Assembly (NCBI GenBank): GCA_011524855.1 | Contig: WTJK01000041.1 | Coordinates: forward strand, 1-45,346 | DNA: 45,346 bases | Source of the DNA: Methanobacteriota archaeon | GTDB lineage: Archaea > Thermoplasmatota > Poseidoniia > Poseidoniales > Poseidoniaceae | Direction: 5' to 3' | Position numbers and translations under genes: made by a program | Notes under the pieces: model-generated | Told to the model about the DNA's origin: nothing | Seen by the model: only the letters and a program-made list of their open reading frames with translations | The model's database searches: none | In this document: positions 1-45,346 of the stretch, in pieces | How the letters are laid out: each line of letters starts with the position of its first letter | Position numbering within the stretch: the stretch's first letter is position 1

Positions 1-427
1 CTGCGTGAAGGTATGCGTCTTCGAGGTCTTCGACTACGTCCCACACGGCGTCGAGGATCATCAACCCGGCGACGTCGTCCAACCCCGCGCGGTCGCCCAA
101 GACGACGGCAGCGATGCCGGAGGCTTCCGGAGCTGCTGGTGCAGCGGCGGCGGCGGGTGCAGCGGCGGCGGCGGCAGCAGCGGCGGCGGCGGGTGCAGCG
201 GCGGCGGGTTGGGCCTCGGGTTCTGATTCCACCGAGCCTTCGTCTTCTGCAGCCGCTTCAACGGGCTCAGCAGGTTCAGCAGCGGCTTCAGCCGCCTCAT
301 CGGGCGTGCCCTCTTCGCTGGAGGTCGCGTTCATCCACTCGCCGTCGTCAGCGGGTTGATTGGCTTCCTCTGCAGCGATTTGTTCCACCACTTCCTCTTC
401 GGTTCCTGCCGATTCCCCATCCGACAT
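1..427 (-). CDS. Partial protein (C-terminus off the left edge) with an acidic N-terminus and an Ala/Pro-rich linker
   Basis: Manual minus-strand translation from ATG at 427 stays open to the window edge: MSDGESAGTEEEVVEQIAAEEANQPADDGEWMN...QPAAAAPAAAAAAAAAAPAAAAAPAAPEASGIAAVVLGDRAGLDDVAGLMILDAVWDVVEDLEDAYLHA. It is absent from the ORF track because no stop lies in the window. Confidence 0.65.
   Translation of the reverse strand, partial: MSDGESAGTEEEVVEQIAAEEANQPADDGEWMNATSSEEGTPDEAAEAAAEPAEPVEAAAEDEGSVESEPEAQPAAAAPAAAAAAAAAAAPAAAAAPAAPEASGIAAVVLGDRAGLDDVAGLMILDAVWDVVEDLEDAYLHA
125..210. repeat. Imperfect GC-rich triplet tract (gcggcg/gcagcg) encoding an Ala/Pro linker
   Basis: Reiterated units such as gcagcggcggcggcgggtgcagcggcggcggcggcagcagcggcggcggcgggtgcagcggcgg. 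Confidence 0.7.
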
Positions 428-522
428 GAGAGCAACCTCTGCTTGGATGGCCGTTCCTTTGACATTTAAAGATACTCCACCTTGGGCTGCTGAAAACGCG
501 GTTCAGTTCGCGGTTTTTGGCC

Positions 523-1866
523 TCAACGCCTGTTTCGTTGCTTGTTACGACGCTTGTTGGAACCGCCCTTGTTCTGTTGGCGACGATCGTCGTACCAAAA
601 CCGGTTGGGGCGCTCCATGCCTTCGGGGAGGTTTTCGAACGCATCAATGGTCAATCGCAGTCCCCCGAGTTCATCTTGCAGTTGACGAACGTTCTCTCCA
701 CCTTTGCCGACCAGCGTGGCCACCATGTTTGATGGCGCATAGATCGTGGCGGATGAGGCGCCTGAAAACACCACTTCGCACTCCACGCCCACCCATTGAC
801 GGACCGTGTCGACCACGGTTTGCTTGGCCATTGCTTGCAAAGGACTCGTGCCGTTGTTGACGCGCCCCTCGACGGGGACCACCGCAATCTCGGAGCCAAA
901 GGCAAACATTTCGTGCGTGAGTTTTCCGCTGGGAAATTCCACCACTTCGATGACGGGACGTGCCAGTTCCTCCTGCATGCCGGTGGGGGGCTTGACCGTC
1001 ATACGAAGTTCGAGCACCTGTTGAATAGCGCCTGACTCAACGTGAAGAATGGTGTCCAGCACCTGGCTGACCAAACCCAGTTCAACTTTGCCGATGAGCC
1101 GTTGGATGGCTTCGAGGGCCGAATTGGCGTGGGTCACGCCCAACAAGCCCACACCCGCGAGGCGGACATCGGCGAAAATTTCGAAATCACGGGCTCGACG
1201 AACCTCGTCAAAGATGACAAAATCGGGCCGTACGAGGAAGATGATCTCGGCGGTTTTCTCCAAATCGCCTTCGAGGGGTGCGTACTGGGTGATGCGCCCG
1301 TCGAGTTGGAGGTCGCGCGGCGCTTCCATGGTCTTGACCAGGGCCCCCACTTCGGTGTCCAGGTATTCGGCAATGGCTTGCGCCAACGTGGTTTTCCCCG
1401 ACCCCGGCCGCCCGCAGATAAACACGCCTCGGTGGTGGTTGCGCAGTCGGTCGACGAGGCGCTGGTCAAGTTGGTAATCGCCAAGGCTCAATTTCGCCAC
1501 CGGTCGAACCACGGTGATTTCACGTGCATCAGAAAACGGTGGCCAAGCCGACGTGATGCGAAGGTCGCCCAACTGGATCACCCGGCACCCGGTTCGGTCG
1601 ATTTCAAGAAAGCAATCGCTCCGATGACGGTTGTCTTCCACCAAATCCATCAAACGTTCTTCCAGGGCTTCAAGGGCCAAGGTGTCCCAGGGGTCGGGTG
1701 CTTCATCCACCTCAACGAGTTTCAGCTGACCAATGTTGCCGCGTTTTACACGTGCGGGACAATCGGCCTTGAGGAAGACCGTGTGAACGTCGCTCATCAG
1801 CAACGACTCAAGGCTCTCGGGGAGGTCAGGATGGTCGCCATGCGTCGCCATGTTGTTCGCATGCAA
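523..1866 (-). CDS. PilT/VirB11-like ATPase with C-terminal KH domain (PINA-like, PIN domain apparently absent)
   Basis: Walker A GRPGSGKTT, Walker B-like FVIFDEVRR, GVTHANSALEAIQRL, KH-like IYAPSNMVATLVGKGGENVRQLQDELG, basic tail. The listed start is TTG; ATG at 1851 is an alternative. Confidence 0.85.
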   Translation of the reverse strand: MHANNMATHGDHPDLPESLESLLMSDVHTVFLKADCPARVKRGNIGQLKLVEVDEAPDPWDTLALEALEERLMDLVEDNRHRSDCFLEIDRTGCRVIQLGDLRITSAWPPFSDAREITVVRPVAKLSLGDYQLDQRLVDRLRNHHRGVFICGRPGSGKTTLAQAIAEYLDTEVGALVKTMEAPRDLQLDGRITQYAPLEGDLEKTAEIIFLVRPDFVIFDEVRRARDFEIFADVRLAGVGLLGVTHANSALEAIQRLIGKVELGLVSQVLDTILHVESGAIQQVLELRMTVKPPTGMQEELARPVIEVVEFPSGKLTHEMFAFGSEIAVVPVEGRVNNGTSPLQAMAKQTVVDTVRQWVGVECEVVFSGASSATIYAPSNMVATLVGKGGENVRQLQDELGGLRLTIDAFENLPEGMERPNRFWYDDRRQQNKGGSNKRRNKQRNRR

Positions 1867-1920
1867 GCCCGCAGCCCTTGACCCTTCGCTCGTACCAACA
1901 AAAGGAGGCGGATGTCGAGG

Positions 1921-2274
1921 TCAGGCGCCGTTGGGTTGCATCATGTAACCGGTAACCCAAAACGACCCGATGAACGACAGGGAGAGGACATAAGCACCAA
2001 CGGTCGGGAACGCCCAAACAGCCATCGAAACCTGTGCGAACACCACGATGCTGGCCACAACAGCCAACATCTCCCAAGGTCCGCTGCCGGTTAGGTTGAG
2101 GGCGGCGAACGTTTCGCTGCGTTCGGACAAACCCCATACGAGAGCAGAGACCGAGCACAAAGCGATGAGCGTCAAAACGGCGTCCATCATGGCCCCTTGG
2201 AGGAACCACACACCAACAGCCGCCACCAAACTGGCGCCGAACATGCGTTGGACGGTCGAGAACTCAAGGCCCAT
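1921..2274 (-). CDS. Small multi-pass membrane protein
   Basis: Several hydrophobic segments (FGASLVAAVGVWFL, DAVLTLIALCSVSALVWGL, MLAVVASIVVFAQVSMAVWA, AYVLSLSFIGSFWVTGYMM). First ATG at 2274; the listed ORF extends to a TTG at 2313. Confidence 0.6.
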   Translation of the reverse strand: MGLEFSTVQRMFGASLVAAVGVWFLQGAMMDAVLTLIALCSVSALVWGLSERSETFAALNLTGSGPWEMLAVVASIVVFAQVSMAVWAFPTVGAYVLSLSFIGSFWVTGYMMQPNGA

Positions 2275-2300
2275 GGTGTTGGCGAAGCAGGGGCTGTTCT

Positions 2301-3245
2301 TCAATTCTCGCAACCGTGAAGGTCGTTGTCAACACCGTTGAACGCTCCATGGCTTCCCAACCACAACGCTTGGTCGCGCAGAACTGCCGCCTCAGGGAAA
2401 ACCAACGCCTCGCCTCCCTCGACCGTTGCGAGAAAGGTCACCCACTCCTGTTCCAACGCTGATCGTAACGGCGCGGGTGAAATCGAGGGCGTTCCGTTGG
2501 CAACGATGCGCGTCTCGCCCGTACCAAAATCCACCTCGCCGCGACCGAGTTCACCCTCCACGGCGACCAATCGACGCTCCTCCTCTGCACCCCAAGCCAC
2601 CTCAACGGTGCCGCAGACGCCGTTGGACATCCGAATCACCATCGACGCACGGGTGGGCTCTGCAAGGAACGTCTCCACCTCCCCGTTCATCAGGCCGTCA
2701 CCGGCCATCAGCACCAACAGGTCCAGCCCGTGGACGGCCAGGGTGCTGAGGGCATCGGCTCCAGAGGGCGGGGGGCGAACCGTCGTCCTGCGGTATTCGA
2801 ACGCCGTCAGACGGCCCAACGAACCGCTCACCACCGCGTGGTGCAGGTGTTGGACGGAACGATGGTGGCGAAGCAAGTACCCCACAAACAACGTCGTGGT
2901 AGGGCTTAGACCGTCCAGCGTCCGCTCAACTGCGGCGTGGTCGGCGCCTAACGGCTTCTCAACCAGCACCGGTACATCGTGCTCAACAATGGCGTCCATC
3001 ACAGCAAGGTGCGTGTTGGGGGGCGTGACCACCGCCGCGGCATGAAGCGTTTCTCGGGCTAACATGGCATCGAGCGAAGTGTACGTCGCATCAACGGCGA
3101 GGTTCACAAGAACGGAGGGGTTCGTGTCGCACACCACAAGGCGTTTCACGGACCCGGAGGACCGAAGGTTCCGCAACACCTCGAGGTGCTTCTTGCCCCA
3201 TCGTCCGCACCCCACCAAAGCCACGCAACCGGTCATGCCAGCCAC
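2301..3245 (-). CDS. Gfo/Idh/MocA-family oxidoreductase
   Basis: N-terminal Rossmann CVALVGCGRWGKKHLEVLRN, AAAVVTPPNTHLAVMDAIVEHDVPVLVEKPLG (EKP motif). Confidence 0.9.
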   Translation of the reverse strand: MAGMTGCVALVGCGRWGKKHLEVLRNLRSSGSVKRLVVCDTNPSVLVNLAVDATYTSLDAMLARETLHAAAVVTPPNTHLAVMDAIVEHDVPVLVEKPLGADHAAVERTLDGLSPTTTLFVGYLLRHHRSVQHLHHAVVSGSLGRLTAFEYRRTTVRPPPSGADALSTLAVHGLDLLVLMAGDGLMNGEVETFLAEPTRASMVIRMSNGVCGTVEVAWGAEEERRLVAVEGELGRGEVDFGTGETRIVANGTPSISPAPLRSALEQEWVTFLATVEGGEALVFPEAAVLRDQALWLGSHGAFNGVDNDLHGCEN

Positions 3246-4181
3246 CTACTCAAACGGTGTTGGTTTGAGCGGGTGCCCATTCAACCCTTGGTCCGCCAAT
3301 CGAAACACGGTAGGAGCCGCGCTGAGGGAAGAAAAATCCGGGACGTTCTGCTCCTTGTACCCCATCTTCTCAAACACCTCAGGGGTGAAGGTTGTCCCAG
3401 TCTCACCAAGGTAGCGCGCCCTTGAAACGCGTGTGGTGATCCGAGCGTAACCTCGATGCCAAAGGGCAAGCGCAGTGATGGCGTCGTGGCCGGTTGGGCA
3501 TTTTCCCGGTCGCTTCGCAAACGGTGGAGTCAACAACTCCTCGGGGATGAGCGCAATTCCTGCACGGTCCGCTCGGCTCCGTTTCATGAGCTTTCGAATG
3601 GTTTTTCGGCGAATCGCCCGGTGGGCTCGCTTGCCGTAAGGAACGCCTTTCAGGTACCGATCCTCGTAGTCGTAGAGAATGGGTTTGATGTCGTCCCACA
3701 CCGATTTGGTCATCCCTGAACCCCAAAAACGACGGTTCGTTGCCACGATGTCGCTGAGTTGATTGGCTTGCGCGTTCATCGGATCAGGGTTGATGTTGTG
3801 GGCCATCACCGTCCCAACGTCCTTGTATTCAGAAGCCCAATCAAGCATGTTGCTCAACGTTTCGACGTAGTGCGAGGCCAGGATCATATCGTCTTCAAAC
3901 AGCATCACGCGGTCGTAGCCCCGTTCATCGAACAACTGGCGTTGGGCATCGATGAGGTGACGTCCCATGCCCCAGTGATCTTCTCGCTGCACGACGGTGA
4001 TGTTGGCGAACGTGGACGTCTCAACACGGGCTTCAATCTTGCCTTGTTGAGCATCAGGACCGCCGTCGATGTAAACGTGCACATCGTGGGTGTGAGCGGC
4101 CTTGTTGGCCTCCAACGAGGACAAGGTCTGATCGAAGAGGTCCACTCGATTGAATCCAATCAACAACAACGCTGTTCGCAT
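3246..4181 (-). CDS. Glycosyltransferase (GT-A-like, GT2/GT13-type)
   Basis: MRTALLLIGFNRVDLFDQTLSSLE...VYIDGG...GYDRVMLFEDDMILASHYVETL. The ORF track extends to 4388 by running into the downstream end of the preceding gene; ATG 4181 is preferred. Confidence 0.7.
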   Translation of the reverse strand: MRTALLLIGFNRVDLFDQTLSSLEANKAAHTHDVHVYIDGGPDAQQGKIEARVETSTFANITVVQREDHWGMGRHLIDAQRQLFDERGYDRVMLFEDDMILASHYVETLSNMLDWASEYKDVGTVMAHNINPDPMNAQANQLSDIVATNRRFWGSGMTKSVWDDIKPILYDYEDRYLKGVPYGKRAHRAIRRKTIRKLMKRSRADRAGIALIPEELLTPPFAKRPGKCPTGHDAITALALWHRGYARITTRVSRARYLGETGTTFTPEVFEKMGYKEQNVPDFSSLSAAPTVFRLADQGLNGHPLKPTPFE

Positions 4182-4203
4182 GAAGCAAAACCCTCCGTCT
4201 CGG

Positions 4204-6631
4204 TCAGGCAGAAGAAGCGTCGGTCGCATCGCTTGCATCATCATCGGAAGCATCCGAACCCGTGGACGCACCTTCTGCCGTCGCATCGTTCCCTGCCGAG
4301 TCGCTGGAATCGTCCTCGGTGGTGGTTTCACCGTCGTTGCTGTTGACCGATTTGGTGTCGTTGGGTTCCTCGTCTTCGGCCACCGCATCCACGGCCACCG
4401 TGTACCTGTTTTCGTGAGGGATGGCGACCCTGGCCGTTTCCTCGAGGGTGTCCAAATGTGTCACCGTAACGCCAGCAGAAGAAATGGCATAGACGTAGTC
4501 GCCCATGAAGATTGAACGTCGAATGCTCTGATCGTTCCACCAGTAGTGCTGACCGTCTTCGGGTCCGAAGAAAGAGGAATGGTTGACTTCCCCGTGCACC
4601 GACAAGGAGCCGTTGGCTTCATCGACATGAACCAGCATCAACTTGGAGACGTACTCGTACGACCAGGTGTAGCGGCCGTTTTCGTAGCTGTCCGTGTATC
4701 GGTAGGTTGAGAGCGGTACAGCCAAGGTTTGTTTGGGCGCCCAGTACTGGAACGCTTTCGACTCGTAGGTTGCCTCGGACCACGACCAGTGCCATCCATC
4801 ACCGTCCTCGGTGGTGACGGGTGACAAACGCAGGACATCTGCCTGGGTCGGAGCGGTTGGGTCTTGAATGTCAAACAGGGAAAGCTGCGTGCCTGACCAG
4901 TCCAATCCCGTACCGTCCTCGTTCGCAGGGCCGAGGCCGATGGTGAGCAAATGATCCCTTGAAAGCGGATGGATGTAGGTCGAAACGCCGGGGACTTTCA
5001 ACTCCCCGAGGATGGTGGGGTTGGTTTCGTCCGACACGTCGATGACCCAAAGGGGGTCGATCTGTTCGAAGGTCACGATGTAGGCGCGGTCGCCGTCGAA
5101 CCGAGCCGACCAAATTCGTTCCCCGGGAGCGATACCATCGACCTTTCCGGTTTCAACCAACACTTGGCGTTGCGTTTCCAGATCAACGCCACGTGTCAAC
5201 GTCACGAGTTGCGACGACATGGGCTCGGGATCGTCCATCCACCATCGGTTCCATTGACCGGTGGTCGTGGCCACCCTGAGGACGCCTTCGTGTTCGGACA
5301 TGGAAAATTGATTGAGAACGGTCCCGTTGACACGCCCCGAACCGGTGTACAACGTCGCATCGGCGGCGCTGATGTCGAACGTGTGAAGGTTGGTCATCTC
5401 GTCAGCGGCGTCGTTGCCCCAAAACCACCACCAGTCAAACGCATTTTCGGCGAGCACCAACACGTCTTGTGAAGCATAGACCTGGGGGTAGTTGCCAACG
5501 ACATGGTCAACATCAAAAGCGAACGTCTCGGAGGTGAGTTCCAACATGAAGACGCTGGTGATGCCTCGGTTGAATCCATCTTCAGGCGCAACAAACTCTG
5601 CACAGGCCTGGTCGTCCATGGTGTGGACGGTCACCGTCCCGTTGGACACTTCGTAAACCTGCGGAATCATGTCTGCGAGCGCAATGGACTCAAGCGCTTC
5701 GACGTTGTCTTCCATGGTTTTGTAAGCCACCTTTTCTCGAATCTCGCGGCGCAGATCGGCGTCTTCTTCCCAGTCCAGGTTCCAGTAACCCGATGGGAGG
5801 TCAAGCCACGACGTTAGGCCTCGGACGTCCATCCAAGCGTGGGTGACGGTTCGAACGGTCCCTGAGGTTTCCCGCGCGGTGATGTATTGGCCCTCAAGGT
5901 ACAGCTCGCGGTCCACCGACACATCGGTGCCGTCAGCCACGTTCAACACGGTGAATTTCGTGAGCGTGTGGGTTCGCCACGCACCGTATTCACCGTCCCA
6001 CCCCATGGCATCAACCACCGGGCTGTTTTCGTGAACGGCCCAAGGGCTGAGGGTTGAGATCACCACCATTTGGTCCCCGTCCAACATCATGGCACGGGGC
6101 GTGCCCTCGATGGACACGTTGGATTCCTGCGTGAGCGAGCCGAACTCGGGCACGCCAAACACGTGCATGCGTTGTCCTTGGAGGACGTAGATGTGATGGC
6201 CATCGGTTTTCACAAAATCCGCTTCATCGACGCCCTGCTCCTGGTTGTTCGTCCCGGAGTAATCCGTGCCTTCGACGCGAGGTGTTGCGGTGTTGGCCCC
6301 CCCGGTCGCCTCGGCGGCACCGTCGTCCATGGCCATGTCACTTTCGAGTGCTACGTCGCCTCGCCAGCTGTAGTAGTACTGTTCCTCCACCGCTTGGAGC
6401 AATTGAACGCGAGCTTCCTGAAGCAACGACGATTTCAGCGAGGTTTCCAGATCTTCGCAGTCATCGTACGCCAAGAGCTGGGGGCTGACGACGCTGCGCG
6501 ATGGAACGGTGGACCAATCGTTGGGCAGCACCACGTCGGGGACGCCGTCGACCGGCTCCATCGTGCCCAAGCACCCGGCGCCGAAGAACAGCGCGACCAT
6601 CAAAACCGCCAACGCTGGCTTCTTGTGCATG
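4204..6631 (-). CDS. Secreted lipoprotein with beta-propeller domain (PF09826-like)
   Basis: Lipobox-like signal MHKKPALAVLMVALFFGAGCLG; TDYSGTNNQEQGVDEADFVKTDGHHIYVLQG; RAYIVTFEQIDPLWVIDVSDETNPTILGELKVPGVSTYIHPL; acidic Ser/Asp-rich C-terminus. Confidence 0.8.
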
Positions 6632-6683
6632 AACACTGGAGGTCCCGGCTCCGTTATGAATGCCTTGGGGGTTTGTTCATTGT

Positions 6684-7334
6684 TCACACTGGAACATAAC
6701 CCGTAGCGTAGGCTACGGCACCGACAGCGGCAACCAATCCAATGAGCAGCAGCGGCCAACGGCCCCTTTTGCGCTGAGCGGTTTGAGGAGGTGCGACCTC
6801 GAGAACGGGCGCCACGGCTGGCAAGATCGCCGGCAGAGGAAGGGCGGGGAGGGGCAACATCGGCCCGGTATCGGCCTCGGGCTTGACACGGTCATCGGGG
6901 TAAAGGGCGTCCAAGTCTTCCAACCCTGGTGCATCGGGGATGGGCCCCAACACCTGGCCCCATACCGCATCGAGCGCTTCCGCCGTGATGGGTTTCTCCA
7001 ACCAAGCCACGGCACCGGCCGAGTGCGCAGCGTCGCGAGCGAGGGCGGCCATTCGACGTGGACCAACCATCACGATGCGTCGCTCCCCGCCGTGCTCTCG
7101 CATTTCAAGCGCAGCCAGGTGACCGTCCAACGAAGGGATGTCAAGGGCGAGCACCACCAATTCGGGGTCCAACCGGATGTATTCGTCGACGGCCTTGTCA
7201 CCGTCTTCACAGACAACGACGTTGAAATTTCGAGCCTTGAAGAGGTTCCTCATGCGGTGGGTTGCCATCGGGTTGTTGTCAACCACCAGCACCGTGGGTG
7301 CCGTTTCATCGTCGACTTCCGTCACCAACCCCAT
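6684..7334 (-). CDS. Response-regulator receiver (REC) domain protein with C-terminal transmembrane anchor
   Basis: TVLVVDNNPMATHRMRNLFKARNFNVVVCEDGDKAVDEYIRLDPELVVLALDIPSLDG...AVAWLEKPIT, Pro-rich linker, then KRGRWPLLLIGLVAAVGAVAYATGYVPV. Confidence 0.8.
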   Translation of the reverse strand: MGLVTEVDDETAPTVLVVDNNPMATHRMRNLFKARNFNVVVCEDGDKAVDEYIRLDPELVVLALDIPSLDGHLAALEMREHGGERRIVMVGPRRMAALARDAAHSAGAVAWLEKPITAEALDAVWGQVLGPIPDAPGLEDLDALYPDDRVKPEADTGPMLPLPALPLPAILPAVAPVLEVAPPQTAQRKRGRWPLLLIGLVAAVGAVAYATGYVPV

Positions 7335-7377
7335 GAGATTCGTTTAGCCCACAGCGGACCTGCACATCAAACAACCG

Positions 7378-7758
7378 CTATTCTTCTTCTCCGGGAGAGG
7401 GGTTTGAAAGATCCTCCACCGGGCCGGCCGCAGGTTGGCTGAAGGTTTCCCTCACCATTTCGTTCTGTGCGTTTTGATCCATTCGCTGGCGACGGAGCTG
7501 GGGTGCCTTCGTGAACTGCATCTGAAGTTCACTGATGACGGCGCGAAGCATTTGCGTTTCTTGGGGTGACAAGTTGCCGTCGGTCTTTCGCTGGAACATA
7601 CGGAGCACCTCGATGCCCTCCTTCGCTTCCCCCATGTTGTAGTGGTGGGTGCCCTGTTGGTCGGGCAGGTAGCCCATCTGGAGCAGGGTTGAACGCTGCA
7701 GCATTTGCACCATTTGAAAAAAACGAGCGGCGTCTTCATCCGCGAACAGGTCGGCCAT
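7378..7758 (-). CDS. DUF1844-like protein
   Basis: MADLFADEDAARFFQMVQMLQRSTLLQMGYLPDQ...GIEVLRMFQRKTDGNLSPQETQMLRAVISELQMQF resembles the DUF1844 pattern (EKT-GNL-EE-L-LR). Confidence 0.65.
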   Translation of the reverse strand: MADLFADEDAARFFQMVQMLQRSTLLQMGYLPDQQGTHHYNMGEAKEGIEVLRMFQRKTDGNLSPQETQMLRAVISELQMQFTKAPQLRRQRMDQNAQNEMVRETFSQPAAGPVEDLSNPSPGEEE

Positions 7759-7796
7759 GCTGGTGACTGCCCTTGGAGGTTCTTGTGACCTGCGCT

Positions 7797-9170
7797 TCAG
7801 GCAAACAGCTGGTCCAGCAACCATTCAGGATCGAATTGAAGCAAGTCTTCGTACCCTTGTCCCACGCCGGCAAAGACGATCGGGCGGCCGGTGGCAAAGG
7901 CGATGGACAAGCCGGCACCACCCTTGGCGTCGGTGTCCATCTTCGTGAGCACAGCGCCGTCAAACTGCATGATCTCCTGGAACATTTTGGCTTGCTCAAC
8001 CGCATCGTTGCCTGCCAGCGAATCGCCAACGAACAACGTGAGGTGCGGATTGGTGACCTTTCGAACCTTGTTGAGTTCGTTCATGAGGTTGGTTTTGTTC
8101 TGCATGCGTCCGGCCGTGTCCACCAGCACCACGTCGATGCCTTTGGCTTTCGCTGACTCGATGGCGTCCCGTGCGATGGCGGCTGAATCGCCACCGCGCT
8201 GACTGGAAACGCATCGAATGCCCAGCCGCTCACAGTGCGATTCGAGCTGTTGGATGGCGCCCGCCCGGAAGGTGTCGCCGGCTGCTGCTATGACGCTCAA
8301 TCCGTTGTTGAGCAACCGCTGAGCCAATTTGGCAGCGGTCGTGGTTTTCCCCGTTCCGTTCACGCCAACCAGCATCACCACCACCGGTGCATCGCCTTCC
8401 TCAATGAATCGCTGAACAGAGGCATCAAAGTCCCAATAACCGGCTCGGAGCAAGGTCTGCAAGGAACGTTTCAAGGCGGCTTCCAACACTTTGGAAAGAT
8501 CGGCACCCTTTCGCAAGCGGGCGCCGACAAGCGCTCCTCGCAAACTGTCGATGATGGCCGTGGTGGCTTCAGCCGAGATGTCAGATTCCAAGAGCACCCA
8601 TTCAAGTTCTTCGAGCAAGGTTTCGAGGCTGTCACCCGCCTTGATGACACGGCCACCCTCCTCAACAACACCACCGCCCAGATCAACGTTGAGGGTGGAG
8701 CCTGCAGACGTTTCCAGACTGGCTTGAGCCGACGAGCCTCGGGGGGCCTGAGCAACCTCCACCAGCTGACGACCCGTGGTTGTTCGCATCATGGACAGGT
8801 TCACGCGAGAGCCTTTTGGACGAGCCTGCTCAACACCTCCTCGCTTCTTCATGGCCTTCCTCGCTCGCTCCTCGGCCTTCTTTCGCTCGCGTTCCTGACG
8901 TTCCAGCAACTTCCGTTCCTTCCGCGTGAGGGTTTGTGTAATGACCGGTTCATCATCATCCCAATCGTCCCATTCGTCGTCCGAATCGTTTGTGTTCAAC
9001 GACACGGGCTCCTCCAGCGCATCAAGGTCCTCCCAATCCTCGTCCGGTTGCGGTGCAGCCTCAAGCGCAGCGCGCCCTTCGGACGAATCCACATCCGCCG
9101 ACAGGGCGTCGGTATCGGTGTCGTCCACGACCTCTTTCACGCGTTTCTTGAATCGGTCAAACAAACCCAT
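7797..9170 (-). CDS. ftsY: Signal recognition particle receptor FtsY
   Basis: SRP GTPase motifs GVNGTGKTTTAAKLAQ, AAGDTFRAGAIQQL, VDTAGRMQNKTNLMNEL, TKMDTDAKGGAGLSIAFATGRPIVFAGVGQGYEDL. Confidence 0.97.
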   Translation of the reverse strand: MGLFDRFKKRVKEVVDDTDTDALSADVDSSEGRAALEAAPQPDEDWEDLDALEEPVSLNTNDSDDEWDDWDDDEPVITQTLTRKERKLLERQERERKKAEERARKAMKKRGGVEQARPKGSRVNLSMMRTTTGRQLVEVAQAPRGSSAQASLETSAGSTLNVDLGGGVVEEGGRVIKAGDSLETLLEELEWVLLESDISAEATTAIIDSLRGALVGARLRKGADLSKVLEAALKRSLQTLLRAGYWDFDASVQRFIEEGDAPVVVMLVGVNGTGKTTTAAKLAQRLLNNGLSVIAAAGDTFRAGAIQQLESHCERLGIRCVSSQRGGDSAAIARDAIESAKAKGIDVVLVDTAGRMQNKTNLMNELNKVRKVTNPHLTLFVGDSLAGNDAVEQAKMFQEIMQFDGAVLTKMDTDAKGGAGLSIAFATGRPIVFAGVGQGYEDLLQFDPEWLLDQLFA

Positions 9171-9179
9171 GCACTCACC

Positions 9180-9761
9180 TCAATCGTCCAATGTCAACTC
9201 GCCGCCGAACATGCCCCGGCGTCTCGGCCGACCTGCTGGGGTGGAAGCGGGGGCTAGCGCCTCCTCCTCGTCCGGCACGTGAGAGGATTCGGCGAGGGGC
9301 GCAGGCGGTGACGCAGGGGCGGCTGTGTTGCTTTCAAGCGACGAAGCAAGGCGATTGAACGCCTGGGCTCCCGCCGCCAACTGACGTTCGGTCTGCTCCG
9401 ATTGGGCGGCAAGCTCGTCCCGCAGGGCCTGGATGTCGACGCGTCGACGTTCGGTGATCGACAAGGCATCGGACCAAGGGCGCTCACCAAACACGTTCGA
9501 ACCGAGATCCACGAGCGCCGTGCCCTCCTCGACGCCGGGCGAATACGGGAGACTGACACCTGAGCCAATGGAGACGTGCGCCGTAGAACTGGAGGAGGGG
9601 TGCTGGAGCAGTGATTTGAGCACGGCCTCGGTAACGTTGTGTTCGGCCAACACGGCGTCCACCTGCTCCAACTGCCCAGCGATTTGGTTCAGTCGTCCAC
9701 GGAGGCCTTCAACCTCCTTGGCCAACCGTTGCAGAGTTTCTCGTTCATTCATGCCGGTCAT
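9180..9761 (-). CDS. pfdA: Prefoldin alpha subunit
   Basis: Coiled-coil/beta-hairpin pattern (LRGRLNQIAGQLEQVDAVLAEH...VSIGSGVSLPYSP...ALVDLGSNVFGER) and position between L18Ae and FtsY. Confidence 0.85.
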   Translation of the reverse strand: MTGMNERETLQRLAKEVEGLRGRLNQIAGQLEQVDAVLAEHNVTEAVLKSLLQHPSSSSTAHVSIGSGVSLPYSPGVEEGTALVDLGSNVFGERPWSDALSITERRRVDIQALRDELAAQSEQTERQLAAGAQAFNRLASSLESNTAAPASPPAPLAESSHVPDEEEALAPASTPAGRPRRRGMFGGELTLDD

Positions 9762-9801
9762 TCATCCCACCTCGTTGAGGTTGATGAAGTCGGCGACGCC
9801 T

Positions 9802-10071
9802 TCACTCTTCTTCGGCGACCTGAACAGGCCCGCCGGCGGCGGCGATCTGTTCACGGAAGTGGTGGAGGATTTGCGGCTCGGATGACGTGCGCGGGTCAAT
9901 CTCGGCGACGGAGTCAATGTTGACTTGACGGCGCTTCACGTTGTGACGGGAACCGAGGGTGGAATACGCAAACTCGGTGGCCTGGGCGTTGTCTTCAGCG
10001 GGGATGTCGAACGTGAACCCTTGTCGTTGACTGCCAAAAGGGGCGGTGCCGGTCACACGGAAAGCCTTCAT
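9802..10071 (-). CDS. rpl18a: 50S ribosomal protein L18Ae (LX)
   Basis: MKAFRVTGTAPFGSQRQGFTFDIPAEDNAQATEFAYSTLGSRHNVKRRQVNIDSVAEI. ATG at 10071; the ORF track extends further upstream. Confidence 0.88.
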   Translation of the reverse strand: MKAFRVTGTAPFGSQRQGFTFDIPAEDNAQATEFAYSTLGSRHNVKRRQVNIDSVAEIDPRTSSEPQILHHFREQIAAAGGPVQVAEEE

Positions 10072-10091
10072 GCGCCAGCCGACCCAGCGTT

Positions 10092-10101
10092 TGATTTTAA
10101 A
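10092..10101 (-). promoter_or_regulatory. Putative TATA box for the L18Ae-prefoldin-FtsY operon
   Basis: Minus strand reads gccagcgcgTTTAAAATcaaacgc, centred about 26 nt upstream of the L18Ae ATG, compatible with a leaderless archaeal transcript. Confidence 0.5.
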
Positions 10102-10167
10102 CGCGCTGGCGCGCTTTTTGCAGCACATTGACCAAAACCTTGAGTCAGCCGAAGGTCACGCCACGCC

Positions 10168-13100
10168 ATGGGCAAGGCAGCATGGCTCGTGCTGCTCCTC
10201 CTCCTGCCCAGCCTCGGCCATCCTTCCGCGAACGAACCCTTGGACAACGACCCACCCATGACGGCCGGCAGTACGTGGGTGCTGGAATCCACGGATGGCC
10301 CCTGGCATTCGAGCGACTGGCAATACTTGCTGAGCCGGGAGATTCATCCTCTGCGGACCCTCACCCCCCACCGTCTGCTGGTGTGGACCTCTGAGGGCCT
10401 GCCCTCCGATGTGGTGGCCAGTGCTTCACCCGCCGACGCCGGTCAGTGGAAAGCGGACTTGGGTGGCGAGACCATCAACGCCCACCGCACCGTTCGGGTC
10501 GTTCTCGAACCCAATTTACCAGCCGTGGCCAAATCATCGGTGTTGGATCGCGTTTCCTCCATGGGGACGGTCATGGACACCACAGGCATGGATCGCATCA
10601 CACCGTGGGTTGCTGTGATCACGCTTCAGGCCAATCCCGCTACCGATCTCAACCCCCTCTTGTCCATGCCGGGCGTTGCTTGGGTGGAACCGGTGCTGAC
10701 GACCCATGCCCGCAACGGCCAAGCGGCTGCGTTGGTCGAGCACGGGCAGATGTCAGCGCACCCCTTCTGGGAAGTCGGTTTGGACGGAACGGGGGTCGTG
10801 CTTGCCGTGGCCGACAGCGGTCTGGATGCCGACCATGCTTGTTTTCGAAACGCCACCGACCCCAATGCTTGGAACGCCAACACCAACGCCACGAATCCAG
10901 CCCTTGGCGAGCCGGGTCCAGACCATCGTAAGGTGCTGCACCTCAACCTCACCGTGGACAGCAACGACACCCCCGGCCACACCGATTATCGCCATGGCAC
11001 CCACGTGGCCGGTACGCTGGTGTGCAGGGACGTGCACAGTGAAACGAGTGGCGCTTCCCCTCGCAATGGAAGTTCATTGGCCAACGGTGCCATGTTGGTG
11101 TTTCAAGACATCGTGGACGCTTCGGGATGGAACCCTCCTCGCGTCGACGAACTCCTTGCTGAAGCCTCCACTCACGGGGCCCTGGTTCACAGCGATTCGT
11201 GGGGGGACGACACCACGGCTTACACCGTTCGTACGGGTCGTTTTGATGCCTACGCGCTGGCCGTGCCTTGGTCCTTGGCGCTCATCGCACCCGGCAACGG
11301 TGGCGAAGGCATCCTTGAACCCGCAAACGGGCGCAACGTGATCGCTGTCAGCGCCTCGACCAAAGGCGCAACGCCCGATCGGTGGGCTTCCTCAGCGTAC
11401 GGACCCACCGAAGCGGACACGGCCGGGGTGTTTTTGCTGGCCCCGGGCCACAACCTCCAATCGGCCGCTGCGGACGGGTTTTTGGACACCAACAACGACA
11501 ACCTCCGCTCCTCTTCCGGCACAAGCATGGCGACGCCGGTTGCCGCAGGTGCGGCCGGCATCGTGCAACAAATGTACGAACAGGGCTGGCTGCACGGCGC
11601 CCGTGAACCCACCCGTGCTCTGGCTGTGGCCGATCTTGCACCTGGATGGTCCGCCGCTCACAACAACACCCTCCTTCTGGGCCACGGGTTTACGCCCTCG
11701 GGTGCGCTGATTCGCGCAACGCTGGCCATGGCCACTTCACCGCTTGACCAAGAGGCACGCAACGGTGGCAAAGGAGGTGATGCTTGGCGCACACAGTACG
11801 ACGGATGGGGAGTGCTGAACCTCAGTCGCTTGGTGTCACCCGACACCGCCCGGCACAACGCTTCGCCGGTGGCCAACACGTGGGTGCATGACAGTTTTCG
11901 ACTCAACGGGTCGGTCAACGAATGGCTGGAGCCTCGACTCGCAGAAGGCAACACCGTCGAAGCGGTGAGCAACCTCACCTGGCAAGGAGAAGGGGCAACA
12001 GGTCCTTTCCTGCAAACCGGCGACATGTGGCAGCGTCGGTTCACCCCTGCCGACGGGGAGGACGTGCGGCTTCGGCTGGCGTTCCCTGCCAAACCCGAAC
12101 CCATGCTGGTCGACGACGTCCAACTGCGCGTCCGATTGGACGATGGGCGTTGGCTGTTAGGGGACCGGTGGCAGGCCAACGGAACCCCGACCGTGTTCGG
12201 CCCTTCAACGGATTTCAACAACCTCTCGCTGTTCCCTGGCAGCAACGAAACAACGGTTGGGCTCAACATCCCTGCATGGATGCTGGCCAACCGCTCTCAC
12301 ATCGACGTGCAGGTGGTCGCTCGTTACGTCTCGCCCGGCCCCGATGAAGGGTCGGTGGGCTTGGGCGGGGATGCCACCGGGTTTGCGTTGGTGATTCAAG
12401 GCGTGGATCGGGACAGCCAAGACCACGATGACGATGACCTCGACGGCGTGGCCAACGTTGACGACCGATGTCCGGACGAAACGGCGTCGGAAGACGACGA
12501 AGATCGCGACGGATGTTTGGACGACGATGATGGTGATGGCGTGGCAAACCTCCGCGATGAATGCCCTGACGAGAACGCTCTCCCGGCCGATGCCGATGGC
12601 GACGGTTGTCTTGACGATTCGGACGCCGACGGCTTCACCGATGACGTGGACATGTGTTCAACCCCCGATCTCGCCTGGCCGGTCAACGAAACGGGTTGCT
12701 ACCCCGCAGACCGACCCCCTCGGCTCGACCTCGTGGATGCACCCGCCAGCGAGAGCGATGTTCGCGAAGCCTTGGTCGTGGCTTGGCTGTATGCGGACGA
12801 TGACGGGGATGATGCATTCATGACCGCGGCCCTGCGGACCACCGACGGCGCTGCGACCAACCTCTCAACCTGCACCCTGGCGAGCAACGCTTCGGAGGTA
12901 CTCGGCCGGTTCGAATGCCGTTGGCAGATCCCCGATGACCTGCCACCCCATGCTCACAACGGCGGTGTGTACGACGTGGTGCTCAGCGCCCAAACACTCA
13001 ACCGTTCTCCCGCAGCTGAGCTTGAGCCGCTGGTCGTCGTTGCTGCGACCAACCTCACGTTGCGATGGGATGCCGCCTCACCGCCAATGGCCGGCGAGGA

Positions 13101-13308
13101 ACAAGGAGGCGGTGGCCAAACATCCGTGCCATGGCTTCTCGGGGGTTTGGCGGTCGGCCTGGCAGGGTACCTTGCGGCGCAGTCGGTGACGCATCGGCGC
13201 GAGCGTGTTCAGAGGGACGTCGTGAAGCCGCCGTTTTCCGCCCTTGAAACCAACATAAATCCAAAAATCTCGGACGGCGATGGTTCGTTGGGTGAGGGTG
13301 AACCTTGA
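10168..13308 (+). CDS. Secreted subtilisin-like serine protease (S8) with thrombospondin type-3-like Ca-binding repeats and C-terminal TM
   Basis: Triad motifs VVLAVADSGLDADH, HGTHVAGTLV, SSSGTSMATPVAAGAAG; repeats DHDDDDLDGVANVDDRCPDETASEDDEDRDGCLDDDDGDGVANLRDECPDENALPADADGDGC; C-terminal VPWLLGGLAVGLAGYLAA. Confidence 0.95.
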   Translation: MGKAAWLVLLLLLPSLGHPSANEPLDNDPPMTAGSTWVLESTDGPWHSSDWQYLLSREIHPLRTLTPHRLLVWTSEGLPSDVVASASPADAGQWKADLGGETINAHRTVRVVLEPNLPAVAKSSVLDRVSSMGTVMDTTGMDRITPWVAVITLQANPATDLNPLLSMPGVAWVEPVLTTHARNGQAAALVEHGQMSAHPFWEVGLDGTGVVLAVADSGLDADHACFRNATDPNAWNANTNATNPALGEPGPDHRKVLHLNLTVDSNDTPGHTDYRHGTHVAGTLVCRDVHSETSGASPRNGSSLANGAMLVFQDIVDASGWNPPRVDELLAEASTHGALVHSDSWGDDTTAYTVRTGRFDAYALAVPWSLALIAPGNGGEGILEPANGRNVIAVSASTKGATPDRWASSAYGPTEADTAGVFLLAPGHNLQSAAADGFLDTNNDNLRSSSGTSMATPVAAGAAGIVQQMYEQGWLHGAREPTRALAVADLAPGWSAAHNNTLLLGHGFTPSGALIRATLAMATSPLDQEARNGGKGGDAWRTQYDGWGVLNLSRLVSPDTARHNASPVANTWVHDSFRLNGSVNEWLEPRLAEGNTVEAVSNLTWQGEGATGPFLQTGDMWQRRFTPADGEDVRLRLAFPAKPEPMLVDDVQLRVRLDDGRWLLGDRWQANGTPTVFGPSTDFNNLSLFPGSNETTVGLNIPAWMLANRSHIDVQVVARYVSPGPDEGSVGLGGDATGFALVIQGVDRDSQDHDDDDLDGVANVDDRCPDETASEDDEDRDGCLDDDDGDGVANLRDECPDENALPADADGDGCLDDSDADGFTDDVDMCSTPDLAWPVNETGCYPADRPPRLDLVDAPASESDVREALVVAWLYADDDGDDAFMTAALRTTDGAATNLSTCTLASNASEVLGRFECRWQIPDDLPPHAHNGGVYDVVLSAQTLNRSPAAELEPLVVVAATNLTLRWDAASPPMAGEEQGGGGQTSVPWLLGGLAVGLAGYLAAQSVTHRRERVQRDVVKPPFSALETNINPKISDGDGSLGEGEP

Positions 13309-13352
13309 AGTCCGATGGCGCGGTGGACAGACCATCCGGAAACCGGAAGGTG

Positions 13353-14363
13353 ATGAAAATGGGCGAACGACTCTATGTGGGAATTGACCTTGGAACCTAT
13401 CAATCAACCATCGCGTCCAGCGCTGGAAAAATGCACACGGTCGAGACCGTTGTTGGCCGTCCCAAGGACCCCGTGGCCCGCAACTTCCTCGGTCGCGATG
13501 TCCTCTTTGGCGATGATGCGCTGAAGAACAAGCTCGCCTGCAACCTCTACCGCCCCATGGCCGCAGGTGTGGCTCAAGACGACGAGGCCAACCTTGCCGC
13601 AGCCAAGGCCTTTGTCTCCCACCTGTTGGAGACGGTGGACCCTGAGGAATACGACGAAGTGCTCGGTGTGATTTGCTCTCCCAGCCACGTTTCGTTCACG
13701 GACAAATCCAACCTCGTGGCCACCCTCCGTGGCCAGGTGAACGCCATCATGGTCGTGACCGAGCCTTTTGCCACTGCGTACGGCATTGACGAAATCGCAG
13801 GTTCGATCGTGGTGGACATCGGCGCAGGTACCACCGACATCGCTCGCGTCTACGGGACGTTCCCCACCGACGAAGACCAACTGACGATCACGGAAGCAGG
13901 CGACTGGCTCGACCTCCAACTCATGGAGCTCATCAAGAAGAAGTTCACCGGTGCCCAGATCACCAAGGACATGGTTCGCAAGTGGAAAGAGGCTTCCTCG
14001 TACGTCGGCGGCGACGCCCGTGAAGTCACCGTTGAGCTTTCCGTTGAAGGGAAGCGTCAAATCGTTGACATCGGCGACCTGATGCAAGAAGCATGCGAAT
14101 TGATCATGCCCAAGATCGGCAACGCTCTGAAGAAGATCGTCGCTGGTGCCGACCCCGAGTACCAACCCGTTCTCCGCAACAACATCATCCTGTCCGGCGG
14201 TGGCTCCCTTATCGAGGGCTGCGCTGACCGAATTGCCGCGGAAATCGCCGACATTGGCGATGTGCGCGTTTGGTGTGTTGAAGACGCCATCAACTCCGTG
14301 GCCGTCGGTGCGCTCAAGTTGGCCTCCGAAATGCCCGACGACATGTACACCTCCATCAACTGA
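13353..14363 (+). CDS. MreB/MamK-like actin-family ATPase
   Basis: Phosphate-1 YVGIDLGTYQSTIAS, phosphate-2 SIVVDIGAGTTDIARVYG, adenosine motif NNIILSGGGSLIEGCADRI, and length near 336 aa. ATG 13353 preferred over 13305. Confidence 0.85.
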   Translation: MKMGERLYVGIDLGTYQSTIASSAGKMHTVETVVGRPKDPVARNFLGRDVLFGDDALKNKLACNLYRPMAAGVAQDDEANLAAAKAFVSHLLETVDPEEYDEVLGVICSPSHVSFTDKSNLVATLRGQVNAIMVVTEPFATAYGIDEIAGSIVVDIGAGTTDIARVYGTFPTDEDQLTITEAGDWLDLQLMELIKKKFTGAQITKDMVRKWKEASSYVGGDAREVTVELSVEGKRQIVDIGDLMQEACELIMPKIGNALKKIVAGADPEYQPVLRNNIILSGGGSLIEGCADRIAAEIADIGDVRVWCVEDAINSVAVGALKLASEMPDDMYTSIN

Positions 14364-14455
14364 GGCGGCGTGTTTTCAGAAGGGGCAAATCCACCCCCTC
14401 AGCGACCGCAGGGGCGGGAAGGTTCAAGTGCAGTCCAGCAGGGTTGCGCCCCCGT

Positions 14456-15721
14456 ATGGCGATTGAGAGTGCTTCCCCGGTTGACGGTCGTGGCCTTGGC
14501 GCTGGTGCCAACGATGAGCGCGCAGCGCTTGAGGGGATGCTCAAAGGCTACCCCGTTCATCAACTGGTTGAGGAGGTGCTCGTCGCCTGGGACGAACTGG
14601 CCCGACGCAACGAGGAGCTCGTCGTTGTGAAACAGCGCCTACGCGTCCTCGAATTGGACTTGGCTGAACGACAAGACGCCATGGCGCCTGAACTGAGTCG
14701 ACTTCATGAAGCCGAACACGAACTCACCGAAGCACATGCCAAGATCACCCACCTTGAGCGCCTCGTCGCAGATGCACGCGAGGAACTGGCTGCTCAACGG
14801 TCGTCCCTGTCTCACGAAGAACGGGAGCAACTTGTGACCGAAGTGGACCAGTTGCGCCAGTTGACGGATGAACAACACGGCGTGATCGGCGAAATGGAAG
14901 GACGTATCGTCCAGATGGTGGCTGCGCTTGAAAAAGCGGCTGAAGCGGGCTTGACGTCGGTCACGGCGGATGAAGTCCGCGCCCTCAAACACCAGGTGGA
15001 CGAGACCCAGCGGCGGCTCGAGGTTGAGAAGGCTGCGGCTGAAGCGCTCGAAGAGGAGCGGCAGCGGCTCCGTGACATCGCCGACCGCTTGCGCGGTTTG
15101 CTTGATGCGCGCGACCGCAGGTTGGCTGAACTCGAAGAGCAACTGGAGCGCGTGATGCAAGGCCCACGCTCGGTGTCCGCCGAACACGATTATCTCGTCG
15201 AACAGATCGAGGACCTCAAGCGACGGTTGCTCGAGCGCAACCGAGAATACGAATCACTGCGACGACGAGAGCGGCGCCTTCACAGCGATGTGTTTGAGCG
15301 CGATGAGCGGCTCCAACAAATGACCCTCACCATGACCGACCTCGAGGCGGCCCTGCAGGACCGGACCGCTGAACTCCGAGCGATGGAAGACCAACGGGCC
15401 TCCATGGAGCATGAACTGGACACGGCTCGTCGCAGTGAACGCACGCGAGAAGTCGTTGGTCGGGTGTTCGCTGATTCCCTTTCGTTGGTTCGCGGCCATG
15501 AGAGCCGTGAACTGAAGCGTGAATTGTACGCACGCACCCCCGATGTTGAGCGGACCATCAAAGCCCCAACGGCAGAAGACATGGCCACCTTGGCCAGCGG
15601 CGAAGGTGTGGAGCTGAGCACCGATGAGACGGTCATTGAACCCGGCATGGACGTCGACGGGGTTCGTCCTCCGTCGCCCGGTGGCACCGGTGACCCCGTT
15701 GTGGAAGACCATGAAGAATGA
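14456..15721 (+). CDS. Long coiled-coil protein
   Basis: Extended heptad-like Leu/Glu/Arg-rich stretch (ELARRNEELVVVKQRLRVLELDLAERQ...LEEERQRLRDIADRLRGLLDARDRRLAELEEQLERVM...LVEQIEDLKRRLLERNREYESLRRRERRLHSDVFERDERLQQMTLTMTDLEAAL). Confidence 0.85.
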   Translation: MAIESASPVDGRGLGAGANDERAALEGMLKGYPVHQLVEEVLVAWDELARRNEELVVVKQRLRVLELDLAERQDAMAPELSRLHEAEHELTEAHAKITHLERLVADAREELAAQRSSLSHEEREQLVTEVDQLRQLTDEQHGVIGEMEGRIVQMVAALEKAAEAGLTSVTADEVRALKHQVDETQRRLEVEKAAAEALEEERQRLRDIADRLRGLLDARDRRLAELEEQLERVMQGPRSVSAEHDYLVEQIEDLKRRLLERNREYESLRRRERRLHSDVFERDERLQQMTLTMTDLEAALQDRTAELRAMEDQRASMEHELDTARRSERTREVVGRVFADSLSLVRGHESRELKRELYARTPDVERTIKAPTAEDMATLASGEGVELSTDETVIEPGMDVDGVRPPSPGGTGDPVVEDHEE

Positions 15722-16531
15722 TCACGTGCATGCTTCAATCATTGGTTGAAGCCGTTCTCGGAGTGAAACAAGGTCATCGCTTTCTTCAGTGATGGTGCCG
15801 GTCACGATCCAATCTGCACCGGCACGGACGGCACGTTCAACATCGCTTGGCGTGCGAAGCCCGCCGCCCACCATCAGCGCCAACCCGTCAACGGTTCGGG
15901 CCCGCTCAATGAGGGCAGGGTTCACCGGCGTGTCTGCACCGCTACCGGCCTCCAGGTAGAGCAAGGAAAACCCGTACATTTTGGCGCACAGCGCATAAGC
16001 ATGGACCGCGTCCACATCGTCAGGCTGAACGAGCTCCGCCTCGCCAACCTCGCCAACTCGCCCACCGGGTGCGCACACCACGTATCCGGTCGGCAACGGC
16101 TCAACGCCAAAGCGGTCAATGTACGGTGCTCCGCGAACCTGCTCTCCCACCAAAAACGCCCGCTTGGTGGAATTCATGAGCATCATGAACGTGATGGCAT
16201 CGGCTGCAGGAGAAAGCGCGTGGGCTCCACCCGGAAAGAGCACAACCGGCACATCCCAGTGCAAGCTGTCACTCTCGGGGTCTTGGCTGGCAGCAAACAT
16301 GCGAAGTTCGAGCGCTTCCTGAATGGCAACGCAGGTTGCGTGAACAACGTCATCGGGTGTGTCGGTGGAACCGCCAACGAAAATCAGTGACGTGCCGCAC
16401 TCCACCGCCACCATGGCACGCTGGGCTGCTACCTCGGGAGACTGTTTGGCAGGGTCGATCAGGGTCACGTGTCGCGCCCCGCCACCGGTGGCCATCACAC
16501 GCTGAAGCACGGTCGTTTCCGTCGTGTTCAT
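15722..16531 (-). CDS. Geranylgeranylglyceryl phosphate synthase
   Basis: HVTLIDPAKQSPE, LIFVGGSTDTPDDVV, PVVLFPGGAHALSPAADAITFMMLMNS, YLEAGSGADTPVNP, LMVGGGLRTPSDVERAVRAGADWIVTGTI. ATG 16531 preferred. Confidence 0.93.
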   Translation of the reverse strand: MNTTETTVLQRVMATGGGARHVTLIDPAKQSPEVAAQRAMVAVECGTSLIFVGGSTDTPDDVVHATCVAIQEALELRMFAASQDPESDSLHWDVPVVLFPGGAHALSPAADAITFMMLMNSTKRAFLVGEQVRGAPYIDRFGVEPLPTGYVVCAPGGRVGEVGEAELVQPDDVDAVHAYALCAKMYGFSLLYLEAGSGADTPVNPALIERARTVDGLALMVGGGLRTPSDVERAVRAGADWIVTGTITEESDDLVSLRERLQPMIEACT

Positions 16532-16619
16532 GGCCCGTTGCTGGACCGCCGGAGCATAGGCGTTGCCCTCCTCATTCACGAATACGAGGCTTCTCAAGGC
16601 CCGTCGTTCTCGCCACGTC

Positions 16620-18395
16620 ATGGGCGAGGGGCCGTTCCGACGCTTGCTCGCTTACATGCGACCCCACCGCTCCACGGTCCGTCTGGCCACGTTTTGTTCG
16701 GTGTTCAACAAGTTCTGGGACTTGGCGCCCCCGCTGCTCATCGGCTTGGCCGTGGACGTGGTGGTGCAACGGGAGGATTCCTTCCTCGCAGGCCTGGGGC
16801 TGGTGGACCCGTGGCATCAACTGGTCCTGCTTTCCGTCTTGACCTTCCTCATCTGGGGACTGGAATCGTTGTTCGAATTCTTCTACGGAGTCCTTTGGCG
16901 GAACCTGGCCCAGACCGTGCAGCACCACATGCGCTTGGACACCTTCGGCCACGTGCAACAGCAGAGCACGGCGTGGTTTGACGAACGGCAAAAAGGGGAC
17001 ATCCTCGCCATCCTCAACGACGACATCAACCAGCTTGAACGGTTCCTCGACAAAGGTGCGAACGACCTGCTCCAAGTGGCGACCACGGTGGTGGTCGTTG
17101 GCGCCGTGTTCATCGCCATCTCTTGGCAAGTGGCCGTCTTTGCCGTGTTGCCCATCCCCATCATCGTGTGGGGCTCGTTTCGCTATCAGCGCAACCTCGA
17201 GCCCAAGTATGCGCAAGTTCGAGCCGCTGCAGGCAACATGAACGCCCTTCTGGAAAACGATCTCTCCGGCATGACCACCGTCCAATCCTTCACCGCTGAA
17301 GCCCATGAACAGGCCAGGGTGGAGGCGTTGAGCCAAACGTATCGGGAGGCGAACCAATCCGCGATTCGGCTTTCTGCGGCGTTCACACCGCTCATTCGCA
17401 TGGCCATCTTGGTGGGGTTCACGGCCACCTTGCTGTTGGGCGGCTGGTTGACCCTTGAGGGGGCCATGGCCGTCGGGGCCTATTCGGTGCTTGTGTTCAT
17501 GACACAGCGCTTGTTGTGGCCGCTCACCCGCTTGGGCGAAACGTTCGACCTGTATCAGCGAGCCATGGCGTCCTCCACCCGGATCCTCGACGTGCTCGCC
17601 TCGCCGGTTGAACTGAAGCAAGGACAACATGAATCAACCCGTGAAGCTTTGATGAGCGCCGATTTGACGTTTGAGAACGTCTCTTTCGCCTATCCTGGAC
17701 GCGAACCCTTGTTCGACGGCCTCAACTTGACGTTCGCGGCCGGCACGACGACCGGCATCGTTGGGTCGACGGGGGCGGGAAAAACCACGCTGATGCGCCT
17801 CCTCCTCCGTTTTGCAGAACCCAGCGAAGGAAAAGTGGTGTGGGACGGTGTTCCCCTTGATGAGTGGAAACTTCACGCACTGCGCTCCTCCATGGGACTG
17901 GTCGACCAGCACATCACGCTCTTCCCGACCACCATTCTGGAAAACATACGGTACGGGCGGCTGGATGCTTCCGATGAGGAGGTGAAGGCTGCCGCCGGTG
18001 TGGCTGAAGCCACGGCCTTCGTGGAAGCGTTGCCAGACACCTGGGCTACGCTTGTGGGCGAAGGGGGTCATCGCTTGTCAGGAGGACAGCGGCAACGGCT
18101 GGCCATCGCCCGAGCCGTCCTCAAAGACGCCCCCCTGTTGTTGCTGGACGAAGCCACCTCTGCGGTGGACAACGACACGGAAGCAGCACTCCAGCGTTCC
18201 ATTCACACCATTGCACAGCACCGCACCACCGTCATCATCGCTCATCGACTGTCCACGGTTCGCCACGCTGATCGCATCCTGGTGCTGGAACACGGGAAGG
18301 TCATTGAGGAAGGTACGCATGAGGCGTTGTTGAATCTGGGCGGTGTGTACGCTCGCTTGTGGGCCGTTCAGACGGGTTCGTTGGTGGAGGGTTGA
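16620..18395 (+). CDS. ABC transporter, fused TM and ATP-binding domains (MsbA/multidrug-type)
   Basis: N-terminal ABC membrane domain, then GIVGSTGAGKTTLMRLLLRF, HRLSGGQRQRLAIARAVLKDAPLLLLDEATSAVD, VIIAHRLSTV. Confidence 0.95.
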   Translation: MGEGPFRRLLAYMRPHRSTVRLATFCSVFNKFWDLAPPLLIGLAVDVVVQREDSFLAGLGLVDPWHQLVLLSVLTFLIWGLESLFEFFYGVLWRNLAQTVQHHMRLDTFGHVQQQSTAWFDERQKGDILAILNDDINQLERFLDKGANDLLQVATTVVVVGAVFIAISWQVAVFAVLPIPIIVWGSFRYQRNLEPKYAQVRAAAGNMNALLENDLSGMTTVQSFTAEAHEQARVEALSQTYREANQSAIRLSAAFTPLIRMAILVGFTATLLLGGWLTLEGAMAVGAYSVLVFMTQRLLWPLTRLGETFDLYQRAMASSTRILDVLASPVELKQGQHESTREALMSADLTFENVSFAYPGREPLFDGLNLTFAAGTTTGIVGSTGAGKTTLMRLLLRFAEPSEGKVVWDGVPLDEWKLHALRSSMGLVDQHITLFPTTILENIRYGRLDASDEEVKAAAGVAEATAFVEALPDTWATLVGEGGHRLSGGQRQRLAIARAVLKDAPLLLLDEATSAVDNDTEAALQRSIHTIAQHRTTVIIAHRLSTVRHADRILVLEHGKVIEEGTHEALLNLGGVYARLWAVQTGSLVEG

Positions 18396-18493
18396 AGGCG
18401 GTCTTCCAGAGGGGGCAAAATCTGTTAGGAAACTGTCGGCAGGAATGAACAATCCGCGAAAGTTGGAAAAAAACGCGTGAAAAAATACACTTG

Positions 18494-18501
18494 TTTATAT
18501 A
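18494..18501 (+). promoter_or_regulatory. Putative archaeal TATA box for the rhodopsin gene
   Basis: gaaaaaatacacttgTTTATATAccgactgttaattttcagagcgagaaccATG; the TATA-like octamer lies about 33 nt upstream of ATG 18530, with an A-rich stretch just upstream. Confidence 0.6.
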
Positions 18502-18529
18502 CCGACTGTTAATTTTCAGAGCGAGAACC

Positions 18530-19405
18530 ATGCAAAATAAGACGTTTTCAAAAACAACCAACCTGCTGCTGATTGCCACCCTGACCCTTGCGTTTGCCGG
18601 AACCGTTTCGGCTGCCGCTGGCGAAATGAACGAAGCCACCGGGCTGCCAGCCCACTTGTACGACGCCTCTGGCGACGTTGACAGTCTGGCCCTGGTCACC
18701 TACTTCCTCTTCTTCGTCGGCTACATCGCCATGGGCGCTGCCTTCGTTTTCTTCATGAGCGAGCGCGGCAACGTGGCTCCTCAATACCGCACCACGATGA
18801 CCATCTCGGCTCTCATCGTCGGTATTGCTGCCTTCCACTACTACTACATGCGAGGCGTGTACGCCGACTTCGGCGTCGTGAGCATCGAGTACCGCTACAT
18901 GGACTGGATCATCACCGTGCCCCTCATGGCCCTCAAGTTCCCTTCTCTTGTTGGAAAGGACGCCATCACCGACGAGAAATTCCTCGGCCTCGGCTTCACC
19001 GGCATTTGTTTCACCGGTGCCATCATCATGATTCTGTTCGGCTACCTCGGTGAAGCCGGTGTCATCAACGGCATGGCCGGCCTCATCCTCGGCGGTGTCG
19101 GTTGGGCCATGATCATCGTGGCTACCGGTACGCCCTGGTCCTCCGGCAAGGGTGTTGACAACAGCAAGATTGCCCCCGAGCTCATGTGGAGCACCAACGC
19201 TCTGCGCTGGTTCATCGTGGTCGGCTGGATCATCTACCCCATTGGCTACCTGTTCAACCCAACCGCAGGCGTCTCCGATGCCGTGTCCATCGAGATGATG
19301 GCTGTCCTCTACAACATCGCTGACGTGATCAACAAGGTCGGGTTCGGTGTTGTCGCCTGGATGGGCGCCAAGAAGGCCACCGAAGCTCTGGCTGCTGCTG
19401 AGTGA
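18530..19405 (+). CDS. Proteorhodopsin (type-1 microbial rhodopsin)
   Basis: Signal-like N-terminus, AAFHYYYMRGVY, EYRYMDWIITVPLMALKF (helix C), ILFGYLGEAG, Schiff-base Lys in YNIADVINKVGFGVVAW. Confidence 0.97.
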   Translation: MQNKTFSKTTNLLLIATLTLAFAGTVSAAAGEMNEATGLPAHLYDASGDVDSLALVTYFLFFVGYIAMGAAFVFFMSERGNVAPQYRTTMTISALIVGIAAFHYYYMRGVYADFGVVSIEYRYMDWIITVPLMALKFPSLVGKDAITDEKFLGLGFTGICFTGAIIMILFGYLGEAGVINGMAGLILGGVGWAMIIVATGTPWSSGKGVDNSKIAPELMWSTNALRWFIVVGWIIYPIGYLFNPTAGVSDAVSIEMMAVLYNIADVINKVGFGVVAWMGAKKATEALAAAE

Positions 19406-19433
19406 AGCACAGCCCGGTTCTTACCACACCCTC

Positions 19434-19465
19434 GAGGCGGGGTGGCCTTCGGGCCACCTCGTCTC
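19434..19465. terminator. Long GC-rich hairpin with UUCG tetraloop in a convergent intergenic region
   Basis: gaggcggggtggcc-TTCG-ggccacctcgtctc: 7 perfect inner pairs (GGTGGCC/GGCCACC) extended to 14 with two G-U pairs, between the rhodopsin stop (19405) and the stop of the minus-strand gene (19510). Confidence 0.6.
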
Positions 19466-19509
19466 ACCGGGTCGTCGGTAGACTCCTCTCCCCCCTGAAC
19501 CACAGGCGG

Positions 19510-20544
19510 TCAATCCCGAACGAACCTCCGCTCGATGTTTCGCATGGCTCGCTCCAGGGTCCAGTGCGGTTTTGAGATAAACCATCGGCGAGCCACTGCT
19601 CCCCACGTGAGCGTGTAGATCAGCACGGCCGCCATGGCCGTGTTCAACGACCAACCGCCGGATTCATCCCAACGATGAACCCAGAACAGCGGAAGGAAGT
19701 GCCCCACGTACACCGTCAGGGACATGCGCCCCACGGGCGCAAGAACGGCCGCTCGATGCGACCATGCCAAGGCAGACCACCAGAAAATCGACACCCCCGC
19801 AAGGGCTGCGATGAGAAACGGTGCGTTGGCTGGAAAGAATGTCAAGTACGCTTCACCGCTGGGCAAAGCCCACGGCACGCCGGTTTGCAGCGAACGAACG
19901 AGCAGCATCCCGCTGATCATCGACCCACCGCATGCAACAGCGGCGAAAGCACGCCGTTGATCCAGTTCACCGACGCCCTGAATCCATGCTCCTGCCATGG
20001 CAAAAAACAGCCACGGTAGCAACGGGTATGTCCCCGTTAACAACGCATGCGTCGCCCACATTGACACGCCGTCAACGGCGATTCGATCGCCCCATGCGAG
20101 TCCACCCGTCCATCTGTTTGCAAGGTACGTCGCAAAGACGATCCCTGTCAAGACGGTGGCTGTTGCAGCTGCACCTCGTCGAACAACCGCCAACCACCAC
20201 GGCTGTGTCAACACGAGAAAGGCAAACAGGGACAGCACGCCAGGCGTGAACGGCTCAAACAAGTGCGGTGCACACAGGTTGACCACCAACTGAAGCAGCA
20301 GCAGGACCGTTGCTCGAATCGCCCGTTGCCCCAGCGACAGCGGCCGAAGCGCTGCCCCCCAACCGAACACGGTCACAAAAAGGGGTGCAGCCAACCCCCC
20401 CAAACCCGATACCCCGTACGCCAAAACGCTCGTTTGCGTCGTCGTGTACGGGTTCCACGTTGCAGCGATGTGGACCATCACCATCAGCAAGACCGCCACG
20501 CCGCGAAGCCCGTCGACGTGCACTTGGCGAGACAGATGCCTCAC
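19510..20544 (-). CDS. Multi-pass membrane acyltransferase-like protein (DUF1624/HGSNAT-like or acyltransferase-3-like)
   Basis: VHVDGLRGVAVLLMVMVHIAATW...GLGGLAAPLFVTVFGWG and about 9-10 hydrophobic segments. GTG at 20544 overlaps the purQ TGA. Confidence 0.6.
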   Translation of the reverse strand: MRHLSRQVHVDGLRGVAVLLMVMVHIAATWNPYTTTQTSVLAYGVSGLGGLAAPLFVTVFGWGAALRPLSLGQRAIRATVLLLLQLVVNLCAPHLFEPFTPGVLSLFAFLVLTQPWWLAVVRRGAAATATVLTGIVFATYLANRWTGGLAWGDRIAVDGVSMWATHALLTGTYPLLPWLFFAMAGAWIQGVGELDQRRAFAAVACGGSMISGMLLVRSLQTGVPWALPSGEAYLTFFPANAPFLIAALAGVSIFWWSALAWSHRAAVLAPVGRMSLTVYVGHFLPLFWVHRWDESGGWSLNTAMAAVLIYTLTWGAVARRWFISKPHWTLERAMRNIERRFVRD

Positions 20545-21386
20545 CGCTGAGCCCGAACGTGGTCCACCGCATTGCGGAACAACTGGAGGCCTTCGCCTTC
20601 CCATCCTTCAAGCGCATCGCCGTGCCCCGCAGGCGCGTGACCACCGGTGTGTTCAGGATGAAGCCATGCAGCGTAGATCGCCTCAGGATGCGGCATCAAT
20701 CCAAACACCAGCCCGCTGGCATCGCACACGCCGGCGATGTTGTGCATGCTGCCGTTGGGACTGACCGGGTAAGGGAGTGGGTCCGTTCGGTGCATGCCGA
20801 CCGGGTCGGTGCTGTCCACGTACCGAACCGCCACGCGATGGCCGGCTTCGAGGGCAGCAATGTCAGCTTCATGCGGCATGACAAATTTGCCCTCACCGTG
20901 TCGAACGGGACATTCCATGCGAACCATCCCCTTCGTCCAAATGCACGGGCTGTCGGGGTCAAATTCGAGCGTTACCCAACGGTCCTCGTAACGACCGCTG
21001 TCGTTGAGGGTCAAACTGGCTCGCTGAAGAAAATCCGGCTCGTGGCCGTCCGGCCCTGGTAACAGACCCGTCTTGACCAACACCTGGAACCCGTTGCAAA
21101 TACCAATGATCGGTTTCTTTGCCTCCACGAAGGCTTTGAGCGAATCGCGAAGGGTGAAGCGGAGTCGATTGCCCAACAAGCGACCGCTGCCCAGGTGATC
21201 GCCGAACGAAAAACCACCTGGAACGGCCATGATGTCATAGGCAGCAAGATCGATGTTGCCGTTGACCAATTCGTTCACGTGGACGCGCTCGGCTGTTGCG
21301 CCCACCAGCTCAAACACGGCCTTCGTCTCATGATCGCAGTTGATCCCAAAGCCGTACAGGACAGCCACACGAACATCATCACGCAT
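20541..21386 (-). CDS. purQ: Phosphoribosylformylglycinamidine synthase subunit PurQ
   Basis: VAVLYGFGINCDHETKAVFELVGA, VPGGFSFGDHLGSG, IIGICNGFQVLVKTGLLPG (catalytic Cys), LMPHPEAIY. Confidence 0.95.
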   Translation of the reverse strand: MRDDVRVAVLYGFGINCDHETKAVFELVGATAERVHVNELVNGNIDLAAYDIMAVPGGFSFGDHLGSGRLLGNRLRFTLRDSLKAFVEAKKPIIGICNGFQVLVKTGLLPGPDGHEPDFLQRASLTLNDSGRYEDRWVTLEFDPDSPCIWTKGMVRMECPVRHGEGKFVMPHEADIAALEAGHRVAVRYVDSTDPVGMHRTDPLPYPVSPNGSMHNIAGVCDASGLVFGLMPHPEAIYAAWLHPEHTGGHAPAGHGDALEGWEGEGLQLFRNAVDHVRAQR

Positions 21387-24300
21387 GGTGCACACCTCCG
21401 AGGGCCAGCGTGGCCTGCCACGCTTCAACCATGGCATCCACCTCAAGGTGAAGCACATCGTCCTCACCGTCCGTCACGTGCAGCGCACCGTTGTCGAGGA
21501 CTTCGCCCAGCACCGTGATACGGTGACCGCGCATCAATTCTTTGAACGTAACCTCATGTTCAGGCGACACGGCAACGATGAAACGGCCAAGCGATTCGCC
21601 CCACAGCCGGCCCCAGAGGTCGCCATTCCCCGTGCCGTCAAGGTCAACGTTCGCTCCCAAGCGACCACCGATGCACATTTCGGCCACGGCAACGGCGACG
21701 CCCCCCTCGCTGCAATCGTGTGCCGTTCGAACGGCTCCGCGCTGAATGGCGGTCGCCAGCTGACGGTACATGGCCAGGTTTTGTTCGGGGTGAGGCAGGA
21801 GCGGAACTCGTCCGCCAATGCCGGCGGCTTCGCCGCTTTCGGTTAGCATGAACGCCATCTCACTCGCACCGAGTTCATCATGCGAGGTGCCGACGAGGTA
21901 AATTCGGTCCCCTGCTTCCTTGAAATCGCTCGTTGCGGTGAACCGAACATCAGGATGATCGCCAAACAGAGAGAACAAGAGCGTCGGCGGGATGGAAATT
22001 TTGTTCTCACCTTGACCGTAGTCGTTCTTCATTGAATCCTTGCCGCTGACGCAAGGCAACCGATAGGCCCTGCACACCCGCTCAAGTTCCCGGTTGGCTC
22101 GGACCAGCTGCGCCAGTTTGAAACGGCCGTCAGGGGTTTTGGCCGACTCGATGGGGTCGGGCCAACAGAAATTATCGAGCCCTGCCATCTTGTCCACGTC
22201 CAACCCAACGCACACGGCATTGCGAACCGCCTCGTCGATGGAAGCGGCGGCCATGGCGCCCGCATCCAAATCAGAATACCGCGGTGCAATACCGCACGAG
22301 ATCACCAAGCCGTGAGGGTCACCGTGAACGGGTGCGATCACACCAGCATCACCGGGCCCGTCTCGAGCCACGCCAACGAAGGGTTTGATGGCGGTCTGCG
22401 CAATCACCTCGTGGTCGTATTGGCGAACCCATGCCTCCTTGCTGGCAATGTTGGGTCGAGCGAGCATCCGCAAGAGGAGGTCGGCGTGATCGGCGTGAGC
22501 GGGTGGTACAAATTCGGCCGGTTGCGGACGAACCCACTCGGCTTCCAACTCCAACTGAGGCACACCGTCGTGGAGGAATTCGATGGGCAGGAGGGCGACG
22601 GTGTCTTCGCCGTGCTTCACGTGGAATTGCCCGCTTGACGTGAACCGGGCCACAGGCGTGGCCTCGACCTCGTGAAGGACGGCCAGCGCCTCAAACGCCG
22701 CCTGGTCACCGGGTTGCACGGCGACCGTCATGCGTTCCTGACTCTCCGAAACCAAGATTTCCCACGGCGAAAGCCCCGCTTGCTTCAGCGGAACGGTTGC
22801 CAAATCGATCTCGCACCCGTTGGTGTATTCCGCCATCTCGCCGATGGACGAAGAAAGCCCACCGGCCCCGTTGTCGGTGATGCAACTAATGAGGCCTGCG
22901 TCGCGTGCCTCAAGGAGCATGTCGAGCATTTTCTTCTGCGTGATCGGATCGCCGATTTGGACCGCACTGGACGGGGATTCTTCGGTCAATTCCAACGAAG
23001 AAAACGTGGCACCGTGGATGCCATCGTACCCCACGCGACCGCCGACCATGTAGACGATGTCGTTGGCTTCAGGGGTCTTGATGTGGGAAGGTCGACCGTC
23101 CGGGAGGTGACGGGGCATGATGCCCACCGTTCCACAGTACACCAGCGGCTTGCCGATGTAGCGGTCGTCGAAGACGATGGCCCCGTTCACCGTCGGGATG
23201 CCCGATTCGTTTCCACCGACACGAACGCCCGCATGGACCCCGCGTAGCACCCGAGAGGGATGGAAGAGGTTGTCGGGCAGTTCGCCACTCCAATTGGGTG
23301 GCCCGAAGCAGAACACATCGGTGTTGGCGATGGGGCGAGCGCCCAATCCCGTTCCAAGGATGTCGCGGTTGACGCCAACGATGCCGGTCATGGCCCCGCC
23401 GTAAGGGTCGAGGGCTGAGGGTGAGTTGTGCGTCTCTGCCTTCATGCAAACGCTGTACGTGTCATCCCAAGCGATGACACCGGAGTTGTCGTGGAAGACC
23501 GAGAGCAACCAATCAACGTCTTCCTGCATGTCATGGGTCGGCTTCATGATGTGGGTTTTGAAAATCGAGTCGATCACGGTGTCCTCGCCCGTTTCGGTGT
23601 CGACGTGATGGATTTTGGATGCGAAGATCTTGTGTTTACAATGCTCGGACCAGGTCTGCGCCAGGCACTCCAATTCCACATCGGTTGGCGCATTCGGCGG
23701 CAACCCTTCCGCTCGACGGGCGTCTTGAACCTCAGGGCGGCGGTAATGGTCTCGAATCGCCTTCATCTCGGTCAAGTTGAGTGCCAACAGCCCTTGTTCA
23801 GAGAGCGTGATCAGTGCGTCGTCGTCCAACTCCAAATCGACGGTCTTGGGGGGCGTGAACGTTTGAGCTGGGGGCGTGGGGAAAGCCAGTTCGGGCCAGG
23901 CGCCCGACGAGCAGGCCTCCGCATCGGCCACCAAGGCACGCTCAATCAGACCGTTGTGAAGCGTTGAGGCCAACCAGTCGACCGAACAAGTCGGGGGCAG
24001 GTCGTAAAACACGTAGGTGATGTAGGTTGCAATGGCCGCATCGCTGTCCTCAGGGAACAAGGTCGTGTACCCGTCCAGCGCTGCCTTGCCGGGATTGTCG
24101 GTCACACCGGGTTTGAAGCCGATCGTCACAACAGCATCGGGGGCGGTAGGAAACAAGTCACTCGCCAGTGCCAATCGATTGGTCAACCCGTGCTCGATGA
24201 TGGGGTCGACGAACAGGTCGTCCGACCTGGCTTCGATGGCTTCGGTGGGCGTATCGCTGCTGATCAGATAGCCGCAAATGGAGCGAACCTCGCCCACTTC

Positions 24301-24405
24301 CAAACCGTGGTCGGCGAGGAGTTGGCGGCGCACCACGTTGCCGCGGACGTCCTTCATGCCCGGTCCCTGACGTGGTGTGACCTCGACGCGTGTAACGGAC
24401 ATCAT
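21379..24405 (-). CDS. purL: Phosphoribosylformylglycinamidine synthase subunit PurL with N-terminal PurS-like region
   Basis: QTWSEHCKHKIFASKIHH, AETHNSPSALDPYGGAMTGIVGVNRD, ITDNGAGGLSSSIGEMAEY, HDCSEGGVAVAVAEM; N-terminal VEVTPRQGPGMKDVRGNVVRRQL...VTIGFKPGVTDNPGKAALDG. ATG 24405 preferred over 24549. Confidence 0.95.
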   Translation of the reverse strand: MMSVTRVEVTPRQGPGMKDVRGNVVRRQLLADHGLEVGEVRSICGYLISSDTPTEAIEARSDDLFVDPIIEHGLTNRLALASDLFPTAPDAVVTIGFKPGVTDNPGKAALDGYTTLFPEDSDAAIATYITYVFYDLPPTCSVDWLASTLHNGLIERALVADAEACSSGAWPELAFPTPPAQTFTPPKTVDLELDDDALITLSEQGLLALNLTEMKAIRDHYRRPEVQDARRAEGLPPNAPTDVELECLAQTWSEHCKHKIFASKIHHVDTETGEDTVIDSIFKTHIMKPTHDMQEDVDWLLSVFHDNSGVIAWDDTYSVCMKAETHNSPSALDPYGGAMTGIVGVNRDILGTGLGARPIANTDVFCFGPPNWSGELPDNLFHPSRVLRGVHAGVRVGGNESGIPTVNGAIVFDDRYIGKPLVYCGTVGIMPRHLPDGRPSHIKTPEANDIVYMVGGRVGYDGIHGATFSSLELTEESPSSAVQIGDPITQKKMLDMLLEARDAGLISCITDNGAGGLSSSIGEMAEYTNGCEIDLATVPLKQAGLSPWEILVSESQERMTVAVQPGDQAAFEALAVLHEVEATPVARFTSSGQFHVKHGEDTVALLPIEFLHDGVPQLELEAEWVRPQPAEFVPPAHADHADLLLRMLARPNIASKEAWVRQYDHEVIAQTAIKPFVGVARDGPGDAGVIAPVHGDPHGLVISCGIAPRYSDLDAGAMAAASIDEAVRNAVCVGLDVDKMAGLDNFCWPDPIESAKTPDGRFKLAQLVRANRELERVCRAYRLPCVSGKDSMKNDYGQGENKISIPPTLLFSLFGDHPDVRFTATSDFKEAGDRIYLVGTSHDELGASEMAFMLTESGEAAGIGGRVPLLPHPEQNLAMYRQLATAIQRGAVRTAHDCSEGGVAVAVAEMCIGGRLGANVDLDGTGNGDLWGRLWGESLGRFIVAVSPEHEVTFKELMRGHRITVLGEVLDNGALHVTDGEDDVLHLEVDAMVEAWQATLALGGVHHA

Positions 24406-24457
24406 CTTCACCGGCCGTTGAGGCCACTGGGAGGACGGCGAATGCGCCCTTTGTAGT

Positions 24458-27406
24458 TCACGGCGAGGAGGTGTCCAGCATGCGTGCGAGGAAGTTGCCG
24501 GTTGGGCTCTCCTGCACCTTCGCCACCGTTTCAGGTGTGCCGGTGGCAATCACCGTTCCACCGCGCTCGCCGCCCTCTGGACCGAGGTCAATGATCCAGT
24601 CGCAGGATTTCACCACGTCCAAATGATGCTCGATAACGATGATGGTGTGGCCCTTGTCTCGCAATTGGTGCAACACCGAGATGAGTTTGTCAACGTCGCT
24701 AAAGGACAAGCCCGTGGTGGGCTCGTCGAGGATGTATACCGTGTGCTTGTTGGGCATGCGTCGCAATTCGCTGGCCAACTTGACGCGCTGCGCCTCGCCA
24801 CCGGAAAGGGTGGTGGCGGGTTGACCGAGGCGAATGTAGCCCAGCCCCACCGAGTTCAAGGTCTCCAGTGTGCGGTGAATCTTCCGATGGTGCTGGAAAA
24901 ACGTCACCGCTTCAGCCACCGGCATTTCGAGAACGTCGTGAATCGTGCGCCCCTTCCATGTCACCTCGAGGCATTCTCGGGTGTACCGCTTTCCATCACA
25001 AATATCGCACGTGATCCACACGTCAGGCAAGAAATTCATTTCCAATTTGATGGAGCCGCCACCAGCACAAGCCTCGCAGCGCCCCCCTTTCACGTTGAAG
25101 CTGAACTGCCCCGGTTTGTATCCCCGCTCTTTGGACAATTTGGTGTCGGCGAAGAGTTTGCGAATCTCATCGAACACTTTGGTGTACGTGGCAGGGTTTG
25201 ACCTCGGGGTTCGGCCGATGGGCGACTGATCGATGATGATGACTTTGTCCACGTGTTCCACGCCCTTGAGAGAGCGGAATCGCCCAGGTACGGTTTCAGC
25301 ACGATGAACTTCGCGCTGCAGGGCTGGGGCAAGAATGCCGGACACCAACGAGGATTTGCCCGAACCCGAGACACCTGTTACAGCGGTCATGCACCCGAGC
25401 GGGAACGACGCCGTGACGTTTTGGAGGTTGTTGTGTTCAGCGCCTTTCACGACCAGTTTCTTCTTTCCTGGCGCTTGACGTTTCTTCGGCCAAGCGATGG
25501 AACGACGTCCGCTAAGGTACGCCCCGGTGATCGATGCTTCGGAGGCCATCACCTCCTTTGGGGGCCCGTTGGCGACGATTTGTCCCCCTTCCAAGCCAGC
25601 GCCAGGACCGAGGTCGCACAACCAATCCGCTTGTCGCAGTGTGTCTTCGTCGTGTTCGACCACCAGCAAGGTGTTGCCCAAATCGCTGAGTTCTCGAAGG
25701 GTCACGAGCAAACGCTCGTTGTCACGCTGGTGGAGGCCGATGGAGGGTTCGTCCAAAACGTACATCACGCCGGTCAAACGGCTGCCAATTTGAGTGGCCA
25801 ATCGAATGCGCTGACTTTCACCGCCCGAGAGGGTGTTGGCCTTCCGGTCCAGGGTGAGGTAGTCCAAACCAACGCTGTCGAGGAAGCCCAACCGGTTCTC
25901 AATTTCTTTGACGATCTCGTTGGCGATGAACAGGCTTCGTTCATCAAGGGTTTCCAGCGTGTCTTCAAACGCAGCCGGTGGGCCTTCGCCGTCCGGGTGC
26001 CACGCACGGACCAAGCCCAACGCGTCGTGAACCGAACACATGCTGACCTCCGGAAGTCGGATGCCACCAACCGTCACGTAGCGGGCTGCGCGGTTGAGTT
26101 TCTCGCCCGAACATTCCGGGCAATCAAGGTCCGTCATGCAGGCGATGAGGCGGTTGCGGGTGCGCTCCGAGGTGGTTTCAGCGTACGCACGCTCGAGACG
26201 GGGGATGATGCCCTCCCAGGGTTTGCTGTACTTGTACTCCGAACCGGATTCAGACACGAATTCGTAATGGATCACGGTGGACCCTGAACCGTAGAGGAGA
26301 ATGTCCTGCTCGTCTTCATCCAGCATCCCAAACGGCAAGGTGGTGGAAATGCCGTAATGGTCACAGGTGCACTCCAGCAATTTCCGGTACCATGACGGGG
26401 ACATGGATTGGCGCCACGGCACCACGCATCCGTTGGCAACGCTCATGCTGTGGTCGACCACCAAATCAATGCTGAACTGACGTTGGACACCGAGCCCTTG
26501 GCACGTGCCACAGGCCCCCAGAGGCGAGTTGAACGAGAAGACGCGAGGAGACAGTTCGGGCATGAACGCCCCGTGTTCTGGACAAGCGAAATCCTCGGAC
26601 CAGGCGATGGTGTCGCCGACCTGTGCTTCGCGAGAACGGGAATTGTCACGGAGGGCCGCTGTTTCGCTGGGAAGCTGCAAACTTTCCACAGCAAGGGTCC
26701 CGCCACCCAGCCGGAGGGCCGACTCGACGGCTTCCGTCAAGCGTTGACGGCGTTCACGCGTGCAGCGTAAGCGGTCGATGCGCACGTCGATGTCGTGTCG
26801 GAAATTTTTGTCAAGGGTCGGCGGGTCTTCGAAGGAGGCTTCGTGGCCGTTCACACGCCCGTGCAGGTACCCCTGCTCGACCAGTTGGCGGAACAAATCA
26901 ACGTGCGTGCCCTTCCGTGCGCGGACGACCGGGCTCCACACCGCCACGGCGTGGGCTTCGAGGCGCCAGAAGATGTCGTCCACGATCTCCTGGACCGTGC
27001 GACGCGCCACTTCTTTTCCGCACGTTGGGCAGTGGGGTTTCCCAATGCGAGCCCAGAGCAGCCGAAGGTAATCTTGGATTTCCGTCACCGTGGCCACCGT
27101 CGAACGGGGGTTGTGACTGCCCTGCTTTTGGTCAATGGAAATGGCCGGAGAAAGGCCTTCGATGGAGTCGCAATCTGCTTTCTTCATTTGTCCGATGAAT
27201 TGACGGGCGTACGACGAGAGACTCTCGACGTACCTGCGCTGGCCCTCTGCGTACAGCGTGTCAAAGGCCAAGCTGGATTTTCCCGACCCGGACACGCCTG
27301 AAATCACGACAAATTGGCCTTTGGGAAGGTTGACGGAAACGTCTTGGAGGTTGTGGGTACGCGCCCCGCGCACCTCAATCCAACCTTCGTCGCCGGGGGC
27401 CGACAT
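24458..27406 (-). CDS. uvrA: Excinuclease ABC subunit A (UvrA)
   Basis: GWIEVRGARTHNLQDVSVNLPKGQFVVISGVSGSGKSSLAFDTLYAEGQRRYVESLSSYARQF; zinc motifs CPTCGK, CGTCQG, CDICDG; NTLSGGESQRIRLATQIG and TTLSGGEAQRVKLASEL. Confidence 0.98.
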   Translation of the reverse strand: MSAPGDEGWIEVRGARTHNLQDVSVNLPKGQFVVISGVSGSGKSSLAFDTLYAEGQRRYVESLSSYARQFIGQMKKADCDSIEGLSPAISIDQKQGSHNPRSTVATVTEIQDYLRLLWARIGKPHCPTCGKEVARRTVQEIVDDIFWRLEAHAVAVWSPVVRARKGTHVDLFRQLVEQGYLHGRVNGHEASFEDPPTLDKNFRHDIDVRIDRLRCTRERRQRLTEAVESALRLGGGTLAVESLQLPSETAALRDNSRSREAQVGDTIAWSEDFACPEHGAFMPELSPRVFSFNSPLGACGTCQGLGVQRQFSIDLVVDHSMSVANGCVVPWRQSMSPSWYRKLLECTCDHYGISTTLPFGMLDEDEQDILLYGSGSTVIHYEFVSESGSEYKYSKPWEGIIPRLERAYAETTSERTRNRLIACMTDLDCPECSGEKLNRAARYVTVGGIRLPEVSMCSVHDALGLVRAWHPDGEGPPAAFEDTLETLDERSLFIANEIVKEIENRLGFLDSVGLDYLTLDRKANTLSGGESQRIRLATQIGSRLTGVMYVLDEPSIGLHQRDNERLLVTLRELSDLGNTLLVVEHDEDTLRQADWLCDLGPGAGLEGGQIVANGPPKEVMASEASITGAYLSGRRSIAWPKKRQAPGKKKLVVKGAEHNNLQNVTASFPLGCMTAVTGVSGSGKSSLVSGILAPALQREVHRAETVPGRFRSLKGVEHVDKVIIIDQSPIGRTPRSNPATYTKVFDEIRKLFADTKLSKERGYKPGQFSFNVKGGRCEACAGGGSIKLEMNFLPDVWITCDICDGKRYTRECLEVTWKGRTIHDVLEMPVAEAVTFFQHHRKIHRTLETLNSVGLGYIRLGQPATTLSGGEAQRVKLASELRRMPNKHTVYILDEPTTGLSFSDVDKLISVLHQLRDKGHTIIVIEHHLDVVKSCDWIIDLGPEGGERGGTVIATGTPETVAKVQESPTGNFLARMLDTSSP

Positions 27407-27473
27407 GACGCTCTCCAAGAACCGCTGCGGTCAACGGTTTTTGAAAGCGTGTGTCCACGCCGAAGCGGGGCGG

Positions 27474-28355
27474 TCACGACGTGAAAGATGCGGGCAAAGG
27501 CGCTTCAAAGCGAACCGGGTCGTCGGTTGCTGGATGCAGGAATTCCAAGGCATGGGCATGAAGCATCACCCGGCTGTGCGGGTCGGTGTCAGCACCGTGC
27601 CGGCGGTCGCCGACGATGGGCGTGGCGAGGTGTTGCATGGCCATGCGGATTTGGTGACGACGTCCGGTTTCGATCATCACTTCCACGAGAGAGGTGGTCC
27701 CGTCGGACGACAACGTGCGGTAATGCGACACCGCTTCCTTGCCCTGGGGGTGACGTCGGTTGACGGCTTTGACATTGAGGTGTTTGTCCTCCATCAACCA
27801 CGTTCGAACCGTCCCCTGTTCGGGAGCGGGTGACCCCTCGACCAGAGCAACGTACATCCGGTGAACCTCCCGTGCTGCAAATTGCTCCTGCAGGTGGGTT
27901 TTGGCCTCTTTGGATTTGGCCAACACCATCACGCCCGATGTCTCGCGGTCGAGCCGATGAACGATGTAAGCCCAGCCGTTGTTGTTTCCCTCCTGAACCA
28001 AATCCACACACCAGCTGTGAAGGGTGTCGGTCTCCAGGCGGTCGGTGGCAACGGACAGAACATGGTGCGGCTTGGCGACCACCAGCAACGCCTCGTCTTC
28101 ATGAAGGACGATCAGACGCGGATCGACCGAGGATGTTGATGTGGCAGAGGTTTGGCTCACCGATTCGGCTTTGCTGGACACCATCACGACGTCCTTGGGA
28201 TGCAATTCGTGTTTTGCGCGGTGCTGAACCTCGCCGTTGACGTGCACCCTTGAGGTGGCCAGCATTTTCCGCAGCGTGTTGGTCGATGAGGAGGCGAAGT
28301 GCCCTTGCAGCGCCTCCAGAAGCGTTTGCGAGCGGGAAACGGTCCAGCGATCCAT
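27474..28355 (-). CDS. RluA-family pseudouridine synthase with N-terminal S4-like domain
   Basis: VSRSQTLLEALQGHFASSSTNTLRKMLATSRVHVNGE (S4-like); YIVHRLDRETSGVMVLAKSKEA (HRLDxxTSG). Confidence 0.93.
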   Translation of the reverse strand: MDRWTVSRSQTLLEALQGHFASSSTNTLRKMLATSRVHVNGEVQHRAKHELHPKDVVMVSSKAESVSQTSATSTSSVDPRLIVLHEDEALLVVAKPHHVLSVATDRLETDTLHSWCVDLVQEGNNNGWAYIVHRLDRETSGVMVLAKSKEAKTHLQEQFAAREVHRMYVALVEGSPAPEQGTVRTWLMEDKHLNVKAVNRRHPQGKEAVSHYRTLSSDGTTSLVEVMIETGRRHQIRMAMQHLATPIVGDRRHGADTDPHSRVMLHAHALEFLHPATDDPVRFEAPLPASFTS

Positions 28356-28359
28356 GCGC

Positions 28360-29577
28360 TCACGCCTGTAGCACCATCACGTCAATCCATTCGCCAACTT
28401 CGCCGCTCTGACCTGGCTGCAGCAACGTCAGCGCATCAGCGCTGGCTAAACTTTCGAGGTTGCCTGACCCTTGGTGTCTCGGCTGATGCGCCATCAACCC
28501 CTCGGGGGTGGAGGTCAGGGTCACCCTCCGCAACGTTAAGCAGTCGTTCGTTGATTTGACGCGGTCGCGTAGTTGTGCTCGGACGCGCCATTCCGCAGGC
28601 CCATCAGCACCGGTGGCGAGACGCAAGAAAGGCGCCACCAGCAACCGAAAGACCACGTGGCTGGAAACCGGATTGCCCGGTAACCCGAACAACGGCGTGC
28701 CGTTCCACGTTCCAAACAGCGGAGGTGAACCGGGGCGGATTTTTACCCTCCAGAATTTCATATCGCCCTCGCGTTCCATGAGAGCACGGACGAGATCAAA
28801 CTCACCCATGGAGACCCCCCCCGAGGTCAGCACGAGATCGCAAGTCGAGGCTGCTTTCTCCAGCGCTTCTCTCAGCGCTTCTTCCGTGTCGCTTACGGCC
28901 GAAAATCGAACCGGCGTATGGCCCGCCCAAGCGACCAAACCGGCGAGTCCGTACGAATTCGATTCGTAGATTTCCCCCGGTGCAAGTTTCGTCCCAGGTG
29001 GTACCAATTCATCCCCAGTGGACACAATAGCAACGCGCGCACGTTGCCAAACCGGGACGGTTTCGTAACCCATGGTAGCGCACAACCCGACCCGCGCCGG
29101 CGTCATGTGAGCCCCTTGCCGAAGAGCTACCGACCCGGCTCGGAGATTCTCTCCTTGTTTACGAACAAAATGCGGTTTTGGGGCCTCAAGCAACGTGACC
29201 GTGGCGGCTGTTTCATCCACCTCGCACCGCTCGATGGGAAGCATGGCGGAGGTGCCGGGTGGCATGGGCGCCCCCGTCATGATCCGAACGGCTTGACCGG
29301 GGCCGACCACCACGTTGTCGCCGATCTTGGCGGCTGCCACCGTTCCTGCGAGGCTCAAGGTGAGCGGGTAGTTCGCATCAGGGTCGTATTGACAGGCAAA
29401 ACCGTCCATGGCTGAGTTGTCGAACGCTGGGTCGTCGACCAAACTTGGCAGATCTTCGCTCAGGTGGCGACCGTGCGCCTCGTCCAGAGGCACGCGCTCC
29501 ACACCCAATTCCATCGGGTGTTGATGAATCAGTGCCAGTGCTTCGTCCAGTGTCACGAAGTAAGGCACGCCATCCAT
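28360..29577 (-). CDS. moeA: Molybdopterin molybdotransferase MoeA
   Basis: VTLDEALALI, DNSAMDGFACQ, IMTGAPMPPGTSAMLPIE, VAIVSTGDELVPPG, VLTSGGVSMGEFDLV, GTPLFGLPGNPVSSHVVF. Confidence 0.95.
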   Translation of the reverse strand: MDGVPYFVTLDEALALIHQHPMELGVERVPLDEAHGRHLSEDLPSLVDDPAFDNSAMDGFACQYDPDANYPLTLSLAGTVAAAKIGDNVVVGPGQAVRIMTGAPMPPGTSAMLPIERCEVDETAATVTLLEAPKPHFVRKQGENLRAGSVALRQGAHMTPARVGLCATMGYETVPVWQRARVAIVSTGDELVPPGTKLAPGEIYESNSYGLAGLVAWAGHTPVRFSAVSDTEEALREALEKAASTCDLVLTSGGVSMGEFDLVRALMEREGDMKFWRVKIRPGSPPLFGTWNGTPLFGLPGNPVSSHVVFRLLVAPFLRLATGADGPAEWRVRAQLRDRVKSTNDCLTLRRVTLTSTPEGLMAHQPRHQGSGNLESLASADALTLLQPGQSGEVGEWIDVMVLQA

Positions 29578-29653
29578 GGGTGTTCCATGGCGCCGTGGTG
29601 TTTGAAAATGTGGGTGGTCGTTAAGATGATGAGGCGCGCTTCAATCAAGAAGC

Positions 29654-30973
29654 ATGGTCAACCGGGACACCCTCGCGGAGGCCATCGTCACCACCCTGCT
29701 GACCAGCGGTCCCGCGACATTGCTGGCTGCGCTCATCGGTGTGCCGTTGGGTGCGTGGTGCGCTCGGAAATCCACGCCATCATTCCAAACACTGCGCACC
29801 GTCGTCACGGCGCTCTACGGCCTGCCTCCGGTGGTCGTTGGGGTGGTGATGTATGCGATGTTGAGCCGATCGGGCCCGTTGGGTCAACTCGATCTCCTGT
29901 TCACGGTGCAGGCCATGGTGCTCGCTCAAACCGTGCTCATCCTCCCGCTGGTTTGGGGCGGGGCTTGGGCAGCGTTTGCCAAGGTTGAGCGGGACGTGGG
30001 TGACGTGTTGCAAACGTTCGGCTTTTCATCGCGACAGCGGTTTTGGCAAGAGGTCCGCTTGGCCCGCTACGGCGTGTACCATGCCGTTGTCTTGGCCTTC
30101 GGCCGCGCCGTCGCCGAAGTGGGTGCTGTCATCATGGTGGGTGGCAACATCGCAGGAAAAACGCGGGTGATGACCACGAGCATTGTGTTGGAGACCTCCA
30201 AAGGGAACCTCGACGAAGCCATGGTCTTGGGCGGTATGTTGCTGCTCATGTCCTTGGTGCTGGTCGGCTTGGCGTCGTTTGTACGTGATTGGCGCCCGAC
30301 CACCCCTTTGCCGGTGGAAGGGTCTGAACCGGTGAAGTACCCGGAATTCAGTGAAAAAGAAAGCATCACGATCAATGTCATCAAAGACGGGGCTCCGCTG
30401 TTGATCGACGTGGTCGTCGAACTTGAACCGGGTTCAATCGTCGCCGTCGTGGGCGAATCGGGAGCGGGAAAAACAACGCTTTTGAGAGCACTGGCCGGGC
30501 TTGAAGGGCTTGAACGCTCCACCGGACCGTTTCAAACGGCGTACCTGCCGCAGCACGCTGCTTCGTTAACGACCACGGTGGCTGAAGAAGTCGGGCTGGC
30601 GTCGTCGAGTTTTGGCGAAGTACCTGCAGCAGGATCGTACTTTCTCAAGACGTTTGATTTGCTCAGCGTCGAACATGCCAACACATCGACGTTGTCCGGT
30701 GGGGAACGGCAACGCGCTGCGCTCGCTCGCCAGATGGGCCTTCATCCGAAGTTGCTGTTGTTGGACGAAGGAACGTCCAACCTTGGTTTGAAGCACACCC
30801 AAGCTGTTGAACAAGAACTGCTCCGTATGAAGGATGCTGGAGGTTGTGTGGTCATGGTAACGCACAACATGCTTCAGGCCAAACGCCTTGCAACCTCCAT
30901 CGTGGTGCTGCATCAGGGACGAAGGTTGTCAGATGACGATCCTCTTGTGAACAGCATCATGGCTCACGGCTGA
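29654..30973 (+). CDS. Fused ABC transporter permease-ATPase, tungstate/molybdate (TupB+TupC) type
   Basis: N-terminal permease (LPPVVVGVVMYAMLSRSGPLG...AFGRAVAEVGAVIMVGGNIAGKTRVMTTSIVLETSKGN) continuing into an NBD (VGESGAGKTTLLRALAG, TLSGGERQRAALARQ, LLLLDEGTSN, VTHNM). Confidence 0.88.
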   Translation: MVNRDTLAEAIVTTLLTSGPATLLAALIGVPLGAWCARKSTPSFQTLRTVVTALYGLPPVVVGVVMYAMLSRSGPLGQLDLLFTVQAMVLAQTVLILPLVWGGAWAAFAKVERDVGDVLQTFGFSSRQRFWQEVRLARYGVYHAVVLAFGRAVAEVGAVIMVGGNIAGKTRVMTTSIVLETSKGNLDEAMVLGGMLLLMSLVLVGLASFVRDWRPTTPLPVEGSEPVKYPEFSEKESITINVIKDGAPLLIDVVVELEPGSIVAVVGESGAGKTTLLRALAGLEGLERSTGPFQTAYLPQHAASLTTTVAEEVGLASSSFGEVPAAGSYFLKTFDLLSVEHANTSTLSGGERQRAALARQMGLHPKLLLLDEGTSNLGLKHTQAVEQELLRMKDAGGCVVMVTHNMLQAKRLATSIVVLHQGRRLSDDDPLVNSIMAHG

Positions 30974-31794
30974 TCGGGTAAGAAAAACGCAGCCTCTCCC
31001 TCGATGGTGAACGACGCGATGGTATGTCGCCCCTCGTTCACCAGGTAGGATTGAAGCGCGCCCACCGCTGGATGGTCCATACCGCTAACAGGAATGTAGG
31101 AGTACGGGTTGTACAGAAGAGTGTCGTTGAACGTGTACCTGTTCAGCGAAATTTGAGATTGGAAATTCAACGCTGTTCCCCAATCGGAGAGGGTGGTGCA
31201 TCGCTTTTCGTCCGCCATGTTGATGGCCGCACCCATCCCTTGTCCGATGGAGAAATACCAGTCGCCGTCTGGATGCAACCCGTTGTGGTCTTCGACCAAC
31301 TCGACGTTATGGGTGGCGGCAAGGCGGTGCCAAATGGCCTGCTCTTTTTCATGTGTACCTGAAAAATCACCTCGCGAAACAAAACAGCGTTCGTTGCGGT
31401 AGATATCGAGGAACGCTTCGTCCAACGTCGTGCCGTTCAAGGACGGGGACAACAAGACAAACGCGTTCCATGCCACCAGTGTTCGATTCGTACCATGACC
31501 CGCTTCGATGAAGGACGTTTCCAGGTCTGGGGCATGGACGATCAGGGCATCCACATCGCCTTGCTCGCCAAGCCGGAGCGCAGCGCCGGTACCAACTGCC
31601 ACGTACTCAACCGAATAGTTGGTCAGCGTCGTAAATTCATCAAGGAGGACATCAAGCAAGCCGGAATCTCTCATGGAGGTGGTGGTGGCCAAGCGAAGAT
31701 CGGCCGGCGATGTATCGGTTTCTCCCGAAAGGCATCCTGACAAGCTCACCGATGCCACCAGGAAGGCGACGAAAGCAATGCGAACATCAGTCAA
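30964..31794 (-). CDS. Tungstate-type ABC transporter substrate-binding lipoprotein (TupA-like)
   Basis: Lipobox-like FLVASVSLSGCLSGE; LRLATTTSMRDSGLLDVLLDEF; GDVDALIVHAPDLETSFIEAGHGTNRT; CFVSRGDFSGTHEKEQAIW. Confidence 0.9.
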   Translation of the reverse strand: MTDVRIAFVAFLVASVSLSGCLSGETDTSPADLRLATTTSMRDSGLLDVLLDEFTTLTNYSVEYVAVGTGAALRLGEQGDVDALIVHAPDLETSFIEAGHGTNRTLVAWNAFVLLSPSLNGTTLDEAFLDIYRNERCFVSRGDFSGTHEKEQAIWHRLAATHNVELVEDHNGLHPDGDWYFSIGQGMGAAINMADEKRCTTLSDWGTALNFQSQISLNRYTFNDTLLYNPYSYIPVSGMDHPAVGALQSYLVNEGRHTIASFTIEGEAAFFLPDQP

Positions 31795-32077
31795 ATTTCA
31801 TCACGTGGCCGCATTCAGGATAGCTGCACGTCACGCTGTATTTCGACCGCTTGGGCTTGGGAATTTTGAGCATGGAACCGCACATGTCGCACTGAACCTT
31901 GAGGGTTTCCGGTGCTTTGGGGGCCTCTGGCGCATTGAGCGTGCGCCCCACATCTTGGGACCATCCCAACGAATCCGTGTACTTGTCCTCGTTCTTCAGT
32001 TTGGACTGCTTCAGCGACAAACGCATCTTACGCTTTCGCTTTCGAGGCTTGCCACCTGCAGGACGTTTCGCAGCCAT
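31787..32077 (-). CDS. Small basic zinc-ribbon protein
   Basis: Basic N-terminus and VQCDMCGSMLKIPKPKRSKYSVTCSYPECGHVMKFD (CxxC ... C-x4-C). Confidence 0.65.
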   Translation of the reverse strand: MAAKRPAGGKPRKRKRKMRLSLKQSKLKNEDKYTDSLGWSQDVGRTLNAPEAPKAPETLKVQCDMCGSMLKIPKPKRSKYSVTCSYPECGHVMKFD

Positions 32078-32130
32078 GTGTATCGGCTATCGGTTGGCGT
32101 GGTTGTATTCAATCGCTTCGCTTCCATTCA

Positions 32131-33444
32131 TCACTCAATGATGTAGGACACGCCGTTCTCGGGTTGATGCACCACGTGGCCCGCAGCTTCCAAATCCACC
32201 ACCAGTGGGGGGCGCGCATGCGAGGCGTCCGTGTGGTAAACCACCACGTGCTTGGCTTCGCATGCTCGTGCAAAATCAACGATCTCTTGATGCCCGGCGT
32301 GCGTTGAAAACGAAAACTGTTCCCATTTCAACGGAACATCCGTCGGGTTCCCATAAATGTTCAGACGACCGTGTTCCATGAACGACCGACCGCCTGTGTC
32401 GCGAGCTTGGTAGCCCGTGAAGAACACAGCGTTTTGCTCATCGTGACGTAGCCTGTTCAGGTACCACAACGAGGGGCCCCCTTCCAACATACCGGACGTG
32501 GTAACGATCACGTCTGCGTTCAGTGCTTTCTTTTTGTCCGATTTGCTGCCAACCCGTTTGCACCATTTCCAAGCCTTTGTCAATTCGTCTCCATCCCTCA
32601 GGACGTGATGGTGCTCTTGCTGAAGACGTGCCACGCGCTTTCCCATGCCATCGACATGGACGTCAAGGTGGGGTAAATGTCGATGCAACAGCATCACGAC
32701 GTCCTGGGTCCGACCGTTGGCAAACGCCGGAATGAGAACGGTTCCTCCCCGATCAACCACGGATTGAACCGCATCGATGAACCGTTTGATCTCGTCCTCT
32801 TTCGGTGGGTGATTTCGCCCACCGTACGTCCCTTCAACGAACAATACGTCGGCTTTGATGGGTTGAGCACCGCTTACCAGAGGCGAATCCCTCGTGTCGA
32901 AGTCCCCTGTCAACAGGACGGTTTGTGTGGGTGTGGTGATGTGAAGCATGGCCGCACCTGGGATGTGACCCGCTGGAAGCAGTTTCAGCGTCCACGAACC
33001 CATGTCCCAAGGTTCGTTGAATTCATGGGTTTCCCACGCATTGAGTGCGGTATCGATGTCTCGCTTGTCCCAAGCGAGCGGGTAACGTTCAATGGAACTG
33101 ACCTTGTAGCAATCTCGCCACATCATGTCCGAAAGTGAGGCAGTAAGTGCCGTTCCGTGGAGTGTTGTTTGATGGTTAGCGCACAGCCATGGGGCCATGC
33201 CAAGGTGATCGATGTGTGAATGCGTGATAACAGCATGACCAACGTAAGGAGCTTCTGCTGGGTAACGTGGCGGTGAGGTGGGGGCAAGACCGTAATCAAG
33301 CAGCAAACGTGTCCCTTCAGAGTCCTCCAAGACAATACCAACGTTACCAACTTCGTTGCCACCTCCGAGGCAGTGGAACCTCAAACCCGAAGACGGAGGT
33401 TCTTCCGGATACGTCGATGTGCGACCGGGGGAATACAGCACCAT
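32131..33444 (-). CDS. Metallo-beta-lactamase / beta-CASP family ribonuclease-like protein
   Basis: FHCLGGGNEVGNVGIVLE, HAVITHSHIDHLGMAPWL (HxHxDH), LLPAGHIPGAAMLHI, LLTGDFDTRDSPLV, VIVTTSGMLEGG. ATG 33444 preferred; the listed start is TTG 33462. Confidence 0.88.
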   Translation of the reverse strand: MVLYSPGRTSTYPEEPPSSGLRFHCLGGGNEVGNVGIVLEDSEGTRLLLDYGLAPTSPPRYPAEAPYVGHAVITHSHIDHLGMAPWLCANHQTTLHGTALTASLSDMMWRDCYKVSSIERYPLAWDKRDIDTALNAWETHEFNEPWDMGSWTLKLLPAGHIPGAAMLHITTPTQTVLLTGDFDTRDSPLVSGAQPIKADVLFVEGTYGGRNHPPKEDEIKRFIDAVQSVVDRGGTVLIPAFANGRTQDVVMLLHRHLPHLDVHVDGMGKRVARLQQEHHHVLRDGDELTKAWKWCKRVGSKSDKKKALNADVIVTTSGMLEGGPSLWYLNRLRHDEQNAVFFTGYQARDTGGRSFMEHGRLNIYGNPTDVPLKWEQFSFSTHAGHQEIVDFARACEAKHVVVYHTDASHARPPLVVDLEAAGHVVHQPENGVSYIIE

Positions 33445-33709
33445 GGGCCGTGGTGACTCCAACCCATCATGAACATGTGGGTCTCACCCCCTTGTTTCCA
33501 CTGGAGAAGAATGGGAGGGTTCACCGGTTTGGATCGGTTTGGATTTCAATGTCAATGATTATATTCCTCTCGCGCCAACCTCCACATGGCGTTTTCATTC
33601 CGATTCTTTCTTCCTTCTTTTCATTCCTTAACCGCAGTGTTTCACTGAATTCCAGTGGTCATCAGGGGGTCCCATCACGGGTTTGATTTTCAAGACCGGA
33701 TTGTATGGA

Positions 33710-33961
33710 ATGTTTCCTCTTGACGGCAAAGACTCCAAAATACCCCTTGTTATCGACGAACACATGGGAAGGCGTCCAGACGAAACGTTCGTCGTGGACG
33801 ATGACCGATGTTTTGGCTGCGGTGCATGCATTGCATTGTGTCCACTGGATGTTCTTACACTCGAACAACGCGTGGCCGTGGTTGACGAACCTATGTGCTC
33901 GCACTGCGAGCTCTGCATTCCATCGTGCCCGGTTGAAGCGCTTCTTTTTGTCTCGAGGTGA
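33710..33961 (+). CDS. 2[4Fe-4S] ferredoxin
   Basis: CFGCGACIALCP and CSHCELCIPSCP: two CxxCxxCxxxCP clusters. The ORF track start 33683 is TTG; ATG at 33710. Confidence 0.9.
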   Translation: MFPLDGKDSKIPLVIDEHMGRRPDETFVVDDDRCFGCGACIALCPLDVLTLEQRVAVVDEPMCSHCELCIPSCPVEALLFVSR

Positions 33962-33965
33962 CAAC

Positions 33966-34691
33966 ATGAACATTGCGCTGGTTGGCTCCAATGTTGCTGC
34001 CATGCTGTTAGCCTATCAACTTGCAAACGATCACAATGTTGTCCTTCTTGAGCAGGAAGCCGAGGTTGGTATGCCGGTTCGACATCCAGGTTGCATTGTC
34101 GACATCGAATTGCTCACCCGTTACATTCCAGCATCGCATCAACACGTGCTTCAACTTCAAAACAACACGCTCATCGACGCCTTTGGGTGCAGGTGGGAAT
34201 GGGTGTCCAAATTGCTGATGATCGAACTCACCCAACGCGGTGTTCGCGTTCGAACACGCACCCGTATCACCGACACAAGCCGTGTCGATACAGGCATTCG
34301 TTTGGTGCTGGTCAGTTCTTTGGGTGACGAAGTGCTTCACGTGGATGCTGTCGTTGATATGCGGTACGGGACAGGTGGCCCCGGAACATCGCATCACGTG
34401 CTGGATGAACGATGCAGCGTGACCTGGCAACGTCCTACCATGGCGAAGGCAGAGGGCATGGTTGTCCTAACAGAAGATTTGGTCATGCCCCCCTCGGCAA
34501 CCCTCATCGCGCATCGAGCGGACGGTACCTCGGAAGTATGGTGGAAACACACAGCCTCTTGGACGCCTGAACACGGTGCGTTGGAACGCATGAACGGTCA
34601 ACTCCCCGACGATGTTTCGCTGTGGTCGTTTGATGGTTCACACAAAATCGCTTGCCTTGTTCACGACAGCATTGTATTTGGCCGCATTTAG
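33966..34691 (+). CDS. Short, divergent FAD/geranylgeranyl-reductase-like protein
   Basis: NIALVGSNVAAMLLAYQLANDHNVVLLEQEAEVGMPVRHPGCI resembles the GGR N-terminal FAD fold and xGxPVR motif, but the Gly-rich loop is degenerate and the protein is only about 241 aa. Confidence 0.55.
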   Translation: MNIALVGSNVAAMLLAYQLANDHNVVLLEQEAEVGMPVRHPGCIVDIELLTRYIPASHQHVLQLQNNTLIDAFGCRWEWVSKLLMIELTQRGVRVRTRTRITDTSRVDTGIRLVLVSSLGDEVLHVDAVVDMRYGTGGPGTSHHVLDERCSVTWQRPTMAKAEGMVVLTEDLVMPPSATLIAHRADGTSEVWWKHTASWTPEHGALERMNGQLPDDVSLWSFDGSHKIACLVHDSIVFGRI

Positions 34692-34715
34692 TGTGCGCCA
34701 AAACACCACTTTGAT

Positions 34716-35858
34716 ATGCAGAACAGTATGCGTTCAACTGAGCACCCAATGGAGGTTGAGCACATGGCAGCACACCCAATGGCAAATCTACGCAAACAAT
34801 TGCAAGAAAAGGGGCTTCTCGACAAACCCACCGCCAAATCGTGGACGAAGATCATTGTTCTCCTGGCCGTGCTGGGAGGACTCTACACGGCTCACATTGC
34901 ACTCCCTCTCAAAATTGGCCTCCTTCTTCTGCCCGTGACGGCCTTGCTGACCACAACGGTTGCGATGATCGGTCACGAAGGCGTTCATTCCTCAGCCTGC
35001 AAATCGAAGACGGGCAACCTTTCTCTGGCCGCCCTTGCTTTTCCTCTCTTTTCTGGGCTTTCCATGGAGTACTGGCGCCACAAGCACAACGTGCAACATC
35101 ACGCTCATCCCAACGTCGTTGGACGGGACCCTGACATCCACTCGTGGCCCTTGACCTTCTCGAAAGAGGAATACGACACCAGCAGCAAGCCGCGACAGTT
35201 CTTCCAGAAATACATGCAAGCCTACGTGTTCTGGCCGGTGATCACGCCGTTGGTCGGTCACCTGATGCGGTATGACGGCCTCAAGTACATCGTAACCGCG
35301 CCTTTCAAGGCCAAGAAAAACAGGTTTTCCAAGATGTGGTTGTTGGACACGTCGCTGATTTTGGCCCACTTTTTCCTTTGGTTGGCTTTGCCCATCATGC
35401 TTGGTCTCGCTTGGCAATTGGTGGTTGGGTTCTATGTGCTCTTGTGGGGCGCCGTGGGCGTTTACCTCACTGCCATTTTCATTGTCGGTCACGCCGGTCG
35501 CCCAACGGTGACAGAGTACGACGAAAACTGGCGGCTCCAGATCGAAACTGGACGGCGAGTGAAGCTCGGTCCCGTGGGCTCGTTCTTCTTCGTTGGCCTG
35601 GACTACCAGATCGAACACCATCTGCTTCCAGCTCTGTCGCACTTCAACCTGCCCAAAGCCGCTCCAATTGTGAAACAATACGCTGAAGAGCGCGGTTGGG
35701 AATACGAGGAAGTGGGCTTTTTCCGAGCCTTGTGGCGTTCCACCGTGGCGTTGGCCGTGGCTTGGAAGACACCCGCCATCGTCATCGATGCTTCCTCAGA
35801 ACGCAACGCCAACCTCATCGAGGATTTCGGTCACCTCAACGCTCCTGCCGAAGCTTGA
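34716..35858 (+). CDS. Membrane fatty-acid desaturase family protein
   Basis: Histidine boxes GHEGVHSSA, WRHKHNVQHHAHPN, YQIEHHLLPALSH with intervening TM segments. ATG 34764 is a possible alternative start. Confidence 0.92.
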   Translation: MQNSMRSTEHPMEVEHMAAHPMANLRKQLQEKGLLDKPTAKSWTKIIVLLAVLGGLYTAHIALPLKIGLLLLPVTALLTTTVAMIGHEGVHSSACKSKTGNLSLAALAFPLFSGLSMEYWRHKHNVQHHAHPNVVGRDPDIHSWPLTFSKEEYDTSSKPRQFFQKYMQAYVFWPVITPLVGHLMRYDGLKYIVTAPFKAKKNRFSKMWLLDTSLILAHFFLWLALPIMLGLAWQLVVGFYVLLWGAVGVYLTAIFIVGHAGRPTVTEYDENWRLQIETGRRVKLGPVGSFFFVGLDYQIEHHLLPALSHFNLPKAAPIVKQYAEERGWEYEEVGFFRALWRSTVALAVAWKTPAIVIDASSERNANLIEDFGHLNAPAEA

Positions 35859-35883
35859 GGGTGGGATCTCCCTGACCGAGCGC

Positions 35884-36633
35884 TTGTACCTGAACCGACT
35901 TGAGGACGGCTACCGCACAGCGTTCTCTGCCACCGTTTCGGCCATCGACGACACCCGCGTTGTGCTCGATCGAAGTTTATTCTACCCGTTGGGCGGGGGT
36001 CAACACTGGGACACGGGGACCCTCCAAGGCCCCAACGGTGCGTTGGATGTAACAGAGGTTCGGGGACGCAACGAGGTGCACCACACCGTTGGCTCGGGCC
36101 ATCAGTTGGAGGTGGGCGATGAGGTGATTGGACGATTGAACTGGGAGCAACGCTATGCCCACATGCGAATGCACACCGCTCAGCATCTCATCAGCGGTAC
36201 GGTGTACGAGTTGTTCGGTGGCGCCCGTACCGTTGGCAACCAGATCCATGCCGACCGATCACGCATCGATTTCAACCCCATTGCGTTTGACGATGCGATG
36301 TTGAAAACGCTCACCGATGCGGTGAACCAAAAGATCGACGAACGACTCCCTGTCACCGACTCGACCATGACTCGGGATGCCATGAACGCCATCATGCCAG
36401 CCGATCGTACGAACATGGACTTGCTTCCTGCGCATGTTCAGGAGCTTCGCGTGGTCCAAATCGGCGATCGCGTGGACATGTGTCCGTGCGCTGGCACGCA
36501 CGTGATGAACCTCGAAGAATTGGGTCATATGTCGGTGCTCGGCAAGAAATCGAAGGGGAAGGGGACGCAGCGGTTGAGTTACACCCTCGGCGAGGCGATG
36601 GCACCCCGCGCCCCCGTTCACGACCTGATGTGA
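35884..36633 (+). CDS. Free-standing alanyl-tRNA editing protein (AlaX-like)
   Basis: SLFYPLGGGQHWDTG, HMRMHTAQHLISG, RIDF, CPCAGTHVMNLEELG. The listed ORF starts at 35788 inside the desaturase gene; TTG 35884 is a plausible start. Confidence 0.88.
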   Translation: MYLNRLEDGYRTAFSATVSAIDDTRVVLDRSLFYPLGGGQHWDTGTLQGPNGALDVTEVRGRNEVHHTVGSGHQLEVGDEVIGRLNWEQRYAHMRMHTAQHLISGTVYELFGGARTVGNQIHADRSRIDFNPIAFDDAMLKTLTDAVNQKIDERLPVTDSTMTRDAMNAIMPADRTNMDLLPAHVQELRVVQIGDRVDMCPCAGTHVMNLEELGHMSVLGKKSKGKGTQRLSYTLGEAMAPRAPVHDLM

Positions 36634-37341
36634 TCAGAAGTCCAGGTCGTCGTCCACGAGGTTTTTCGCGTCCTCAAGTGCTCGTTTCAATGCCTGACGT
36701 TCGTTTTGACGCTGACGAACCTCGATCGCTTCCAAGATTTCAATGGCGTCGTCGTCCAACCCTTTCGGTGTGTCTGAGGCCACTTGAATGCGGTCGGTCA
36801 GGGCGGTGTCCTCACCCGTGCGAGGACTCCGGTCAACGGAAGCAATCGGTAGACTGGGGACCGTTCGAGCTCCGTAGTGTTCGAGTTGCGTTGGGTCCAC
36901 TGAAAACATGCCTTCACCGAGTCGGACGGCGTCCTCCGAGGACGTGACCTGCTGGTTTGGCGAAGTCTGGTTCGCGATGTCGCGAAGCACATTGGTTTTC
37001 TCCCGTTGCTTCAGGCGCTCAAACACCGCTTCGACGTCGTCGTGTGTCGGAAGCGGCGATGCGGGGTTCAGAGCGTGAGCACGGCGTTGCTGTTCCATCA
37101 GGGTCGGTCCGTGCACCTCGTCATGATCGTGGCGATGCGGGGCGGCTGCCATGGCCATGATCTCCTTGGCCAGTTGCCCCAACGGGTCGTCCGGTGGTCG
37201 AGCAGCCAAACGTTCTCGGACCGTTCGGTGGTGACGAATGCAAGGACCGCATCGTTGCTGAGCACCGGTGTCGGGGGCATCGCACCACAAGCAACACGCC
37301 TGGAACCCGAGTTCGTGCATGGCTTTGCGAGGCATGGACAC
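36634..37341 (-). CDS. Conserved-looking hypothetical protein with N-terminal zinc-binding Cys/His cluster
   Basis: FQACCLWCDAPDTGAQQRCGPCIRHHRTVRERL, charged middle and acidic C-terminus (VDDDLDF). Confidence 0.6.
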   Translation of the reverse strand: MSMPRKAMHELGFQACCLWCDAPDTGAQQRCGPCIRHHRTVRERLAARPPDDPLGQLAKEIMAMAAAPHRHDHDEVHGPTLMEQQRRAHALNPASPLPTHDDVEAVFERLKQREKTNVLRDIANQTSPNQQVTSSEDAVRLGEGMFSVDPTQLEHYGARTVPSLPIASVDRSPRTGEDTALTDRIQVASDTPKGLDDDAIEILEAIEVRQRQNERQALKRALEDAKNLVDDDLDF

Positions 37342-37423
37342 GGTGACCGTAGCAAACCATGCTCGTCAACCACATGAACCCTCGGACACGAGGATTCAAG
37401 GTTGACCCTGCCCTGCTGGCATC

Positions 37424-38386
37424 ATGGGACGCCGTGATCCTCGTGCAGATGCACTGGACGACGACCCCTTCAGTGGGCTCCGTCCATCGCCCAAACAGAG
37501 GGTGCACCGCGTTCACCAGCATGTCGACCGGGATGGGACCGTCCACATCGATGCTCCACCTGCCTTTGCCGCAGCGATGGCACAGTTTTTCGGACAAGAA
37601 GCATGGCAGCAGCCCGCTCATCACCAGGGCAAAATCTGGCATTTCAGCGATGTCGAAAAACAGCACCTCCGCCTTGCCATGGGAGCGTTTACGCTGGCAC
37701 TCGGCTTCATGGCGGTTGGGGGCCTGGGCGGCCTTGCACTGTACGGAACATCGACGTGGGTGGTCATGCTGTTGCTGTCGATGCCCGTGATGTTTGTCGC
37801 CATCGGTCCAGCGTTTCTTTTTCACGAGATCGGGCACAAATTGGTGGCCAAGCGCAACGGTTGTTGGGCAGAATTCCGGGCCGACCCGAAAGGCTTGCAG
37901 TTTGGCATTGTGTTGTCATTGCTGCTCGGTTTCCTGTTCATGGCTCCCGGGGCCGTGATGGTGGCCGGGCTGGTCAGCCGGCGTCAAAACGGGCACATTG
38001 CCGTGGCCGGACCGTTGACCAACCTTGGCTTGTTCATCGTCGGTATCCCGTTCTGGGGCTTGGTACTGGGGCTTTCTGGGGCGTTTGAAGCTCCGGCTGC
38101 CGCCCTCGCTGAACGGACGTACTTCCACGAAGGTCGGCTGGTGTGGCAGAGCATGCTCATCGATTGTGGCATTTACTGGCTGGGTGCCAACCTCGTCTTG
38201 GGGTTGTTCAACATGCTGCCCTTCGGCCCGCTCGACGGGCTGAAGGTGAGGGATTGGAACGAAAGCGCCTTTTTCGCTGTGCTTCTGATTTTTGCCGTGC
38301 CCGTTGCCGCCATGGTGTTGGGTTACTGGTCGCCCACCACCTTGCTCGCCACGGTGGCTGAACCGATCTCAAACTTGGTTCGTTAG
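37424..38386 (+). CDS. Membrane-embedded zinc metalloprotease, M50/site-2-protease-like
   Basis: FLFHEIGHKLVAKRNG (HExxH), VAGPLTNLGLFIVG, GLFNMLPFGPLDGLKVRDWN, several TM segments. Confidence 0.85.
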   Translation: MGRRDPRADALDDDPFSGLRPSPKQRVHRVHQHVDRDGTVHIDAPPAFAAAMAQFFGQEAWQQPAHHQGKIWHFSDVEKQHLRLAMGAFTLALGFMAVGGLGGLALYGTSTWVVMLLLSMPVMFVAIGPAFLFHEIGHKLVAKRNGCWAEFRADPKGLQFGIVLSLLLGFLFMAPGAVMVAGLVSRRQNGHIAVAGPLTNLGLFIVGIPFWGLVLGLSGAFEAPAAALAERTYFHEGRLVWQSMLIDCGIYWLGANLVLGLFNMLPFGPLDGLKVRDWNESAFFAVLLIFAVPVAAMVLGYWSPTTLLATVAEPISNLVR

Positions 38387-38550
38387 CCTCAGAACACTCG
38401 ATGTCCGCTCCATGCTCCAGCTGCGGCTTTGTCGTGCATGCATGCAGCTGTTTGCTGGACAGCGTCCACAGTCAGGCCAGCATGGAAAAACCCACCGATA
38501 AGGACCCTTTTTCGTGCATCAAGAAACATGCCAGAGCAACGTTTGCACGG

Positions 38551-40311
38551 TCAGAGGTAAGCGTTCCGAATGGGGCTTTCGTCAAGGTGGAAAAACGAGT
38601 AGGTTGCCCACCAAGTAATGGTATCAAGGGCGTCCACGAGGTTGCTGGTCCCACTGTGCTCTTCACCGTAATCTTTGCCAGTGGTGTCCATCCAGTCAAT
38701 CATTTCATCGAGGGTGTCGCACGTTTGGTGGTAGCAGTGGTAACCGTCCACCAATCCACCAAAACCCATGGTGACGGTGCCAAGGTTGTCTTGGAACGTG
38801 GCGTGGTCGGATCGAGCGGTGGTGTCTTCGTACACGATGATCTCAGGACGGTCTTTGGCAATCCAATCGTCCACTTTCCACGTTTCAGCAGGCAGGTCGG
38901 TACCAACGAGCGTGGACATTTGTTCTTCAACGCCGATGGCATCAGAACCGATCCAAAGAGCCAAACCAACCATGCCGGGTTGATTCATGATATCGTGGTC
39001 AAGGCTGGGTCCGATGTACACACGCATTGGCCATACTTCCTCGTCTTTTGGATAACCGTCGGGGTCAACCTGTGGTTGGGGGTCGCAGCCGCCTTCGGGG
39101 CCGTGGTTGCCGCCGCAAGGTGCGCCACCGCCGCCGGGCCAGTTGACACCTGCCATGTCCAAATTGACATAATTGGTGACCTCAACTTGCGGGTTGTCGT
39201 TCTTCACCCATTCGTCGGTCCAGAAATCACTCCCACGCTTCCCACCTTCTTCACCGGACCACAAACAGAACACCATCGTGTTCCGAGTTTGGTAGTTGGC
39301 CATTGCTTCTGCCACGGTGAGGACCATGCTGGTGCCGGCCGTGTTGTCGTATGCTCCAACTCGGGTGCCGTACGTACGGCCGAAGATGTGCGGGTCAAGA
39401 ACAGCGCCGTTAACGGGAGGTGCGATGTCGAAGTGAGCGCCGAACACCATCCACTTGTCTGGATCAATTTCGCCGTAGCGGTAGCCGCAGATGTTGTACG
39501 CCTCAGGGTTCTGCGCTCCCGTCATTAAGGAGTCGTAAGTGAAACGCTGCACGATGACTTCCAGACCAAAATTTTCCATGGTTTGACGGAGGTGAAGTGC
39601 AGCATCCTCGTAAGCAGCGTTCCCCTGCCCCGCCCAACGATCAAGGTAACCAACGGCCCCGTCCACCGCATCGGTTGGGTCGGATGTTTGGTCTGACAGC
39701 GATGAAAGGAAATTGAACGTGGTGCGGCCGTTCACAACGCCGGTGGAGTGTCGGCCACCCTCCGTTTCGGGATACGCCGGTGCCATCGGGCGCTCGATGG
39801 GGACACGCAGCGCGAACACTGGCCCACCGCTCGAATTTGATGGTACGATCGTGTCCAGACTTCCGTTCTCTCCAGCCGTGCGTTGAACGCCGGGGTTATC
39901 GTTGCGGTCTTGCCCGTCCCGTTGGTACCACGTTCGCCAGGACTCCTCTGACGATCGAACAGGCCAGTTTTCCCTACCGAGATCGCCAAAGAGGATGATT
40001 GCCGTGTCGGTTCGGGGTGGGGCGAGCACGGAGAGAAGCACTGATTCACCGGCGTTGAGGTCAACCACGGTTGAGTTTTGTACAAATCCAGTATCTGGGT
40101 TCATCAACAAATAGGGCACGAACGCAGACACATCCGCATCGGCAGTGATGGTGACGCCCTGGAACACACCTCCGGTGAACATTGAGGGGGTGACGCTCAC
40201 GTCGCCAAGGGAATCGAAACCCTCGTTATCACCCTCTCCAAAACAGCCAGAAAGCGGGGCCATCACCACGAGGCAGACAAGAAGAACGGGTTGAACAAAA
40301 CGCTGTCCCAT
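38551..40311 (-). CDS. Secreted M28-family metallopeptidase lipoprotein
   Basis: MGQRFVQPVLLVCLVVMAPLSGCFGEGDNEG; VFGAHFDIAPPV, GAYDNTAGTSMVLTVAEAM, VFCLWSGEEGGKRGSDFW, NLDMAGVNW, ARSDHATFQD. Confidence 0.9.
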   Translation of the reverse strand: MGQRFVQPVLLVCLVVMAPLSGCFGEGDNEGFDSLGDVSVTPSMFTGGVFQGVTITADADVSAFVPYLLMNPDTGFVQNSTVVDLNAGESVLLSVLAPPRTDTAIILFGDLGRENWPVRSSEESWRTWYQRDGQDRNDNPGVQRTAGENGSLDTIVPSNSSGGPVFALRVPIERPMAPAYPETEGGRHSTGVVNGRTTFNFLSSLSDQTSDPTDAVDGAVGYLDRWAGQGNAAYEDAALHLRQTMENFGLEVIVQRFTYDSLMTGAQNPEAYNICGYRYGEIDPDKWMVFGAHFDIAPPVNGAVLDPHIFGRTYGTRVGAYDNTAGTSMVLTVAEAMANYQTRNTMVFCLWSGEEGGKRGSDFWTDEWVKNDNPQVEVTNYVNLDMAGVNWPGGGGAPCGGNHGPEGGCDPQPQVDPDGYPKDEEVWPMRVYIGPSLDHDIMNQPGMVGLALWIGSDAIGVEEQMSTLVGTDLPAETWKVDDWIAKDRPEIIVYEDTTARSDHATFQDNLGTVTMGFGGLVDGYHCYHQTCDTLDEMIDWMDTTGKDYGEEHSGTSNLVDALDTITWWATYSFFHLDESPIRNAYL

Positions 40312-40621
40312 TGAACCCCCGTTGCGGTTCACCTTCTCAAGGTCTGCCCTTTGATGAACCGATTCATTGATGGGGGAACGGGTCCAATACAACCTCGGGG
40401 ACATGCAGAAACAAACACGACGAGAACGGATAGAGGGGCGAAGGGAACACCATCTCTTCAGTCGACATCGTATTGAAACGGTGAACGATGCAAAGTGTCC
40501 GCTGATTGAAGGTTAACGCTGCGACCACTTCAAAATCTCTGGCCACCTTTCTGACCGGTTGCGAAAAGAGAGGCGATGCAGCTCAACAGTGATGCTGTGA
40601 AATTGCGAATCGAAGCGCCGC

Positions 40622-41296
40622 TCACGCTTCTTCATCGAGCGCTGGGTATGTTTTGGACGCTTTCCGGTCCTGAAGAATTGACAGCGTGAGCGCCACCGTA
40701 CCGACGGTAGCCAGCAGGGCAAGCAAGACGATCACGTCCTCCGTGCCTGCATCACTGTCACCTTGGACGCCGGATTCGGTGGTGGCCGCTTCGTTCTCAT
40801 CCTCGCAGCCCACGCCGAAGCAGTCGCCTGCGGTGGGCCCGTCTTCCACGTGGACGTCTTCGTGAACCACAACGGTGTACATGCGTGTGGTGTTGGTGCC
40901 GTTAAAGGAGTGAACAATCCAGTACGTGTGGTTGCCCACCGTAGCGTTGGCTGGAACGACGTACGTGGTTGAGGTGAAACACCCCTCGTCCACCTTTGAC
41001 CCGTTTTCGTCAAGCTCACAGGTGTTGGTCAGCACTGAACTGGTGTAGTCTGCGCTGGCGTTGTAGGCGCCGTTCATGTCGGTGTCAAATTGGACGGTGA
41101 TGGTGGCGTTGGTACGTGTGTCTTCCATGCGAAACCAGAGAGCGTTGCCCTGTACGAAGGCCGCATCGGACACGTTGCCGTTGATGGCGCCGGTGTCGTT
41201 GACGATCACCGTGAGCGTTTTTTGTTCGTGTGCCTGCGCTTGGCCGACTGCCAGACTGAGCAACAACACGACCGCAAGGAACGCGTTGAGGCGCAT
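40622..41296 (-). CDS. Secreted protein with C-terminal TM anchor (function unknown)
   Basis: Signal peptide MRLNAFLAVVLLLSLAVGQAQAHE; repeated NAT/NGT motifs; C-terminal DVIVLLALLATVGTVALTLSILQDRK. The ORF track extension to 42049 runs antisense through the LVIVD gene. Confidence 0.7.
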   Translation of the reverse strand: MRLNAFLAVVLLLSLAVGQAQAHEQKTLTVIVNDTGAINGNVSDAAFVQGNALWFRMEDTRTNATITVQFDTDMNGAYNASADYTSSVLTNTCELDENGSKVDEGCFTSTTYVVPANATVGNHTYWIVHSFNGTNTTRMYTVVVHEDVHVEDGPTAGDCFGVGCEDENEAATTESGVQGDSDAGTEDVIVLLALLATVGTVALTLSILQDRKASKTYPALDEEA

Positions 41297-41353
41297 GTCC
41301 CGCCCACGTGCCTGCGTCATAAAGACCAAACGGAAGCAAAGGCACGCCGTGGC

Positions 41354-43147
41354 ATGGGCGGAAAAGAGACAGCGCTGGCACTGTGCGTGTTGGTCTTGAT
41401 TTCTTCTGTCACCGTTCTCGTTCTCGGTGACGACGATGCCACGGGTGAGACCCCACCCAACCCATCGTTGGCGAACGGCGACCCGTTGTTCCAAGGCGAG
41501 GGTCACGACCACAGCAACGCCAGCCAGCACGTGGCCGGCTCCGACAACATGGAACTGCTGGATTTCAACCCCCTCACCACGCCGGGCAACGCCGAAGTGC
41601 AGGTCGCCTCGACCGCTGACGGGCGAACCTACGCCTACCTTGCGGGATGGAACGACATGCACATCGTGGACGTGACCGACCCGGAAAACACCGAGGTCGT
41701 GGGCGTGTTCAACGACCCCAACACGCAAGTGCTCGACGTCAAATACCTCGAGTACAACGGACGCGAATACATCATTCAGCAGAACCAACTCGTCGACCCG
41801 GGCAACGCCGACCCCAACGTGGGGGAGTGGAGCGAGCCTTCGCAGGTCTCTGCGGTTCTGATCGACGTGACGGACAAAACCAACCCCACGTGGATTGATT
41901 CCTGGTACGACGTTGACCACCCCACCGGGCCGCACAACCTCTACACCCACATGATCGACGGCGAGTGGTACCTGTTCATTGCTAACCCCGATTACGGCGA
42001 GTGCAACGATTCCATCGGGGAAGCCTGCGGGGGCGTCACCATCGCCCATCTCAATCTCGACGGTTCAGCTGCCCGAAACCTCAACGGTGTTCCGGCTTCA
42101 GGCCTCGGTCACACCATCGTGAAGGTGGGCGAATACGAGGTGGCTTGGTCGACCACGCGCGGCGGCTGGATCTACATTCACGACATGACCGTCCAAACGT
42201 GGCCGGGCGAAGACCCCACGGACCCACGGTTCGGTCGGACTTTTGTCTACGGCAGCTATTGGGAAGCGGGTCTTCGCATCGGCGATGTGACCGACGTCCC
42301 GCATCCCGTCAACTCGCCCGAAGCCTACACCGTCCATGCGACCCTGTGCAAAACCGGCCAAGGCAACCCGCTTTTGTGCCGGTGGCGAGCACCCGAAGTA
42401 GGGCAATGGATGGACTTCCTTGACCTCGATGAGGACGGTCAGCCCGACAGCGGCACCACGGGCAACGAAAACGGCGGGCGCGTGTCCTACATTCACTACG
42501 CAGAACCCTATCCTGAGATGGTGGATTTGTCGCACGTTGGTTACTCGGACGAACCCGTCCACTTGGTCACGGCAGCGGTGGAAGTGTTGTCCACCCACGT
42601 CGGCACGGGCATCATCTACCTGATTGACACCACGGACTACGTTCTCGAGGACGGTCAGTTTCGGTTCCTGCCTCGTTTGATTCGGGATTGGGAGATCCCG
42701 TATGCCGAAGACCACTGTTACGGCGCTGACTGTGAGGCGCACCCCAACGACGACGAGTGGCTCCTGTTTTCGCCTCACAACCTTGACACCACGCACTTTG
42801 AGACCACCGAATCCACCGACCAAAGCCTTGGCGGCGGCTGGGACGGGCGCCTGTACATCTCTCACTACCATGCAGGTCTTTGGGTCGTGGATGTCGAAAC
42901 CCTCGTGGCACCTACGGATCCCAACGACCGCATCGGCACCCACGCCGAGGCCACCGTGGCATACTACCTGCCTCACGGGGAAGACGGCACGCCCCTGGAC
43001 TCCAGCTTCTACGACTTCGGCTGGGTGCCCTTTTTGTGGGCGGTTGAACATCACGACGGCATCACGTACGCCTCGTGCATCTCCACCGGCCTCTACCTCG
43101 TTCAGTTGGACATCGATGAACCGTACCGCTTGGAAGGGACGCTATGA
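41354..43147 (+). CDS. Secreted LVIVD-repeat/beta-propeller-like protein
   Basis: MGGKETALALCVLVLISSVTVLVLGDD; TYAYLAGWNDMHIVDVTDPENTEVVGVFNDP; VLIDVTDKTNPTWIDSW; LYISHYHAGLWVVDVETL. Confidence 0.8.
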   Translation: MGGKETALALCVLVLISSVTVLVLGDDDATGETPPNPSLANGDPLFQGEGHDHSNASQHVAGSDNMELLDFNPLTTPGNAEVQVASTADGRTYAYLAGWNDMHIVDVTDPENTEVVGVFNDPNTQVLDVKYLEYNGREYIIQQNQLVDPGNADPNVGEWSEPSQVSAVLIDVTDKTNPTWIDSWYDVDHPTGPHNLYTHMIDGEWYLFIANPDYGECNDSIGEACGGVTIAHLNLDGSAARNLNGVPASGLGHTIVKVGEYEVAWSTTRGGWIYIHDMTVQTWPGEDPTDPRFGRTFVYGSYWEAGLRIGDVTDVPHPVNSPEAYTVHATLCKTGQGNPLLCRWRAPEVGQWMDFLDLDEDGQPDSGTTGNENGGRVSYIHYAEPYPEMVDLSHVGYSDEPVHLVTAAVEVLSTHVGTGIIYLIDTTDYVLEDGQFRFLPRLIRDWEIPYAEDHCYGADCEAHPNDDEWLLFSPHNLDTTHFETTESTDQSLGGGWDGRLYISHYHAGLWVVDVETLVAPTDPNDRIGTHAEATVAYYLPHGEDGTPLDSSFYDFGWVPFLWAVEHHDGITYASCISTGLYLVQLDIDEPYRLEGTL

Positions 43148-43788
43148 CCAAACCGTTCCTTGCCGCTGCCGTGACCCTGTGCGTGTTGATGGCAGGATGC
43201 ACCGGCCCGGAGACCGTTTCAGCGTGGTCACCTCACGGTGAGTTGATTGACTCGGTTCAGGTCAACGACTTCACGCTTACCACCAGCGAGGGCGAACCGT
43301 GGAATTACGCTGAAGAAGCCGCCAACACCACGCTCGCTGTGGCCTTCCTGTTCACGAATTGCTTGGACATCTGTCCAGTGGTGACGCACAACATGAAGTG
43401 GGTTAAATCCCAATTAACCAGCGAAGAACTGAACCGAACGACGTTCTTGACGGTTACCGTTGACCCTTGGCGAGACAACGTGACGGTCCTTCACGAATGG
43501 AAGACCGGGACGTCCAGCGACTGGACGCATCTGACCGTGACCAACAACGACACCAACAGCGAGCCCATGCAGCGATTGCAGAATGTTTGGCTGAATTTTG
43601 GTGTTGGTCTCACCGTTGAGGACACCAACAACAGTTCCGCCCGTCACCATCCGGACGATTACACCATCAACCACGAAACCGGGACGGTTCTGGTGGACCG
43701 CTTCGGCCAGCAGCGCGTGTGGTGGGGCGACAACGACTGGGTGCTCGACCTGTTCCTTGAGGATCTTCGCCATCTGTTGACCTTGTGA
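43144..43788 (+). CDS. SCO1/SenC family copper-binding lipoprotein
   Basis: Lipobox-like LCVLMAGCTGP; VAFLFTNCLDICPVVTHNMKWVKSQL (CxxxC); FLTVTVDPWRDNVTVL. ATGA overlap with the upstream gene. Confidence 0.88.
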   Translation: MTKPFLAAAVTLCVLMAGCTGPETVSAWSPHGELIDSVQVNDFTLTTSEGEPWNYAEEAANTTLAVAFLFTNCLDICPVVTHNMKWVKSQLTSEELNRTTFLTVTVDPWRDNVTVLHEWKTGTSSDWTHLTVTNNDTNSEPMQRLQNVWLNFGVGLTVEDTNNSSARHHPDDYTINHETGTVLVDRFGQQRVWWGDNDWVLDLFLEDLRHLLTL

Positions 43789-43828
43789 AGCAGCACGCAG
43801 TTTCAAGGTCTTGATGGCCAACAGCAGG

Positions 43829-44371
43829 TCAAGCCATCATCAACGCATCCACCGTTGCCACGTTGCAAAATTCTCCATGAAGGCTGGCCAAGGCGGTGTC
43901 GTGCATGGTATGGGCGTCGTAGAACGTACCGTTCGCATGGTGTCGCCCGAACGTGGCGCAAGCATCCCCGACCAGGTTCACATGAAACCCGAGGTTACCG
44001 GCCATGCGTACCGTCGTTGAAACGCAATGGTTGGTCGTGAGGCCCGCGACGGTGAGGTCCGTTCCACCAAGGTTGCGAAGCACCTTCTCAAGGTCGGTGC
44101 CGATGAAGCCGCTGTTGACCTGCTTCACCACCTCAGGCTCGCCCTTCAGGGGCGTTGCCCACTCGAAAAACGCAAACCCGGGCCGGTCGGGACGCAACGG
44201 GCTGTTCGGTTCTGTCGAAGCGTGACGAACGTGAACCACGGGCCAACCCTGTGTTCGCCAGTGGGTGAGAAGACGTTGGGCGTTCCGCTCAAAGTGAGGG
44301 TTGTTCCGCTCACCCCACACGGGATTGAGGAACCCGGTTTGGCAGTCGATCATCACCAGCGTTCCCGGCAT
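43829..44371 (-). CDS. Cysteine hydrolase (isochorismatase-like)
   Basis: GTLVMIDCQTGFLNP, VNSGFIGTDLEKVLRNLGGTDLTVAGLTTNHCVSTTVRMAGNLGF, LVGDACATF. Confidence 0.92.
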   Translation of the reverse strand: MPGTLVMIDCQTGFLNPVWGERNNPHFERNAQRLLTHWRTQGWPVVHVRHASTEPNSPLRPDRPGFAFFEWATPLKGEPEVVKQVNSGFIGTDLEKVLRNLGGTDLTVAGLTTNHCVSTTVRMAGNLGFHVNLVGDACATFGRHHANGTFYDAHTMHDTALASLHGEFCNVATVDALMMA

Positions 44372-44410
44372 GCTTTTCCGTCCTGTTCCAGCTTTCGCTG
44401 TCAAACGTCC

Positions 44411-45346
44411 TCAGAGTTCGTTGGGGACGGGGGTTTGGTCCATGTGAAGGAAGGCGTAAACGGCCCACCATGTCACGATGTCCCATGAATGCACCAGGTT
44501 GTTGATGCCGGTCGAATCATCGGTTCCCATGTATTCGATCATGGTCTCCATCGTATCGCATTCCCGGTGATAGCACGGGTACCCGTCCACCAATCCATTC
44601 CAACCCAGTGTTGCGACGCCAATGTTCTGAAACGAATCATGGTCGCTACGAGCGGTAGGCGATTCGTAGATGGCCACGGTGTCTTCGTAAATGTCGCCCC
44701 ACAACGGGCTTTCTCCACCCGCGAGCCACGCTTCCCGTCCTCGCTCAATTTCATTTCCGAGGTCGAGGGCGTCAGCACCGATCCATTCAGCGAGGTAGTA
44801 CATGCCAGCTTGGTCAACGACGTCCTCCGTTCCATCCGGCCCGAGATAAACGGAGAGTGCATAATCGCCGGGGTAGTTCACACCGGCCATGTCCAGGTTC
44901 AGGTAGTTGCTGACGGTCACACCATCGGGCAAGTCGTTGGCAAAGGATCGCGAACCCCACAATCCTTCTTCTTCCGAGGACCACAAACAGAACACCATCG
45001 TTCGCCGGGCATCAAACTCTGCAAGCACGCTGGCGGTGGACAGCACCATGCTGGAGCCAGCGGCGTTGTCGTAGGCACCGTGTCGAGTTCCGTAGCCAGG
45101 GATACCTGCTTCAGCACCGGGGGTGAACGCCACGGGTGGAGCGATGTCAAAGTGCGCGCCAAAGACCAACCATTCGTCAGGGTAAACGGTGCCCGTCTTG
45201 TACCCGCAGATGTTCACGGCCCATGCCGTGTTGGACTGGAAACGATGGGTTTGTACGTCCAAGCCGTACCCCTGCATGACGCCCTCGAAGTACGTGATGG
45301 CGTGTTCGTAGGAAGGATTGGCGTTGCCGATCCACCGGTCAAGGTA
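44411..45346 (-). CDS. M28-family metallopeptidase, partial (N-terminus off the right edge), paralog of the 38551-40311 gene
   Basis: VFGAHFDIAPPVAF, GAYDNAAGSSMVLSTASVL, FCLWSSEEEGLWGSRSF, NLDMAGVNYPG, ARSDHDSFQN; the frame remains open to the edge (YLDRWIGNANPSYEHAITYFEGVMQGYG). Confidence 0.9.
   Translation of the reverse strand, partial: YLDRWIGNANPSYEHAITYFEGVMQGYGLDVQTHRFQSNTAWAVNICGYKTGTVYPDEWLVFGAHFDIAPPVAFTPGAEAGIPGYGTRHGAYDNAAGSSMVLSTASVLAEFDARRTMVFCLWSSEEEGLWGSRSFANDLPDGVTVSNYLNLDMAGVNYPGDYALSVYLGPDGTEDVVDQAGMYYLAEWIGADALDLGNEIERGREAWLAGGESPLWGDIYEDTVAIYESPTARSDHDSFQNIGVATLGWNGLVDGYPCYHRECDTMETMIEYMGTDDSTGINNLVHSWDIVTWWAVYAFLHMDQTPVPNEL

Follow-up and report, generated by a model that had tools for sequence, protein, structure and literature searches.

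A MamK-like actin and a conserved coiled-coil neighbour in Poseidoniales: a candidate filament and adaptor pair

Introduction

Poseidoniales (Marine Group II) are widespread ocean archaea. The stretch of DNA analysed here, referred to as the window (45,346 nucleotides, contig WTJK01000041.1), comes from a member of this order and carries a gene for an actin-like protein, actin 1, that is followed by a gene for a coiled-coil protein (Table 1). This arrangement raises the question whether the two genes encode a filament and its dedicated partner or are neighbours with separate tasks.

Table 1 Features of the actin 1 locus (positions in the window) and of the other contigs discussed in the text
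Feature	Position	Strand	Remark
rpL18a	9802..10128	-	named from sequence; left flank common to long- and short-form loci
S8 subtilase, C-terminal transmembrane segment	10168..13308	+	constant upstream neighbour of actin 1
Related promoter-like box before actin 1	13298..13310	+	overlaps end of protease gene
MamK-like actin (actin 1)	13353..14363	+	336 aa; ATG start, alternative start at 13362; nucleotide loops intact; MamK-like sequence and fold
Promoter-like box GGTTCAAGT	14421..14429	+	upstream of coiled-coil gene
Coiled-coil protein	14456..15721	+	421 aa; ATG start; rods, two hinges, low-confidence tail
Core of coiled-coil protein, residues 18-165	14507..14950	+	stand-alone short protein in actin-less genera
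Extension of coiled-coil protein, residues 166-350	14951..15505	+	found only in actin-bearing genera
Most conserved block, residues 236-311	15161..15388	+	hinge GPRSVS and basic helix
Acidic tail, residues 361-421	15536..15718	+	low-confidence, poorly conserved
GGGP synthase (GGGPS)	15722..16621	-	named from sequence; right flank common to long- and short-form loci
G259, MamK-family actin	L207:8128-9225
G259, coiled-coil-rich protein	L207:9423-11279
Archaellum-cluster genes with ~50-aa domain	L247:4611-5093, L248:14153-14605, L249:10031-10453, L252:2581-3000

Results

Actin 1 appears to be a filament-type actin, most similar to the bacterial magnetosome actin MamK, and both its fold and its family suggest that it polymerises. 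Pfam matches are found to MreB_Mbl (1.3e-20) and Actin (3.9e-16), and the NCBIfam models score 334 bits for MamK (E 7e-100), 212 for BeeR, 73 for MreB and 27 for salactin. The scores for MamK, BeeR and salactin lie below the curated cut-offs of these models (400 bits, NF040964; 530 bits; 400 bits), MamK still being the closest named actin family; the relatives of actin 1 and its paralogue actin 2 likewise reach 330-369 bits on the MamK model, which has a cut-off of 400. The top sequence match in the PDB is also a MamK (5jyg, 1e-62), and the AlphaFold2 model of actin 1 (pLDDT 89) is structurally most similar to the MamK filament 5ljv (TM 0.92, 1.8 Å) and reaches a TM of about 0.8 against actins, i.e. 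the protein has the actin fold. The phosphate loops, the DxGxGT motif and the glutamate at the catalytic position (SEPFA motif) are kept in the alignments. As the score is below the curated MamK value and Pfam and NCBIfam scans of the examined neighbours recognised no magnetosome (mam) gene, we do not file actin 1 as MamK. Identity of actin 1 across Poseidoniales is 64-95%, and the best 80 matches listed all come from this order, i.e. from Candidatus Poseidonia and other Poseidoniales (phylum Thermoplasmatota). In a viral collection (IMG/VR) three contigs (L244, L245 and L246) encode MamK-like actins with 36-37% identity; on L245 the ORF after the actin resembles a phage terminase by eye.

An earlier note, made from the sequence of the window alone, had placed a gene for a ~420-aa protein about 90 nt downstream of the actin gene on the same strand, in agreement with the ORFs of 336 and 421 aa and the gap of 92 nt found here. 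Its description of the product as nearly all coiled coil with a disordered tail also holds. With a z of 4.3 the whole protein exceeds 500 of 500 shuffled sequences in heptad (3.5-residue) periodicity, which its tail lacks, and AlphaFold2 predicts helices at residues 18-30, 34-117, 120-163, 171-234 and 240-360, with hinges near residues 164-170 and 235-239, followed by a tail of low confidence. Identity across Poseidoniales is about 47-87%, and with both proteins conserved across the order, chance ORFs are ruled out. The best-conserved stretch of the rod lies within the extension, with a mean conservation of 0.94 over residues 241-280 and a near-invariant block, GPRSVSAEHDYL...VFERDER. The protein stays below the cut-off of every Pfam and NCBIfam model (30 bits vs 567 for SMC), and no arcadin match was seen in these scans. 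The PDB contains no relative by sequence and no significant structural match of the model, and no credible relative from beyond Poseidoniales was found in the phylum, the PDB or the viral contigs.

MamK-like actins are encoded in 118 of the 194 genomes of the order, most of which have two, actin 1 and actin 2. We compared 100 distinct actin-1 loci, 99 of them with a downstream and 98 with an upstream ORF. Conservation of the pair across Poseidoniales, which had been set as a test, is borne out, i.e. the coiled-coil gene lies immediately downstream of actin 1 in 91 of the 99 loci, and both genes are kept in the other eight. In these eight, which belong to four genera (g9, g14, g4, g7), the coiled-coil gene has moved or ORFs are interposed, the distance being about 60 kb in genome G145 and the gene lying far from the actin in g9. 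The actin or the coiled coil is missing from 13 genomes of actin-bearing genera, 10 of which also lack GGGPS, so the locus is absent from these assemblies. Real gene absence was rejected for the remaining three as well: in two of them the contig stops at the coiled-coil gene or short of it, and in the last one near GGGPS.

Upstream of the coiled-coil gene the box GGTTCAAGT ends about 27 nt before the start codon, its GTTCAAG core being nearly invariant in 93 loci. Related hexamers show an enrichment of about two-fold at 30-60 nt before genes generally in the loci examined, so GGTTCAAGT looks like an ordinary Poseidoniales promoter element. As each gene has a promoter-like box of its own, actin 1 and the coiled-coil protein may be transcribed separately.

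A search profile made from the first ~150 residues of the coiled-coil protein and run over the 194 genomes finds the core in 160 genomes and all 21 genera. Seven genera of family f2 (g11, g12, g13, g15, g17, g19 and g20; about 72 genomes) yielded no actin of either kind. The coiled-coil protein is found in 51 of these genomes as a short form of about 130-210 aa, encoded between rpL18a and GGGPS just like the long form elsewhere, sometimes with an extra small ORF (loci examined), and most short forms examined have the same box as GGTTCAAGT at a similar position. The extension (residues ~166-350) is found only in actin-bearing genera. The earlier note had counted a coiled coil in actin-less genomes as evidence against the pair; such proteins do exist in the form of the core, whereas a long form was seen in actin-bearing genera only. 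Genome G105, a candidate for a long coiled coil without actin, in fact encodes a short one (170 aa) whose open frame runs upstream.

In a six-gene species tree the actin-less genera form one clade (bootstrap 99), and the actin-bearing g14, g16 and g18 branch below it. The simplest history is that one branch lost both actins, the S8 protease at the actin-1 locus and the extension. Since the lost actin and the lost extension flank the retained core on either side, this took at least two deletions. All evidence for this joint loss comes from a single branch, on which the genomes also shrank. Relative-rate covariation, computed on a fixed tree with 39 taxa, is highest of 15 gene pairs for actin 1 and the extension (Spearman 0.44), compared with 0.34 for actin 1 and the core and 0.35 for the top control pair, and gives weak backing to a coupling of actin and extension.

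As the extension was found only in lineages that keep the actin, actin 1 and the coiled-coil protein probably act together as filament and adaptor. The main rival explanation, which we consider unlikely, holds that the coiled coil is an independent, order-specific structural protein whose extension has a task of its own and was lost by genome streamlining, the actin being a mere neighbour. The core at the same place in actin-less genomes, the promoter-like box of its own, the eight loci in which adjacency is broken with neither gene lost and the restriction of the loss to one branch would all fit such a protein. However, no long form without actin was found among the 51 short-form genomes, the part that was lost is the best-conserved part of the protein, and adjacency is otherwise kept across both families.

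An S8 protease gene directly precedes actin 1 in 82 of 98 loci, and several of the others break off at this point; all eight loci with a non-adjacent coiled coil have the protease gene in this position. The protease is an actin-1 neighbour at least as constant as the coiled-coil protein. Together with its absence from the locus in the actin-less genera this might indicate that the protease is the true partner, the filament then serving to organise surface proteases, with the coiled coil as an incidental or secondary component. We regard this as improbable, as the protease has a short cytoplasmic tail that is poorly preserved from one lineage to the next, its ectodomain varies, and in a few genomes a different surface protein is interposed. 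Ectodomain and tail differ strongly among lineages although the locus is the same; in family 1 many tails end in an acidic stretch that is preceded by a P-x-F or similar motif. The window further contains a rhodopsin gene (18530-19405, plus strand; Pfam Bac_rhodopsin, 1e-32) about 3 kb downstream of the actin/coiled-coil pair.

Actin 2 is about 48% identical to actin 1 and is encoded elsewhere; the genome from which the window is taken has both (actin 2 on G000:C49). In a small tree that sets the paralogues against MamK, G259 and viral sequences, each paralogue forms one clade (100/100), as do both together (100/99). As both paralogues are moreover present in both families, the duplication is older than the family split. 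Actin 2 (L002, L062-L068) lies directly downstream of a gene for a ~340-aa zinc-ribbon protein, which has the same genus distribution as actin 2, bar short weak matches. This partner has a ~50-aa domain in common with the product of a gene just upstream of that for the large first archaellum-cluster protein in four actin-bearing clusters; of the two archaellum clusters examined from actin-less genomes, neither showed this gene.

The shared domain and the co-occurrence of archaellins and actins in family 1 and in genera g14 and g18 would suit a role of the actins in positioning the archaellum or its polar machinery. Such a role appears very improbable, since two genera without actin (g13 and g20) possess archaellins, no archaellin was detected in g16, which has both actins, and the domain concerns actin 2 rather than the actin 1 locus. 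A strict association of archaellum and actin 1 is ruled out by these three genera.

Discussion

Based on our findings, we consider it about evenly poised whether a MamK-like actin that forms filaments is encoded here together with a dedicated rod-shaped adaptor whose extension binds the filament. Actin 1 with its intact nucleotide-binding motifs would, judged by fold and family, polymerise into a MamK-like filament. The N-terminal core, which is found order-wide in Poseidoniales, may bind a partner that is independent of actin, and the extension with its near-invariant hinge and basic helix may contact the actin filament. Consequently, the coiled-coil protein could either cross-link filaments or tether them to the partner of the core, and the lineage that lost both actins would have retained the core and shed the extension. 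We count in favour of the adaptor the adjacency in 91 of 99 loci, the occurrence of the extension only with actin, the shared loss branch, the conserved extension, the covariation of 0.44 and the TM of 0.92, as well as the MamK/coiled-coil pair of G259 and the adaptor genes next to bacterial mamK (see below). Against it we count that there is a single loss branch, the control covariation of 0.35, the coiled-coil gene's own box, its separation from the actin in g9 and the fact that the protease stays with the actin also in loci from which the coiled coil has parted.

On a larger scale, we tentatively propose, with less than even confidence, that the order has an undescribed actin cytoskeleton built on two MamK-like actins of ancient origin. 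Each of them would have a partner gene of its own, the long coiled coil in the case of actin 1 and the zinc-ribbon protein in that of actin 2. The coiled-coil partner would combine an actin-binding rod with an order-specific core, and the system as a whole would have been dropped upon genome reduction in one lineage. A conserved module of filament and adaptor with a natural loss lineage, if borne out, would make the function of archaeal actins testable and take MamK-like actins well beyond magnetosomes.

Among known systems MamK with adaptors such as MamJ is closest, as MamK is the best match of actin 1 by HMM, PDB search and fold. In known systems a poorly conserved adaptor gene adjoins mamK, and in bacteria mamJ and mg-1g50, both adaptor genes, are among the neighbours of mamK (PMC10653835); the pair of actin 1 and coiled-coil gene resembles the mamJ-mamK arrangement (PMC10653835). 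In contrast to MamK, actin 1 is archaeal, scores below the cut-off and has no recognised mam gene among its neighbours, and the coiled-coil protein of Poseidoniales is unrelated to any named adaptor. A further member of the Thermoplasmatota, G259 (contamination estimate 7%), encodes a MamK that exceeds the cut-off of the MamK model, and the next gene codes for an unrelated, coiled-coil-rich protein of 618 aa, for which no homology to the coiled coil of Poseidoniales was detected. BeeR is the second-best match of actin 1 by HMM and fold and is weaker than MamK on every measure (212 bits vs a cut-off of 530). Salactin, a filament actin of euryarchaeota, has been reported to be closest to MamK (PMC10746226), but actin 1 has only 27 bits on the salactin model.

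The earlier note had taken the pair to be a candidate for an undescribed system, and our search of the open literature likewise revealed no description, no paper on an actin of Marine Group II and, judged by title, none on an actin of Poseidoniales. An archaeal precedent is the crenactin arcade cluster, in which an archaeal actin is accompanied by partner genes, the SMC/Rad50-like arcadin-4 among them (PMC5173319). Its actin belongs to another family and its partner genes are unrelated; what it shares with the Poseidoniales pair is the clustering of an archaeal actin gene and partner genes.
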